DNA from: Pirellula sp.
Lineage (GTDB): Bacteria > Planctomycetota > Planctomycetia > Pirellulales > Pirellulaceae
Assembly: GCA_021736575.1 (NCBI GenBank)
Contig: JAIPFP010000010.1
Location: 1-51,003, forward strand
Direction: 5' to 3'
DNA: 51,003 bases
Below the pieces are notes generated by a model. The model had not been told where the DNA came from and searched no databases. It saw nothing but the letters and a program-made list of their open reading frames with translations. Made by a program: the position numbers and the translations under genes. Below are positions 1-51,003 of this stretch, in pieces. Each line of letters begins with the position of its first letter. Within the stretch, counting starts at the first letter, position 1.

Positions 1-19
1 GGCATCGCGATAGACAACC

Positions 20-2290
20 TCAGCCGGACACCAGGATTTTTGTGGCGTCTCTTGCAGCTATTTCCGGTTGCAACGCCGTCAATGCAATTCCCGATACGAC
101 TTTAGTGATGTTGTGGTCGATCTGGTCAGGAATCCCCCAATGGTTTCCGTCGGCAGTGGTCATGTAAATCGAAAGCGTGTTGTGGCCGCTGCCAGGTCGC
201 TCGCCTATCACATGAAGCAACGTTCCCTTGGCTGGCAAACCACCGAAGAGCGTTTCCCCAATGCGGTAGCCGGCTCGAACTCTGCCTGAATAAACAAGCA
301 GATGCTCCGGAGCAACCCCAAATCCGGCTGTCTGCAGCTCTTGCCGAAGAGACACCAGCAGCCTCACCATTTGGTCTTCGGTCATTACGGCCAATGCATT
401 CAGACCATCGGATATCACGATCTGAGCGTTGTATCGACCGTTGTGTGTCGCTCGTAGGTCGCGAACTTTTGCAACCGAAGATTCGGAGAGTCGTTCACCC
501 GACGTCGGATGCAGAATGTAGTCGTTGCGATCGATTGAAAGCGTCGCCAATGGCACAACTCGCGGAATGTTTTGTTCGGTTTCCTTGGTCAACTCCTTCC
601 AAATGCATTCCTTGGCACTTGCATAGATGCGATGAATCTCGTGCGACAACTCGGGTTTCGGCTTCGAGGGTTCCACGCTAAATCCTTCCGCAATGAAAAG
701 TCCTCTCGATCGAACCATCGCCATTTGTGCGGCAGCTTCTTCTTGCAGTTGTTTCTCGCTACGTGCATCTCCTTTCAGGCGGCGGTACTCGGCGTAGACC
801 CAAGCGGGATTCCCAAAGTGTTTGGTCGGTTTCCCTTCTGCGTCGACGACTCCAAGACGCTGAAAGAATCGCCACATTCGATCGTCGACTTTGTAGCCGA
901 ATTTCTCGCGAATGTGGACATGGTCATGAAAGCTCGTGGTGAGGTAACCAAGCATCGGATCCGTGCGAGTTGGCAGGGCCATCAGGTAGCCTGGGTTCGC
1001 CGGCATGATTTCATCGATGCACCATCCCAGGTCGTCCAACGTGACGTCCATGTGCAGCGTTGTGCAGATGTCGAGTCCGATCATCAACCCATGCAGTTTG
1101 CCCATGACAATGTCTTCCAGACAACAACGGACGAGTTGTTCCCTTGAGCGAAAGACTTCAGGGCCAATGAATCCTGCCACGTCATTCAAATGCACCCAAG
1201 GAGTTTGAGCGACTCCATTCGCGTCATTCTCGTCTGCCACTGTCTTTGCAAGTGACCTGGCAAAACCATATTTGCGAGATTCGAGCAAAACCATGTCCAA
1301 GCCTTTGCCATGCCCGTTGGTGAAATCTGCTCCCTGTCCCGTTTCGAAGTAGAGGGCAAACTTGCTGGTCCGCGATCGTGCGTGCTTGATCATTTTTTCG
1401 ACGGAGATATCAAATGTACCGTTGGCGGCATCGTTGCCTGCGATGCTCTGAAACCATAGGGCCGTCGACTTTGGGAATCGCCGTTCGGCCTCCGCTTGCA
1501 CGTCGATGTGGGCTAAAACGCAATGCGGTAGTATCTCAGCGATATCGAAAGTTTCAAGGACTTCTTTCAGGGCCAATTCGATGGCTGCCACCGAGTCTGG
1601 GTCGCTTGATACGGGATTTGTACCAACAAGCACATCACCTACGGCAAATGCAAACGCATTGAACAGCTGCCAGCGAATGTCATCGACATTGTCGGTAGGT
1701 GAATTCGGTTGAACGCGGGCTCCCATATAGCCGCGTGCACCAAGATTCGTACCTGGGAGTGGGTTGAAGACTTTCGATCCAACTCGAACCAGTTCGTCGT
1801 TTGTCATCAGACGGACAACGTACGCAATCACGTCGCTCGATAGTCCTTGGCGTATCGCATGGATCTCAGCTTCGCTTCGCTCCAACAAAAATCGCTTCAA
1901 GTCCCCAAGCGTCATCGCGCCGATGCGAGTCTGGATGGCTGCGTCCACAGCATCACCGATGAAATGAAAGAGTTCGTCGCGTTCTGGGGAAAGTTCGTCA
2001 ATTTGCGCGAGTGTTGTGTTCGCTAGCAACTCCCGCGATTGGATTCGCAACGCTTCGCTTGCTGCGGCGACGCCAACGATTTCGTCACCCTCTTTGAAAT
2101 CGTTGGCGGCTCCCAACATTTTCTTGTACAGTTCCTCATCCCATTCGCCGCGAACCCGATGGATCCAATCGACCAAGTTTTCACCCTCGATGGATGGTGA
2201 GAATGGCGATGCTCCAACGGCAAAGTGGCCGAGGGTGGCATTCAACGCGACTCCGGTGAGACTCAAATCAAGAAACCGCCGTCGATACAT
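20..2290 (-). CDS. eutBC: Single-chain ethanolamine ammonia-lyase (EutB-EutC fusion) with Tat-like leader
   Basis: Predicted adenosylcobalamin-dependent lyase converting ethanolamine to acetaldehyde and ammonia. The 756-residue product reads as a full large subunit (about residues 38-530, including the GVAAAS block near the start and the RGLFIAEG ending typical of EutB) followed directly by a full small subunit (about 550-756, with QIVISDGLNA and GERPGSGHNTLSIY, typical of EutC). The subunits are normally separate genes. Extra residues 1-37 precede the usual EutB start and contain a twin-arginine-like RRRFLDL stretch and a hydrophobic segment, so export is possible. That would be odd for a B12 enzyme that normally works in the cytoplasm. 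A YciI-like gene ends 12 bases upstream on the same strand. No reactivase, shell or transporter genes of a eut operon are visible. Start is ATG at 2290 and stop TGA at 20-22. Family assignment is firm; location and activity are inference. Confidence 0.9.
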   Translation of the reverse strand: MYRRRFLDLSLTGVALNATLGHFAVGASPFSPSIEGENLVDWIHRVRGEWDEELYKKMLGAANDFKEGDEIVGVAAASEALRIQSRELLANTTLAQIDELSPERDELFHFIGDAVDAAIQTRIGAMTLGDLKRFLLERSEAEIHAIRQGLSSDVIAYVVRLMTNDELVRVGSKVFNPLPGTNLGARGYMGARVQPNSPTDNVDDIRWQLFNAFAFAVGDVLVGTNPVSSDPDSVAAIELALKEVLETFDIAEILPHCVLAHIDVQAEAERRFPKSTALWFQSIAGNDAANGTFDISVEKMIKHARSRTSKFALYFETGQGADFTNGHGKGLDMVLLESRKYGFARSLAKTVADENDANGVAQTPWVHLNDVAGFIGPEVFRSREQLVRCCLEDIVMGKLHGLMIGLDICTTLHMDVTLDDLGWCIDEIMPANPGYLMALPTRTDPMLGYLTTSFHDHVHIREKFGYKVDDRMWRFFQRLGVVDAEGKPTKHFGNPAWVYAEYRRLKGDARSEKQLQEEAAAQMAMVRSRGLFIAEGFSVEPSKPKPELSHEIHRIYASAKECIWKELTKETEQNIPRVVPLATLSIDRNDYILHPTSGERLSESSVAKVRDLRATHNGRYNAQIVISDGLNALAVMTEDQMVRLLVSLRQELQTAGFGVAPEHLLVYSGRVRAGYRIGETLFGGLPAKGTLLHVIGERPGSGHNTLSIYMTTADGNHWGIPDQIDHNITKVVSGIALTALQPEIAARDATKILVSG

Positions 2291-2302
2291 TGCCGTACTC
2301 CA

Positions 2303-2617
2303 CTACTCGAATAAACAACCAGCTACCACTGTCCAAGACCGAACAACCCAACGGCTTATCAAGCCGTTTTGAACATAGGGATCGCTCTTTGCGAACGCTT
2401 CTGCTACTTCTGGCCCGTCGCCGCAGAACAGCAGGACCGCTCCGTCAACCGGATTTGCGAAAGCGCCTCCAAGCAGCAATTCTCCCCGCAACGCAGCTGC
2501 GGTTGCAAGGGCAAGATGCTGCGAACGAAATGGCATGCGTCGAACGGAGTAGTCCGCTACGACTTCGTAGAAAAGCAAAAAATGCTCTTTGGAAACGATC
2601 GGTTCAGGAAGTGTCAT
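2303..2617 (-). CDS. YciI-like protein
   Basis: Small 104-residue protein resembling the YciI family, a ferredoxin-like alpha/beta fold. The recognisable part is residues 30-95: a His-rich segment (RSQHLALATAAALRG), the GGAFANPVDGAVLLF strand pair and the SDPYVQNGLISRW block, which matches the DPY.xxGL motif of this family. Members are small enzymes or enzyme-associated domains of mostly unknown substrate. It lies 12 bases upstream of eutBC on the same strand and is probably co-transcribed, but a functional tie to ethanolamine metabolism is only inferred. No clear ribosome-binding site precedes the ATG at 2617. Confidence 0.8.
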   Translation of the reverse strand: MTLPEPIVSKEHFLLFYEVVADYSVRRMPFRSQHLALATAAALRGELLLGGAFANPVDGAVLLFCGDGPEVAEAFAKSDPYVQNGLISRWVVRSWTVVAGCLFE

Positions 2618-2881
2618 TCGTTTTGGTCCAACTTTGGCGGCGATCGGCGAGAAGTAACCGAATGAACATTATAGCTGAAATGCAGAGCGTTGGATGGTTG
2701 TTTACGCCGTGAGGCACGAACGAGCGTGCGAGTCGCGAGCGCCTCGACTACGTCGATTTTGTGGGTAGTGGATCTTGTTAAAGAGCCTTGCGGCATCTGC
2801 CGTTTGTTGCATTTCCGGACGGACTGTGATAAACCATCGAGTTGTATTGCAATTCGGTCCTCGCTTTCAAATGCATTGAAT
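2618..2881. other. Divergent intergenic region between yciI-like/eutBC and holA
   Basis: About 260 bases separate the minus-strand YciI-like start from the chosen holA start on the plus strand, so promoters for both directions should lie here. I see no convincing -35/-10 pair, repeat or RNA. Open frames crossing it on both strands have no recognisable protein features and are treated as noise. Confidence 0.4.
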
Positions 2882-3970
2882 ATGGCTGCCAAGACAGCAT
2901 CGGAAAAAACTGCCTCCAAACCGACCGCGATTCATGCCTTTGATTTCGTAGAGTCGAATCCCGCGACTGCAATGCCTCCAATCATCGCGTGCTTTGGATC
3001 GGATGACTTTTTGCGGCGAATGGCCATCCATCATTGGATCGTTAGCTCCAAACTCGATTCAGAAACGATTCGCTCGTACGACGGCGACGAGGATAGTTGG
3101 CGAGATGTTCACGACGAGCTTGCGACTCGCTCCTTGTTCGATGCCGGAGGCGGACGACTTGCGATCGTTCGCGGGGCGGACAAATTCGTCACCAAGAACC
3201 GCGAGGCGCTCGAACGCTGGGCTGAAAACTTCGCTCCCGATTCGAGTTTGGTGCTTGAATTGCAGACTCTCGCCGCCAATACAAAGCTTTACAAGCTAAT
3301 CGCCAAAAATGGTATTTTGGTAAACTGCACGCCTCCCCAAAAGGCATCCTGGGGAAATCCGCCCGACGAAAAAGCCATGCAGAAATGGATACTCGGATGG
3401 GCCAAATCAAAACACGGCCTTCAATTGTCACCGAAGCAAAGTTTGCTGGTCATTGAACGAATTGGTGCCGTTTGCGGATTAATCGATTGCGAATTGGCAA
3501 AACTGGCATTGTTTGCAAATAGCTCGGGGAACGTGCCGGACGAACGCGTTTCGGAGTTGGTCGGTGGCTGGCGGACCCAGACCGCGTGGGAGTTGGCGGA
3601 TGCAATCGCGGACGGACAGGTCGCGGTCGCCATCGAACAGTTGGACAAACTGCTGACTGCGGGCCAGAATGCGGTTGGATTGATGGCCCAACTCTCTTGG
3701 TCGCTCAGAAGATTTGGTTTAGCGGCACAACTCGTTGAGCAATCGGAGCGAGTTGATAGTAGAATACCGTTGTCGGCTGCTTTGGAGCGATCTGGGTTCA
3801 ATCGTTTCGATGTTGCCAAGGCCGAATCGCGATTAAAGCGAATAGGTCGACCTCGCGCCAAAGAAATGCTCGTCTGGTTGGTGGATCTTGAACTGAAGCT
3901 AAAAGGGAGTCACAGCAACGATCAGCGTGCACGGCTGGCTCTCGAATCGTTGATCATGAAATTGGGTTAG
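2882..3970 (+). CDS. holA: DNA polymerase III delta subunit
   Basis: Delta subunit of the clamp loader, which opens the sliding clamp in the replisome. The 362-residue product has the family's opening strand followed by the GSDDFLRR motif (about residues 38-45), the FDAGGGRLAIVRGADKF block around 85-100 and the helical C-terminal collar domain ending in LELKLKGSHSN...ARLALESLI. Overall length is usual for HolA. The frame stays open upstream to 2690, but those residues are not HolA-like. ATG at 2882 (MAAKTASEK) was chosen; ATG at 2972 (MPPIIACFGSDD) is a shorter alternative. A secreted hypothetical protein follows 46 bases downstream and may be read through from this gene. Confidence 0.88.
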   Translation: MAAKTASEKTASKPTAIHAFDFVESNPATAMPPIIACFGSDDFLRRMAIHHWIVSSKLDSETIRSYDGDEDSWRDVHDELATRSLFDAGGGRLAIVRGADKFVTKNREALERWAENFAPDSSLVLELQTLAANTKLYKLIAKNGILVNCTPPQKASWGNPPDEKAMQKWILGWAKSKHGLQLSPKQSLLVIERIGAVCGLIDCELAKLALFANSSGNVPDERVSELVGGWRTQTAWELADAIADGQVAVAIEQLDKLLTAGQNAVGLMAQLSWSLRRFGLAAQLVEQSERVDSRIPLSAALERSGFNRFDVAKAESRLKRIGRPRAKEMLVWLVDLELKLKGSHSNDQRARLALESLIMKLG

Positions 3971-4016
3971 TCTATTCGTCTACTTGTACTGGAACTGGAT
4001 CATGTTGGTGCGTTGC

Positions 4017-5594
4017 ATGTCCAAATTGGAAACTGGCCGATTTGAAGGATTGTTCGTATTCCTTTTCATTTGGTTGCAGGCTAGTTCCGTCGTTGAAGCC
4101 CAGAACCCACTCGAGTCGGGGACGTTTTCGCTTTCTGCGCAAGGACTTGCCGATCCGTCGATAGCCAGAATAACGCCCAGCGAGCTTTCCGTACAAGACT
4201 CCACTGGTTCTGTCACACGATACCAGCGTGCTCCACGCTACGACACAACGGATCAATTGTTGTTGGGTTATAGTTCTAGACAAGCACAACAAGTCATCCG
4301 ATGGCCGGCCAACAACTCTGGCCGAATGCAAATCGGAACGCTTCAGAATGGCCAGGTGCAATTCGCATGGAGCAAGATGAACATCGTTGCATCGCAGCAG
4401 ATACCTCCGTCGAACCCGTCCGCCGATGTGCTTCCACCTGGGTTGGAGGATGTGGATCTGCTCGGTCGATTGAGGAATAACCAAGGCCAGGGAGCAACTT
4501 CTGGCTATGCCGGCAACCTGTTGAACTTGCCCCAAATGACGGCCATGTCTTTGGCCTCTGGCGACATCAACGAGCGACAATTTCTGTCCATGCAGGGGGG
4601 CAATCAGCTTGGCTTCGTCAATCAAGCGACCGGTGTCGACGCCGCCTGGTACATCGCGCCTGTGTCGACCAATGTCGTCCGCCTTCAACAACGCTTTCAG
4701 AACGACTGGTTCGCAATCGGATTGGGAAATGTTCCCAACGCAAATCTCATGCACACCCGACTTGGCAACCGCAGACTGGGTGGGGCGACAGGCTCATTGC
4801 CACTTTCGCTGCTTCCGATCCACAATGGAGCCGACCAACTCTGGCGTATCCAAAACATGTCTGGTGGAGGCTATTGTTTCGAAAACGTGATGTACCAAGG
4901 CATGGGGCTTACTTGCGTTCCAAACCAAGGGCTGTTTCTGCAGCCGATCACCTATAACCCTTGGCAAGTTTGGTGGCCACAGACCCCTACGTTTGTGTTG
5001 CCGCAGCCTCAGTTCAGAACGACTCAACATCAAGTTGTGCCGAACCAACCGCTGGGTTCGACAACCGTGCAAATCGTCAATTCACACAGCGATACGTTGC
5101 TGGTTTTGGTTGCCGACCGCCGCAATCCGCAGCAACTTCAAAAATTGCGAATCCCTTCGCGCGGCAGTGAGCGTATCCAATTGGATCGCGACGCTGGTGC
5201 GACCATTATCGAAACGGTGGAGACGTTGGATGCATTCGGAAACTGGCAACAGCAGCAATTCAAAACAGCCATTCCACCGAGCGTTTTATACGATATCAGC
5301 GTGTACGAAGAATTCTTGCAATCGATCGCAATCGATCGAACAGGGAAAAGTCCTAATCCAATCGAAGATATCAATTACCAACCGCGGGCTGTCGGCTTTT
5401 TTCTCGTACCACCTGGTGACGATTTGCCAGCGCAAGCAGAACTCGATGCGTACCGAATTGCCGACGATGCACACAATCCCGGCGCCGTGCGCAAGCTGAG
5501 TCAGCGAGACTTGGAACGAAAAAGCGCTGCACCAGCGACGGATCCACTCAAAGACTTGCTGAAACAATTCCAGAAACAACGGGGAGCCTTTTGA
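4017..5594 (+). CDS. Secreted hypothetical protein with ricin-like segment
   Basis: Predicted exported protein of 525 residues. From the ATG at 4017 it begins with a signal peptide (hydrophobic GLFVFLFIWLQASSVV, cleavage expected near EA-QNP). Upstream in-frame ATGs at 3984 and 4002 would only lengthen the N-region. A central segment (about residues 225-320) with repeated NDWFAIGLGN, GADQLWRIQNMSGGGYCFEN and GLFLQPITYN resembles the Q-x-W pattern of ricin-type beta-trefoils, but the match is loose. The last 100 residues are charged. Its stop overlaps the TTG start of the next gene, so the two are probably translated together. No function can be assigned. Confidence 0.72.
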   Translation: MSKLETGRFEGLFVFLFIWLQASSVVEAQNPLESGTFSLSAQGLADPSIARITPSELSVQDSTGSVTRYQRAPRYDTTDQLLLGYSSRQAQQVIRWPANNSGRMQIGTLQNGQVQFAWSKMNIVASQQIPPSNPSADVLPPGLEDVDLLGRLRNNQGQGATSGYAGNLLNLPQMTAMSLASGDINERQFLSMQGGNQLGFVNQATGVDAAWYIAPVSTNVVRLQQRFQNDWFAIGLGNVPNANLMHTRLGNRRLGGATGSLPLSLLPIHNGADQLWRIQNMSGGGYCFENVMYQGMGLTCVPNQGLFLQPITYNPWQVWWPQTPTFVLPQPQFRTTQHQVVPNQPLGSTTVQIVNSHSDTLLVLVADRRNPQQLQKLRIPSRGSERIQLDRDAGATIIETVETLDAFGNWQQQQFKTAIPPSVLYDISVYEEFLQSIAIDRTGKSPNPIEDINYQPRAVGFFLVPPGDDLPAQAELDAYRIADDAHNPGAVRKLSQRDLERKSAAPATDPLKDLLKQFQKQRGAF

Positions 5595-6850
5595 GCGATT
5601 CCATTCCGCCGATGGCAGATGAAACGCCATTCCAGCTATCCGAAAATGCACCCGCCAATGTCGAGTTTATCAGCAACGCCGAGCAACCATTGTCGAGGCG
5701 AAAGCGGCCGAAGCGCAAACGCACGAATTGGCCCTTGCTCACCATTGCGATCGGTATTGTTTGTGTTTACATCCTTTACGTTTTTGCCCTGCCGGAAATA
5801 CAAGTAGCAATTTTTCGATCGCGATTTCCAAAAAAATTGATCCCGCCTGAGCTTGCTCTCAAATCGTCAACAAGAATCTTGTTGCGAACCTGCGAGTTTC
5901 TGTTCGTGGGGTGGTTCTTTTATCTAGGTGCGAGCATCGGCAGTTTTTTGAACGTCGTGGCTGGGCGAATGCCTGAGGGTAGAACGATTGTTTTTGGCGG
6001 GTCAAAATGTCCTTATTGCAACACCAGACTGAGCTTTCTCGACAATACGCCCGTTCTTGGTTGGTTGCTTGTCCAAGGCAAATGTCGCACGTGCCGGTTG
6101 CCGATTGCGCCTCGCTACCTCATGATCGAGGTGGTCATTGGTGCAATCTTTGTTTGGATTGGTCTTTGGGAATTGGTCTCTTCAGGATCGAACTTGCCCC
6201 ATTGGGATTCGTCCGGGCGAAGCGGATTGACGTCTCTGGTCCTTTTTACGCAATGGCAACTGATTGCTGCGGCCCTTTCTCATGCCGGCATGTTTGCCGT
6301 TCTGATCATGCTTGGCGTTGCTAACGAAGGCCGAAAACCGTTCCCCATTTTGCCGTTTCTCGTGATGGCAGCCGCTGTTGCGAGCCCGAAAATTTTCAAT
6401 CCCTCGCTGGATTTCGTCTCTTGGAGTGAGCCATTTCAGCGCAGCCTGATTTCGAAACTTGGGCCGATCGCAAATCCGCTCGTTTCCATCCTACTCGGCG
6501 GTCTGTCAGGCCTGGGCTTGGGTTGGATTTCGTCCTTCTGGATTGCGGAGCGCGCCAACTCGATTGTTGAGCGGCACTGGATCGTGAAGCGGCACTGGAT
6601 CGTGAAGCGGCACTGGATCCTCCAATGTTTTTTAATCGGTTCGGTACTAGGTTGGCAAAGCGTTGTGACTATCGTATTGTGTAGTTTGATTGTCTACGGA
6701 ATGATACGAGCCCTCTGGTCGTCGCGTTCGGTTTCCATTCAAAGTGTCCAGTCCGTCGAAGCGTTTGTGCCAAGCATGTGCCTTATCGGGATTTGCATGT
6801 TGCACCATTCCCTGTGGCGGCAAATAGCCTACCTTATAGGTATCGTTTAG
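5591..6850 (+). CDS. Prepilin-peptidase-like membrane protein (N-terminal domain only)
   Basis: Polytopic membrane protein of 419 residues carrying the N-terminal domain found in type IV prepilin peptidases: the GASIGSFLNVVAGRMP signature (113-128) and two zinc-type cysteine pairs, C140-x2-C143 and C165-x2-C168, at the usual spacing. In bifunctional PilD proteins an aspartyl protease domain with GxGD follows. Here the following helices lack both catalytic aspartates, so peptidase activity is not expected. An 18-base tandem repeat inserts WIVKRH units around residues 327-343. The start is either TTG 5591, overlapping the previous stop as TTGA, or ATG 5612 seven codons in. No pilin genes are nearby. 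It may be a degenerate peptidase or a methyltransferase-only relative. Confidence 0.75.
   Translation: MSDSIPPMADETPFQLSENAPANVEFISNAEQPLSRRKRPKRKRTNWPLLTIAIGIVCVYILYVFALPEIQVAIFRSRFPKKLIPPELALKSSTRILLRTCEFLFVGWFFYLGASIGSFLNVVAGRMPEGRTIVFGGSKCPYCNTRLSFLDNTPVLGWLLVQGKCRTCRLPIAPRYLMIEVVIGAIFVWIGLWELVSSGSNLPHWDSSGRSGLTSLVLFTQWQLIAAALSHAGMFAVLIMLGVANEGRKPFPILPFLVMAAAVASPKIFNPSLDFVSWSEPFQRSLISKLGPIANPLVSILLGGLSGLGLGWISSFWIAERANSIVERHWIVKRHWIVKRHWILQCFLIGSVLGWQSVVTIVLCSLIVYGMIRALWSSRSVSIQSVQSVEAFVPSMCLIGICMLHHSLWRQIAYLIGIV
6562..6620 (+). repeat. 18-bp in-frame tandem repeat
   Basis: Two complete copies and a partial third of an 18-base unit beginning gcggcactggatcgtgaa lie at 6571-6588, 6589-6606 and 6607-6619, inside the prepilin-peptidase-like gene. 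They keep the frame and encode repeated RHWIVK residues. The copies are identical, which suggests recent slippage expansion. Confidence 0.85.
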
Positions 6851-6908
6851 ACGCGTCTTTACGATGCCAACCCATTTCCTCCCTTTCTTAGTATAGGACC
6901 CGCCTGTT

Positions 6909-8450
6909 ATGAAAATTGCGTTCCATCGATCTTCGATGCAATTGCTTGCGATCGCAGCGTTTTCTTGTTGCGTTTCATCTGGACTTGTGCGACACGTGCA
7001 TGCAGATGTCAAATTGCCGAATGTTTTCTCGGACCATATGGTTTTGCAGCAAGGCCAAGAGAATCGAATTTGGGGCACTGCCACAGCCGGCGAGAGCGTT
7101 TCGATCTCGATCGCCGATAAGTCGATCGAAACCAAAGCGGATGCCAAAGGCTATTGGGAGACGAAGCTCCCATCCATGAAGGCTAGCAGCAATCCGATCA
7201 AGCTTACGATCAAAGGCTCGAGCGTCGTTGAAATCAACGATATCTTGGTTGGCGAAGTTTGGATCTGCTCTGGCCAATCCAATATGCAATGGGCAGTAGC
7301 GGCATCCAACGATGCGGACCTCGAAAAACTGACGTCAAACTTCCCCAACATCCGCATGATCAACTTCCCTCAAATCGGAACACAGGAACCGATCTGGAGT
7401 CACGATGATCGCAAATGGATGGTAAGTGGGCCTAGCACAGTGTCAGGATTTTCTGCAGTCGGTTATTTCTTTGCGAGACAAATTCATCAAACGACGGGTA
7501 CACCGATCGGCATGATCAACAACGCTTGGGGTGGCTCGGCCGCCGAAGCATGGGTCAATCGAGACTTGATGAAATCGGACGGTCGCTTCGCAGGACTGCT
7601 GAAGCGATGGACAGGACTCGAAGAGAGATTTGCAGCCTTGTCCGCCAAGACAGATCGTAATGAAGCCGAAAATAAAGAGCTGAACGGACTTCAAGGACAA
7701 ATGAGAGGTAACGCGCGACCAGGCAACATCTACAATGGCGTCCTAAAGTCGCACATTGGTTACGGAATCAAAGGAGCCATTTGGTATCAAGGTGAATCGA
7801 ACGCCGGACGAGCGTATCAGTACCGTGACCTGTTCCCTTTCATGATCGAAAACTGGCGCAAGGAATGGGGACAAGGTGATTTTCCATTTTATTGGGTTCA
7901 ACTAGCTGACTACCTGCCAGAACGCACCGAGCCCGGCGATAGCGATTGGGCCGAATTGCGAGAGGCGCAAACGATGACAATGGACAAGCTAGCCAATTCC
8001 GGTCAAGCGGTGATTATTGATATCGGCGAGGGAAAAGATATTCACCCCAAAAATAAGGTGGATGTTGCGCGACGGTTGGCGAGGTGGGCACTTGCGAAAC
8101 AGTACGACCAGGCAATTGAATTTCAGAGCCCGCGATACGAATCGATGGAAAAAATCGAGGGGGGAATCGCTATTAAGTTTTCAAATGTCGGCAAAGGCTG
8201 GCGTCCGTTTGATGTGAACGAACCTAGAGGCTTTACGATCGCTGGCGAAGACAAGAAATTCTACAACGCAGACGCAAAAATCCTGCCGGACGGTCGTATT
8301 GAGGTTAAGTCAGCAAGCGTATCTGCACCTGTTTCGGTTCGCTATGCATGGGCACAAAATCCGATCTGCAATATGTTCAGTCAAAACGGCTTGCCGCTAA
8401 CACCGTTTCGAACCGATGATTGGACTGGCATTACAGCCGGCAAGGATTAA
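6909..8450 (+). CDS. Sialate O-acetylesterase family protein
   Basis: Predicted secreted SGNH-type carbohydrate esterase that removes O-acetyl groups from sialic acids or plant-type sugars. The 513-residue product starts with a signal peptide (hydrophobic 10-22, cleavage near HA-DV). A beta domain with the family opening LPNVFSDHMVLQQ (36-48) follows. The nucleophile block is CSGQSNMQW (Ser124), a second conserved block is IWYQGESNAGRA (291-302), and the C-terminal Asp377/His379 pair (KDIHPKNK) completes the triad. Length and motif order are normal for the family. It stands alone, 58 bases after the previous gene, and ends just before a palindromic repeat array that separates it from a convergent dehydrogenase gene. 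Confidence 0.9.
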   Translation: MKIAFHRSSMQLLAIAAFSCCVSSGLVRHVHADVKLPNVFSDHMVLQQGQENRIWGTATAGESVSISIADKSIETKADAKGYWETKLPSMKASSNPIKLTIKGSSVVEINDILVGEVWICSGQSNMQWAVAASNDADLEKLTSNFPNIRMINFPQIGTQEPIWSHDDRKWMVSGPSTVSGFSAVGYFFARQIHQTTGTPIGMINNAWGGSAAEAWVNRDLMKSDGRFAGLLKRWTGLEERFAALSAKTDRNEAENKELNGLQGQMRGNARPGNIYNGVLKSHIGYGIKGAIWYQGESNAGRAYQYRDLFPFMIENWRKEWGQGDFPFYWVQLADYLPERTEPGDSDWAELREAQTMTMDKLANSGQAVIIDIGEGKDIHPKNKVDVARRLARWALAKQYDQAIEFQSPRYESMEKIEGGIAIKFSNVGKGWRPFDVNEPRGFTIAGEDKKFYNADAKILPDGRIEVKSASVSAPVSVRYAWAQNPICNMFSQNGLPLTPFRTDDWTGITAGKD

Positions 8451-8460
8451 GGTGAGCGTC

Positions 8461-8545
8461 GTAGCACAGGCTGCTAGCCTGTTTTTTATGGACAGGCTGG
8501 CAGCGCTGGCAGCCTTTTTTTTATGGACAGGCTGGCAGTCTGTCC
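8461..8545. repeat. Palindromic caggctggcagcctg-type repeat cluster, possible bidirectional terminator
   Basis: Three imperfect palindromes in a row: acaggctgctagcctgt (8466-8482), ggctggcagcgctggcagcc (8495-8514) and acaggctggcagtctgt (8527-8543). Runs of T (8482-8487, 8515-8522) follow the first two. The unit is repeated with a ttatgga spacer, so it is a small mobile-type repeat. Sitting between convergent genes it could also stop transcription from both sides. Confidence 0.75.
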
Positions 8546-8581
8546 TACGTGAATCCGATGGTCGCACCCGGCAGGTACGAC

Positions 8582-9772
8582 CTATTCGGATTTCAACGCA
8601 GCTTGGTAAATTTGCAACATCTCCGGCTGCGAGGCTGGCCGAGGATTGAACGAAGCGGTCCACTGTTTTGTAGCGGAGTCCGCAAGTTTTCCCAAAAGCA
8701 ATTGCGTCTCATCTGCGTTTGCTTTTGATTGGCTCGGCCACTGAGGTAATCCCTCCAACGACGTTGCTAACTTGGCTTCTTGCATCCAACCCTGGAACTC
8801 ATCAGCCACTCGATCCGAAGCCTTTTGTGTCGTTCTGGACTTGTCATGTGGCAGCAAAGACGCAAGTTCGGCATATCGTTTTTCGACGACCGCACTGTTG
8901 AAACGAATGACGTGCGGCATCATCAAGCCGACCGCCTGTCCGTGTGCAACACCCAGCATGGCGGTTAGCGGGTTAGCAAGTGCGTGAGCTGCACCCAACA
9001 TCGACGCTTCGATGGCCATTCCGGCGAAGCAGGCTCCCAATTGCATTCGTCCTCGTGCGTTGACATCGTCCCCTGTTACAAGAACGTGCGAAAAGCTGCG
9101 CGAGAGCAATTGCCAAGCTTCACGCGAATAGCATTCCGAGATTGGCGTGCGCTTGTTGCAGACAAAGGTTTCCAAAGCGTGCGTAATAGCATCAATCCCA
9201 GTCAATGCCGTTACCGAGTTGGGTTGTGTGAGGGTTAACGCAGGGTCTAGGATTGCGACCCGACACGCCGCTTTGGGATCTCCGCACGCCATTTTGACAT
9301 GCGTTTCCGAATCGCTGATCAATGCAAAGGACTGAGTCTCACTCCCAGTCCCCGAAGTCGTCGGGATTGCTATCATCGGAAGCATCGGGTGTGTCGCTTT
9401 GCCGACCCCCCAATAGTCGCTCATGCGGCCACCGCAAGAGTAAAGGAAATTGATTCCTTTCGCGCAATCCATGCTCGAACCACCTCCGAGTCCAACCAGC
9501 AAGTCAGGTTGAAATTCTCTAGCACATTGCACACCTACGTCCACATGATGGGTATTTGGATTCTCGGCTAAATCATGAAACCCTAGGACTTCGACTCCGA
9601 CACTGCGCAGGCTTTCCATGCCGAATGAATAAATGCCTGCATTCACTACGCCAGGATCGCTGACGACCAACGCACGCGCACAACCTAGTTCTCTTGCTAG
9701 GCTCCCAAGGCGTTGCACCGTGTGTGGACCAAAGATGATTCTTGGACGAAGTTGGTAGTCAAATTCCTGCAT
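8582..9772 (-). CDS. Iron-containing alcohol dehydrogenase
   Basis: NAD(P)-dependent group III dehydrogenase of about 396 residues from the ATG at 9772. Visible features are the dinucleotide-binding GLGGGSSMDCAKG (94-106), the PTTSGTGSE block, the metal-ligand region GIDAITHALE, and HALANPLTAMLGVAHGQAVGLMMPHV, which supply the usual Asp and three His ligands. The frame continues upstream to 9901, but the extra residues do not look like this family, which starts with a short strand before IIFGP. The substrate is not predictable. An alcohol or aldehyde link to the ethanolamine lyase 6 kb away is speculative. It converges on the esterase gene across a repeat cluster. Confidence 0.9.
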   Translation of the reverse strand: MQEFDYQLRPRIIFGPHTVQRLGSLARELGCARALVVSDPGVVNAGIYSFGMESLRSVGVEVLGFHDLAENPNTHHVDVGVQCAREFQPDLLVGLGGGSSMDCAKGINFLYSCGGRMSDYWGVGKATHPMLPMIAIPTTSGTGSETQSFALISDSETHVKMACGDPKAACRVAILDPALTLTQPNSVTALTGIDAITHALETFVCNKRTPISECYSREAWQLLSRSFSHVLVTGDDVNARGRMQLGACFAGMAIEASMLGAAHALANPLTAMLGVAHGQAVGLMMPHVIRFNSAVVEKRYAELASLLPHDKSRTTQKASDRVADEFQGWMQEAKLATSLEGLPQWPSQSKANADETQLLLGKLADSATKQWTASFNPRPASQPEMLQIYQAALKSE

Positions 9773-10126
9773 AGATCTATTGTTTTCATTTTGAACAGTA
9801 TCACTATCTCCATCTCGTGTGATTATCCCCTCCGGACAACCGGCCACGACAATCTTAGTGTATTCGGAATAGTTTACCACTTTCCCCCATTTCAATTGCA
9901 CTTGTCTTGGGAGCAGACTTCCTTAGCGTAAATTTTTTGCAGTTACTCCTCCGATATCCTCTGCTGTGTAGTGTTCATGGATGGACCAGAAACCACTCTC
10001 ACTAGAGGGGCAAGATGCCCGTCTGCCAATCCGTGCTCGCCACAAAATGGAATGGGCCTTTGTGTTTAGGCCGTTTTAAAAACGCTAATGCGTTCCACCC
10101 TTGTTCAGGATAGGAGTTCCAGAACT
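9773..10126. promoter_or_regulatory. Divergent leader region upstream of the porin, with a hairpin
   Basis: This 354-base stretch separates the minus-strand dehydrogenase from the plus-strand porin and must hold both promoters. The clearest structure is ggcct-N8-aggcc followed by GTTTT (10055-10077), about 50 bases before the porin start, shaped like a weak terminator or attenuator. A good ribosome-binding site AGGAG lies at 10112-10116. No -35/-10 pair is convincing. Confidence 0.35.
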
Positions 10127-11530
10127 ATGAAATTAAGCAAACTCGCGCTGAGTGCAATGATTGCAAGCGCTTGCTTCGCGGGAACGGCTTTCGGTCAAAC
10201 CAACCGAACCGCCCCAAAGTATTACCCAGCTTCGTACTATAGTTACCACCAAGATGGTGCGGCTACGCAAGCTCCAGCACCAATTGCATCGGCCAGCAAC
10301 GCCGCAAAACCGGCTTCAGATTGCTTTGCCAACAGTCCGGCTTGCGACGTCGCTGCGATTTGCGACGGGAAAGGCAGCAGTTGCGATAGTATGGCCAGCT
10401 GCGGTTGTGGCGCGTCCAGCTGCCAAGGCGGGTGCGGCTCGGGCGGTTTGCTCGGGCTTGGCTTGCTAGGTGGCGGATGCAACTTAGGAGATCCGTGGAA
10501 ACTTGCTCCGAATGGAATCGCCGGAGTCACCGTCGGCGGATGGACGAGTGTTGGATACCACGATCGCAACAACTATTACAACTTCAATAACTATGCTGAT
10601 CACGTTCAACTCGGCCAACAATGGCTCTTCGCTGAAAAAATAGCGAACGGTAGCGACGGCATCGGTTTCGGCGGACGCATCGATTACATCTACGGTACAG
10701 ATGGTCCGGACACTCAGGCATTTGGTATCGCAAATCCTGGGCATTGGGACAACAATTGGGACAATGGTGGAGCGTACGGTAGCGCGATTCCGCAGTTGTA
10801 TGGCGAAGTTGCGGTCGGAGACTTGTCGGTCAAGGTCGGGCACTTCTTTACCATCGTTGGTAACGAAGTCGTTCAATCGACTGGCAACTTCTTCTACAGT
10901 CGTCAGTTCACCTTCTACAACGCTGAGCCGTTCACCCATACGGGTGCTTTGTCAACCTACAATGTTGACGCGGACACTCAGTTGTACAATGGATATGTCA
11001 TGGGTTGGGACAGCGGCTTCGACGATAACGGCGATGCTTACATCGGCGGTTTCAAGAAGAAGCTGAACGACACATTCACCCTGTTGTACACAACGGTTCT
11101 CGGCCGATTCGGTGACCGCAATGCGGGTGCCGTTGGCGAAAATGGCGGAATTCAAAGCGTGGTTTTGACAGCCAATTTAACGGAGAAGCTGACGTACATC
11201 TCGCAAACCGACTCGTTGTACACACACACGAACGCTGGTGCTACATTCCGTAATACTTTTGGAAACATCAATTACCTAATCTACAAGGTAAACGATTGCG
11301 TTTCGATTGGAAATCGTTTTGAGTGGTTTAATTTCAGCGGTGCTGCCTTTAACAACGTCAAGAACGACGACAATTTCAACTACACAGCGGGCATCAACTA
11401 CAAGGTTAATTCGAACTTGGTGCTCCGCCCTGAAGCCCGTTGGGTCTGGGATCGTCAACGCTACGGATTCAATGAAAACTTCGCATCGAGCCAAGTCGCA
11501 TGCGGTGGAGACATGGTCTTTACGTTCTAG
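10127..11530 (+). CDS. Outer-membrane porin, BBP2 type, with Cys-rich N-terminal linker
   Basis: Predicted beta-barrel outer-membrane protein of 467 residues. It has a signal peptide (MKLSKLALSAMIASACFAGT, cleavage near AFG-Q), a low-complexity linker with nine cysteines at about residues 66-118, then a barrel domain of alternating aromatic strands rich in Asn, Gly and Tyr (GWTSVGYHDRNNYYNF onward), ending with a final strand VACGGDMVFTF with terminal Phe. Planctomycete porins of the BBP2 family share this layout. AGGAG (10112-10116) ten bases before ATG 10127 decides the start; an upstream ATG at 10088 lacks a signal peptide. A strong intrinsic terminator follows 35 bases after the stop, so it is a single-gene unit and probably abundantly expressed. 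Confidence 0.85.
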   Translation: MKLSKLALSAMIASACFAGTAFGQTNRTAPKYYPASYYSYHQDGAATQAPAPIASASNAAKPASDCFANSPACDVAAICDGKGSSCDSMASCGCGASSCQGGCGSGGLLGLGLLGGGCNLGDPWKLAPNGIAGVTVGGWTSVGYHDRNNYYNFNNYADHVQLGQQWLFAEKIANGSDGIGFGGRIDYIYGTDGPDTQAFGIANPGHWDNNWDNGGAYGSAIPQLYGEVAVGDLSVKVGHFFTIVGNEVVQSTGNFFYSRQFTFYNAEPFTHTGALSTYNVDADTQLYNGYVMGWDSGFDDNGDAYIGGFKKKLNDTFTLLYTTVLGRFGDRNAGAVGENGGIQSVVLTANLTEKLTYISQTDSLYTHTNAGATFRNTFGNINYLIYKVNDCVSIGNRFEWFNFSGAAFNNVKNDDNFNYTAGINYKVNSNLVLRPEARWVWDRQRYGFNENFASSQVACGGDMVFTF

Positions 11531-11564
11531 TCGGAATAGGGATAGGCGGATCTAAACACAGAAG

Positions 11565-11593
11565 ACACCCTGCCAATTGGCAGGGTGTTTTTG
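11565..11593 (+). terminator. Rho-independent terminator of the porin gene
   Basis: A perfect ten-base-pair stem acaccctgcc / ggcagggtgt with an AATT loop (11565-11588) is followed by a T-rich tail. It lies 35 bases after the porin stop codon and is the best intrinsic terminator in the window. Confidence 0.92.
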
Positions 11594-11656
11594 TTTGATA
11601 CCTTGGTATCCCGCTTCGAATCGCTCCATCCATTCGTGTCGCCTTACAATGCATCC

Positions 11657-12391
11657 ATGAACAAAACTGCCAAAGGGCTCGTAGCAGCCGCACGACAGCT
11701 TCGAGCTGAGCTCGACATGCTCAACTTCTCGGCACCGGTAGCCTGTGTCTACAATCCGTTGCATTACGCTTGGTTGGCTCATGAGAAATATTTGAGCACC
11801 TACGCGCACAGCCCTTGCCGCGTCTACTTGTTGGGCATGAACCCAGGCCCTTGGGGGATGGCTCAAACCGGTGTGCCGTTCGGCGAAATCGATGCCGTTC
11901 GAAACTATCTAAAAATCGAAACCCGAATCGATAAGCCGTCCGTGGAACATCCCAAAAGGCCAATTGAGGGCTTTGCGTGCCAACGGAGCGAGGTCTCCGG
12001 CAAGCGTCTCTGGGGGCTCTTTGCGCATCGTTATCCCAATCCTGTCGACTTCTTCGCAGAGCATTTCGTTTCGAATTACTGCCCGCTTGTCTTCATGGAC
12101 GAAGGTGCGAGAAACGTGACGCCGGACAAACTCTCGGCGAACGAGACTGCCCTGTTGGATGCGCCTTGCGATCGCCACTTGCAACAGTCGTTGCTATTAA
12201 TAAAACCCGAGTTCGCAGTTGGAGTGGGCGCCTATGCGCAAGCATGCTTGAAACGCGTTTGCGACTCTCACCAACAATTAAAGGATACGACGGTTTGCAA
12301 AATATTGCACCCGAGTCCCGCATCGCCCGCAGCCAACCGTGATTGGTCGGGGCAAGCGACCAAGCAACTGCAAGATGCAGGAATTTGGTAG
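11657..12391 (+). CDS. SMUG1-type uracil-DNA glycosylase
   Basis: Predicted base-excision repair enzyme that removes uracil (and probably 5-hydroxymethyluracil) from DNA. The 244-residue product has the SMUG1 water-activating block GMNPGPWGMAQTGVPFGE (60-77) and the C-terminal HPSPASPAANRDW loop with the catalytic-type His218, both intact. The ATG at 11657 is chosen because upstream in-frame codons lie inside the porin terminator. SMUG1 was first known from animals, but homologues occur in some bacteria including planctomycetes. It is a stand-alone gene 126 bases after the porin. No other repair gene is nearby. Confidence 0.88.
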   Translation: MNKTAKGLVAAARQLRAELDMLNFSAPVACVYNPLHYAWLAHEKYLSTYAHSPCRVYLLGMNPGPWGMAQTGVPFGEIDAVRNYLKIETRIDKPSVEHPKRPIEGFACQRSEVSGKRLWGLFAHRYPNPVDFFAEHFVSNYCPLVFMDEGARNVTPDKLSANETALLDAPCDRHLQQSLLLIKPEFAVGVGAYAQACLKRVCDSHQQLKDTTVCKILHPSPASPAANRDWSGQATKQLQDAGIW

Positions 12392-12759
12392 CAGTCTTGG
12401 CAAGCCCTCTTTTCGCGGCGGTCAGCGCGATGGCGACGGCCTTGTCTTCGTGAACTTGGGCGTTGTGCCCAATGCTCGCAACATGCTTGGGGTTAGGTAA
12501 ACTCACTTCCGTTTGCTGTATTCCTGCCCCCCACGTGCTTCCAAGAGATGAACCGCCAAATGCGGTTCCGAATGCCGGGGTGTGGGAAGTGTTATGCAAT
12601 TGATCCCGAAAGGGATCACTAAGCGTTAACGAATTGACATAAATTCGCTGTCCCAGTTATTCGTTAAGTGCGTGCGAGACTACAATGCCGGTTGAGCGGT
12701 GTTCGAATCGACTGGCTGGTTGCTCAAGATACTTAACCCAGGTTAACGGGAATTCGTAA
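12392..12759. other. Intergenic region with small hairpin
   Basis: About 370 bases with no supported gene. It contains a perfect hairpin tgatccc-gaaa-gggatca at 12601-12618 with no T run, and a TTGACA box (12634-12639) without a good -10 partner. Either could belong to control of the following gene, but neither is secure. Frames crossing it on the minus strand run antisense into the uracil glycosylase gene and look like noise. Confidence 0.4.
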
Positions 12760-14337
12760 ATGCTGAAACTTAGAAATCGCCGTTGTTGGACGCTGTTTGC
12801 CGTCATCTGGCTTTGCCAGGTTGCGACGCTCTGCAGCCAGGAAAAGTCGACGAGACCATCCGTTGCCGTAGACGAACTCGTGTTCGTTCAAGCGGGTGAT
12901 TTGCCGATCATCATCTCGGCCCCTCATGGCGGTACGGGCGAGGTACCAGGAGTATCCGAACGGACAGGTGCAGGATTGGCGACAGGCCCATCTGGGTTCT
13001 TTACCGGTCGTGACGGTGGTACCGAGGAGCTCGCGATGGAGGTCGTCGAGGCGATCAAAAAGCGATTTGGGAAATCTCCGTATGTCGTAGTCTCCAAAGT
13101 CCATCGCAAATACATGGACCCAAATCGTCCCCCTGATATCTCCTTCGAAGATGCGAAGATGAAACCCTACTACGAACACTACCACGACCATCTATCGAAG
13201 TTCGATCGGGAGGTGACGGACCGCTTCAAGGCAGGTGTTTTGATCGATTTACACGGTCAGGGAACAAGCAAAGAGACGGTCTTTCGAGGTACCAAAAATG
13301 GACTTACAGTCACGCATCTTCGAGAGACGTTTGGAGAAGCGGCCCACATCGGTACCAAGAGCCTGTTTGGACTGCTAAGCGCACGGGGCTGGAAAGTGCA
13401 TCCCTCGCCACACCATGAAAAAGAACAATCCGGCTTCACCGGTGGCTACATCGTTCAGTCGTATGGAAGCCACAAATCGCGACCAATCGACGCGATTCAA
13501 CTTGAGTTCGGTGCCGAGTATCGAGTGGCAGGCAAACGAGCCAAGACCGCTGAGGTGCTGACAGACGCACTGGTCGAGTACGCCGGTCTCTACTTGCAAG
13601 TGCAAGTGCCCGCCGAACTGAAAACGAGCGGGACGTCAAAGCCTCGGCTAAAAGTAGCAGTGTTTGTCGACGAAGGGGTAAGTTCCACAGCAAAACTATT
13701 CAAGGCCTTGGAAAGCGACACGAGCCTGGTTGCATCCAAGGTTTCGGCTACGGACATACGCGATGGCAAGCTCGACGAGTATTTGGTATTGATTCATCCG
13801 GGTGGCTCTGCCCGCAGTCAGGGAAAAGCCCTTGGCGAAGAGGGCCGAATGAAAGTGCGAGAGTTTGTGAGAAGCGGGCATGGAATGGTAGGGATTTGCG
13901 CGGGTGCGTATCTGGCGTGTAGCGACAACGATCAACGTCTTAGGATACTTGATGCGAAAGTTATCGATCGCGAGCACTGGAACCGAGGATTTGGCAACGT
14001 CGATATCTCGATTACTTCGCTCGGACACGAAATACTCGCACTCGAAAAAGGAAGAACAGAGGTCTACTATCATCAGGGGCCATTGCTCGCTCCCGCAGAG
14101 GATTTACAAGTTCCGGACTATCGTACGTTAGCAAGATTTGAAACCGAAATCGCAAAGAATAACGCACCGACGGGTGTGATGGTTGGCACGACAGCGATTG
14201 CACTAGGTGAGTTCGGAAACGGTCGGGTAATCTGCTTCAGCCCGCATCCCGAAAAAACCCCCGGCCTTGAGTCGATGTTACTTCAGGGTATTCACTGGGC
14301 CGGAGGCAAAAAGATGTCCGGTCCCTCTTCACAATAG
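12760..14337 (+). CDS. Secreted N-formylglutamate amidohydrolase-like / BPL_N glutamine-amidotransferase-like fusion
   Basis: Two-domain exported protein of 525 residues. A signal peptide (hydrophobic 10-25, cleavage near CSQ-E) precedes a domain of about 45-285 resembling N-formylglutamate amidohydrolase: ISAPHGG, SKVHRKYMDPNRP, VLIDLHGQG and a late HHEK. These supply the metal-type His and Asp residues. Residues 290-520 resemble the BPL_N class I glutamine-amidotransferase-like fold, with nucleophile elbow GICAGAYLAC (Cys380) and a late SPHPEK His. Such pairs suggest hydrolysis or sensing of amide-linked compounds outside the cytoplasm, but the substrate is unknown. The 3' end, including the TAG stop, coincides with the beginning of a duplicated ~135-base element, so the true C-terminus may have been replaced. 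Confidence 0.78.
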   Translation: MLKLRNRRCWTLFAVIWLCQVATLCSQEKSTRPSVAVDELVFVQAGDLPIIISAPHGGTGEVPGVSERTGAGLATGPSGFFTGRDGGTEELAMEVVEAIKKRFGKSPYVVVSKVHRKYMDPNRPPDISFEDAKMKPYYEHYHDHLSKFDREVTDRFKAGVLIDLHGQGTSKETVFRGTKNGLTVTHLRETFGEAAHIGTKSLFGLLSARGWKVHPSPHHEKEQSGFTGGYIVQSYGSHKSRPIDAIQLEFGAEYRVAGKRAKTAEVLTDALVEYAGLYLQVQVPAELKTSGTSKPRLKVAVFVDEGVSSTAKLFKALESDTSLVASKVSATDIRDGKLDEYLVLIHPGGSARSQGKALGEEGRMKVREFVRSGHGMVGICAGAYLACSDNDQRLRILDAKVIDREHWNRGFGNVDISITSLGHEILALEKGRTEVYYHQGPLLAPAEDLQVPDYRTLARFETEIAKNNAPTGVMVGTTAIALGEFGNGRVICFSPHPEKTPGLESMLLQGIHWAGGKKMSGPSSQ

Positions 14338-14474
14338 CGGTGGCGCTACAAGATCACCAACCGAAAGGATTCCGTCAGCGGCTTCTGGCCCAGGAGCGCC
14401 CCGCCGAGAAGCGGCTACATGATGAACGTGGACCACACATGGGGCTGGGCCGGGCTGGGCCTTTTCGCGGATCG
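14331..14474. repeat. Direct repeat element, copy 1
   Basis: Nearly identical to 15613-15746. This copy carries an extra 10-base duplication (ctgggccggg at about 14454-14463). On the minus strand the shared part plus its upstream neighbour reads with strong G/C in third codon positions (DPEEMVRECLTIREKAQP, then after the duplication HVWSTFIMQPLLGGALLGQ in another frame, ending at a TAG). It therefore looks like the frameshifted 3' end of a high-GC gene that I do not recognise. Confidence 0.8.
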
Positions 14475-15294
<820 letters not shown>

Positions 15295-15518
15295 TGATGA
15301 TGGAACCCAGAAACGACTTACGAAAAAGACTCAGCAAGGGAGATAACTCATTTGAGTGAAACAACTTGTCACGATAGTACAGTGCCATCCGTGCTAGGCA
15401 CCTACCTTGCGCATTGAAACAACGAGGTCATCGCCGGGTTCGGTGTGTCTGCTGTGTTCGGCTTTCTCATCGTTCCTGGTGTTTTCTTGCAATGGCGATA
15501 CGAAGCGCAAACAGACTG

Positions 15519-15578
15519 TCAGACCGCCGAAAGGCCGCCGTCGATGCGAATGACTTGCCCGCAAATGAAGTCGGACGA
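15519..15578 (-). pseudogene. Short-chain dehydrogenase, C-terminal scrap
   Basis: On the minus strand these 60 bases read SSDFICGQVIRIDGGLSAV and then a TGA stop (15519-15521). This is the typical C-terminus of a short-chain dehydrogenase/3-oxoacyl-ACP reductase (usually ITGQVIRVDGG). No more of the gene is present: the homology ends at the 32-base direct repeat. It is a second unrelated gene fragment in the same scrambled region. Confidence 0.75.
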
Positions 15579-15605
15579 ACACCCGGGTGCCTGGCACCTA
15601 TCTAT
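15574..15605. repeat. 32-bp direct repeat, left copy
   Basis: Identical to 15746-15777: gacgaacacccgggtgcctg and the following 12 bases. The two copies bracket copy 2 of the ~135-base element, forming a 172-base unit that looks like a small transposed or duplicated cassette. The core is the ggtgcctggcacc palindrome. Confidence 0.9.
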
Positions 15606-15612
15606 TCTCTTT

Positions 15613-15746
15613 ACAATAGCGGTGGCGCTACAAGATCACCAACCGAAAGGATTCCGTCAGCGGCTTCTGGCCCAGGAGCGCCCCGCCGAGAAGCGGCTGC
15701 ATGATGAACGTGGACCACACGTGGGGCTGGGCCTTTTCGCGGATCG
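15613..15746. repeat. Direct repeat element, copy 2
   Basis: Matches 14331-14474 apart from a few substitutions and the lack of the 10-base internal duplication. It starts at acaatagcggtggcgctac, the same bases that form the end of the amidohydrolase fusion gene. It is bracketed by the 32-base repeats. Confidence 0.85.
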
Positions 15747-15777
15747 ACGAACACCCGGGTGCCTGGCACCTATCTAT
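15746..15777. repeat. 32-bp direct repeat, right copy
   Basis: Second identical copy of the repeat at 15574-15605. Homology to the Old Yellow Enzyme resumes directly after it, at ctgcggttatctgactgg. Confidence 0.9.
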
Positions 15778-15960
15778 CTGCGGTTATCTGACTGGGTGGA
15801 AGGCGGCGTAACGCTAGATGAATCGATCGAACTTATCCGGCAATTGAAAACGGCAGGGCTCGACATGATCGACGTTAGCCACGGAATGGTCACGCCCAAT
15901 GTAGACGTTCCCTGGGCACCGGGAATGATGATCGCTCCTGCCGGACGCATTCGACGCGAG
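15778..15960 (+). pseudogene. Old Yellow Enzyme, internal fragment
   Basis: About 61 residues from the second half of the same ene-reductase: RLSDWVEGGVTLDESIELIR, then GLDMIDVSHGMVTPN and PAGRIRREA, which match the RxSxxDW and DLIDVSSGG...ERIRRE region of YqjM-type enzymes. Between this and the N-terminal fragment roughly 130 codons of the normal gene are missing. The homology stops after IRREA at about 15960, losing the last FMN-binding part. Two codons of the usual SATDW are also absent. The residual frame runs on to 16065 without further similarity. Confidence 0.85.
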
Positions 15961-16009
15961 GCCAATACTGCGCGGCCAATTTGCGCGTGGGGAGTTGCGC
16001 TAGCGCGAG

Positions 16010-16588
16010 TCAAGAGCTCTGGATTGGAGGCTGGGCCGCAACATCCGTTAGTTTGCAGAAAATAAGCGAGTCGGTGAACGTGCCGTTGTAATGCCAATTC
16101 TCTCGAAAGTGTGCTTCTTGAACAAAGCCACACTTGATGAGAACCGCTTGGCTAGCCAGATTCGCGACCGAAGTGTTCGCTTCGAGGCTATGCAATCTCA
16201 AGGTGTGGAATGCGTATGCGAGCACGGCTTCGATGGCCTCAGACATGATGCCTTGTCGCCATGATTCCGGCCTTAGCATGAAACCGATTTCCGCTCGATG
16301 ATGCCTCTTGTCGATTCGCCATAAACAAACGGCACCAATCAACTCGTTGGAATCGCGAAGGCATATTCCCCATTGGACACCCGCTCCTGTTTCCAAGTCC
16401 CGATGCATTTTCAAGATCATGCCTTCGACGGCTGATGAGTCTTTGTCATCATCTCGACCGAGGTACTTAGTTACCGCCGGGTTGTTCCGCAATGCAAACA
16501 ACTTCTCTGTATCCGAGACGACGATTTCTCGAAGCAACAAGCGTTGCGTTTCAATGGTCGGAAAGCGTTCGATGCGAATTGGGAGCAT
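16010..16588 (-). CDS. GNAT N-acetyltransferase, RimJ/RimL type
   Basis: Predicted acetyl-CoA-dependent N-acetyltransferase of 192 residues. The family opening IETQRLLLREIVVSDTEKLF (12-31) is followed by GAVCLWRIDKRHHRAEIGFML, the acetyl-CoA loop region RPESWRQGIMSEAI (R/Q-x-x-G variant) and the closing ANLASQAVLIKCGFVQEAHF. The pattern resembles ribosomal-protein acetyltransferases and self-immunity or drug-modifying relatives; the substrate cannot be told. It runs convergent to the broken Old Yellow Enzyme gene and follows the DUF1570 gene after 10 bases on the same strand, so it is probably the last gene of a GroES-DUF1570-GNAT unit. Confidence 0.88.
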   Translation of the reverse strand: MLPIRIERFPTIETQRLLLREIVVSDTEKLFALRNNPAVTKYLGRDDDKDSSAVEGMILKMHRDLETGAGVQWGICLRDSNELIGAVCLWRIDKRHHRAEIGFMLRPESWRQGIMSEAIEAVLAYAFHTLRLHSLEANTSVANLASQAVLIKCGFVQEAHFRENWHYNGTFTDSLIFCKLTDVAAQPPIQSS

Positions 16589-16598
16589 GAGCGAGCCG

Positions 16599-17837
16599 TT
16601 ACCGTACTTTCTGCATGAACCTTACGAAGTCCTTGTCGAACTTGCTCAAGTCATCCCCAAAGGAGTGCTGGAAAAGCTCGATTCTTTCCTTTGGACTAGA
16701 CGTTTTGCCGGGCGGAATCTCGCGAATGCTTTTGACATAACTTGCAAATTGCTTAGGCTTGCTTTTGAGCAAGTAGAACGTGAGTCCCCAAGCTTCCGCA
16801 TACGCTGAAGTCATCGTTTCGCCAGAACGTAGCTTCCCATCGTCCATCAGCAACGTTTCCAGGGAGTCGGACCGTCGCTGAGGCATGTAGCGAGCAAGGT
16901 TTTGGTAGTTGTATATGTTTACTTTACCCGTTCCTCCCCATCCATTTGGGCTGTTTGGATCGGGCGATTCAAAGAAGGTTGCAAGACCTTCGCTGAACCA
17001 AAGCGGACTGTCGCCGAGCCTCACTTGCAGACCGCTGTTGAACGATATCTGATGGCAGGCTTCGTGCACGATGGTTGCGACGGTACGTTCTGCTTGTGGA
17101 CGAGACAGTATTTGATTGATCAATTCCTGATTGACTTGAGCTCCGGGAGGCAACATCCCTTCGATGCCGGTCAAATCATACGAAGCCAATCGATTGGTTG
17201 TCTGATGGTAATAACCGATGGTGTTCTCTGCGCCTGCGAACTCCTTGCTCGCGTAGTCAACGTAACCTTGCTTGGTTTCAAAAAGGAGAGCAACGAGTGG
17301 GAATCGCGGGGGCAAAAGCTCAATGCCATTCTTCTTCCAAAATGCGTAGAATCCTTTGTGGAGGCGTTCGTATAGACTTAGGTTCCAACGAGCGTAGACG
17401 TCCGATGTGTTGTAGCAAACGGCAATGTGATCCTTCTGCATCGTTTTGAAGCCGGCTGGCAAGAGTTTCAAGACTCTTGCGGCGAGTTCTTTGGCAGGGG
17501 TTGGAACAAGCGTTCCGGGCAACTCCTCGATTCTTTTCAGTTCCGAAGGTGCGATCGCGGTGAGTTGACCGTCTGCATCGAGGATTAGGTGGCCCTGAAT
17601 TTCATGACATGCGACCAACTCACCCACGACTACCCGAAGCTCCTTGCTCTCTTCGAAAGTCATTCTCAGCAGAGATTGAAGAGGCGGTTTGACCGGATTC
17701 GTTTTTTCGGAGGCCGACGGTGGGGAAGGTTCGGTTTGCCCGCGAATTTTTCCGCAGCATGCGATTCCAGCGAAGCAACAAATCGAACTCAGAAAGCAAA
17801 CTTGTAGGACCGAGGACAATAGGTTGGTTGAATGCAT
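16599..17837 (-). CDS. DUF1570 domain metalloprotease-like secreted protein
   Basis: Exported protein of 412 residues from the ATG at 17837, with a Cys-rich hydrophobic signal segment (LLSSVLQVCFLSSICCFAG). The C-terminal half matches the planctomycete DUF1570 pattern: a gluzincin-type HEACH at 258-262 and the downstream WFSEGLATFFE with Glu283 as probable third zinc ligand. This predicts a zinc peptidase of unknown substrate. An in-frame TTG at 17870 would overlap the GroES-like stop by 11 bases. The ATG start leaves a 22-base gap and gives a better signal peptide. It lies between the GroES-like gene and a GNAT gene on the same strand. Confidence 0.85.
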   Translation of the reverse strand: MHSTNLLSSVLQVCFLSSICCFAGIACCGKIRGQTEPSPPSASEKTNPVKPPLQSLLRMTFEESKELRVVVGELVACHEIQGHLILDADGQLTAIAPSELKRIEELPGTLVPTPAKELAARVLKLLPAGFKTMQKDHIAVCYNTSDVYARWNLSLYERLHKGFYAFWKKNGIELLPPRFPLVALLFETKQGYVDYASKEFAGAENTIGYYHQTTNRLASYDLTGIEGMLPPGAQVNQELINQILSRPQAERTVATIVHEACHQISFNSGLQVRLGDSPLWFSEGLATFFESPDPNSPNGWGGTGKVNIYNYQNLARYMPQRRSDSLETLLMDDGKLRSGETMTSAYAEAWGLTFYLLKSKPKQFASYVKSIREIPPGKTSSPKERIELFQHSFGDDLSKFDKDFVRFMQKVR

Positions 17838-17859
17838 ACCGTTTTTGCGACAGTCCAGG

Positions 17860-18192
17860 TTATTTTTCAAGCCCCGTTTCGGGCGGTTTTCGTCGGAAAA
17901 CCGCGACTACGTCTTCGACAGGAACAACGTAAAGCTGATTGTCGGGCTCGAAATCAACCGGAATTGCATTTTTGGGATGAAACAATATTTTGTCGTATTG
18001 ACGTAATGGAACGTTCTCGTCGTGTTCAACCTGACGGCTGATCGTGACAATTCGGCCAGTAATCGTTGGGATTTCGGCGGCGTCAGGCAGCGCGATGCCA
18101 CCTTTCGTCTCACGTTTTGGCTCATCCTTCAAAACCAAAACGCGGGCGCCCACGGGTTCAATATAGTCAAATTGAGATGTTTTTTTTGCCAT
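17860..18192 (-). CDS. groS: GroES-like co-chaperonin
   Basis: Ten-kilodalton chaperonin-family protein of 110 residues. The recognisable parts are IEPVGARVLVLKDEPKRET (9-27), the mobile-loop equivalent KGGIALPDAAEIPTITG, DKILFHPKNAIPV and the closing VPVEDVVAVF. It is divergent from E. coli GroES and has a short charged C-terminal tail. The true start is ATG 18192; the frame continues far upstream but the extra residues run antisense to rplY. No GroEL gene is adjacent, so this is probably an orphan or second GroES. It is divergent from rplY across about 150 bases that should contain promoters. Confidence 0.8.
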   Translation of the reverse strand: MAKKTSQFDYIEPVGARVLVLKDEPKRETKGGIALPDAAEIPTITGRIVTISRQVEHDENVPLRQYDKILFHPKNAIPVDFEPDNQLYVVPVEDVVAVFRRKPPETGLEK

Positions 18193-18346
18193 CAGCAAAG
18201 CATAGGCCGCATCGTCAAAACGGCAAGTACATTTGCACTTGCATCCGGTGCCAAATTCGTCATACTGCTGGGCTTCCCCAAGAATCAATTGGGCCGATCC
18301 ACGGCCCGTTATCATAGAATATTTAGAGCAGCGGAACGCAGCAGTA

Positions 18347-18970
18347 ATGATTGAAACGATTGAAGTGGCCAAACGAGATGTGCTCGGCTCCCGAGCCATG
18401 ATTAAGATTCGCGAAAAGGGACTTATCCCGGCAATTCTATACGGCCACGGCCAAGAAAATGTTTGCCTGACCGTTTCCCTGGAAACCGTAAATAACCTGA
18501 TCAAGCACGGCACAAAACTTGTTTCCTTGAGCGGAGACGTAGTCGATACGGCTTTGCTGCGAGCTGTTCAATGGAGCAGTATGGGCGATCATATCATTCA
18601 CGTTGATTTCGCTCGTGTTTCCCAGACGGAAGACGTCGAAGTAACGATCCCAGTTCATTTGCACGGGGAAGCCCCAGGTGCTTTGTCGGCTGCCGGTCAA
18701 CTTCGCTTCTTGACCCACGAAATCGTCATTAAGTGCCCCGCATCGCTGATTCCAGAGTATTTGGTTTGCGAAATTGGGGCGTTGCAGCTTGGTCAGTCGA
18801 TCCACGTGAGTGAATTGACGCTGCCAGCGGGCGCCACGGCGATTACCCCGGGAGCGATTGTCATTGTGCAGGTTGCGGTTGCGGCAGGTGATGCTGCGGC
18901 AGAAGCCCTCGCTTCGCAGATTGAACCAGAATTGATTCGCAAGGAAAAGCCGGCTGAAGCTGGAGCGTAA
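18347..18970 (+). CDS. rplY: 50S ribosomal protein L25 (CTC form)
   Basis: Binds 5S rRNA in the large subunit. The 207-residue product is the long CTC form: an N-terminal L25 domain (MIETIEVAKRDVLGSRAMIK, GLIPAILYGHGQENVCLTV) and a C-terminal TL5-type domain with VTIPVHLHGEAPG and the GQSIHVSELTLPAG block. A longer frame begins at 18233 but its first 38 residues are not L25-like, so ATG 18347 is used. The stop codon overlaps the start of pth by one base (TAATG), which implies coupled translation. It begins the core block rplY-pth-rpsF-ssb-rplI. Confidence 0.92.
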   Translation: MIETIEVAKRDVLGSRAMIKIREKGLIPAILYGHGQENVCLTVSLETVNNLIKHGTKLVSLSGDVVDTALLRAVQWSSMGDHIIHVDFARVSQTEDVEVTIPVHLHGEAPGALSAAGQLRFLTHEIVIKCPASLIPEYLVCEIGALQLGQSIHVSELTLPAGATAITPGAIVIVQVAVAAGDAAAEALASQIEPELIRKEKPAEAGA

Positions 18971-19578
18971 TGAGTGGTGGCTTGGGTTCTGTTGCTCGTG
19001 CAATAACCGATGCCGGAATGGCTTTGATTGTCGGACTTGGAAACCCAGGGGCCAAATACGATCGAACGCGACATAACATTGGATTTGATTGCCTCAATCG
19101 TTTGCATGCAAGCATGGGTTCACCCAGTTTGCAAGCAAAGTTCGAGGGCCAGTTTGCAAAAGGTCGAATCGGGCAGCGAGATGTCTGCTTGGTTTGGCCG
19201 CTTACCTTTATGAATTGCAGTGGACGGTGCGTTTCGCAGTTCGCTCGATTCTACAAAGTGGAATTAGAGAATATTTTGGTGATTTGCGATGACTTGAGTT
19301 TGCCACTTGGTAAACTCAGAATTCGCAAGTCAGGTTCGAGCGGTGGCCAAAAAGGCCTCAATGACATTATTCAATCGCTAGGCACTCAAGATGTGACCCG
19401 TTTGAGGATCGGAATCGATCCAACTCCGGCGCACTGGGATACAGCGGATTATGTCCTGAGCAAATTTTCGGCTTCCGAGCGTGCGGTCGTAGACGAAGGG
19501 CTCTTTCGAGCCAACGAGGCGATTGCGATTTGGTTGAAAGAGGGTGTGGATTCAGCGATGAACATTTTCAATCGATAG
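18970..19578 (+). CDS. pth: Peptidyl-tRNA hydrolase
   Basis: Releases tRNA from prematurely dropped peptidyl-tRNA. All key residues are visible in the 202-residue product: Asn25 in VGLGNPG, catalytic His35 in RTRHNIGF, Asn82 in PLTFMNCSG and Asp107 in VICDDLSLPLG, followed by SSGGQKGLNDIIQSLG. The start at 18970 overlaps the rplY stop and has GGAG at 18962-18965. The family-typical start MALIVGLGNPG at 19018 is an alternative giving 186 residues. The pairing with rplY is common in bacteria. Confidence 0.93.
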   Translation: MSGGLGSVARAITDAGMALIVGLGNPGAKYDRTRHNIGFDCLNRLHASMGSPSLQAKFEGQFAKGRIGQRDVCLVWPLTFMNCSGRCVSQFARFYKVELENILVICDDLSLPLGKLRIRKSGSSGGQKGLNDIIQSLGTQDVTRLRIGIDPTPAHWDTADYVLSKFSASERAVVDEGLFRANEAIAIWLKEGVDSAMNIFNR

Positions 19579-19666
19579 TCGAAGCCACCTAAAGCGTAAT
19601 GATTTTTACAAGTAAGACCTAAGGTTCATTCAGCAGTATTTGGATCAGTTTCCAGGAGTTCATACG

Positions 19667-20089
19667 TTGGTTACCGGAATTTACGAGTGCTTGTTCCTCT
19701 TCGACAGCAACCATTACGCCCGCGATCCAGGTGGTGTTTCAGGCTCGGTGCAAACCCTGATCAGCGATGCCGGCGGAGAAATCTTGGTCAGCCGTTTGTG
19801 GGCTGAACAAAGACTTGCTTACCAGATCAAGGGCCATCAAAAGGGGACCTACTGGCTAACCTACTTCAAGCTGGATACGTCCAAGCTCAAGGAATTAAAT
19901 CGAGCTTGTCAGTTGAATGAAAGCTTATTGCGATTCATGTTCACCCGCGTGGACGCAAGATTGATCGATGCATTGGTGGCTCACGCTCAAGAAAAAGTGG
20001 TTGTGCCAATCGATGTACTTGAAAAAGTGGCGGTAGGCGTCGGCGGTGGCATCGACGATGATGAAGAATTAGAGGCTGACGACGAATAG
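19667..20089 (+). CDS. rpsF: 30S ribosomal protein S6
   Basis: Small-subunit protein of about 140 residues. The opening VTGIYECLFLFDSNHYARD aligns with the usual Y-E-x-LFIxD strand, and WAEQRLAYQIKGHQKGTYWLTYF is the family core. The acidic tail (DDDEELEADDE) is typical. No ATG is available near the N-terminus. TTG at 19667 has a strong AGGAG eight bases upstream (19654-19658), so it is chosen over the TTG at 19640. An unusual start codon for a ribosomal protein may keep its synthesis low or autoregulated. It lies 88 bases after pth. Confidence 0.9.
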   Translation: MVTGIYECLFLFDSNHYARDPGGVSGSVQTLISDAGGEILVSRLWAEQRLAYQIKGHQKGTYWLTYFKLDTSKLKELNRACQLNESLLRFMFTRVDARLIDALVAHAQEKVVVPIDVLEKVAVGVGGGIDDDEELEADDE

Positions 20090-20142
20090 GACATTCGGTG
20101 TGGCCAAACGCTCAATCGTTTTTTTAGGAATCGAGGCACATC

Positions 20143-20643
20143 ATGGCTAGCTATAATCGTGTTATTTTGCTTGGAAACTTGGTGCGTGACATTGAGTTGC
20201 GGTACACCAGTAGCCGTATGGCCGTTTGCCAAAATGCAATTGCGGTCAACGACCGACGCAAGAATGCAAGCGGCGAATGGATTGATGAGACATCCTTTGT
20301 GGATGTCACGTTTTTCGGACGAACGGCGGAGATCGTTAGTGAATTCCTCAGCAAAGGTTCGCCAATCTTTGTAGAGGGTCGACTCAAGCAGGACACTTGG
20401 GAAAAAGACGGCCAAAAGAGAAGTAAACTGTACGTCATCGTCGACCGAATGCAATTGCTCGGCGGACGAAGCGACGGCAAAGGTGGAGAAGCTCGCCCGC
20501 GAGCAACTGCATCCGCGGGAAATACCCGTTTTGTGGATTCAGCAAACGAAGGGCCTGGGGCCATGCACGCCGGAAACAATTCCGACATGCACGTTTCCGA
20601 GGTCGGGGAAGATGTCTATGTCAACGAAGATATGCCTTTCTAA
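20143..20643 (+). CDS. ssb: Single-stranded DNA-binding protein
   Basis: Replication and repair protein of 166 residues. It has an OB-fold domain from [20 protein letters not shown] to DRMQLLGGR (1-108), with the usual WxDxTxFxxV-like stretch replaced by [18 protein letters not shown], then a Gly/Ala-rich linker and the acidic tip EDMPF, which is the classic DDxPF protein-recruiting tail. GAGG (20133-20136) precedes the ATG by six bases. It lies between rpsF and rplI; the rpsR (S18) gene that often follows ssb is not present here. Confidence 0.95.
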
Positions 20644-20730
20644 GGCATGCCGTTCGCAACGACGCAACGCACAAGCATTTGCTAAGCAACTCAAGAATTG
20701 ATGACTTTTTTCGGATCCGAGTTTTAAAAA

Positions 20731-21249
20731 ATGGCAGTTATTAAAAAGAAACGCGTTCCCCAGTTCCCACGCCTCCCAAAAGGCCCCAACGGTGGCATCC
20801 AATTGATGCTGATCCAAAGCGTGGAACATCTAGGCAAATCAGGCGACGTCATAGAAGTGAAGCCTGGTTACGCAAATAATTTTCTGCTGCCTGAAGGCCT
20901 AGCCATCGTCGCTACCGATCACCACAAGCGAATGGTTGAGAAGCACCGCGTCAAACTGCAAGATCTGGAGAAACAACGCCTCGTTGGATTGCGTGCGCTC
21001 GCGGACCAAGTCTCCAAGCAATCGATCAATGTCGAAGCAAATGCGAACGACGAAGGTCACTTGTACGGCAGTGTCGGCGCTACCGAAATTGTCGCAGCCC
21101 TCAAGGCAAACGGTTTCCATATCACTGCGGACCAGGTCAAGCTGGAAGGTGTGCTCAAAGAACTCGGACTCTACACAGTCAAGATTCAAATGCACACGGA
21201 TATTTCAACCGAACTCAAAGTTTGGGTTGTCCCCACAGCAGCCCACTAA
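20731..21249 (+). CDS. rplI: 50S ribosomal protein L9
   Basis: Large-subunit protein of 172 residues, with the N-terminal domain IQLMLIQSVEHLGKSGDVIEVKPGYANNFLLPEGLA (23-58; canonical GxxGdvvxVkxGYaRNfLiPxGxA), a long helix, and a C-terminal domain with GHLYGSVGATEIVAAL. About twenty extra basic residues (MAVIKKKRVPQFPRLPKGPN) precede the usual start. These could be a lineage-specific extension, since an internal ATG at LMLIQSVEHLG is also possible. It ends the ribosomal block, five bases before a conserved hypothetical gene. Confidence 0.93.
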   Translation: MAVIKKKRVPQFPRLPKGPNGGIQLMLIQSVEHLGKSGDVIEVKPGYANNFLLPEGLAIVATDHHKRMVEKHRVKLQDLEKQRLVGLRALADQVSKQSINVEANANDEGHLYGSVGATEIVAALKANGFHITADQVKLEGVLKELGLYTVKIQMHTDISTELKVWVVPTAAH

Positions 21250-21254
21250 CCGGA

Positions 21255-22100
21255 ATGCTGCCGCGCGAAGAGTTCGTCGAACAAGCATACCTTTTTCGAA
21301 TTCTTTCGGAACGCTTAGGCCTGGACATCACGCTCCAAGATCTTTTGGAGCAATGTCGGTTCGAAGCCTTGGCCACAACGAAGCTTCCGATGGCAATAGG
21401 CTTTCTGTCGACAGAGCTCAAGCACTCAGGCATCATGGCGCCTGGAATGAAGCGCCTGCAGCACTACTTCACTCCGTTCCAAACTTTCGTCGTCGACCAA
21501 TCCGAGCAAGATGCGGGACAATTCGATTTTCGGACAGCTCTCAACATCCTACGCCTGGAAGCAGAGTTTCGAGCAGGCTCCGACAACCGACAAGGTTTGT
21601 TTTTCTATCAGTTTGAAGTCCTGTGCCGCAATCGACTGAACTACGACCGCGGCCTGAAGGCCATGAGCGACGACCCGCTCTACTCTCCTGAGTGGCGAGA
21701 TTGGATTCTCATCGTCCGCAAGCAATTGGGAATCATCGACATTGCCGACTTGATCTATGGTCGCAGCGAAGAGTTTGTCCACTATCGCAAGCGCCATCTG
21801 GGTGAGGACGCTGAGGCTGAGTACCCTATCCTGTTCGGTGAACGCGAAGGAAAGATCGCATTTGCGAATCGCGGCAAGGAGCCATTATTCTTGTTCGCAG
21901 CCATGCAACGACATCTCGGCTATCCTGCGGTTCCTAAACGCGAAGTTCGCGATAACTCGATGGAGATGATTCCGCAAATGCATCGCCGCCTCGAACGACT
22001 TGAGATGCGGCTTAAGTTTATGGAAGATGAACAACGACAGGGGATCGACATCACCAAGTTCTACACAGGACCGACCAAACCCCCAATCGACCTTGATTAG
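21255..22100 (+). CDS. Conserved hypothetical protein
   Basis: Soluble-looking protein of 281 residues from ATG 21255, five bases after the rplI stop. An in-frame ATG at 21222 would overlap rplI. It has no signal peptide or membrane segment. The N-terminal half is helical (EEFVEQAYLFRILSERLGLD, LQDLLEQCRFEALATTK, YYFTPFQTFVVDQSE-like), and the C-terminal 60 residues form a likely coiled coil (MHRRLERLEMRLKFMEDEQRQ). I do not recognise a characterised family. Its place between rplI and gatA suggests a housekeeping role, possibly in translation, but that is inference. Confidence 0.75.
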   Translation: MLPREEFVEQAYLFRILSERLGLDITLQDLLEQCRFEALATTKLPMAIGFLSTELKHSGIMAPGMKRLQHYFTPFQTFVVDQSEQDAGQFDFRTALNILRLEAEFRAGSDNRQGLFFYQFEVLCRNRLNYDRGLKAMSDDPLYSPEWRDWILIVRKQLGIIDIADLIYGRSEEFVHYRKRHLGEDAEAEYPILFGEREGKIAFANRGKEPLFLFAAMQRHLGYPAVPKREVRDNSMEMIPQMHRRLERLEMRLKFMEDEQRQGIDITKFYTGPTKPPIDLD

Positions 22101-22114
22101 ATGCTGTAGGTACT

Positions 22115-23623
22115 ATGAATCAATCACTCCCCTTCCTGCATGAACTTGCTCCAAAATTATTGACTCGCGAACTGAGTAGCCGCGAAGTCACGCAGTTCTT
22201 TCTAGATCGAATCGAAAAGTTACAGCCGTCGATCCGGGCGTTTATCTCGTGGGATAGCGAACTCGCGTTGTCTGAGGCGGACAAGATCGATCGCCGCAGG
22301 GAATCAGGCGAATCGCTTTCTCCACTGGCTGGCATCCCTATCGCGATTAAGGACATTCTTTGCACAACCGATTCACCAACAACTTGTGGCTCGCGGATGT
22401 TAGAGCAATATCGTTCGCCCTATGATGCTCATCTGGTTTCGAAGTTGCGGGAAGCGGGACTTGTCATTCTTGGAAAAACCAATCTCGATGAATTCGCCAT
22501 GGGTGGTTCAACCGAAACAGGGTTTCAAGGGCCAGCTCACAATCCGTGGGATCTTGCTCGGACTTGCGGAGGTAGCAGCGGCGGATCGGCGGCCAGCGTC
22601 GCAGCGGCGATGGCGCCGATTGCTGTTGGTACTGACACGGGCGGATCGATTCGGCAACCAGCAGCCTTCTGCGGAGTCTGCGGGCTCAAGCCGACCTATG
22701 GACGAGTCAGTCGATATGGACTCATCGCCTATGCGAGCAGCCTTGATCAAGCCGGACCGTTTGGACATACGATTTCCGACCTAGCCATGGTTCTGCAAGT
22801 GATGGCAGGTCATGATCCTCGGGACTCAACGAGTTTGAATGTTCCAGTCGATGACTACACCTCTGCGATTTCGAAACCATTGGAGGGTGCCCGAATCGGT
22901 GTGATACGCGAACAGATCGATGGCGAAGGTCTCGACGCGGAAGTCCGACAAGCGATCTTAGCCGCAATCGATGAATACAGACGAACGGGTTGCAAGATCA
23001 TCGACATCGCGTTGCCGCACACCAAGTACTCGATTGCAACCTATTACATCATTGCCCCTTGCGAAGCGAGCAGCAACTTGTCTCGCTACGACGGCGCACA
23101 TTTTGGTTTCCGCGCAGCACTAAACAGCAAGCCTGTCGCGACTGGTGCAAGTAAACAGAACTCGCCGTTGGTCGAGATGATGAGTCAGACGCGTTCCCAA
23201 GGCTTTGGCCCTGAAGTGCGTCGGCGAATCATGTTGGGTACGTATACGCTCAGCGAAGGATACTTTGACGCCTACTATCTAAAGGCTCTCAAGGTTCGTC
23301 GTTTGATTCGGCAAGACTATGACGCTGCTTTTGAGAAAGTGGATGCACTATTGGGTCCGACAACACCCACTCCACCATTCCGCTTAGGCGAAAAAGTGAA
23401 CGATCCGGTCCAGATGTACCTTGAAGATTTGTTTACCGTTGGGGCAAATCTAGCGGGAATACCTGCTATCTCGTTGCCGATTGGGAAAACCAAAAGCGGC
23501 TTGCCTATCGGCATGCAGCTTCAAGGGCCCGCACTGTCGGAATCACGACTACTTCAAATCGCAAACGATTATCATCGAGCCATCGACTATCGACCGATGC
23601 TGCCCCCGATCGCTGCCGATTGA
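22115..23623 (+). CDS. gatA: Aspartyl/glutamyl-tRNA amidotransferase subunit A
   Basis: Amidase-signature subunit of GatCAB, which converts Glu-tRNA(Gln) or Asp-tRNA(Asn) to the correct amide form and releases ammonia from glutamine. The 502-residue product contains the full Ser-Ser-Lys triad at the usual positions: Lys79 (GIPIAIKD), Ser154 in [10 protein letters not shown] and Ser178 in [11 protein letters not shown]. Further conserved blocks are [14 protein letters not shown] and PTTPTPPF. gatB and gatC are not in the window. It is 14 bases after the conserved hypothetical gene and closes the plus-strand core block. Confidence 0.95.
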
Positions 23624-23980
23624 TGGACTCACTCTAGTTGCATCTCTTGGAACAGGATCACGGAGCGCACCGTGAAGCAGACTACTTTTCCCGCCATTAC
23701 CTCTATGCTTTGAAGCTTTTTTCCTGCGTTTCGCTACCACTGGCTTTATGCCAGTGGGGCGATAATTGGTGGCTACTAGCCGCCCAGATACGGACCATGG
23801 CTCTCCACCGGTTTCATACCGGTGGAAGCAGCGTTTTTCGGATCCAAACGTTGCTTCCACCGAGTAAACTCGGCGTGGGAATTGTGTCGTAAAATCCCAG
23901 TCGAAATGTATAATTGGTCGTCGCTTCTAATCAACAGACTTCTAATCAACAGTCAAAGTCGCACCCAAAAAAGTTCTATC
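23624..23980. repeat. Palindromic repeat cluster between gatA and Uma2 gene
   Basis: No gene is supported. Three small palindromes lie in series: ccactggctttatgccagtgg (23737-23757), ccaccggtttcataccggtg (from 23805) and ccaccgagtaaactcggcgt (from 23857). A wider inverted repeat, ggtggaagcagcgttt / aaacgttgcttccacc (23821-23836 and 23846-23861, one mismatch), joins the last two. A tandem pair of cttctaatcaacag lies at 23924-23952. The T-rich first hairpin may terminate gatA. Confidence 0.75.
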
Positions 23981-24640
23981 ATGAACGCGCCGGAAATGCC
24001 AACTTTCGTGGAAATGCAAAATCGATTTGGTGCCATGCCAATCTCGCGGATTCGCCTAGTCCCACCTCCAGGTACAGCTACAGAAGCAGATGTGGTTGCG
24101 ATTCATGACGCAGACAGGAGACTTTTCGAGCTTGTTGACGGAATATTGGTGGAGAAAACATTGGGGTCCAAAGAGTCAGAGATTGCTGTCTGTTTGAGTC
24201 GAATTCTGTTGAACTATGTTTTGCCGCGAAGACTTGGCAAAGTACTCGGTGCAGACGGCATGTTGCGATTGAACACTGGCTTGATTCGAATCCCGGATGT
24301 TTCTGTCATCTCAATCCAGCGATACCAAGCAGTCGCTGGAATTCAGGATCAACGCGTCTGGTCGGTTGTCCCAAACTTGGTCGTAGAAGTGCTTTCTGAG
24401 AGTAACTCACAGAAAGAAATGCAGGACAAACAGGCCGAGTACTTTCGTTTTGGCGTGGAAGAGGTCTGGTACGTTTCACCTTCACTCAAAACCATTTGCG
24501 TTTATTACTCGACCGAAGAATCGATCGTCATCGAATCGCCAGCCTTTTTTAACAAGAGCCGACTCTTTCTCGATTTGGTCTTCTCGCTGGACGATGTTTT
24601 TCTGGACGACGTTTGCCTTGAGTCCCAACGGGATGGCTGA
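23981..24640 (+). CDS. Uma2-family (DUF820) putative endonuclease
   Basis: Member of the Uma2/DUF820 family, restriction-endonuclease-like PD-(D/E)xK proteins of unknown role that are abundant in cyanobacteria and planctomycetes. The 219-residue product shows the typical FELVDGILVEKT strand pair (with Glu as first active-site residue), IPDVSVIS (Asp), NLVVEVLSESNSQKEMQDKQAEYFRFGVEEVWYVSP, with the E-V-L-S and K residues of the core. ATG 23981 gives a clean start; the open frame reaching back to 23822 passes through palindromic repeats. It stands alone. Confidence 0.85.
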   Translation: MNAPEMPTFVEMQNRFGAMPISRIRLVPPPGTATEADVVAIHDADRRLFELVDGILVEKTLGSKESEIAVCLSRILLNYVLPRRLGKVLGADGMLRLNTGLIRIPDVSVISIQRYQAVAGIQDQRVWSVVPNLVVEVLSESNSQKEMQDKQAEYFRFGVEEVWYVSPSLKTICVYYSTEESIVIESPAFFNKSRLFLDLVFSLDDVFLDDVCLESQRDG

Positions 24641-24645
24641 TCAAA

Positions 24646-24680
24646 GTAGCAGGTACGCTCCGCGTGCCGTCCGCAACATG
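24646..24680. repeat. Short palindromic repeat
   Basis: ggtacgctccgcgtgcc (24652-24668) forms a seven-base-pair stem with one wobble pair and resembles the other small repeats between genes of this window. It lies just after the Uma2 stop codon. Confidence 0.5.
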
Positions 24681-24802
24681 GCTTTTTTGCTCCGAAAATC
24701 CCCCGACATCTGCCCATTTGTGGATAGTATTCGCTCAATGCACTAGAATCTCGCGAGTCTATTTTGGGCAGTACGGTTCATTTTTTTGGGGAGTGCTTCG
24801 CT

Positions 24803-25171
24803 ATGCGTCTTGTTTCGTCTATTGCAATTGCAGCAATACTACTACTTGGTTTCAGTCACGCAAACTCTTTCAATGCTGAGAAAAAAACGATCAAAGAAGT
24901 CATGAAGGCTGGGCTGGCAGGGAATACAAGCTTGCTCAAGAAAGTCCTCGGCGGGGATGCATCTGCCGAAGAGAAAATGAAATTGCTTGATCTCTATATC
25001 GACCTAGTCGAAAATGATGCACCCAAGGGTGATGAAACAGAGTGGAAGATGATGGCAGGCATGGCAATGCTAACCGCTGCCAAAGTCGTCGCCGGCCGCG
25101 AGGGAGCCATCGACGAATTAAAGAAGGCTTCTGACTGCAAGTCCTGCCACGACAAGTTTAAGGGCAAGTGA
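24803..25171 (+). CDS. Class II-like c-type cytochrome (cytochrome c'/c556-like)
   Basis: Small exported haem protein of 122 residues. A signal peptide (MRLVSSIAIAAILLLGFSHA) is followed by an all-helical domain with a single haem-binding motif C112-K-S-C115-H116 eleven residues from the C-terminus. A four-helix bundle with CxxCH near its end is the layout of cytochrome c'/c556. A GGGGAG ribosome-binding site (24788-24793) lies nine bases before ATG 24803 and decides the start over an upstream ATG at 24764. Related planctomycete proteins are common and the redox partner is unknown. The neighbouring DUF1553 proteins also carry c-haem motifs. Confidence 0.82.
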   Translation: MRLVSSIAIAAILLLGFSHANSFNAEKKTIKEVMKAGLAGNTSLLKKVLGGDASAEEKMKLLDLYIDLVENDAPKGDETEWKMMAGMAMLTAAKVVAGREGAIDELKKASDCKSCHDKFKGK

Positions 25172-25286
25172 TTGCTCATTTGGCTTGCGACTTCGGGATG
25201 AAGAGTCGATATTCGCTGAACCGTGGCTCGAAGGAAGTATTCGATGCATTGCAGGCAATCAGCGTCAATTGGATAAGGAGACTACT

Positions 25287-25412
25287 CGTTCCTAGGCTCT
25301 GCCTGGGAACGCATTGCAGTGGAGGCTCTGCCTCCCGAGTTCACAAACTAAGGATGCATTTCGGCGAGGCGGAGCCTCGCTTGCATTGAGTTACCAGGCA
25401 GAGCCTGGTAAC
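25287..25412. repeat. Cluster of four GGCTCTGCC-type palindromes
   Basis: cgttcctaggctctgcctgg (from 25287, to 25311), ggaggctctgcctcc (25321-25335), gcgaggcggagcctcgc (25364-25380) and gttaccaggcagagcctggt (from 25390, to 25412). The first and last are near reverse complements in their cores. The array lies between the convergent cytochrome and DUF1501 genes and may form a large cruciform or act as a two-way terminator. Confidence 0.85.
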
Positions 25413-25463
25413 TAGATTGCACAGTGAAAGTAAAGATGAGGGGATCAACCGGTGGCATTCCGA

Positions 25464-26927
25464 TCACGCAATGACATCGTGCACAATTTTTCCATGCACA
25501 TCGGTCAGTCGAAAATCCCTACCTTGAAATCGATACGTCAAGCGTTCGTGGTCGATCCCCAGCAAGTGCATTACCGTCGCTTGAAAGTCATGAACGTGGC
25601 ACGGATTTTCTGCCACATTAAAGGCTAGCTCGTCCGTTTGCCCATAAGAAAACCCGCTCTTGGTTCCGCCACCTGCCATCCAAAGGGTGAATGCATACGG
25701 ATGATGGTCGCGACCCCAACGCGGGCGATTATTGATGTCGCCTTGAATGAACGGGGTTCGACCAAACTCGCCGCTCCAAATGACGAGTGTATCCTCGAGC
25801 AAACCAAGTCGTTTTAGATCTTGAACTAGGGCCGCACTTGGCTGGTCCGTATCTTTGCATTGAGTATACAGCTCGGTTGTTAAGCTGTTGTGCTGATCCC
25901 ATCCAGCATGCATCACTTGGACAAATCGAACGCCGCGTTCAACAAGTCGACGCGCCAACAGACAATTGTGAGCGAACGTTCCTGGTTCTTCGACTTGAGA
26001 ACCATACATGTCCAATGTCTCACGCGATTCACCGGACAGATCCGCCATTTCTGGCACGCTGGTTTGCATGTTGAACGCCATCTCGTACTGAGCGATTCGG
26101 GTTTCAATCTCGGGATCCGCCACGGAATGAAATTTCATCGTATTGAGCTTGGCGATATCATCCAACCACTCACGCCGCATCGGGCGAGACATGCCATTAG
26201 GATTGGAAAGATATAATACGGGATCACCACTACCTCGAAACTTAACGCCTTGATACTTCGACGGTAGGAAGCCTGGCCCCCAATAAAAATCATAGAAGAT
26301 TTGCCCGCAGCTCGTGTTCTTGCTAACGCTGGTCATGGCCACAAAAGCGGGTAGATTTTCAGTCTCGGTACCAAGACCATACGTCAACCAGGCCCCAAGC
26401 GTGGGACGGCCAGGAATCTGTGCTCCGCTCAACAAAAATGAGATGGCTGGTGCATGGTTGATAGCGTCCGTATGCATACTCTTGATGAAGCACAAATCGT
26501 CCACAATTTTCGATGTGTGGGGCAAAAACTTACTGACCCAAGCGCCACTTGCCCCATGCTGCGCAAAAGGCTCCACTGGAGCTAGCATCAGCTTGTTGTT
26601 GGCATCGCCGGTCATCGTGCTAAATCGCCGACCGCCAACAAACTCTTTTGGAACCGGCTTGCCATTCATCTTTTGGATCTCGGGCTTCCAATCGAAAAGG
26701 TCGACGTGAGTTGGCCCGCCGTTCTGAAAAAGGTAGATCACCCGCTTGGCTTTGGCAGCAAAATGCGGAAGTTCCGGCAGGCCACCGATTCGGAGCGGAT
26801 CGTTATTTGCGTTGACGGATTTTCCAAGCAGGGTGGCCAAGGCCGCTGTCGCCAATCCTGTGGACGCTTGGCCAAAGAAAGCCCGTCGCGCGGCATGTTG
26901 AATGGCGAGTTGAGAATGCGAATCCAT
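25464..26927 (-). CDS. DUF1501 family protein with Tat signal (module 1)
   Basis: Exported protein of 487 residues related to the alkaline-phosphatase/sulfatase fold. A twin-arginine leader (R14-R15-A-F-F, then a hydrophobic TGLATAALATLLG) precedes the family pattern KRVIYLFQNGGPTHVDLFDWKPE, FIKSMHTDAINH, HAGWDQHN, TLVIWSGEFGRTP and GRDHHPYAFTLWMAGGG, where Asp and His residues could bind metals. Planctomycetes encode dozens of these, nearly always paired with a DUF1549/DUF1553 gene as here (three bases downstream of it on the same strand). The substrate is unknown; roles in polysaccharide or sulfated glycan handling have been suggested for the family. Confidence 0.9.
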   Translation of the reverse strand: MDSHSQLAIQHAARRAFFGQASTGLATAALATLLGKSVNANNDPLRIGGLPELPHFAAKAKRVIYLFQNGGPTHVDLFDWKPEIQKMNGKPVPKEFVGGRRFSTMTGDANNKLMLAPVEPFAQHGASGAWVSKFLPHTSKIVDDLCFIKSMHTDAINHAPAISFLLSGAQIPGRPTLGAWLTYGLGTETENLPAFVAMTSVSKNTSCGQIFYDFYWGPGFLPSKYQGVKFRGSGDPVLYLSNPNGMSRPMRREWLDDIAKLNTMKFHSVADPEIETRIAQYEMAFNMQTSVPEMADLSGESRETLDMYGSQVEEPGTFAHNCLLARRLVERGVRFVQVMHAGWDQHNSLTTELYTQCKDTDQPSAALVQDLKRLGLLEDTLVIWSGEFGRTPFIQGDINNRPRWGRDHHPYAFTLWMAGGGTKSGFSYGQTDELAFNVAENPCHVHDFQATVMHLLGIDHERLTYRFQGRDFRLTDVHGKIVHDVIA

Positions 26928-26930
26928 CGG

Positions 26931-29900
26931 TCACTCTTTCGTTAGGGTTTCGTCAAGATTCAAAACAGCCAAGCACAACGCCGTCCAACTTGCCAACTCA
27001 ATGCGGTCCAAATCGGAGCTTGCTTTTGAATCGCCGATGGCAAGTAAGCTATTCGCGTTGTTGGGATGCTCAGCAAATTCTTGGCGGCTTCGCGAAAGAC
27101 CCGTGAGCAAAACATTTTTTTCGCTCGGTGTAGCCGTTCTAGCAAGAACTCGTTGAAACACGTGATCGATGCGAACTGCATCTTCGCTGGCTGGTGTGTT
27201 CAGAATCTGTGTTGCAAGCCCGCGCGCCGCCTCGACAAACGTGACGTCGTTTAGCGTGAACAGGGCCTGTAGAGGCGTATTGGTTCGCACAACTTTGACA
27301 CTGCATACTTGTCTGGATGCATTATCAAAAAACATGGTTGGCCCAACGATTCGCCTCCAAAACGTGTAGAGACTTCGGCGATAAAGCGATTCTCCCACAT
27401 CCTGTTTATATTTCTTATTGCCGAATGTCGCTTCCTCCCATACACCCTCTGGCTGATAGCCATTGACTGCAGGCCCACCAAGTGTTTTGACCAATAGACC
27501 ACTTGCAGCGAGGGCTTGATCTCGCACCATCCAACTGGGCATACGGAATCTTGGTCCACGTGCCAAGTAACGATTTTCCGGGTCATCCGTCGCGATGGAC
27601 GAATCGGAAAAGCGCGAAGACTGCCGATACGCATGACTGGTCACGATGAGTTGAACCAATTGCTTCGTATCCCAGCCACTATCTCGAAACTCAGCCGCGA
27701 GCCACTCGTGCAACTCAAGATAGCGAGGTATTTCGCCTTGCGATCCAAAGTCTTCGACAGTCTTTACTAAACCTATGCCAAAGAACTGTTGCCAAAAACG
27801 ATTGACGATCACTCGAGCGGTGAGCGGTTGATCCTTGGAAACCAGCCATCTTGCCATGGCGAGCCGGTCAGCTCGCGAGTCTGTCGGAAGCGGTGGCAGG
27901 CTAGCTGGTACATTGGCGGTCACTTGCGGTCCTGGATCATTGTAAAGGCCGCGATTTAAGAGAAACGTATCGCGGGGCTTGTCGCGTTCGCCCATGACCA
28001 TGACATCGGGTATTTTCGCCACGACCGATTTTCGTTGGTCTCTCAGTCCACTCATGGTTTTCTCTAACGATTTGGTCTCGTCATCGGATTGTTGGTGACG
28101 CTTAACCAAGAGTTCTCGCTCGGCTTTGGAACGTTCTGGTTCGGGCTTGGCAAGTGCCGATTCGAACTCTGGTTCGAAGGCTTCGAGGGCTGCATTCCTG
28201 TTCGAACTAGTCGAGAGCCGGAATCGTCCAATATTGTGTTGAGCATGTGAGGATTCGTGACGCAACAAAATCACAAGCCGCTCATTGGGCTCGAGTTGAA
28301 TGGGTTCTTCGAAATAAAACGCGGCGCTGTGAGAACGATCCACGATTCGGCCCTCCCAGACCGCCCAACCCGTCTTCGAATCGCCATCTAGGGTGGTCGA
28401 AATCTTGTGCTCGCCTTGTTCAAACGTGGCCTTGGCGTCGACTATCTTGACACGGACGCGAGAGGTTGTGCCTTCGTTTTCGTTTTCAAGGCTTTTGCGG
28501 AAAATCTCCCGATAAACTTCGAAGGAAGTCAGTACAAAGTTCCCGCTGTCCGCCCTCGAAAGGCCATTCTTGGTCATGCTTTTGTCTTGCATGGCATCGA
28601 GCCGAATGGTTGCAACTGTTTCTGTCTCAGGCTTTAAAGCAATCTCATAAACATCATTCGTCGGATTTTCGCCCGAAGCGAGAACGGATCGATCGCCTTC
28701 GATTTTCAGCTTCTGATGCTGGGCGGTTGCTGAAAGTAAAGTGGCGACTTTCCAATCGAAAAATTGGGGCGACTGGCGCAGCATGTCTTCCCATTCGAGT
28801 TGCTTTGCAAGAAGCTCGTTCGCTCTCGCATTGATTTCGCCTTGTACGATCCGAATCTGAGCGTCGAACTTGTCGATTTGTGATTTTTGCTCTTGGTTTG
28901 GGACTGAAAGGATGGGTAGTGTTTTGGCGTTGCCACCACCTCCGTCGACAGGGGTCTGGTTAAAGAACGCGAATAACTGGTAATACTCGGCTTGTTTGAC
29001 AGCATCGAACTTGTGATCGTGACATCGACAACAATTGAGCGTCAGCCCGAGCCAAACCGTCCCCATTGTTTCGGTCATGTCCATCACATAATCAACTCGA
29101 TTTTCTTCGGCAATTCGCCCACCTTCGCCATTGATCATGTGATTGCGACAAAAGCCGGTGGCAAGTTTTTGTTCCAAAGTGGCATCGGGAAGCATATCGC
29201 CGGCCAGTTGCCAAAGAGTAAATTGATCGAACGGGAGGTTGGCGTTGAAGGCCCGAACAACCCAATCGCGCCAAGGCCACATGGTTCGTTCGTTGTCCCC
29301 TTGGTAACCGTTGGTGTCGGCATAGCGAGCTGCGTCGAGCCAATCCCATGCCATGCGTTCCCCGAATGCACTCGATTGCAAAAGACGAGCAACAACTTTT
29401 TCGTATGCCGCGGGTGTCGTATCTGCAACAAAGTCATCCACTTCGTTTACGGTAGGCGGCAGTCCCGTCAGGTCGAGAGTCACCCGCCGGATCAAGGTCC
29501 GACGATCTGCTTCGAGAGCGGGCTTCCATCCGCGACTCAATAACTGGCTCTGAATAAAGGCGTCGATAGGGTTGCGAATAGGGCTCGCTTCGCCCGTGTC
29601 CAAGACTGGAATCGCAGGCTTGATGAGAGGCATAAACGACCAGTGCTCTTCCCAGATCGCGCCCTGATCGATCCATCGCTTGATTGTTTCGATCTGGTCT
29701 TTCTTGGGTTGTCTGTTCGATTTTGGTGGAGGCATTCGTTCGTGGTCCTCGTGCGATAGCATGCGCCGGACCATTTCACTGGCGGATGCGTCATTGACTT
29801 GGATGACCGAGAGAGCCCCATCGCGTTGATCGAGCCTCAGGTCGGCTTCCCGATGATTGGTATCCGGACCATGGCATGTAAAACAAAGGTCCGACAAAAT

Positions 29901-30044
29901 GGGGCGGACATCTCGATTGAATGACACGTGCTGCGAGCCTTCGGGAGGACTGGCTATCATTCGTTTTGACGACAAGCCGCTAAGCAGGGCCAAAAGAAAG
30001 AGCCAAGTAAAAATGATCCTATATGGGTTGCGAAATGGACTCAT
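26931..30044 (-). CDS. PSCyt1-DUF1549-DUF1553 planctomycete cytochrome (module 1)
   Basis: Large exported protein of 1037 residues. After a signal peptide (hydrophobic 10-24) comes a planctomycete cytochrome C domain with haem motif C54-F-T-C57-H58 ([16 protein letters not shown]). The DUF1549 domain (about 150-370; [34 protein letters not shown]) follows, then a coiled and beta-sandwich middle, and the DUF1553 domain (about 720-990; [35 protein letters not shown]-like, [15 protein letters not shown]). It is three bases upstream of its DUF1501 partner, so one transcript is likely. The combination is characteristic of planctomycetes, with unknown substrate and a probable periplasmic or surface redox role. 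Confidence 0.92.
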
Positions 30045-30343
30045 GTGCTTAACGGGAGACTCTTAGCAGGTGGCGGGCTCGTCGATCTAGCGAATGATAC
30101 GATTGTACTTCAAATTTGTGTCTAGGCAGGAAGGTTAACTTTGCCGCCGCAGCCTGAATATCGAAAAGAGTTAATCGTTTGTTAACATTTGATTGGCGAA
30201 ATATTAAGAAAAATAGTCCACCATTCTAACTTCCGTATTGGACGACACACAGCCAATCGCGGTACCGTTTCGATGAACGACGTAGAACGACAGGTAGAAC
30301 TATGGAAGGGGTTTCAGATGGTTTGCTCGATTGGATCAACGCG
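30045..30343. promoter_or_regulatory. AT-rich divergent promoter region between the two DUF1501/DUF1553 modules
   Basis: About 300 bases between two divergently transcribed modules. The part around 30170-30225 is clearly AT-rich compared with its surroundings (gttaacatttgattgg, aaatattaagaaaaatag), as expected for promoters in both directions. I could not fix individual -35/-10 boxes or an operator. Confidence 0.4.
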
Positions 30344-31018
30344 ATGAAAAGAACACTTGTTTCCATAGTAAGCGTACTTTGGATCCTCAATGCAATGACA
30401 ACTTGTTTCGTGATGGCGGGTGATTCCAACGTGGTTCCAGTCAGCAAGCGCACCGAGAAAATATCGTTCCAAAACGGTGTCGACCACTATTCTGGAACAG
30501 TCGACACGGAAATATGGGCGCTCGCACCCACAACGTTGTTGGAATCCAACCCAAACGCTTCGTCCGATGCGAACAACGATGGTGGTGAGAGCCAGGTACT
30601 AATTCGCTTCGACAACATCATTGGATCGAGCCCCAACCAAATCCCGAAGAACGCCCGGATCGCTTCTGCCCGAATGCATGTTAGCGCTTTCGATCAAGGG
30701 AGCACAGTCAATCTGCATCGGATGCTTGTTCCATTCTCGAAGTCTGCGACCTGGAGTTCCGTTATCGATGGGATTTCCGCAGATGATCTGGAAGCTTCGC
30801 GGCACAAAGACAGTTTCACGTTTGGAAAGATTGCGGCCAACTCCTCGACCATTGTCTTTGACGTGACCGACACAGTTCAAGCTTGGGCAACAGGACAAGC
30901 CAACCATGGCTGGGTCTTTCTGAACACCGGCGGCAACGGTTGGGATTTCTATGCCAGCGAATTCGAGGAAACCGAACAACGCCCAAAGCTTGTTGTCGAA
31001 TTCGAACGAGCCCGCTGA
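30344..31018 (+). CDS. Secreted DNRLRE-type (CBM96-like) protein
   Basis: Exported protein of 224 residues with a signal peptide (MKRTLVSIVSVLWILNAMTT). The mature part resembles DNRLRE/CBM96-type beta-sandwich modules: SQVLIRFDNI, ARIASARMHVSAFDQG, VPFSKSATWSSV, FDVTDTVQAWATGQANHGWVF and a closing RPKLVVEFE strand. Such modules bind polysaccharides or sit in large secreted enzymes. Here the module is free-standing. An in-frame ATG at 30302 would add 14 residues before the signal. It opens a plus-strand run that continues with a DUF1501 gene 67 bases later. Confidence 0.78.
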   Translation: MKRTLVSIVSVLWILNAMTTCFVMAGDSNVVPVSKRTEKISFQNGVDHYSGTVDTEIWALAPTTLLESNPNASSDANNDGGESQVLIRFDNIIGSSPNQIPKNARIASARMHVSAFDQGSTVNLHRMLVPFSKSATWSSVIDGISADDLEASRHKDSFTFGKIAANSSTIVFDVTDTVQAWATGQANHGWVFLNTGGNGWDFYASEFEETEQRPKLVVEFERAR

Positions 31019-31085
31019 GCCGAAATCCCCTCTCACTCTATAACCTTTGAACGCTTTCCGAACCATCAAAAACTAGGAGCAATGG

Positions 31086-32450
31086 ATGAGCCTGCAACGC
31101 AATCAACAATGGAAAAATGATCCATTCCACTTTCAACGTCCTTCGCGCAGGGACTTTCTGTATGTCGGATGGTTGGGTGGCGCTGGTTTAACCCTCGGAG
31201 AACTATTAAAGCTCGAATCGCAAGCGGCTGTTGACGGTCAAGCGAAAAAGAACGAGCCCAAAGCCAAGTCGGTGATCCACATCTATCTGCAAGGTGGATT
31301 CCCCCATATGGATAGCTTTGACCCAAAGCCCGACGCGCCCGCAGAGTATCGAGGCATCCTCGATCCAATCCAGACTTCGTTGCCTGGCGTCTACTTTAGT
31401 TCGCACATGAACCAAACAGCCAAGGTAGCTGACAAGATCACCGTCGTCCGCAGCATGACACATACCGAAGTCGATCATAGCCGAGGCGAACACAGCATGT
31501 TCACAGGCTATCGGCCAAGCCCCGCCCTGGTATATCCTAGCGTCGGATCGGTTGTAGCGCATGAGCTTGGGCCACGCGATGCGATGCCTGCCTATGTTTG
31601 CGTTCCAAACCAAGGAAGCCAATTTCTTGGTAGCGGCTACTTAAGCAACGCTTGTGGCCCTTTCTCGCTGGGTGCGGATCCGGCACGATCAAATTTCTCC
31701 GTTCGCGACTTGAATTTGCCGAAGGGGATCGACGAGACTCGGTTCAATCAACGCAAGGCCTGGAAAGAGTTGGTCGACGACCATTTTGCTCGCAACGAAC
31801 GGGATGATTCGCTTGCCACTATGGATTCGTTTTACCAGCGTGCCTACGATCTACTCGCTTCTCCACAAGCTCGCGAGGCATTCAGCCTAAAGAAGGAAAA
31901 CGACGCGACGAAGGAGCTCTACGGAATGAAACCGTGGGGACCCATTTTGCGACCGTCGGCGGGCGCGAGGCTGCTCATCGCAAGAAGATTGGTTGAAGCG
32001 GGTGCTCGATGCGTCACGGTGACGTATGGCGCTTGGGATACACATGCTTTTCACTATCGAAGCATCGGCACGCAATTGCCCGATTTGGATATGGCGTTTG
32101 CGGGGTTGATTCAAGATTTGGACCAACGGGGTATGCTCGATTCGACACTCGTGCTTGTCACAAGCGAATTCGGTCGCACTCCAAAAATCAATGCAGGTGG
32201 CGGTCGAGATCATTGGCCACGCGTGTTCAGCATCGTGATGGCGGGTGGCGGTGTCAAACGCGGCAGTATCTATGGCGCCTCCGACGCCTTGGCTGCGGAG
32301 CCCTCGGATTCGCCACTAGGCGTCGAGGACTATGTGACCACCGTCTACCACTTGCTGGGAATCGACGCCAGCAAAGCCCTCATGTCGCCCGGCGATCGAC
32401 CGCAAGCAATCGTGATGAATGGCAAAGTAGCGCGAGGAATTCTGGCCTGA
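31086..32450 (+). CDS. DUF1501 family protein with Tat signal (module 2)
   Basis: Exported protein of 454 residues. A twin-arginine leader (PSRRDFLYVGWLGGAGLTLG, residues 19-38) precedes the family core KSVIHIYLQGGFPHMDSFDPKP, VRSMTHTEVDHSRGEHSM, YGAWDTHAFH, TLVLVTSEFGRTP and GGRDHWPRVFSIVMAGGG, the sulfatase-like metal-binding layout of DUF1501. AGGAG (31075-31079) six bases before ATG 31086 fixes the start. The TGA stop overlaps the ATG of the next gene by one base. It differs clearly from the module 1 protein, so the two are old paralogues, not a recent duplication. Confidence 0.9.
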   Translation: MSLQRNQQWKNDPFHFQRPSRRDFLYVGWLGGAGLTLGELLKLESQAAVDGQAKKNEPKAKSVIHIYLQGGFPHMDSFDPKPDAPAEYRGILDPIQTSLPGVYFSSHMNQTAKVADKITVVRSMTHTEVDHSRGEHSMFTGYRPSPALVYPSVGSVVAHELGPRDAMPAYVCVPNQGSQFLGSGYLSNACGPFSLGADPARSNFSVRDLNLPKGIDETRFNQRKAWKELVDDHFARNERDDSLATMDSFYQRAYDLLASPQAREAFSLKKENDATKELYGMKPWGPILRPSAGARLLIARRLVEAGARCVTVTYGAWDTHAFHYRSIGTQLPDLDMAFAGLIQDLDQRGMLDSTLVLVTSEFGRTPKINAGGGRDHWPRVFSIVMAGGGVKRGSIYGASDALAAEPSDSPLGVEDYVTTVYHLLGIDASKALMSPGDRPQAIVMNGKVARGILA

Positions 32451-34885
32451 TGCGATTCATGCGATTCATTTTCACTAGTTCGCTACTTTTGCTCGTTGTA
32501 AGTGTGCTACTGGGCTCTCGACTTTCCGCTGCAAACCCATCTGTGGAAGCGTTGATTCCACCCATTGGAACGCGAGGGACAAATTTCGCCACCGTCGCAC
32601 GCGGATCTTCCCTTGGCAACGTCGAAGAAGTTCTCTTCTATAAAACCGGTCTGAGATGCGAACGAATCGAAAAGATCAACGACGACGAGGTTCGGCTGCA
32701 TATTGCAGTTGCCGACGACTGCTCGCTTGGAGCCCATCCGCTCCGCGTGCGTTCGAAGGGTGGCATCTCGGAGCTTCGTGCGATCACCGTTAGCCCTTAT
32801 CCGACGATTAAGGAGCTGAACGATAATGGTCCACAATGTATCGATCCAAACGTGACGGTCGTCGGCACGTTAGGAGCGGACGATGTAGATGTTTATCAAT
32901 TCGCTGCAAAGGCAGGGGAGCGGATCTCTGCGGAAGCCGTCGCCGTGCGATTGGGAGTCAACTTGCTCGACACCGTTCTGACGCTTCGCGATGCCAACAA
33001 GAAAGTGTTGATGCGTGTTGACGATACTCCGATGCTCAATCAGGATCCGAGTCTTTCTATGAGAGCGCCAGCGGACGGAGACTACTTCGTCGAGATAACC
33101 AGCGTTGGTGCGAACGCAGACGCGGATAGTCCCTACGCTCTGCATATCGGGCATTTCCCGCGACCGACAAGCGTCTTCCCGCTCGGGGTTCGAGCGGATG
33201 TGGAATCGGAGTTGACCTTCATTCAAAATGATCAACCAAATACCGACATCATTCGAAAGTCGGTGAAGCTCCCCAGCGAGCCTTTTGGTCTCACTTGGCT
33301 TACGCTTATTGACGAAGGTCTAACTTGCCCGAGCCCAATCCCCATTCGTGTGACTTCCTATGCAAATGCGTCTGGCGATGATCCAAGTTCCCCTCAAGGC
33401 TCTTCGAGTGGTGCGCCCATATCCTTGCATGGGCGATTGGCAAACGAGGGTCAGTTTGGCCGCCATAGCTTTAAGGTTCCTCAAGACATGGAGATATGTG
33501 TCGAGGTGTTCGCTTCGCGGCTCGGTTCGCAATTGGATTCCATCGTCGAAGTGCGAAACCAAGACGATGAGTTGATCGCGTCGGGGGATGATATGGATAG
33601 CCACGACACACGCTTGATTTTTACGGCGAAAACCTCGGACACCTACGCTGCCACCGTTCGCGATAAACGCAAGCAGTTTGGCAATGGTTACACTTATTTG
33701 CTTGAGATTGTTCCGGTGAATAGGTCGATTACCACCTTTCTGCCTCGGCGCGATAAATTGTCTCAGTCTCGCCAAACGATCTCCGTCCCGCAGGGAAATC
33801 GTGCTTTGGGACTTTTGGGTGTACGGCGAGATCGAGTCAACGGCACAGTACAGTTGGCGTTGGAAAACCTTCCCTCCGGAGTTCGATTTGAAAGTCCTGT
33901 CATCGCTGATGACGCGTACGTCGTGCCGGTTGTGTTTGCCGCAGATGCAAGCTCACAAACAAGTGGTTCGTTGGCTAGCGTCAACGGTAGTCTGCACAAT
34001 GACCAATCGACATTGTTGGGTTCGTTTCGGCAGGTGGTGGACTTGGTGAGCGGACCTGCGGATGCGATTTTCCAACCGATTGTGGTGGACCGTTTGGCAG
34101 TTTCTGTCACAGAGCAAGTCCCGTTCACGGTGGAGTTGACTCAGCCGGCAACACCGCTTTCGGTCGATGGAACATTGGCCATCGAGGTCAAAATTCACCG
34201 CTCCGTCGGATTCGATTCACCCGTGGATGTCGTGATCCCGCTCTTACCCGAATGGGTTGACTGCGAGGCCAAGACTCGCATTCCTTCAGGAAAAGACACC
34301 GCTCACATCGTCTTGCAGGCCATGCCACAAGCCAACGCGGGCAAGAGATGGCCGCTCGTCGTTGAAGCAAGTGTTGGACTAAGTGAGCGATCGACCAAGG
34401 TAAACGTTGGTGCGATTGACGTAATGCCAACTCCAGCATCGACCATTGGAATGCATAGCATCTCAAGTTCGCTTCGTTCGATAGCCATTGACGCATCGCC
34501 AGCCCATGGATCTATCGCAAACATCTCGGCTGAAGTGGGACAAACCGTCGGCTTCGAATGCAAACTCGAACTGCAAGATGCCGTTCCGAGCGACATGATT
34601 GCAACCGTTGAGGGGCTTCCAAACCGAGTTGCAGTCGAGCAAGTTGCGATCCAGCGCGGTGCTAAATCTATTCGCTTTCGGCTCGTTCTCGATGAAGATG
34701 CTCCGACGGGCACGTACGACAAGCTTGTCTGCCGATTAACTGGTGAACTGGACGGGCAAAAAGTTACCTATTGTGTTGCTCGCAATACCAAACTAGTCAT
34801 CGCGGCCAAAGGCCAATCGCAAAAAGATGAATTGGGACGTCCTCTTAGCCCGTTGGAAGCTCTGCGTCTTCGGAACACGAAGTAA
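32450..34885 (+). CDS. Secreted protein with two PPC-like beta domains
   Basis: Exported protein of 811 residues starting at the ATG that overlaps the DUF1501 stop (TGATG). It has a signal peptide (MRFMRFIFTSSLLLLVVSVL). Two prepeptidase-C-terminal-like beta-sandwich domains lie at about 130-225 (DVDVYQFAAKAGERISAEAV ... GDYFVEITSVG) and 323-422 (FGRHSFKVPQDMEICVEVFA ... YLLEIV). The rest is beta-rich with Ig-like repeats. Such proteins accompany DUF1501/DUF1553 genes in planctomycetes and probably serve as surface or carbohydrate-binding partners. The frame extends upstream to 32009 inside the previous gene but is not coding there. Confidence 0.82.
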   Translation: MRFMRFIFTSSLLLLVVSVLLGSRLSAANPSVEALIPPIGTRGTNFATVARGSSLGNVEEVLFYKTGLRCERIEKINDDEVRLHIAVADDCSLGAHPLRVRSKGGISELRAITVSPYPTIKELNDNGPQCIDPNVTVVGTLGADDVDVYQFAAKAGERISAEAVAVRLGVNLLDTVLTLRDANKKVLMRVDDTPMLNQDPSLSMRAPADGDYFVEITSVGANADADSPYALHIGHFPRPTSVFPLGVRADVESELTFIQNDQPNTDIIRKSVKLPSEPFGLTWLTLIDEGLTCPSPIPIRVTSYANASGDDPSSPQGSSSGAPISLHGRLANEGQFGRHSFKVPQDMEICVEVFASRLGSQLDSIVEVRNQDDELIASGDDMDSHDTRLIFTAKTSDTYAATVRDKRKQFGNGYTYLLEIVPVNRSITTFLPRRDKLSQSRQTISVPQGNRALGLLGVRRDRVNGTVQLALENLPSGVRFESPVIADDAYVVPVVFAADASSQTSGSLASVNGSLHNDQSTLLGSFRQVVDLVSGPADAIFQPIVVDRLAVSVTEQVPFTVELTQPATPLSVDGTLAIEVKIHRSVGFDSPVDVVIPLLPEWVDCEAKTRIPSGKDTAHIVLQAMPQANAGKRWPLVVEASVGLSERSTKVNVGAIDVMPTPASTIGMHSISSSLRSIAIDASPAHGSIANISAEVGQTVGFECKLELQDAVPSDMIATVEGLPNRVAVEQVAIQRGAKSIRFRLVLDEDAPTGTYDKLVCRLTGELDGQKVTYCVARNTKLVIAAKGQSQKDELGRPLSPLEALRLRNTK

Positions 34886-34897
34886 AAAAGGGTTGTC

Positions 34898-37414
34898 ATG
34901 TTAAAATCTACTGTTCTCGCTTTGTCTTGCGTCGTCTTGTACTGCGCGTTCCTGGTGCAAAATACGACTTCGACAGAGCCAGACACGAGCAAGCGATCCG
35001 TCGGTTCGGACAAACGTAGTTCTGCCGCGGCGCTACCGAATCTTGAGTCGTTGCAGGTTGAGCCAAGCTTAATTGTGCTGCAAACCGCTCGAGATCCGCA
35101 ATCGGTTGTGGTTACGGCTCTGTACTCGGACGGTAGCACGAGCGATGTGACCTCATTGGTAGAACGAAATACCGTATCGTCCCCCGACGACAAGTCGAAA
35201 GCTCCAGTCGTTGACTATCTATCTGAGACATTCATTCCCCGCCGAGACGGAACGGCTCAAGTCACGTTTCGTTTTTCCGGACTTGAGACCGCGGCCAATG
35301 TCACCGTAAAGGGGTCCAGCAACCAACCTGAAATTAGCTTTCGAAACGAAGTCATGCCTACACTGACTCGTGCGGGTTGTAACACGGGTAAATGCCACGG
35401 TTCCGCATCCGGAAAGGATGGCTTTCGATTGAGTCTCTTTGGTTACGATCCTGCGGGAGATCATTATCGATTGACGCGTGAAATGAGCGGGCGTCGCATC
35501 CGACTCACGGATCCAGAGAGTTGCTTGCTGATGGCCAAAGCGACCGGCGAAGTTAATCACACTGGAGGTCAACGCATCGAAACGGGCACCAGCGCCTACG
35601 AGACTTTAATTCAGTGGCTGCATGAGGGGGCAAAACCGGATGCGAAAGATTCGGTCTTGCCAATCGGCATCGAGGTATTTCCCAAGCCTACGGTGTTTGC
35701 CGAACCCAATGGCGAGCAAAAACTAATCGTTGTGGCCAGCTACAGTGATGGTTCGCAACGCGATGTGACGCGTCTAGCTGTCTTTATGAGCAATAATGAG
35801 GCAGCCGCTGCCGTTTCTGAAGATGGACTGGTCCAAGCAAACGGACCTGGCGCAGCCTTTATCTTGGCTCGGTTCGATCAGTTCACGCAAGGCTCCACGA
35901 TCATTGTTAGGCCGGACAAACCCTTCGAATACCCACAATTGCCAACGCAGGGCGAAATCGACCAGTTGGTAGACAACCGCTTGCGATTCATGCATTTAGC
36001 ACCTTCGGAACTTGCAAATGACCAACAATTCCTGCGTCGCGTCACGATTGACTTGATTGGATTGCTGCCGACACCCGACGATTATGTTCAATTCATGAGC
36101 GACACATCCGCAGACAAACGCGAAAAGCTTGTCGATCGATTGCTCAAGCGGCCCGAGTTTCGTGATATTTGGGTCATGAAGTGGGCTGAGTTGTTACAAA
36201 TACGAACCAATAATGGAGTCAGTCCGAAAGCGCTTCGCCTCTATGATCGATGGCTACGCGACGCGGTGCATGCCGGTACGACGATCGACAAGATTGTTCG
36301 CATTCTGTTGCCCGCGAGTGGCGGTTCTCTCGAAAACCCCGCAACCAACTACTATCAAACCGAGACAACGCCACAATTGTTGGCTGAAAACGTTGCTCAG
36401 GTATTCTTAGGAACTCGCATTCAATGCGCTCAATGCCACAACCATCCTTTCGACCGTTGGACAATGGACGACTATTATGGATTTGCTTCGTTCTTTAGCC
36501 AAGTCGGATACAAGCAGGCCGAAGATCCACGTGAATTGACGATCTACAACGCCGCCGAAGGAGAGATGCTCCATCCGACCAGCAACCGCCGCGTGTTTCC
36601 CAAATTCCTCGGGGCTGAAATTCCTAAAATGAATGAGGGTCAGGACAATCGGCAAGTGCTCGCCGAGTGGGTTGCTTCGCATGAAAACGGTGCCTTCGCG
36701 AAGAATATTTCCAACATTATCTGGGCGCATTTCTTCGGTGTGGGCATCGTGGATCCGGTGGACGACATGCGCATTAGCAATCCCCCGTCCAATCCAGAAT
36801 TGCTGGATCATCTTGCTAAGAGATTGGTCCATCATCAGTTCTCGCTCGAAGGCATCGTTCGCGAGATCTGCACGTCCAGAACCTATCAGTTGGCAACCCA
36901 ACGCAACGCTTCGAATCAGTGGGATGAGCGTGAATTCTCGCATCAAAAGATTCGCCGAATGCGAGCGGAAGTACTTTTGGATTGTATCACTCAAGCCACG
37001 GAGACAACGGATCGATTGCCCGGTTTGCCGGCCGGTTCGCGAGCGGTACAAGTTGCAGATGGATTGGCTGCCCACTACTTTTTGACGACATTTGGTCGCT
37101 CGAATCGAGCCACCCCTTGCACGTGCGAAGTCAAAACATCTCCCACCTTATCCCAAGCGTTGCACTTGCTCAATGGCGAGACGACAGGGGGCAAAGTAAG
37201 CGACGGGACGTTTGTACCGAGAATGCTTGAGGCGGGAAACTCGGCAGGAGATGTCGTCAAGGCAATCTATGTTCGCTGCTTGACTCGTGAACCTACCGAT
37301 CTAGAGCTCAAATCCGTCTTCGCAAAACTGGAGTCCTACAAGGAATCTCGTGATGGCCTAGAAGATCTGTTCTGGGCCATCCTAAACTCTAATGAATTCG
37401 TATTCAACCATTAA
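34898..37414 (+). CDS. Ig-like/DUF1549/DUF1553 planctomycete cytochrome (module 2)
   Basis: Exported protein of 838 residues. A hydrophobic leader (LALSCVVLYCAFLV) is followed by a bacterial Ig-like domain (about 50-140; SDGSTSDVT). A haem-type motif of the C-x4-C-H kind (C161-NTGK-C166-H167) is in RAGCNTGKCHG. A second Ig-like repeat follows, then DUF1549 (RRVTIDLIGLLPTPDDY), a classical C510-A-Q-C513-H514 and the DUF1553 domain (IIWAHFFGVGIVDPVDDMR, TPCTCEVKTSPTLSQALHLLNG). It belongs to the subfamily with the long first haem spacing. Its last 190 bases have diverged partial copies flanking the nitric oxide synthase gene at 43.5 and 44.9 kb. Confidence 0.9.
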   Translation: MLKSTVLALSCVVLYCAFLVQNTTSTEPDTSKRSVGSDKRSSAAALPNLESLQVEPSLIVLQTARDPQSVVVTALYSDGSTSDVTSLVERNTVSSPDDKSKAPVVDYLSETFIPRRDGTAQVTFRFSGLETAANVTVKGSSNQPEISFRNEVMPTLTRAGCNTGKCHGSASGKDGFRLSLFGYDPAGDHYRLTREMSGRRIRLTDPESCLLMAKATGEVNHTGGQRIETGTSAYETLIQWLHEGAKPDAKDSVLPIGIEVFPKPTVFAEPNGEQKLIVVASYSDGSQRDVTRLAVFMSNNEAAAAVSEDGLVQANGPGAAFILARFDQFTQGSTIIVRPDKPFEYPQLPTQGEIDQLVDNRLRFMHLAPSELANDQQFLRRVTIDLIGLLPTPDDYVQFMSDTSADKREKLVDRLLKRPEFRDIWVMKWAELLQIRTNNGVSPKALRLYDRWLRDAVHAGTTIDKIVRILLPASGGSLENPATNYYQTETTPQLLAENVAQVFLGTRIQCAQCHNHPFDRWTMDDYYGFASFFSQVGYKQAEDPRELTIYNAAEGEMLHPTSNRRVFPKFLGAEIPKMNEGQDNRQVLAEWVASHENGAFAKNISNIIWAHFFGVGIVDPVDDMRISNPPSNPELLDHLAKRLVHHQFSLEGIVREICTSRTYQLATQRNASNQWDEREFSHQKIRRMRAEVLLDCITQATETTDRLPGLPAGSRAVQVADGLAAHYFLTTFGRSNRATPCTCEVKTSPTLSQALHLLNGETTGGKVSDGTFVPRMLEAGNSAGDVVKAIYVRCLTREPTDLELKSVFAKLESYKESRDGLEDLFWAILNSNEFVFNH

Positions 37415-37420
37415 TAAAAG

Positions 37421-39145
37421 ATGTCTTACAACACACTTAAAAGTTGGCATAGTCGGTTTAGCGTAACTGGCGGTTTTCTCGTGTGCATTGTCTCTCTATG
37501 GCCGAATCGTCTTGTAGCCCAGAGCATGGCATCGCAATCCGATGAACCGAGCGCGAACCAAGTCGTTTCCTATGACGCCGTGCAAGTGGTCATTCGCAAG
37601 CACTGTGCGAGTTGCCACAATGAAGACCAACCTCGCGGCGACTTGGTCTTAACCTCGTTGGACAAGGTTATGGCAGGTTCCAGTTCAGGGCCTGTTGTCG
37701 TGCCTGGTAGTGTTGCCGAGAGCCCGTTATACACGCTCGCGGCTCACTTGGACTCACCCAAGATGCCGCCCAACAAGCCTCGTATCTCACAACGGGAACT
37801 CAACTTGATAGAACGCTGGATCAATACGGGGCTCAAAGAGGAAGTGAACTCTAGTATCGCCAAGTTACCCATGGATAGCGAAACAATTGTTACTAACGAT
37901 ACGAAACAGCAAACAGTAACCTCATCTCTTCGCCGATTATCTGAAGCGACACCCATTTACGCAGTTGCTGCCCATCCCTCCGATCCGATTGTCGCCGTTG
38001 CAGGTTTCCATCAAGTTATCTTGATCCGAACCGATACTGGCAAGATCCAAGAGCAAGCCATAGACGTCGGTCAACGCGATGTGAGTGCATTGAGATTTTC
38101 TCAAGACGGAAAACGGCTTTTTATTGCTGCCGGAATAGCGGGTGGTTCTGGGACCGTGATGGTCATAGATTGGCAAGAACAAAAGTGGCTACCGAATGTT
38201 GGCGATGAACTCGATACCATTGCATCCCTCGATTGCAATCACGACTCGTCGATGCTTGCGATAGGTACCACTTCTCGCGTAGTGAAAACACTGCGAGTGG
38301 ACTCTGGCGAGCAACTCAACGCGCATCGCAAGCACACCGATTGGGTCTTGTCCGTTGCGTTCAGTCCAGACGGTCTGCTGCTGGCCAGCGGCGATCGATT
38401 CGGTGGAATTCACGTTTGGGAATCCGAGTCGGGGGCAGAGTTTGCGGGACTGCGCGGGCATTCGGGCGGAATCACTGGGTTAAGCTGGTCCCGCGATGGT
38501 AACCAATTGGCTTCGTCGAGCTTAGACGGAACTGTGCGCGTTTGGGATATGCACACATTGCAGAGCGTTGAACGTTGGGGTGCGCACGACAAAGGGGCAT
38601 TGTGCATATCCCGCGATTTTGAAGATCGTCTTGTCACGGGTGGCCGAGATGGGACAGTTCGGCAATGGGGATCGGATCGGTCCAAACCCGTTTGGGAGAA
38701 CCGGCTTTCCGATGAAGTGCTTGGACTGGCCAGTCTAAAGGGTGGGCTGTTGGCTACAGATGCTGGCGGTAGTGTTCTGCTGTTCAACACAAAGGACGCA
38801 GAGACGACTGGGATAGCTCTTGCTTTACCGATTCAAAAGACAAAACGCGTTTTCACGACGATCGCACCCATAGCGCCTAAGCGAACCTCGATCGCGAGTC
38901 AGCTTGCCTTATCGGATGCAACGATCTCGAACGATTCAACAAGTCTATCGAGCATTCCAACTGGCTTCGCTTCCGATCTGGAGGAGAGCAGACGTGCATT
39001 GTTGAGCATTGAGGAATCGTTGAAGCAAACCTATCGAACGGCGGAACAGCTCGAAGAAAGCGTTGCGAGGCTCAAGCAAATCATCGCATTGCAAGAAGCG
39101 AGACTGAAGCAACAAGAGATTCGAGAGAAAAAATTGAGTAAATAG
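37421..39145 (+). CDS. Planctomycete cytochrome-WD40 protein
   Basis: Exported protein of 574 residues. A signal peptide leads into a PSCyt1-type haem domain (C62-A-S-C65-H66, then SPKMPPNKPRISQRELNLIERWI, the methionine-containing distal part). A WD40 propeller of about seven blades follows (clear repeats at about 302-340, VAFSPDGLLLASGDRFGGIH, and 344-380, SWSRDGNQLASSSLDGTVRV), with a C-terminal coiled coil (about 520-574; EESLKQTYRTAEQLEESVAR). It lies six bases after the DUF1553 gene. Combinations of haem and propeller suggest an electron-transfer scaffold for the neighbouring DUF1553 protein. A 70-base stretch of this gene (38798-38868) recurs beside the NOS gene. Confidence 0.88.
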   Translation: MSYNTLKSWHSRFSVTGGFLVCIVSLWPNRLVAQSMASQSDEPSANQVVSYDAVQVVIRKHCASCHNEDQPRGDLVLTSLDKVMAGSSSGPVVVPGSVAESPLYTLAAHLDSPKMPPNKPRISQRELNLIERWINTGLKEEVNSSIAKLPMDSETIVTNDTKQQTVTSSLRRLSEATPIYAVAAHPSDPIVAVAGFHQVILIRTDTGKIQEQAIDVGQRDVSALRFSQDGKRLFIAAGIAGGSGTVMVIDWQEQKWLPNVGDELDTIASLDCNHDSSMLAIGTTSRVVKTLRVDSGEQLNAHRKHTDWVLSVAFSPDGLLLASGDRFGGIHVWESESGAEFAGLRGHSGGITGLSWSRDGNQLASSSLDGTVRVWDMHTLQSVERWGAHDKGALCISRDFEDRLVTGGRDGTVRQWGSDRSKPVWENRLSDEVLGLASLKGGLLATDAGGSVLLFNTKDAETTGIALALPIQKTKRVFTTIAPIAPKRTSIASQLALSDATISNDSTSLSSIPTGFASDLEESRRALLSIEESLKQTYRTAEQLEESVARLKQIIALQEARLKQQEIREKKLSK

Positions 39146-39182
39146 GTACATCCGCAACTGTTTTTCAACCCAACGCGCCGTT

Positions 39183-39241
39183 GGGCGATAGCCCCGGTTT
39201 TCCAATTGCTCGACATTCGTCGAGAACCGGGGCTATCGCCC
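39183..39241. terminator. Large nested inverted repeat after the WD40 gene
   Basis: A perfect 17-base inverted repeat gggcgatagccccggtt / aaccggggctatcgccc (39183-39199 and 39225-39241) encloses a second perfect stem ctcgac-attc-gtcgag (39209-39224). There is no T run, so it may be a small palindromic mobile repeat as much as a terminator. It sits 37 bases after the WD40 stop and 37 bases before the PQQ-propeller start. Confidence 0.85.
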
Positions 39242-39278
39242 TTCGGCTATCAGTTTGTTTAACCACCCGCCCAATCCG

Positions 39279-40529
39279 ATGATAAACCTTAAAACGATTG
39301 CCTTCTTTGGACTTACCGCATTTCCAATTTCTCGAATGGTGGCGGATGACTGGCCCATGTGGCGGGGGCAACGCGGTGACGGAATCAGCCTTGAGAAGAA
39401 CGCACCATTGGAATGGTCGCCCGAAAAAAACATCCGTTGGAAGGTTGCGATCCCCGGCAACGGACGATCATCCCCAATCGTCTCGAAAGACAGTGTCTTC
39501 GTCACAACTTCATCCCCCGACACTCAGAGCCGTCGATTGATGCGAATCGATCGCGAATTGGGAGCCGTTGTGTGGGATATCGAAGTGCATTGCGGGCCAA
39601 TCGAGCAACAGCACAAGTTTAACACGAGCGCGTCGAGTACACCTGCTACCGACGGCAAACGCATCTACACGATGTTTGTCGATGATGAAAAAATGATGGT
39701 CGCAGCAGTTGGCTGGGATGGAAAAATCGAATGGCAAATTAGTCCTGGCAGCTACTCTTCTAAGCATGGTCTGGCTGCGTCCCCTGTAATTTGCGAAGCT
39801 GGTCTTTTGGTAAACGGCCATCAAGATGGAACAGCCTTTATCGTTTTACTCGATCCAGCCAACGGCCACGAGATTTGGCGATACAAGCCCGATGTGGACC
39901 TTCGATCTTTCTCAACGCCCGTCATTGCACCGATCGATGGGAGTCGGCAAATTATTGTGTCTGGTGCGAGACAAACGTTGGGTTTGGATATCGCAACGGG
40001 CACTCGACTTTGGTGGGTGGACGGACCGACAGAAAAAGTGGTATGCACTCCATCGATTGGCCTTGGGCATATCTTCAGCTTTGGCGGTTCTCCGGATGTA
40101 AGAGCGTTCGCGGTTCGACAGGGTGGACGCGGCGATTTGACAAAGACAAACATCGTTTGGACCAAGGACAGGGGTATGCCGTATGTACCAACGCCATTGC
40201 TATACAAAGAATGGATTCATGTTATCGATGATATGGGTATTTACTCGTGCCTCGAGCCGGTCAGCGGACGCGTACTAAAAACCGTGCGAAAGGGTGGTAA
40301 CACCTACAGTTCACCGGTTGGAATTGCTGACAGGGTGTACTTTTTCGACGACAACGGACTATGCACGGTGATTGCCAACAATCCAAACTATGAGGTGCTT
40401 GCCAAGAACTCGCTCGACGAACTGGTCCAAGCGAGTCCAGCGATTTCCGATGGTGCGATTTATGTCCGTGGAGAGCGTTATCTGTGGAAGATCGAGTCAA
40501 GTGCCGAGGGTAGCAGTCCTTCGCGCTAA
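39279..40529 (+). CDS. PQQ-like beta-propeller (BamB-like) protein
   Basis: Exported protein of 416 residues with a short signal-like segment (INLKTIAFFGLTAFPISRMV). It then has PQQ/BamB-like propeller blades: DDWPMWRGQRGDG, NIRWKVAIPGNGRSSPIVS, GAVVWDIEVHCG, KHGLAASPVICEAGLLV, GTRLWWVDGP and a closing QASPAISDGAIYVRGERYLW. This layout, starting with WPxWRGxxGDG, is very common in planctomycetes next to DUF1501/DUF1553 genes. ATG 39279 is preferred over a TTG at 39255. Its final 56 bases have a diverged copy at 43563-43618, just before the NOS gene. Confidence 0.88.
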   Translation: MINLKTIAFFGLTAFPISRMVADDWPMWRGQRGDGISLEKNAPLEWSPEKNIRWKVAIPGNGRSSPIVSKDSVFVTTSSPDTQSRRLMRIDRELGAVVWDIEVHCGPIEQQHKFNTSASSTPATDGKRIYTMFVDDEKMMVAAVGWDGKIEWQISPGSYSSKHGLAASPVICEAGLLVNGHQDGTAFIVLLDPANGHEIWRYKPDVDLRSFSTPVIAPIDGSRQIIVSGARQTLGLDIATGTRLWWVDGPTEKVVCTPSIGLGHIFSFGGSPDVRAFAVRQGGRGDLTKTNIVWTKDRGMPYVPTPLLYKEWIHVIDDMGIYSCLEPVSGRVLKTVRKGGNTYSSPVGIADRVYFFDDNGLCTVIANNPNYEVLAKNSLDELVQASPAISDGAIYVRGERYLWKIESSAEGSSPSR

Positions 40530-40638
40530 ACAGCATAGGGTAAAGAACTTTCCGAAACATTAATTCGCTGGCAAACCAAATTGACGGAGTTATGATCGAC
40601 GCCCCTCGATGCGGAGGAAACTGTAAAAAACATCAACC

Positions 40639-41616
40639 TTACTTGGACACCAAATCCGATGCATCAGTATGGACAGGGTCTGCCAGACTTCGAATTTTCG
40701 CTAGGTCGTCCATCAATTTACCATTCATTAAATCAGAGTCTATCTTCTGGTTGAGTGAAAACCAATGTACTCTCGCCATTACAACCTTTAGCACTCTCCT
40801 CTGTTTCTTTTTGTCAGGATTGTCCGCATTTACAACCGACACCATTGGCCCTGATTCGTTAATGACGGAAATTGGCACAAACGTACCTTCCAAGTCCTTC
40901 CATTCATAATACTCGTCAGTTTCGGGTAGGCTGACTGGCTCACGTTTGCTTGTGATTAACTTGGTGCGGGGCATCAACGTTACTGGATCAAAGGAACTTC
41001 CAATCAATACGTTCAACCTATCGAGTTTTTGCGTGAAACGTATCTCTGAGTCTGAACTAATTTCTCTAACAACGGGAAGTACATCGCCGGAAGAACTCGC
41101 AGGATTGTTTCGACGCGAGCATATTGAGTCAAATGTTTCCATATCTCCCTCAATAGCCGATCCAAAACGAGTCGGAAAATCTAACAGTCCTACACAACGA
41201 AGATCTGGTATATCCATGTTTTTTAGGACATCCAAAAGCTTCGGCTCAACTTTATTCTTCTCACCTGGGAAGCTTCGAAAGTACCCCACCTTACCATTAA
41301 ACTGGCCAACCGTCGCAATACTCAGCTTAGTGTCACCACGCCTTTGTTCAGATATGTTAACACAAAAGAACTGATTTGCTTCGAAATCAACCGCGAGCCT
41401 AATGAACCTTGTTAACGCGACATCGGAGTCGTCGTCAGGCTGAAAATAGTCCATTCGGATCAAGCAATCATACTGCCGCCAGCACGATGCATTTGCTATC
41501 GCACAATCTTTAAATTTTGTGAGTTCGTCGCCCGAAGCTGGGGCCAGACTAAGACAAGATGCGAGGGCAAACACACAAAAAAGAGCTGTCCAGTCGCTCA
41601 AAATCGGTCGCTTCAT
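40639..41616 (-). CDS. Secreted hypothetical protein (trio member 3)
   Basis: Predicted exported protein of 325 residues with a clear signal peptide (WTALFCVFALASCLSLAPAS, cleavage near SGD). The mature part is mixed alpha/beta with an acidic N-terminal half (FQPDDDSDVALTRFIRLAVD) and a strand-rich region (GTFVPISVINESGPMVSVVN). I recognise no domain. The LolA-like look of the strand pattern (DYFQ..., FSFEGKVGYF, ISSDSEIRFTQKL) is too weak to call. It is the last gene of three minus-strand secreted genes, 42 bases after the Cys-rich gene. By eye its base use is richer in A/T than the flanking modules. Confidence 0.72.
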   Translation of the reverse strand: MKRPILSDWTALFCVFALASCLSLAPASGDELTKFKDCAIANASCWRQYDCLIRMDYFQPDDDSDVALTRFIRLAVDFEANQFFCVNISEQRRGDTKLSIATVGQFNGKVGYFRSFPGEKNKVEPKLLDVLKNMDIPDLRCVGLLDFPTRFGSAIEGDMETFDSICSRRNNPASSSGDVLPVVREISSDSEIRFTQKLDRLNVLIGSSFDPVTLMPRTKLITSKREPVSLPETDEYYEWKDLEGTFVPISVINESGPMVSVVNADNPDKKKQRRVLKVVMARVHWFSLNQKIDSDLMNGKLMDDLAKIRSLADPVHTDASDLVSK

Positions 41617-41658
41617 TTTAAATTTACCCTCGGCTCAAGAAATGCACATGAAAGACAA

Positions 41659-42081
41659 TCATAGCGTGCCCGTGCAAGGAGACGACAAAACGAATGTCGC
41701 CTTACTAACAAAATTCTCGAAATCTACACCTACAGCTGCCTTGCACTGAAATGACAAATTTATAAATCTGCATTCCGTACAGTCTCGCTTTTTTGAACAA
41801 ACTACTGATCCTGTAAAGGTCAATGTGTTGAAGCCCGGAAATCCTGGCAAGGCATCTGTATGGGCATTGTAAATATTTGATTGCTTCTGCGTTTCAAAAT
41901 CGCCGTCGCACGGATCTTCCTCGCAGCCTCGACAGGGACTTGTGGCAAAGGTGGCAATACATGCTTCGTCTGTAATGTTGCCGCATACGATTATGTTGAC
42001 AATCGGAAGCTCCGGAGGATCACTATAGGCAAAGGTACTGATCGCAGAAACAAAGACCAAACACAATAAATGTCTAAACAT
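41659..42081 (-). CDS. Small secreted ten-cysteine protein (trio member 2)
   Basis: Exported protein of 140 residues starting at ATG 42081, which has a strong GGAGGT five bases upstream (42086-42091). An in-frame start at 42105 lacks this. After the signal peptide (HLLCLVFVSAISTFA) the mature part of about 120 residues contains ten cysteines (VCGN, DEACIA, SPCRGCEEDPCDGD, VVCSKKRDCTECRF, FQCK, SPCTG). Such density suggests five disulfides or metal binding in a compact extracellular domain. No known family is recognised. It lies between the DUF1573 gene and a secreted hypothetical and probably belongs to one transcript with them. Confidence 0.72.
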   Translation of the reverse strand: MFRHLLCLVFVSAISTFAYSDPPELPIVNIIVCGNITDEACIATFATSPCRGCEEDPCDGDFETQKQSNIYNAHTDALPGFPGFNTLTFTGSVVCSKKRDCTECRFINLSFQCKAAVGVDFENFVSKATFVLSSPCTGTL

Positions 42082-42113
42082 AATAACCTCCAGAAAATCG
42101 AACACACTTCTCG

Positions 42114-43178
42114 TTAAAGCCCAACAACACGCGTTGTTTGCTCACTGATTCCTTCGTTCCAACCAAATTGCCATCTCAAATTTGAGGGCAGTTTCTCGCT
42201 TTTCGATTGAACTTCCGCTTTATTGATTTCAAGCTTAACCCGATACACCGATGCGGAAACTTTATTTGACTCAACTTTGATTGCGACTCCATTGTCTGTG
42301 GCGCAACCAATAGATATTTCATCGTTCACCTTGGTCTTGCCACCGACGCCAGGAGTGTCGGCAATTCGATTGTCTCGGATAATTGCATTCGCGACCCAGC
42401 TTTTTTCGCTTGCCTTGAACCGAATCAACCCAGGCAAAATTACAACGGGACTTTCACGACCGACGAAGCACGGAATCGCATTACTAATTCCAGACTTCTT
42501 GTCTTGCACAATTAGTTCACCCGCCCAAGCCAGTTCGCCGGTGTTTTCAACTGTCGCAGTACAAATGGCGAATTGGCCGTTACCGTCCGACACCACCCTA
42601 ATTGACAGTACAGACAAATCTCCTGTCCCCTTCAGAACTATATCGCCAATTTCCAAAGGGGAAGTATACAACAAAGGCACCTTAAACTCACAACGGCTAG
42701 AATCATGACCAAGATTATGACCCACCGAATCCACCCTAAAACATGCAATACCCCGAAAGCGGAAGACAAAACCAAATTGAAATCTCGACGAATCAGATTC
42801 ATCAATCCGCACTGGCTGAGTCATTGATTCCTTCTGTGCCTTAGTCGGCACCTTCATTTTTATCTCAACGATTACTTCTTTGCCTGGCTCAATAACATCC
42901 CCAAATGCCTTCCCAGACATGCACGAGCATCCCAGTGTAATTTTCTTTATCTTAAACGGTTCGCTTGTCAAATTCCCTACTGACAAACGAACGGTTACAT
43001 CAGCACCCGCCTGAAGTTCCCCGATGTCAATCGAGGTAAAGTCCGTTGCGGATCTACTCGCAATGGATACTTTTCGTTCCACCACCGTCAACTTTTCTTC
43101 GTCCGAAAATCCGTTTGTGCCATTAACAAGAAAGAGGAGGCAACTTAGACACAAAGTAGACCGACTTCGCGATGGCAT
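42114..43178 (-). CDS. Secreted DUF1573-type protein (trio member 1)
   Basis: Exported protein of 354 residues. After the signal peptide (STLCLSCLLFLVNGTNG) residues 45-130 fit the DUF1573 beta-sandwich: IDIGELQAGADVTVRLSVGN, EPFKIKKITLGCSCMSGK and IEPGKEVIVEIKMKVP, where the GCSC stretch is the family's CGC-like signature. A second beta domain (about 190-340) repeats a similar pattern (GTGDLSVLSIRVVSDGNGQF). DUF1573 proteins are ASPM/HYDIN-like Ig folds, often surface-located in planctomycetes. It opens a three-gene minus-strand unit, 32 bases before the Cys-rich gene. Confidence 0.75.
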   Translation of the reverse strand: MPSRSRSTLCLSCLLFLVNGTNGFSDEEKLTVVERKVSIASRSATDFTSIDIGELQAGADVTVRLSVGNLTSEPFKIKKITLGCSCMSGKAFGDVIEPGKEVIVEIKMKVPTKAQKESMTQPVRIDESDSSRFQFGFVFRFRGIACFRVDSVGHNLGHDSSRCEFKVPLLYTSPLEIGDIVLKGTGDLSVLSIRVVSDGNGQFAICTATVENTGELAWAGELIVQDKKSGISNAIPCFVGRESPVVILPGLIRFKASEKSWVANAIIRDNRIADTPGVGGKTKVNDEISIGCATDNGVAIKVESNKVSASVYRVKLEINKAEVQSKSEKLPSNLRWQFGWNEGISEQTTRVVGL

Positions 43179-43469
43179 GTACAGTTCCTAAAAGATAATC
43201 GGACCGTTACTCTGTTTCCACTTCGAAATGTGGTTATAACGACTGCATTTGTAATTGCAAGAGGTTCAAACCAAGGTTTACATTTTTTTTGATGATGGTG
43301 GTCATAGACCTTATCCGATAAACTGCAATTTCTGTCGTGTTCGGCGGGTGTAACTGGCAACCTGCTGCTGTTTTGATGTGAACTTAGGAAATTGGGGTAA
43401 ACAAAAAAACGGCCAACCTGCAAGGGATTTGGGCATCTAACCATTTCACCAAGGAAGGAGGCCGTAGCC

Positions 43470-43562
43470 GAGGCGGGAAGCTCGGCAGGAGATGTCGTCT
43501 AGATAATCTATGTTCGCTGCTTGACTCGTGAACCTACCGATCAAGAGCTCAAATCCGTCTTC
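43470..43562 (+). pseudogene. Fragment of DUF1553 gene C-terminal part
   Basis: Matches 37229-37321: shared runs include atctatgttcgctgcttgac and agagctcaaatccgtctt. Scattered substitutions and an in-frame TAG show it is an old, non-functional copy. Confidence 0.9.
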
Positions 43563-43618
43563 AACGTTATCTGTGGAAGATCGAGTCAAGTGCCATGGGT
43601 TCCAGTCCTTCCCGCTAA
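43563..43618 (+). pseudogene. Fragment of PQQ-propeller gene 3' end
   Basis: Matches 40475-40530: the run gttatctgtggaagatcgag and the end ctaaa are shared, with a few changes between. It joins the DUF1553 fragment without a gap. Confidence 0.9.
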
Positions 43619-43758
43619 AGAGCACGTCCGTTGAACCATTTGTCTCCTTTGCTATACTTCAAGCATTATTTTCACCGCTTCTGCCTTCATTGGCACAACA
43701 ACAACCTCGTGCCTCAAATGGAAAAGGCATGGTTTTTTGAACGCCGAAAATATTTTAT

Positions 43759-44919
43759 ATGAATACGAATCCCTGCGATCTTTTTCTTAAAGCGGAAACT
43801 TTTTTAAATACCTGTTATCATGAATTGGAAATCACCGACAGGCTGCCCTCCCGACTGGAAGAAGTAAAAAAGGAGATAGCAGCCACTGGAACCTATTTAC
43901 AAACTGTCCAGGAACTCACACATGGTGCGCGCATGGCCTGGAGGAACAGCAACCGCTGTATTGGCCGGCTCTACTGGAAGACCCTTAAGGTCATAGACGC
44001 GCGGCATTGCTCGACTGATGACGAAATTTTTGACGCCCTGGACCATCATGTAGATTACGCGTTCAATAAGGGCAACATCAGGTCCGCCATAACGGTATTC
44101 AGGCAGCAAATGCCCGGTGAAGCAGAAGGACCGAGAATTCTTAATCATCAACTGGTTCGTTTTGCAGGCCATCAGCAAACGGACGGCTCCGTTCTAGGAG
44201 ACCCCTCCGAAGTGGAATTTACCAGATGGTGTCGCAACCGGGGGCATTCCTTCGAACACACGCCTTTTGATATGCTTCCACATGTCATTCAATGGCCGGG
44301 GCGCGAAGCAGCCATGAAGTTGTTTTCACCGCCTGAAGGGATGCTCATCCCCATTATGCATCCGGATTTTGAATGGTTTGAAGCGTTGAACATTTATTGG
44401 TATGCCGTACCCATCATTTCTGAAATGATGCTGGAGATTGGCGGCATACGCTACACCGCCGCACCTTTCAACGGATGGTATATGGTGACGGAAATTGGCT
44501 CAAGGAATTTCGGGGATGAAAACAGGTATGACCTACTGCCGGTGGTTGCCCGCAAAATCGGGTTGGATACTAGCAATGATGATACACTCTGGAAAGACCG
44601 GGCGCTGGTGGAGTTAAACAGGGCGGTGTTGTTTTCGTATCATCGGAAAGGCATCACCATGTCGAGCCATCATGAAATTTCAGAGCAGTTTATTCAGTTT
44701 GAATTATCGGAGCAGCGGCGGGGCAGGAAAATAACCGCCGACTGGATATGGATCACTCCCCCGATGAGCGCATCGGCTACCAAGGTTTTCCATAAAAATT
44801 ATGATAATACCGTAGTGACACCTAATTTTTTCTACCAGGATCCGGTTATCGGCAAACCCAGGAATGAACCGATCCAAGGATGCCCTTTCCACAGCAATTC
44901 ACTGAAAGAAAAGCTATAA
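43759..44919 (+). CDS. nos: Bacterial nitric oxide synthase oxygenase
   Basis: Predicted haem-thiolate enzyme making NO and citrulline from arginine. The 386-residue product is a complete oxygenase domain without a reductase part, like Gram-positive NOS. The haem-ligand loop is WRNSNRCIG with Cys67. The substrate/pterin region has NIYWYAVPIISEMMLEIGG and FNGWYMVTEIGSRNFGDENR with arginine-binding Glu245. HHEISEQFIQFELSEQRRGR and ADWIWITPPMSASATKVFH complete the pterin and dimer parts. No Shine-Dalgarno sequence is visible, the leader is AT-rich, and codon and base use look unlike neighbouring planctomycete genes, suggesting transfer, perhaps from Bacteroidetes, whose mRNAs usually lack that signal. 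No reductase partner is adjacent. It lies between broken copies of local genes. Confidence 0.95.
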   Translation: MNTNPCDLFLKAETFLNTCYHELEITDRLPSRLEEVKKEIAATGTYLQTVQELTHGARMAWRNSNRCIGRLYWKTLKVIDARHCSTDDEIFDALDHHVDYAFNKGNIRSAITVFRQQMPGEAEGPRILNHQLVRFAGHQQTDGSVLGDPSEVEFTRWCRNRGHSFEHTPFDMLPHVIQWPGREAAMKLFSPPEGMLIPIMHPDFEWFEALNIYWYAVPIISEMMLEIGGIRYTAAPFNGWYMVTEIGSRNFGDENRYDLLPVVARKIGLDTSNDDTLWKDRALVELNRAVLFSYHRKGITMSSHHEISEQFIQFELSEQRRGRKITADWIWITPPMSASATKVFHKNYDNTVVTPNFFYQDPVIGKPRNEPIQGCPFHSNSLKEKL

Positions 44920-44928
44920 ACTACGACT

Positions 44929-45020
44929 ATCTCGTGATGGCCTAGAAGAAGCAGAGACGACTGGGATAGCTCTTGCTTTACCGATTGAAAAGACCAAACG
45001 AGTTTTCACGACTAGCGCAC
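44929..45020 (+). pseudogene. Fused fragments of DUF1553 and WD40 genes downstream of NOS
   Basis: 44929-44949 (atctcgtgatggcctagaag) equals 37345-37365 of the DUF1553 gene, the bases that follow 24 bases after the part copied upstream of NOS. 44951-45020 matches 38798-38868 of the WD40 gene (gcagagacgactgggatagc onward, with substitutions). Together with the upstream pieces they show that NOS sits inside a diverged, rearranged duplicate of the neighbouring cluster. Confidence 0.88.
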
Positions 45021-45025
45021 ACCTA

Positions 45026-47056
45026 CTAACTGCCAATAACCCCACCGTCACGTCTTCGTATGGCGATGGTCGCGGAGCGGGGGCGTCCCCCATCCGGTCC
45101 GTCCGGCCAGTTGCTGTACTTGGTTGGCGCCATCGGGTCGCTGACTTCGTCGGCTGGCTCACCTGGGTGTTGAATGTTGACGAACATGGTCTTGCGATCG
45201 GGCGTCATAGCAATTCCAGTTATTTCGCAACCGCGAGGACCGGTTAAAAAGCGACGTACTTCCCCCGAAACAGGATCTGCCGCGAGCATCATGTTATTAC
45301 CGAGCTCGACGTAACCATCCTTTCCAAGGACGCTGCTGGACATGTCGGTTTGGATCCAAAGAACGCCAGACGAGTCAAATTTCAGACCGTCCGGGCATCC
45401 GAAGGCATCGCCCATGACATTGCCATGATGCGTCGGGTCCTTGTGAGCTGGGTTCCCAGCGACGACGAACACTTTCCACTGAAAGCTCAAGGCTGCAGGA
45501 TCGTCGCTATTCTCCTTCCAACGCAAGATATGTCCGAACAAGTTGTTAGCCCTTGGGTTTGCAGCGTCGGCTTCCTTACGACTTTTGTTGTTCGTAAGCG
45601 AAACATAGACCTCGTGGGTCTTTGGGTGGACAGCGACCCACTCAGGACGATCCATCGGTGTAGCACCAGCAGCAGTGGCCGCTAAGCGTGTTCGAATGCA
45701 GATATCTGCTTGGTCGAAACCCTCGCTATCGTTGGAATGTTTCTTCGTTGGAATTCCATTCTCTCCAGGCACAAGTGCCAACCATCGACCGGTTCCATCG
45801 GCATCGAACCGAGCGACATACAGCGTTCCCTCATCCAAGAGGTTGTTGCTCGAACCGTTGCCATTTTCGGATGTCTTCCAAACGTTCTTTGAAACGAATT
45901 TGTAGACAAATTCATTCATCTCATCGTCCCCCATATAGACGACGATCCGACCGTCTTTCGCGACCACGAGCTCTGCGTTCTCATGTTTGATTCTGCCCAA
46001 AGCCGTTCGCTTAATAGGCTTGGAACTTGGATCAAACGGATCGATTTCGACTACAAATCCAAATCGCTTCGAATCATTGTCCGGGTTGGCAAGATCGAAT
46101 CGACGATCTTGTTCCCACCATCGAAAGGCTCCTACCTTTTGACCATTGATGGTATAGGCAAAGCCGCTTGGGTTAAGTCCATATCGTTTTTGGTCGGCCG
46201 AGGGTGTGAACTTTGGTTCGTTGGTCCCAAAGACCCCTTGGAAATTCTCTTCGCACGTAAGATACGTTCCCCATGGAGTTCGACCGGCCGCACAATTGTT
46301 GATAGTTCCGCGTACTGGCTCGCCCAGTTGCCCTGCCGCAGGCCCCGAGATCTTCATCGGCGTGTCCGCAGTGATTCGACGTGCTTTAGGAGACGGCCTT
46401 AGTTCCCACTTGCCGGCCGCATTGCGCTCGATTTCAACAATCGATACTCCATGAGAGGCCATCGATTTACGTACTTTCTCAAGGGGCATGAGTGCCGGTG
46501 GCAAAGGCTCCAAGCCATCCGAAAAAAGAAGCACTTGATCGGTGTACTCATGGTTGACCGCGAGCAAACCACGCTGATTGGGATCCTGCCCGGGGATTGC
46601 AAAGAACTCCATTCCGTCGTGCCCCATACCTGCTTGGAGCATCTGTTCGTCAGCCGTGTTCGACGCATCCGCACGGAACTTTGGCGTCGAGCCATTGATC
46701 GGGTCGCCCCAGCGATAAAGCACTTCCGTTTCGTAACCTTCGGGAACAACCACGGCGTCGCTTTGTGAAGCGGAAACATTCTTGAAATGGAAGAGGGATG
46801 TCGGAACGTTGGGCTCCACCACTTCGCGAGTCGCAACTTCTGCAGCCTCGCTCGAATTCGACAACAACGCAGAGCAAGCTCCCACCATCGCAACATTCAA
46901 GAATGACCTTCGATCAAGCGACTGTTCAATCATTTCCCGAAGAGGTGTTGCCCGAAGAGGTGTTGCCCCAAGCGATGTTGCCCCATGCGATGTTGATTGT
47001 GAATCCACTTCAGAATGGCTCTCGGTGTTCATGGTTTGTGATGGGTTCGTGGTCAT
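45026..47056 (-). CDS. phoX: PhoX-type alkaline phosphatase (DUF839) with Tat signal
   Basis: Predicted exported phosphatase that releases phosphate from organic esters, with Ca2+ and Fe as cofactors in the characterised family. The 676-residue product has a twin-arginine leader (R49-R50-S-F-L then NVAMVGACSALL). Family blocks follow: VPEGYETEVLYRWGDPI, AVNHEYTD, CAAGRTPWGTYLTCEENFQG, KRTALGRIKHENAELVVA, VVYMGDDE, FGCPDGLKFDSSGVLWIQTD and GPRGCEITGIAMTPD. The start ATG 47056 lies four bases after the stop of the ArsC-like gene, so the two are co-translated. The frame reaches 47197 inside that gene but is not coding there. The N-terminus before the Tat motif holds 15-base repeats. Confidence 0.9.
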   Translation of the reverse strand: MTTNPSQTMNTESHSEVDSQSTSHGATSLGATPLRATPLREMIEQSLDRRSFLNVAMVGACSALLSNSSEAAEVATREVVEPNVPTSLFHFKNVSASQSDAVVVPEGYETEVLYRWGDPINGSTPKFRADASNTADEQMLQAGMGHDGMEFFAIPGQDPNQRGLLAVNHEYTDQVLLFSDGLEPLPPALMPLEKVRKSMASHGVSIVEIERNAAGKWELRPSPKARRITADTPMKISGPAAGQLGEPVRGTINNCAAGRTPWGTYLTCEENFQGVFGTNEPKFTPSADQKRYGLNPSGFAYTINGQKVGAFRWWEQDRRFDLANPDNDSKRFGFVVEIDPFDPSSKPIKRTALGRIKHENAELVVAKDGRIVVYMGDDEMNEFVYKFVSKNVWKTSENGNGSSNNLLDEGTLYVARFDADGTGRWLALVPGENGIPTKKHSNDSEGFDQADICIRTRLAATAAGATPMDRPEWVAVHPKTHEVYVSLTNNKSRKEADAANPRANNLFGHILRWKENSDDPAALSFQWKVFVVAGNPAHKDPTHHGNVMGDAFGCPDGLKFDSSGVLWIQTDMSSSVLGKDGYVELGNNMMLAADPVSGEVRRFLTGPRGCEITGIAMTPDRKTMFVNIQHPGEPADEVSDPMAPTKYSNWPDGPDGGRPRSATIAIRRRDGGVIGS
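46937..46996 (-). repeat. 15-bp tandem repeat in phoX leader
   Basis: Four units of 15 bases (two identical ccgaagaggtgttgc, then two variants ending gcgatgttg) at 46937-46951, 46952-46966, 46967-46981 and 46982-46996. On the coding strand they add repeats of ATPLR/ATSLG ahead of the Tat motif, lengthening the N-region of the leader. Confidence 0.88.
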
Positions 47057-47060
47057 GGCG

Positions 47061-47765
47061 TTACTTGACGTTTGGTTGATGCACAAGGGACATAACGTAG
47101 AGCATTTCTCTGGCGATCTGCTCGCCCCGCTTGTCGTAGGTGGCGGATTCACTCGGCGTACCATCCGAGACCTTGGGGTCATCGTATGGAATTGCAACTC
47201 GCAAATCGCATCCAGGAGCTGTTGGACATGCCTTGTCGGCTTGCGAGCAAGTCATGATTGCACAATAGCCACTGGTTGGGTTCGGAGCATCATTGTAGAC
47301 TTTGGAAAAACAAGTGATAGGCTCTCCACTATCTTGGAAACGTACGGAATAGTGAGGGTTGGCATCCGAAGGGGACGTCGCGTCCGCTTTGAAACCAGAG
47401 CGTTTCAACGCTGCAATCGTGCGAGGGTTGCAAGCCGTGGCTTCCGTCCCACCCGAGAATGAGACGACGTTTTTGATTCCGTAGTGAGATGCAGCCGTTT
47501 GCGCCCACACTTGTGTGAAATGACTTCGCCGCGAATTATGAGTGCACACGAAGGTCAGTTTGGCAGGCTTGCCTTGCGAGTCGCATTTTTGAATGTAGAC
47601 GGCTAATTGCTTTAGCTGCGCTTTTCGCTCGTCGGATATCTCGCCAAACTCGGCCTTGCGCTGTTCAACAAATTTCGCAATCTCTGGGTAAAGTTCGGCA
47701 CGCGTCGAAGTTGTTGTCATTGAGAACATCCACAAACAAGAAAGTATTGTCAAAGAACGTATCAT
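47061..47765 (-). CDS. Exported ArsC/LMW-PTP-like protein
   Basis: Protein of 234 residues related to low-molecular-weight phosphatases and thioredoxin-coupled arsenate reductases. A signal peptide (LTILSCLWMFSMTTTS) and a helical spacer precede the phosphate-binding loop C74-THNSR-R80-S. The ArsC-type redox pair C173-SQADKA-C180-P is present, as is the IPYDDP block with Asp195. The full three-Cys relay is intact, so arsenate reduction or a phosphatase activity is plausible, but the signal peptide would place it outside the cytoplasm, where such enzymes are not usual. GAGGT precedes ATG 47765. It is four bases upstream of phoX. A frame start at 47801 is less likely. Confidence 0.85.
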   Translation of the reverse strand: MIRSLTILSCLWMFSMTTTSTRAELYPEIAKFVEQRKAEFGEISDERKAQLKQLAVYIQKCDSQGKPAKLTFVCTHNSRRSHFTQVWAQTAASHYGIKNVVSFSGGTEATACNPRTIAALKRSGFKADATSPSDANPHYSVRFQDSGEPITCFSKVYNDAPNPTSGYCAIMTCSQADKACPTAPGCDLRVAIPYDDPKVSDGTPSESATYDKRGEQIAREMLYVMSLVHQPNVK

Positions 47766-47821
47766 GTCTACCTCACTCTGTAGGTCGCCTGAACACATCA
47801 AAACCGAGCGCGTAGATTATC

Positions 47822-49198
47822 TCATGTGCGGTTTCTGGCAATCCCGGCGTTGTTAAGAATCGGTGAAGAGTCGTGGAGTTTTATGGAAGTTCCAGCCTTG
47901 ATTCTCGAAAAATAGACTGCCGCGATGACCGTAAAGACCAAGCTAATCGCCACCGATATCCAGCAGGCCCACCGAAACCCGATCAAAATTTGCGTTGTAG
48001 AAGAAACGTCTGCCTTTGCCAAAAAGTTTCGGAAGATCATGATGGCGACATACCCGCAGTAACCTAACGAATCAACAATGTACATCAGAAAGCCAATGTT
48101 GCCCCGATCGCGGGTCAACGCAATCATCCGCTCGAACACCGTCGTGTGAATGGCCACATAGGGCAAGTACAGGCCCGCTCCGACCATTACCATAAATCCA
48201 AGCGGCGAAATGATCGACATGTCTTGAAGAATCATTGAGCCAGCGATCATCAGAAAGCCTACGAAGGATACGCCAAATGAAAGCATCAAAGCTCGCTTGT
48301 TGTCCCGAATTGCAACGCTGAGACCGTTTACCACAAGCACGATGGCTGCAACACATGTATCGATTGTCGCATAGGCTGAGGGCTTTACGTTCGCCCCCAT
48401 GCCCGAAAGTATCTCGGGCGCAAAGTCGTCTCGAAAACTCCGAAGGATGGTCGTCAAAAAGTACAAGACAGCCACCGATCCAATGCCAACGCCGTACGTC
48501 GACAGCAAGCTCCATCGATCTGCTCCCGACATGGGCGAACGTTCGCTTCGTTCCAGAATATCTCGATCAGTGGGTGAAGGGACTTGCGCAAGCATCCAAA
48601 CACTTACCAGCAACGGAACGACAAATAACAGCCCTGCAATAAACGGCATCCATCGTTCTGCAACCACCATCGAAAGCCCTAACGATTCGGTCGAATAACC
48701 AAGTACCCATTGCCCAATCGTTTTCGAAAAGCCACCCGCCAATATAAAACTTGCACAAAGCCCCGCCGTCAAGGCTTCTGTCATGCGTCGCCCCTCAAGG
48801 AAACCGAGCACCAGACCAAAGACCATCCCCAGCGGCAGCCCATTCAGAAAAATGGCGAGTATATGAAACGGTGGGGGAACGAGAGCAAACAAGAGCAATG
48901 CCAAGTGAGACGCCAAGATCAACCCCAGCAGCAACACCGCGCGCTTGCCGCGAGACACTTCCGAAACAACTTTTACTCCGATCAGTTTCGAAATCAGATA
49001 ACCGATCACTTGAGCTGAAACCAGCAGGGTCTTCTGATCCCAATCCGACAAAACGGCTTCTTTGTAGGACGCAGCCGTGAAAGGCTTTCGGAACATATAC
49101 ATGCAAAAGTACGTCCCGAAGGCAGCGGTAACCGCCCACAGGTTGAGCAACCATGGACGTTTGCTCAATTCAAGTTGAAGTCGTGAGGTAAAGTACAT
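47822..49198 (-). CDS. MFS transporter, DUF5690-like
   Basis: Membrane protein of 458 residues with about twelve hydrophobic helices. The N-terminal motif TYFCMYMFRKPFTAASYKEA (29-48) and the EGRRMTEALTAGLCASFILA loop fit the DUF5690 branch of the major facilitator superfamily. The substrate is not known from sequence. Its place between an HD-domain protein linked to phosphonates (22 bases upstream) and the ArsC-like/phoX pair suggests phosphonate or organophosphate uptake. That is inference from neighbours only. Confidence 0.8.
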   Translation of the reverse strand: MYFTSRLQLELSKRPWLLNLWAVTAAFGTYFCMYMFRKPFTAASYKEAVLSDWDQKTLLVSAQVIGYLISKLIGVKVVSEVSRGKRAVLLLGLILASHLALLLFALVPPPFHILAIFLNGLPLGMVFGLVLGFLEGRRMTEALTAGLCASFILAGGFSKTIGQWVLGYSTESLGLSMVVAERWMPFIAGLLFVVPLLVSVWMLAQVPSPTDRDILERSERSPMSGADRWSLLSTYGVGIGSVAVLYFLTTILRSFRDDFAPEILSGMGANVKPSAYATIDTCVAAIVLVVNGLSVAIRDNKRALMLSFGVSFVGFLMIAGSMILQDMSIISPLGFMVMVGAGLYLPYVAIHTTVFERMIALTRDRGNIGFLMYIVDSLGYCGYVAIMIFRNFLAKADVSSTTQILIGFRWACWISVAISLVFTVIAAVYFSRIKAGTSIKLHDSSPILNNAGIARNRT

Positions 49199-49220
49199 TC
49201 TGGATTTTTATAGGATGATC

Positions 49221-49784
49221 CTACGCAGTTGCCGCTTCGGAACAAACCGTTAGCAAGGGAACAAAATACTCAATGTTGGGTATTTCCTTTTGCTCATCCT
49301 TGGCCAGATCATCCCATCGCCGAAGCACCAACGCTTCCTGGCAGTAAGGCTCGGCGCGAAATGATTCAAGCTCATCGTTCGACATGAGTCCCCCTTGATC
49401 GTGAAAGCTCTTGAGCGACGTGGGTGATAACGAGTGAGCGTATTCCGGCTCGACGGTGCAAAGAAATCGCTTTGCCAGCACGTGAAGTCGCACTGGATCT
49501 GCCACCTCGATTCCAAAGTTGGTCAGCAACCACTGGTACGCTTTTTCTTCGTGAAAATCATTCAGGTCTTCGTCATCGCTTTCAGGTAAATCACACTCGC
49601 CGATGATATGCCCAATATCATGGAGCAGCGCCGCAACCACCAACGGTCGGCTCGCTCCCGACTCCTCGGCAAGGAGGGCGGCTTGGATCGCGTGTTCCGA
49701 TTGCGATACACACTCGTCGCCGTACCGACCATTTCCACGCTCTTGAAAGACTCGGATGACCCTCTCGACTGCTTTGTTTTTCAT
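49221..49784 (-). CDS. PhnZ-like HD-domain protein of phosphonate-degradation loci
   Basis: Mixed-valent di-iron HD-domain protein of 187 residues. It matches the HDIG-type proteins associated with phosphonate degradation: RYGDECVSQSEHAIQAALLA gives the gating Tyr21 and Glu24 pair and metal-binding His31, and LLHDIGH gives His55, Asp56 and His59. All sit three residues before the PhnZ positions known to me. PhnZ oxidatively cleaves 2-amino-1-hydroxyethylphosphonate to glycine and phosphate. No PhnY partner is visible, so the substrate may differ. A GGAAG lies a few bases before the ATG. It is 22 bases upstream of the transporter. Confidence 0.85.
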   Translation of the reverse strand: MKNKAVERVIRVFQERGNGRYGDECVSQSEHAIQAALLAEESGASRPLVVAALLHDIGHIIGECDLPESDDEDLNDFHEEKAYQWLLTNFGIEVADPVRLHVLAKRFLCTVEPEYAHSLSPTSLKSFHDQGGLMSNDELESFRAEPYCQEALVLRRWDDLAKDEQKEIPNIEYFVPLLTVCSEAATA

Positions 49785-49807
49785 TATTTTCTTCCATTAG
49801 ACGAGCC

Positions 49808-49928
49808 TGATAACCCGACACGTAAGTGAGGGACCAATGATAACCCGATACGTAAGTTGCTTTAATCGTACGACGGACTTCCGAGTCCGTCGAATTTCCC
49901 ATTGACGGACTTGGAAGTCCGTCGTACG
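49808..49928. repeat. Direct and inverted repeats between phnX and the HD-domain gene
   Basis: Two copies of tgataacccgayacgtaagt lie at 49808-49827 and 49838-49857. They are followed by a 16-base inverted repeat cgtacgacggacttcc / ggaagtccgtcgtacg (49867-49882 and 49913-49928), each arm itself palindromic (gacggactt-aagtccgtc). The unit looks like a small mobile or recombination-prone element. It separates two halves of the phosphonate locus and may influence read-through. Confidence 0.85.
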
Positions 49929-50064
49929 GACCTTACTCGCCTTATCACACGTGCCACTAGACTTTGACCATCGAAAACTTGAGCGTTAAATGATAGCCAA
50001 TACCCGCTGGTCATTCTGAAGATCGGATGCAGATCCGAAGAAGGAATTGTGAAGATCCTTGCCT

Positions 50065-50862
50065 TCATTTCTGAAACAATTCTGCGAGCTCAACCACCGA
50101 TTCCACCACAAGATCAGCTCCCGCTCGCAAGAACTCTTGTTCGATGCCGAGGAGTGTTGCGTGCAATTCACTCGGATGGATCTTTTCAACATCAGACTCG
50201 GACAAACCGAGAGCATTCCCTGTTTTGGAAACGGCCACGGAGATGCAACCGGCATTTCGCCCCGCGTGAATGCCCGCTACTGAGTCATCCACGATCATCA
50301 CGTTTTTCATCGGATAGACACCGAGCAGTTCGGCTGCCCGAAAGTTGAGCCATGGTGCCGGTCGACCAGCGGTCACTTCGTCCGAGCAAACCGAGACATC
50401 AGGAGAATAGCCCTGAGCTGCTGCAAACGGTATGACAACATCCAAGAGTTCTCGGGTGTAACCTGTGGTTGAGCCGATCTTGATCCCTTGTTTTCGAAAA
50501 AATTCAATCGCTTGCGGAACGCCCGAAATCGGCGTTGAATGAGTGCTCAATATTTGTTTCTGCAACACAAGGAAAGTTTCGTACAGTTGCAGAACGTCCG
50601 ATTCTTTCGGATCGAAACCGTAGAGTGATTTCCATTTCATCGCGATGCGGGGCATGGCAAACATCGCTCGAATGTGGTCGAGTTTGGCTTGACCCATGGG
50701 TTCTCGCGCTTCGGCTTCGGTGACTTCGATTCCGCAATGGGAAAAGATACTTTTAAAAACGGCGACAGGAGCCAGGCTACCGAAGTCGATGGTGGTTCCC
50801 GCCCAGTCGAATAAAATCGCCTTAACTGAGGCAAAATCGATTGGTATTTCGGCTCGCATCAT
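50065..50862 (-). CDS. phnX: Phosphonoacetaldehyde hydrolase
   Basis: HAD-superfamily C-P bond-cleaving enzyme giving acetaldehyde and phosphate, the last step of 2-aminoethylphosphonate breakdown. The 265-residue product has the signature FDWAGTTIDFGS with nucleophile Asp19. The Schiff-base Lys60 lies in MGQAKLDHI, and the later HAD motifs STTGYTRELLDVV and MIVDDSVAGIHAGRNAG are intact; the Asp and Lys spacing equals that of the characterised enzyme. ATG 50862 overlaps the stop of the upstream FAD oxidoreductase as ATGA, so the pair is translationally coupled. An in-frame TTG at 50877 is not needed. Confidence 0.93.
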   Translation of the reverse strand: MMRAEIPIDFASVKAILFDWAGTTIDFGSLAPVAVFKSIFSHCGIEVTEAEAREPMGQAKLDHIRAMFAMPRIAMKWKSLYGFDPKESDVLQLYETFLVLQKQILSTHSTPISGVPQAIEFFRKQGIKIGSTTGYTRELLDVVIPFAAAQGYSPDVSVCSDEVTAGRPAPWLNFRAAELLGVYPMKNVMIVDDSVAGIHAGRNAGCISVAVSKTGNALGLSESDVEKIHPSELHATLLGIEQEFLRAGADLVVESVVELAELFQK

Positions 50863-51003
50863 GATTCTTGACTCCAACGTTTCCAGGTTCGTTCGGCAAC
50901 ACCAAAAGCAAGTGTCATTCCACTTCCACCCAGGCCTGTCGCAATGTGAACATTTGGGATCGGCTCGCTTTCGAACACGATTCCATCCGCATATTTCGAA
51001 TAC
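50859..51003 (-). CDS. FAD-dependent oxidoreductase of phosphonate locus, C-terminal end only
   Basis: The last 47 codons of a gene entering from beyond the window edge. The minus-strand frame reads NVHIATGLGGSGMTLAFGVA and ends KRWSQES then TGA (50859-50861). The ATGLGGSGMT stretch is the C-terminal FAD-contacting motif of glycine-oxidase/DAO-like oxidoreductases, a group repeatedly found beside phnX and the HD-domain gene and proposed to oxidise aminoethylphosphonates to phosphonoacetaldehyde. Coupling to phnX by a four-base overlap supports that role. The N-terminal part is not visible. Confidence 0.8.
   Translation of the reverse strand, partial: YSKYADGIVFESEPIPNVHIATGLGGSGMTLAFGVAERTWKRWSQES

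Follow-up and report, generated by a model that had tools for sequence, protein, structure and literature searches.

A stand-alone nitric oxide synthase (NOS) oxygenase gene, predicted to be working, was found in the window, the 51,003-nucleotide stretch of Pirellula sp. DNA analysed here. The gene probably came from a lineage outside the Planctomycetota, likely on a segment that held just this gene and its leader, was gained before the genome of the window (G000; G-numbers label genomes and L-numbers label loci) and its relative G023 split, and was kept under purifying selection, without deriving directly from the fused NOS of its genus-mates. We assigned this reading as a whole a probability of about 0.82.

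The gene was delimited by its open reading frame, its Pfam match and its alignment:
43759..44919, plus strand, stand-alone NOS oxygenase gene, 386 amino acids
The frame started with ATG, ended with TAA and contained 386 codons. The product matched the Pfam NO_synthase profile PF02898 with 499 bits (8.9e-150) over positions 5-359 of 362, and this was the single Pfam domain of the 386-residue frame, so that it had both the full-length domain and the lack of a fused reductase that mark a stand-alone bacterial NOS oxygenase. An NCBIfam scan of the protein assigned no family. The best solved relative was the Geobacillus NOS 2flq (1.3e-122), and the Bacillus NOS oxygenase was also among the best. 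PF02898 had one match in the window genome (94.76% complete), which makes this gene its sole NOS. The protein ended in a GCPFH tail, and a CP pair near the end was also present in Nostoc, Rhodococcus, and Deinococcus. The AlphaFold model, built with four sequences, was poor (mean pLDDT of 54.5) and was left unused.

Alignment of 25 NOS domains showed that Trp61, Arg62, Arg66, Cys67, Glu245, Asn250, Trp329, and Trp331 were identical in all 25 and that Arg249 was conserved in 24; C67, W61, E245, R249, and W331 agreed with the corresponding residues of 1m7v and 2flq. The sequence-only reading had called the gene a complete NOS oxygenase with Cys67 and Glu245 and without an adjacent reductase, and it was right on each point: the profile was covered nearly in full, both columns were invariant, and no flavin- or ferredoxin-type reductase was found among the seven neighbouring proteins scanned. 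We take C67 to be the haem ligand, W61 the neighbouring Trp, E245 the arginine-binding residue, and R249 and W331 the pterin site. By family knowledge, the enzyme would bind haem via Cys67 and L-arginine via Glu245, reduced pterin or folate would sit beside Arg249 and Trp331, and the protein would act as a dimer, oxidising L-arginine to citrulline and NO. Since the window NOS has no reductase of its own, the electrons would come from unlinked general reductases; oxygenase-only bacterial NOS can use non-dedicated reductases. Ile220 aligned with Ile218 of the B. subtilis chain, and we assume that it occupies the substrate-side isoleucine position, presumably the gate position that published work associates with a slow release of NO. 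In the excerpted account of PMC9500659, an isoleucine near the substrate in bacterial NOS corresponds to a valine in mammals. Two positions were unusual. Phe135 was shared by G000 and G023, with Tyr in the other 23 rows of the alignment, and Val243 was replaced by Gly in G023 and was peculiar to the window NOS among the 25 rows.

It is improbable that the protein has the NOS fold and yet makes no free NO, for example by feeding a nitration reaction or by being inactive for want of a reductase. Such a protein would fit a genome with a single flavodoxin_1 match, located in a 199-residue ORF that by our reading resembles the WrbA-type quinone reductases, and with no match to the reductase part of the G005 fused NOS in a search run without a positive control, as well as the unusual Val243 and Phe135. 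However, the catalytic columns were intact, dN/dS was 0.26, and the oxygenase domain alone is described as the form of most bacterial NOS in the excerpts of PMC3701330 and PMC9500659. The family and the residues thus point to a working stand-alone bacterial NOS oxygenase that would synthesize NO. The roles named for NOS in other bacteria include oxidative-stress protection and biofilm control (PMC9500659, in excerpt).

NOS is rare but not unknown in Planctomycetota. PF02898 was matched in 5 of 27 genomes of the genus, 4 of 392 in a draw from the phylum, 6 of 147 relatives, 6 of 241 genomes of the family, 6 of 397 in a draw from the class, 1 of 29 in the class of G197, and 2 of 121 in the order of G296; the sets overlap and the first five include G000, so the rates are not additive. 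The idea that a planctomycete NOS would be unprecedented was therefore mistaken, with 15 distinct positive genomes (G000, G005, G006, G017, G023, G091, G197, G296, G469, G855, G856, G896, G920, G947, and G1043) and five in the genus including that of the window. The stand-alone form occurred in only two of the 27 genus genomes, G000 and G023, and both forms of NOS occurred together in none of the 27. No description of a planctomycete NOS was found in the titles and abstract openings returned by the literature searches. As a separate observation, a radical-SAM gene lay directly upstream of NOS in G296 (L017:8972-10558) and on two alphaproteobacterial plasmids (L027:1-2673 and L029:1-2595), with an overlap of 4 bases between the two genes on both plasmids; this is possibly a conserved operon.

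The phylogeny placed the window gene apart from the other planctomycete NOS. In the tree of the 25 NOS domains (leaving out G017, which is on two contigs, G091, a 118-residue piece at a contig end, the plasmid hits H1, H2, H6, and H11 of 14, and both phage hits), the window NOS and that of G023 formed a pair (100/100), which was joined by Natribaculum, Geobacillus, B. subtilis, and Rhizobium in a set supported at 98/98, with the planctomycete fused genes elsewhere in the tree. The six-row set held at 98/99 when three NOS rows from viral contigs were added. The approximately unbiased (AU) tests, whose groups were picked partly after the tree was seen, rejected clades of the pair with six fused rows (G005, G006, G469, G920, G856, and G855; p 0.0023), of the pair with G896, G197, and G947 (p 0.018), and of 11 planctomycete rows together (p 0.0037, or 0.0083 with the viral rows added), the last set being without G296 and G1043, whose rows fell with those of Alphaproteobacteria. 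When the pair was constrained to a clade with just Natribaculum, Geobacillus, and B. subtilis, the test gave no rejection (p 0.44, or 0.35 with the viral rows). The tree check proposed along with the sequence-only reading thus put the gene outside the planctomycete NOS, with groupings with the fused NOS rejected at p 0.002-0.018.

Vertical descent would have an ancestral planctomycete fused NOS lose its N-terminal reductase and leave the oxygenase behind, and the fused NOS of the same genus (G005, G006, and G017) and family (G469) make this conceivable. We considered it very improbable, since the grouping with the fused clade was rejected (p 0.0023), the identity of the window NOS to eight fused genes in a 23-row alignment was 38-47% as against 55% to the archaeal NOS, the arginine codons were foreign, and the neighbouring genes differed, as seen by comparing the window proteins with G023, G024, and four other stretches and by reading the ORF lists of the fused loci. 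AGG accounted for 9 of the 26 arginine codons of the NOS and 9 of the 25 of its G023 counterpart, whereas its share over the window's 24 remaining long ORFs was 4.9% (binomial p 2.4e-6, uncorrected for the inspection of all codons), and CGA made up 1 of 26 as against 31%. The AGG share was the highest of the 25 ORFs, followed by that of the hypothetical gene 40639-41616 (5 of 21), and the codon-preference score was the second lowest (z -2.6), the lowest being that of the same hypothetical gene. The claim of a codon look different from the neighbours was borne out by these arginine codons and this score but not by GC3, which was 0.544 in the NOS and 0.545 on average (sd 0.039) in the other 24 ORFs.

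Taken together, the tree and the codons supported horizontal transfer of the NOS well. An origin in another phylum, as first proposed, fitted the tree and the AU tests, but no close donor was found in the sets searched, which did not cover Bacteroidota and most other phyla; within these sets, the nearest protein outside the pair was the Natribaculum NOS at 55% identity. A contig scan with patterns from the window sequence alone found one relative. A viral origin was considered and rejected: a viral scan with the single window sequence found nothing, and an alignment scan found three NOS contigs, none closer than 51% and none inside the six-row set of the window gene. The phage collection held two Staphylococcus phage records with NOS, which were not used. 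On two of the IMG/VR contigs, NOS stood beside globin genes, at L043:4902-6739 by a globin gene and at L044:3628-6083 by a globin-FAD-NAD gene with the layout of flavohaemoglobin; one of ten neighbours at L043 matched PHROGs, and the viral origin of that contig is putative.

The surroundings of the gene consisted of fragments copied from nearby genes and of the following features:
39255..40529, plus strand, PQQ-type beta-propeller gene, which flanks NOS on the left in G023 as well
40530..43469, no strand assigned, block of about 3 kb absent from the G023 locus
43470..43562, plus strand, 93-bp partial copy (94.6%) of the end of the PSCyt2/PSD1 gene, with its source at 37229-37321
43565..43624, plus strand, 60-bp copy (90%) of the PQQ-type gene's 3' end, with its source at 40476-40535
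43625..43758, plus strand, leader, common to G023 by comparison with it
44929..44949, plus strand, 21-bp exact copy of the PSCyt2/PSD1 gene at 37345-37365, its first bases inside the stretch, up to 44941, that G023 also has
44948..45020, plus strand, 73-bp copy (91.8%) of positions 38795-38867 in the PSCyt1-WD40 gene, in G024 the end of a longer copy
45026..47197, minus strand, PhoX alkaline phosphatase, present in G024 and reduced in the G023 locus to a short 3' remnant on the left side of NOS
47061..47801, minus strand, LMWPc/arsenate-reductase-like protein, by matches below the curated cut-offs
47822..49198, minus strand, DUF5690 gene, the right neighbour common to G023 and G024
The block 40530-43469 contained the hypothetical genes 40639-41616 and 41659-42105 and a DUF1573 protein gene at 42114-43178; its two long ORFs had a GC content of 45-46%, and the block was followed by gene-end fragments including the 60-bp copy of the PQQ 3' end. 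What was new to the site was about 1.3 kb (43625-44928), the NOS and its leader. The leader held a sigma-70-like TTGAAC-16-TATACT at 43631-43658, a weak match as three such occurred in 43500-45060 and the shuffle mean was 2.2. The scan of the seven neighbouring proteins named no transposase or integrase. Elsewhere in the window, the large (EutB) and light (EutC) chains of ethanolamine ammonia-lyase were joined in one ORF (23-2290, minus strand).

These fragments suggest that the NOS segment would have entered a decayed duplicate of the planctomycete PSCyt2/PSD1 cluster, most likely as a single gene with its own leader, and that the entry may have been an illegitimate recombination into the decaying duplicate. 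A possible remnant of an upstream gene, a frame whose final ATGA overlaps the NOS start in G000 and G023 alike, was treated as chance or decay: by eye, its two copies differed mostly by amino-acid changes, and it was unlike the ends of the genes that precede NOS in Jannaschia, Novosphingobium, G296, and Nostoc. A chimeric assembly or a contaminating contig could be suspected from the fragmentation of both genomes (353 and about 390 contigs), the small repeated fragments around the gene and the contamination estimate of 3.24 for G000. Such a join was so unlikely that we gave it hardly any probability, because the order and orientation of the PQQ-type gene, the NOS, and the DUF5690 gene are the same in G023, at about 5-6% DNA divergence, and the nearby genes carry the planctomycete domains PSCyt1, PSCyt2, and PSD1.

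The comparison with G023 also dated the gain. The NOS block (43615-44941) was 94.5% identical to G023 and its flanks were 95.2% and 93.6% identical. The dN and dS of the NOS were 0.033 and 0.126, and the dS was within the range of four flanking genes (0.116-0.137), therefore the NOS predates the split; its dN/dS of 0.26 was slightly above their 0.15-0.23. The NOS was present in the common ancestor of G000 and G023 and has been under purifying selection since. The arrival had been called recent, and of this the horizontal origin stood, while the date was bounded to before the G023 split and perhaps before that of G024. The lack of a Shine-Dalgarno sequence was confirmed, with no such run just before the ATG, but neither this nor the leader is evidence of recent transfer because both are common to G023, nor is the GC3, which is as in the neighbours.

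The third genome, G024, grouped with G000 and G023 (100/99) in the tree of DUF5690, from which the program discarded G015 and which lacked G001 and G009 for want of a match. Over 2849 shared columns, it had 109 private differences as against 71 in the window and 57 in G023, and therefore G024 was, under a clock, the first to branch off. It had no NOS by PF02898 and no close PQQ-type gene (best 38%), and on its contig a truncated copy of PSCyt1-WD40 ran straight into PhoX. Since the PQQ gene adjoins the same partners in G014, G015, and G025, G024 most simply lost an interval including this gene by deletion; its missing NOS is therefore silent on whether the gain came before or after its branching. 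Gain before the G024 split with later loss there, in place of gain on the stem of G000 and G023, had a chance not far short of even. It would account for the joint absence of the PQQ gene, which looks old in the genus, and of the NOS at the point where the truncated copy meets PhoX; against that, it needs one extra event for the NOS, there is no positive sign that G024 ever had the NOS, and its copy could be the decayed duplicate instead of the original cluster.

More striking than the window gene was the unrelated NOS of its genus-mates, fused to cyclic-nucleotide-binding (cNMP) and [2Fe-2S] domains. In G005, G006, and G017 the NOS was at the end of a long frame, that of G017 spanning two contigs and being taken as one gene. 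By Pfam, these three (in the N-terminal part for G017) and G469, G920, G856, and G947 combined NOS with a BFD-like [2Fe-2S] domain and a pair of cyclic-nucleotide-binding stretches. These seven, of which five had a FAD-binding match, were located as follows:
L012:7161-10391, fused NOS with paired cyclic-nucleotide-binding and BFD-like [2Fe-2S] domains
L013:7663-10914, fused NOS, the same layout
L014:9177-11954, fused NOS, the same layout
L036:1608-5177, fused NOS, the same layout
L038:954-4202, fused NOS, the same layout
L039:4941-8213, fused NOS, the same layout
L037:6087-9347, fused NOS, the same layout
In G855 a single weak cNMP match fell short of the cut-off, and G197 had none. The [2Fe-2S] domain was found in all nine fused planctomycete genes scanned and the FAD-binding match in six (G005, G017, G469, G856, G947, and G197, absent in G006, G920, and G855); no NAD-binding match was among the Pfam matches listed for the nine. 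The pattern GEQ...R-[ST]-A-[ST], which we take to be like a phosphate-binding-cassette motif, was found in the first cNMP domain of G005, G006, G017, G469, and G947, with a second copy in G947; G920 and G856 had GAQ instead of GEQ, and G855 and G197 had no such string.

The paired cNMP domains make the seven fused genes possible cyclic-nucleotide-controlled NO synthases. A wider proposal, which we put forward tentatively and hold to be rather less probable than not, is that the genus gained NOS at least twice in two unrelated forms, never together in the 27 genomes, one a reductase-less oxygenase and the other a self-sufficient enzyme in which paired N-terminal cNMP domains would gate the electron flow from [2Fe-2S]/FAD to haem. 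If true, the fused form would be a bacterial NO synthase under the control of cAMP or cGMP. The window gene alone would be of little surprise to a NOS specialist. Planctomycetota joins the NOS-bearing lineages with a carriage that is rare and patchy and includes at least two kinds of enzyme, and the genus offers a natural comparison between a reductase-less NOS and a fused NOS with cyclic-nucleotide domains, which makes testable the electron source of the stand-alone NOS and second-messenger gating of bacterial NO synthesis.

Among the known systems, the animal type has a C-terminal flavoprotein reductase and an N-terminal Cys-X4-Cys zinc site, and the window NOS had neither, the Cys-X4-Cys being absent from the N-terminus as read from the protein sequence. 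In the NOS of Sorangium cellulosum, an N-terminal reductase with 2Fe2S, FAD, and NAD motifs precedes the oxygenase, and the word "cyclic" was not in the excerpted account of this enzyme (PMC3701330). Compared by description only, the fused planctomycete NOS is similar to this type in layout and in the order of reductase and oxygenase, while the window NOS belongs to the same oxygenase family, has no [2Fe-2S]-FAD-NAD reductase N-terminal to the NOS domain, and stands apart from the planctomycete fused genes. The haloarchaeal NOS on a plasmid of Natribaculum luteum (WP_246975338.1) is likewise a separate oxygenase gene and the nearest by identity outside the pair (55%), but comes from another domain of life and ends a few residues past the NOS domain, without the long tail of the window protein. 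Relative to the B. subtilis 1m7v and Geobacillus 2flq enzymes, the window NOS has a longer C-terminal tail, which contains GCPFH, and carries Phe135 in place of Tyr and Val243 in place of Gly; it shares with them the single NOS oxygenase domain, the haem, arginine, and pterin-site columns, and the gate Ile.
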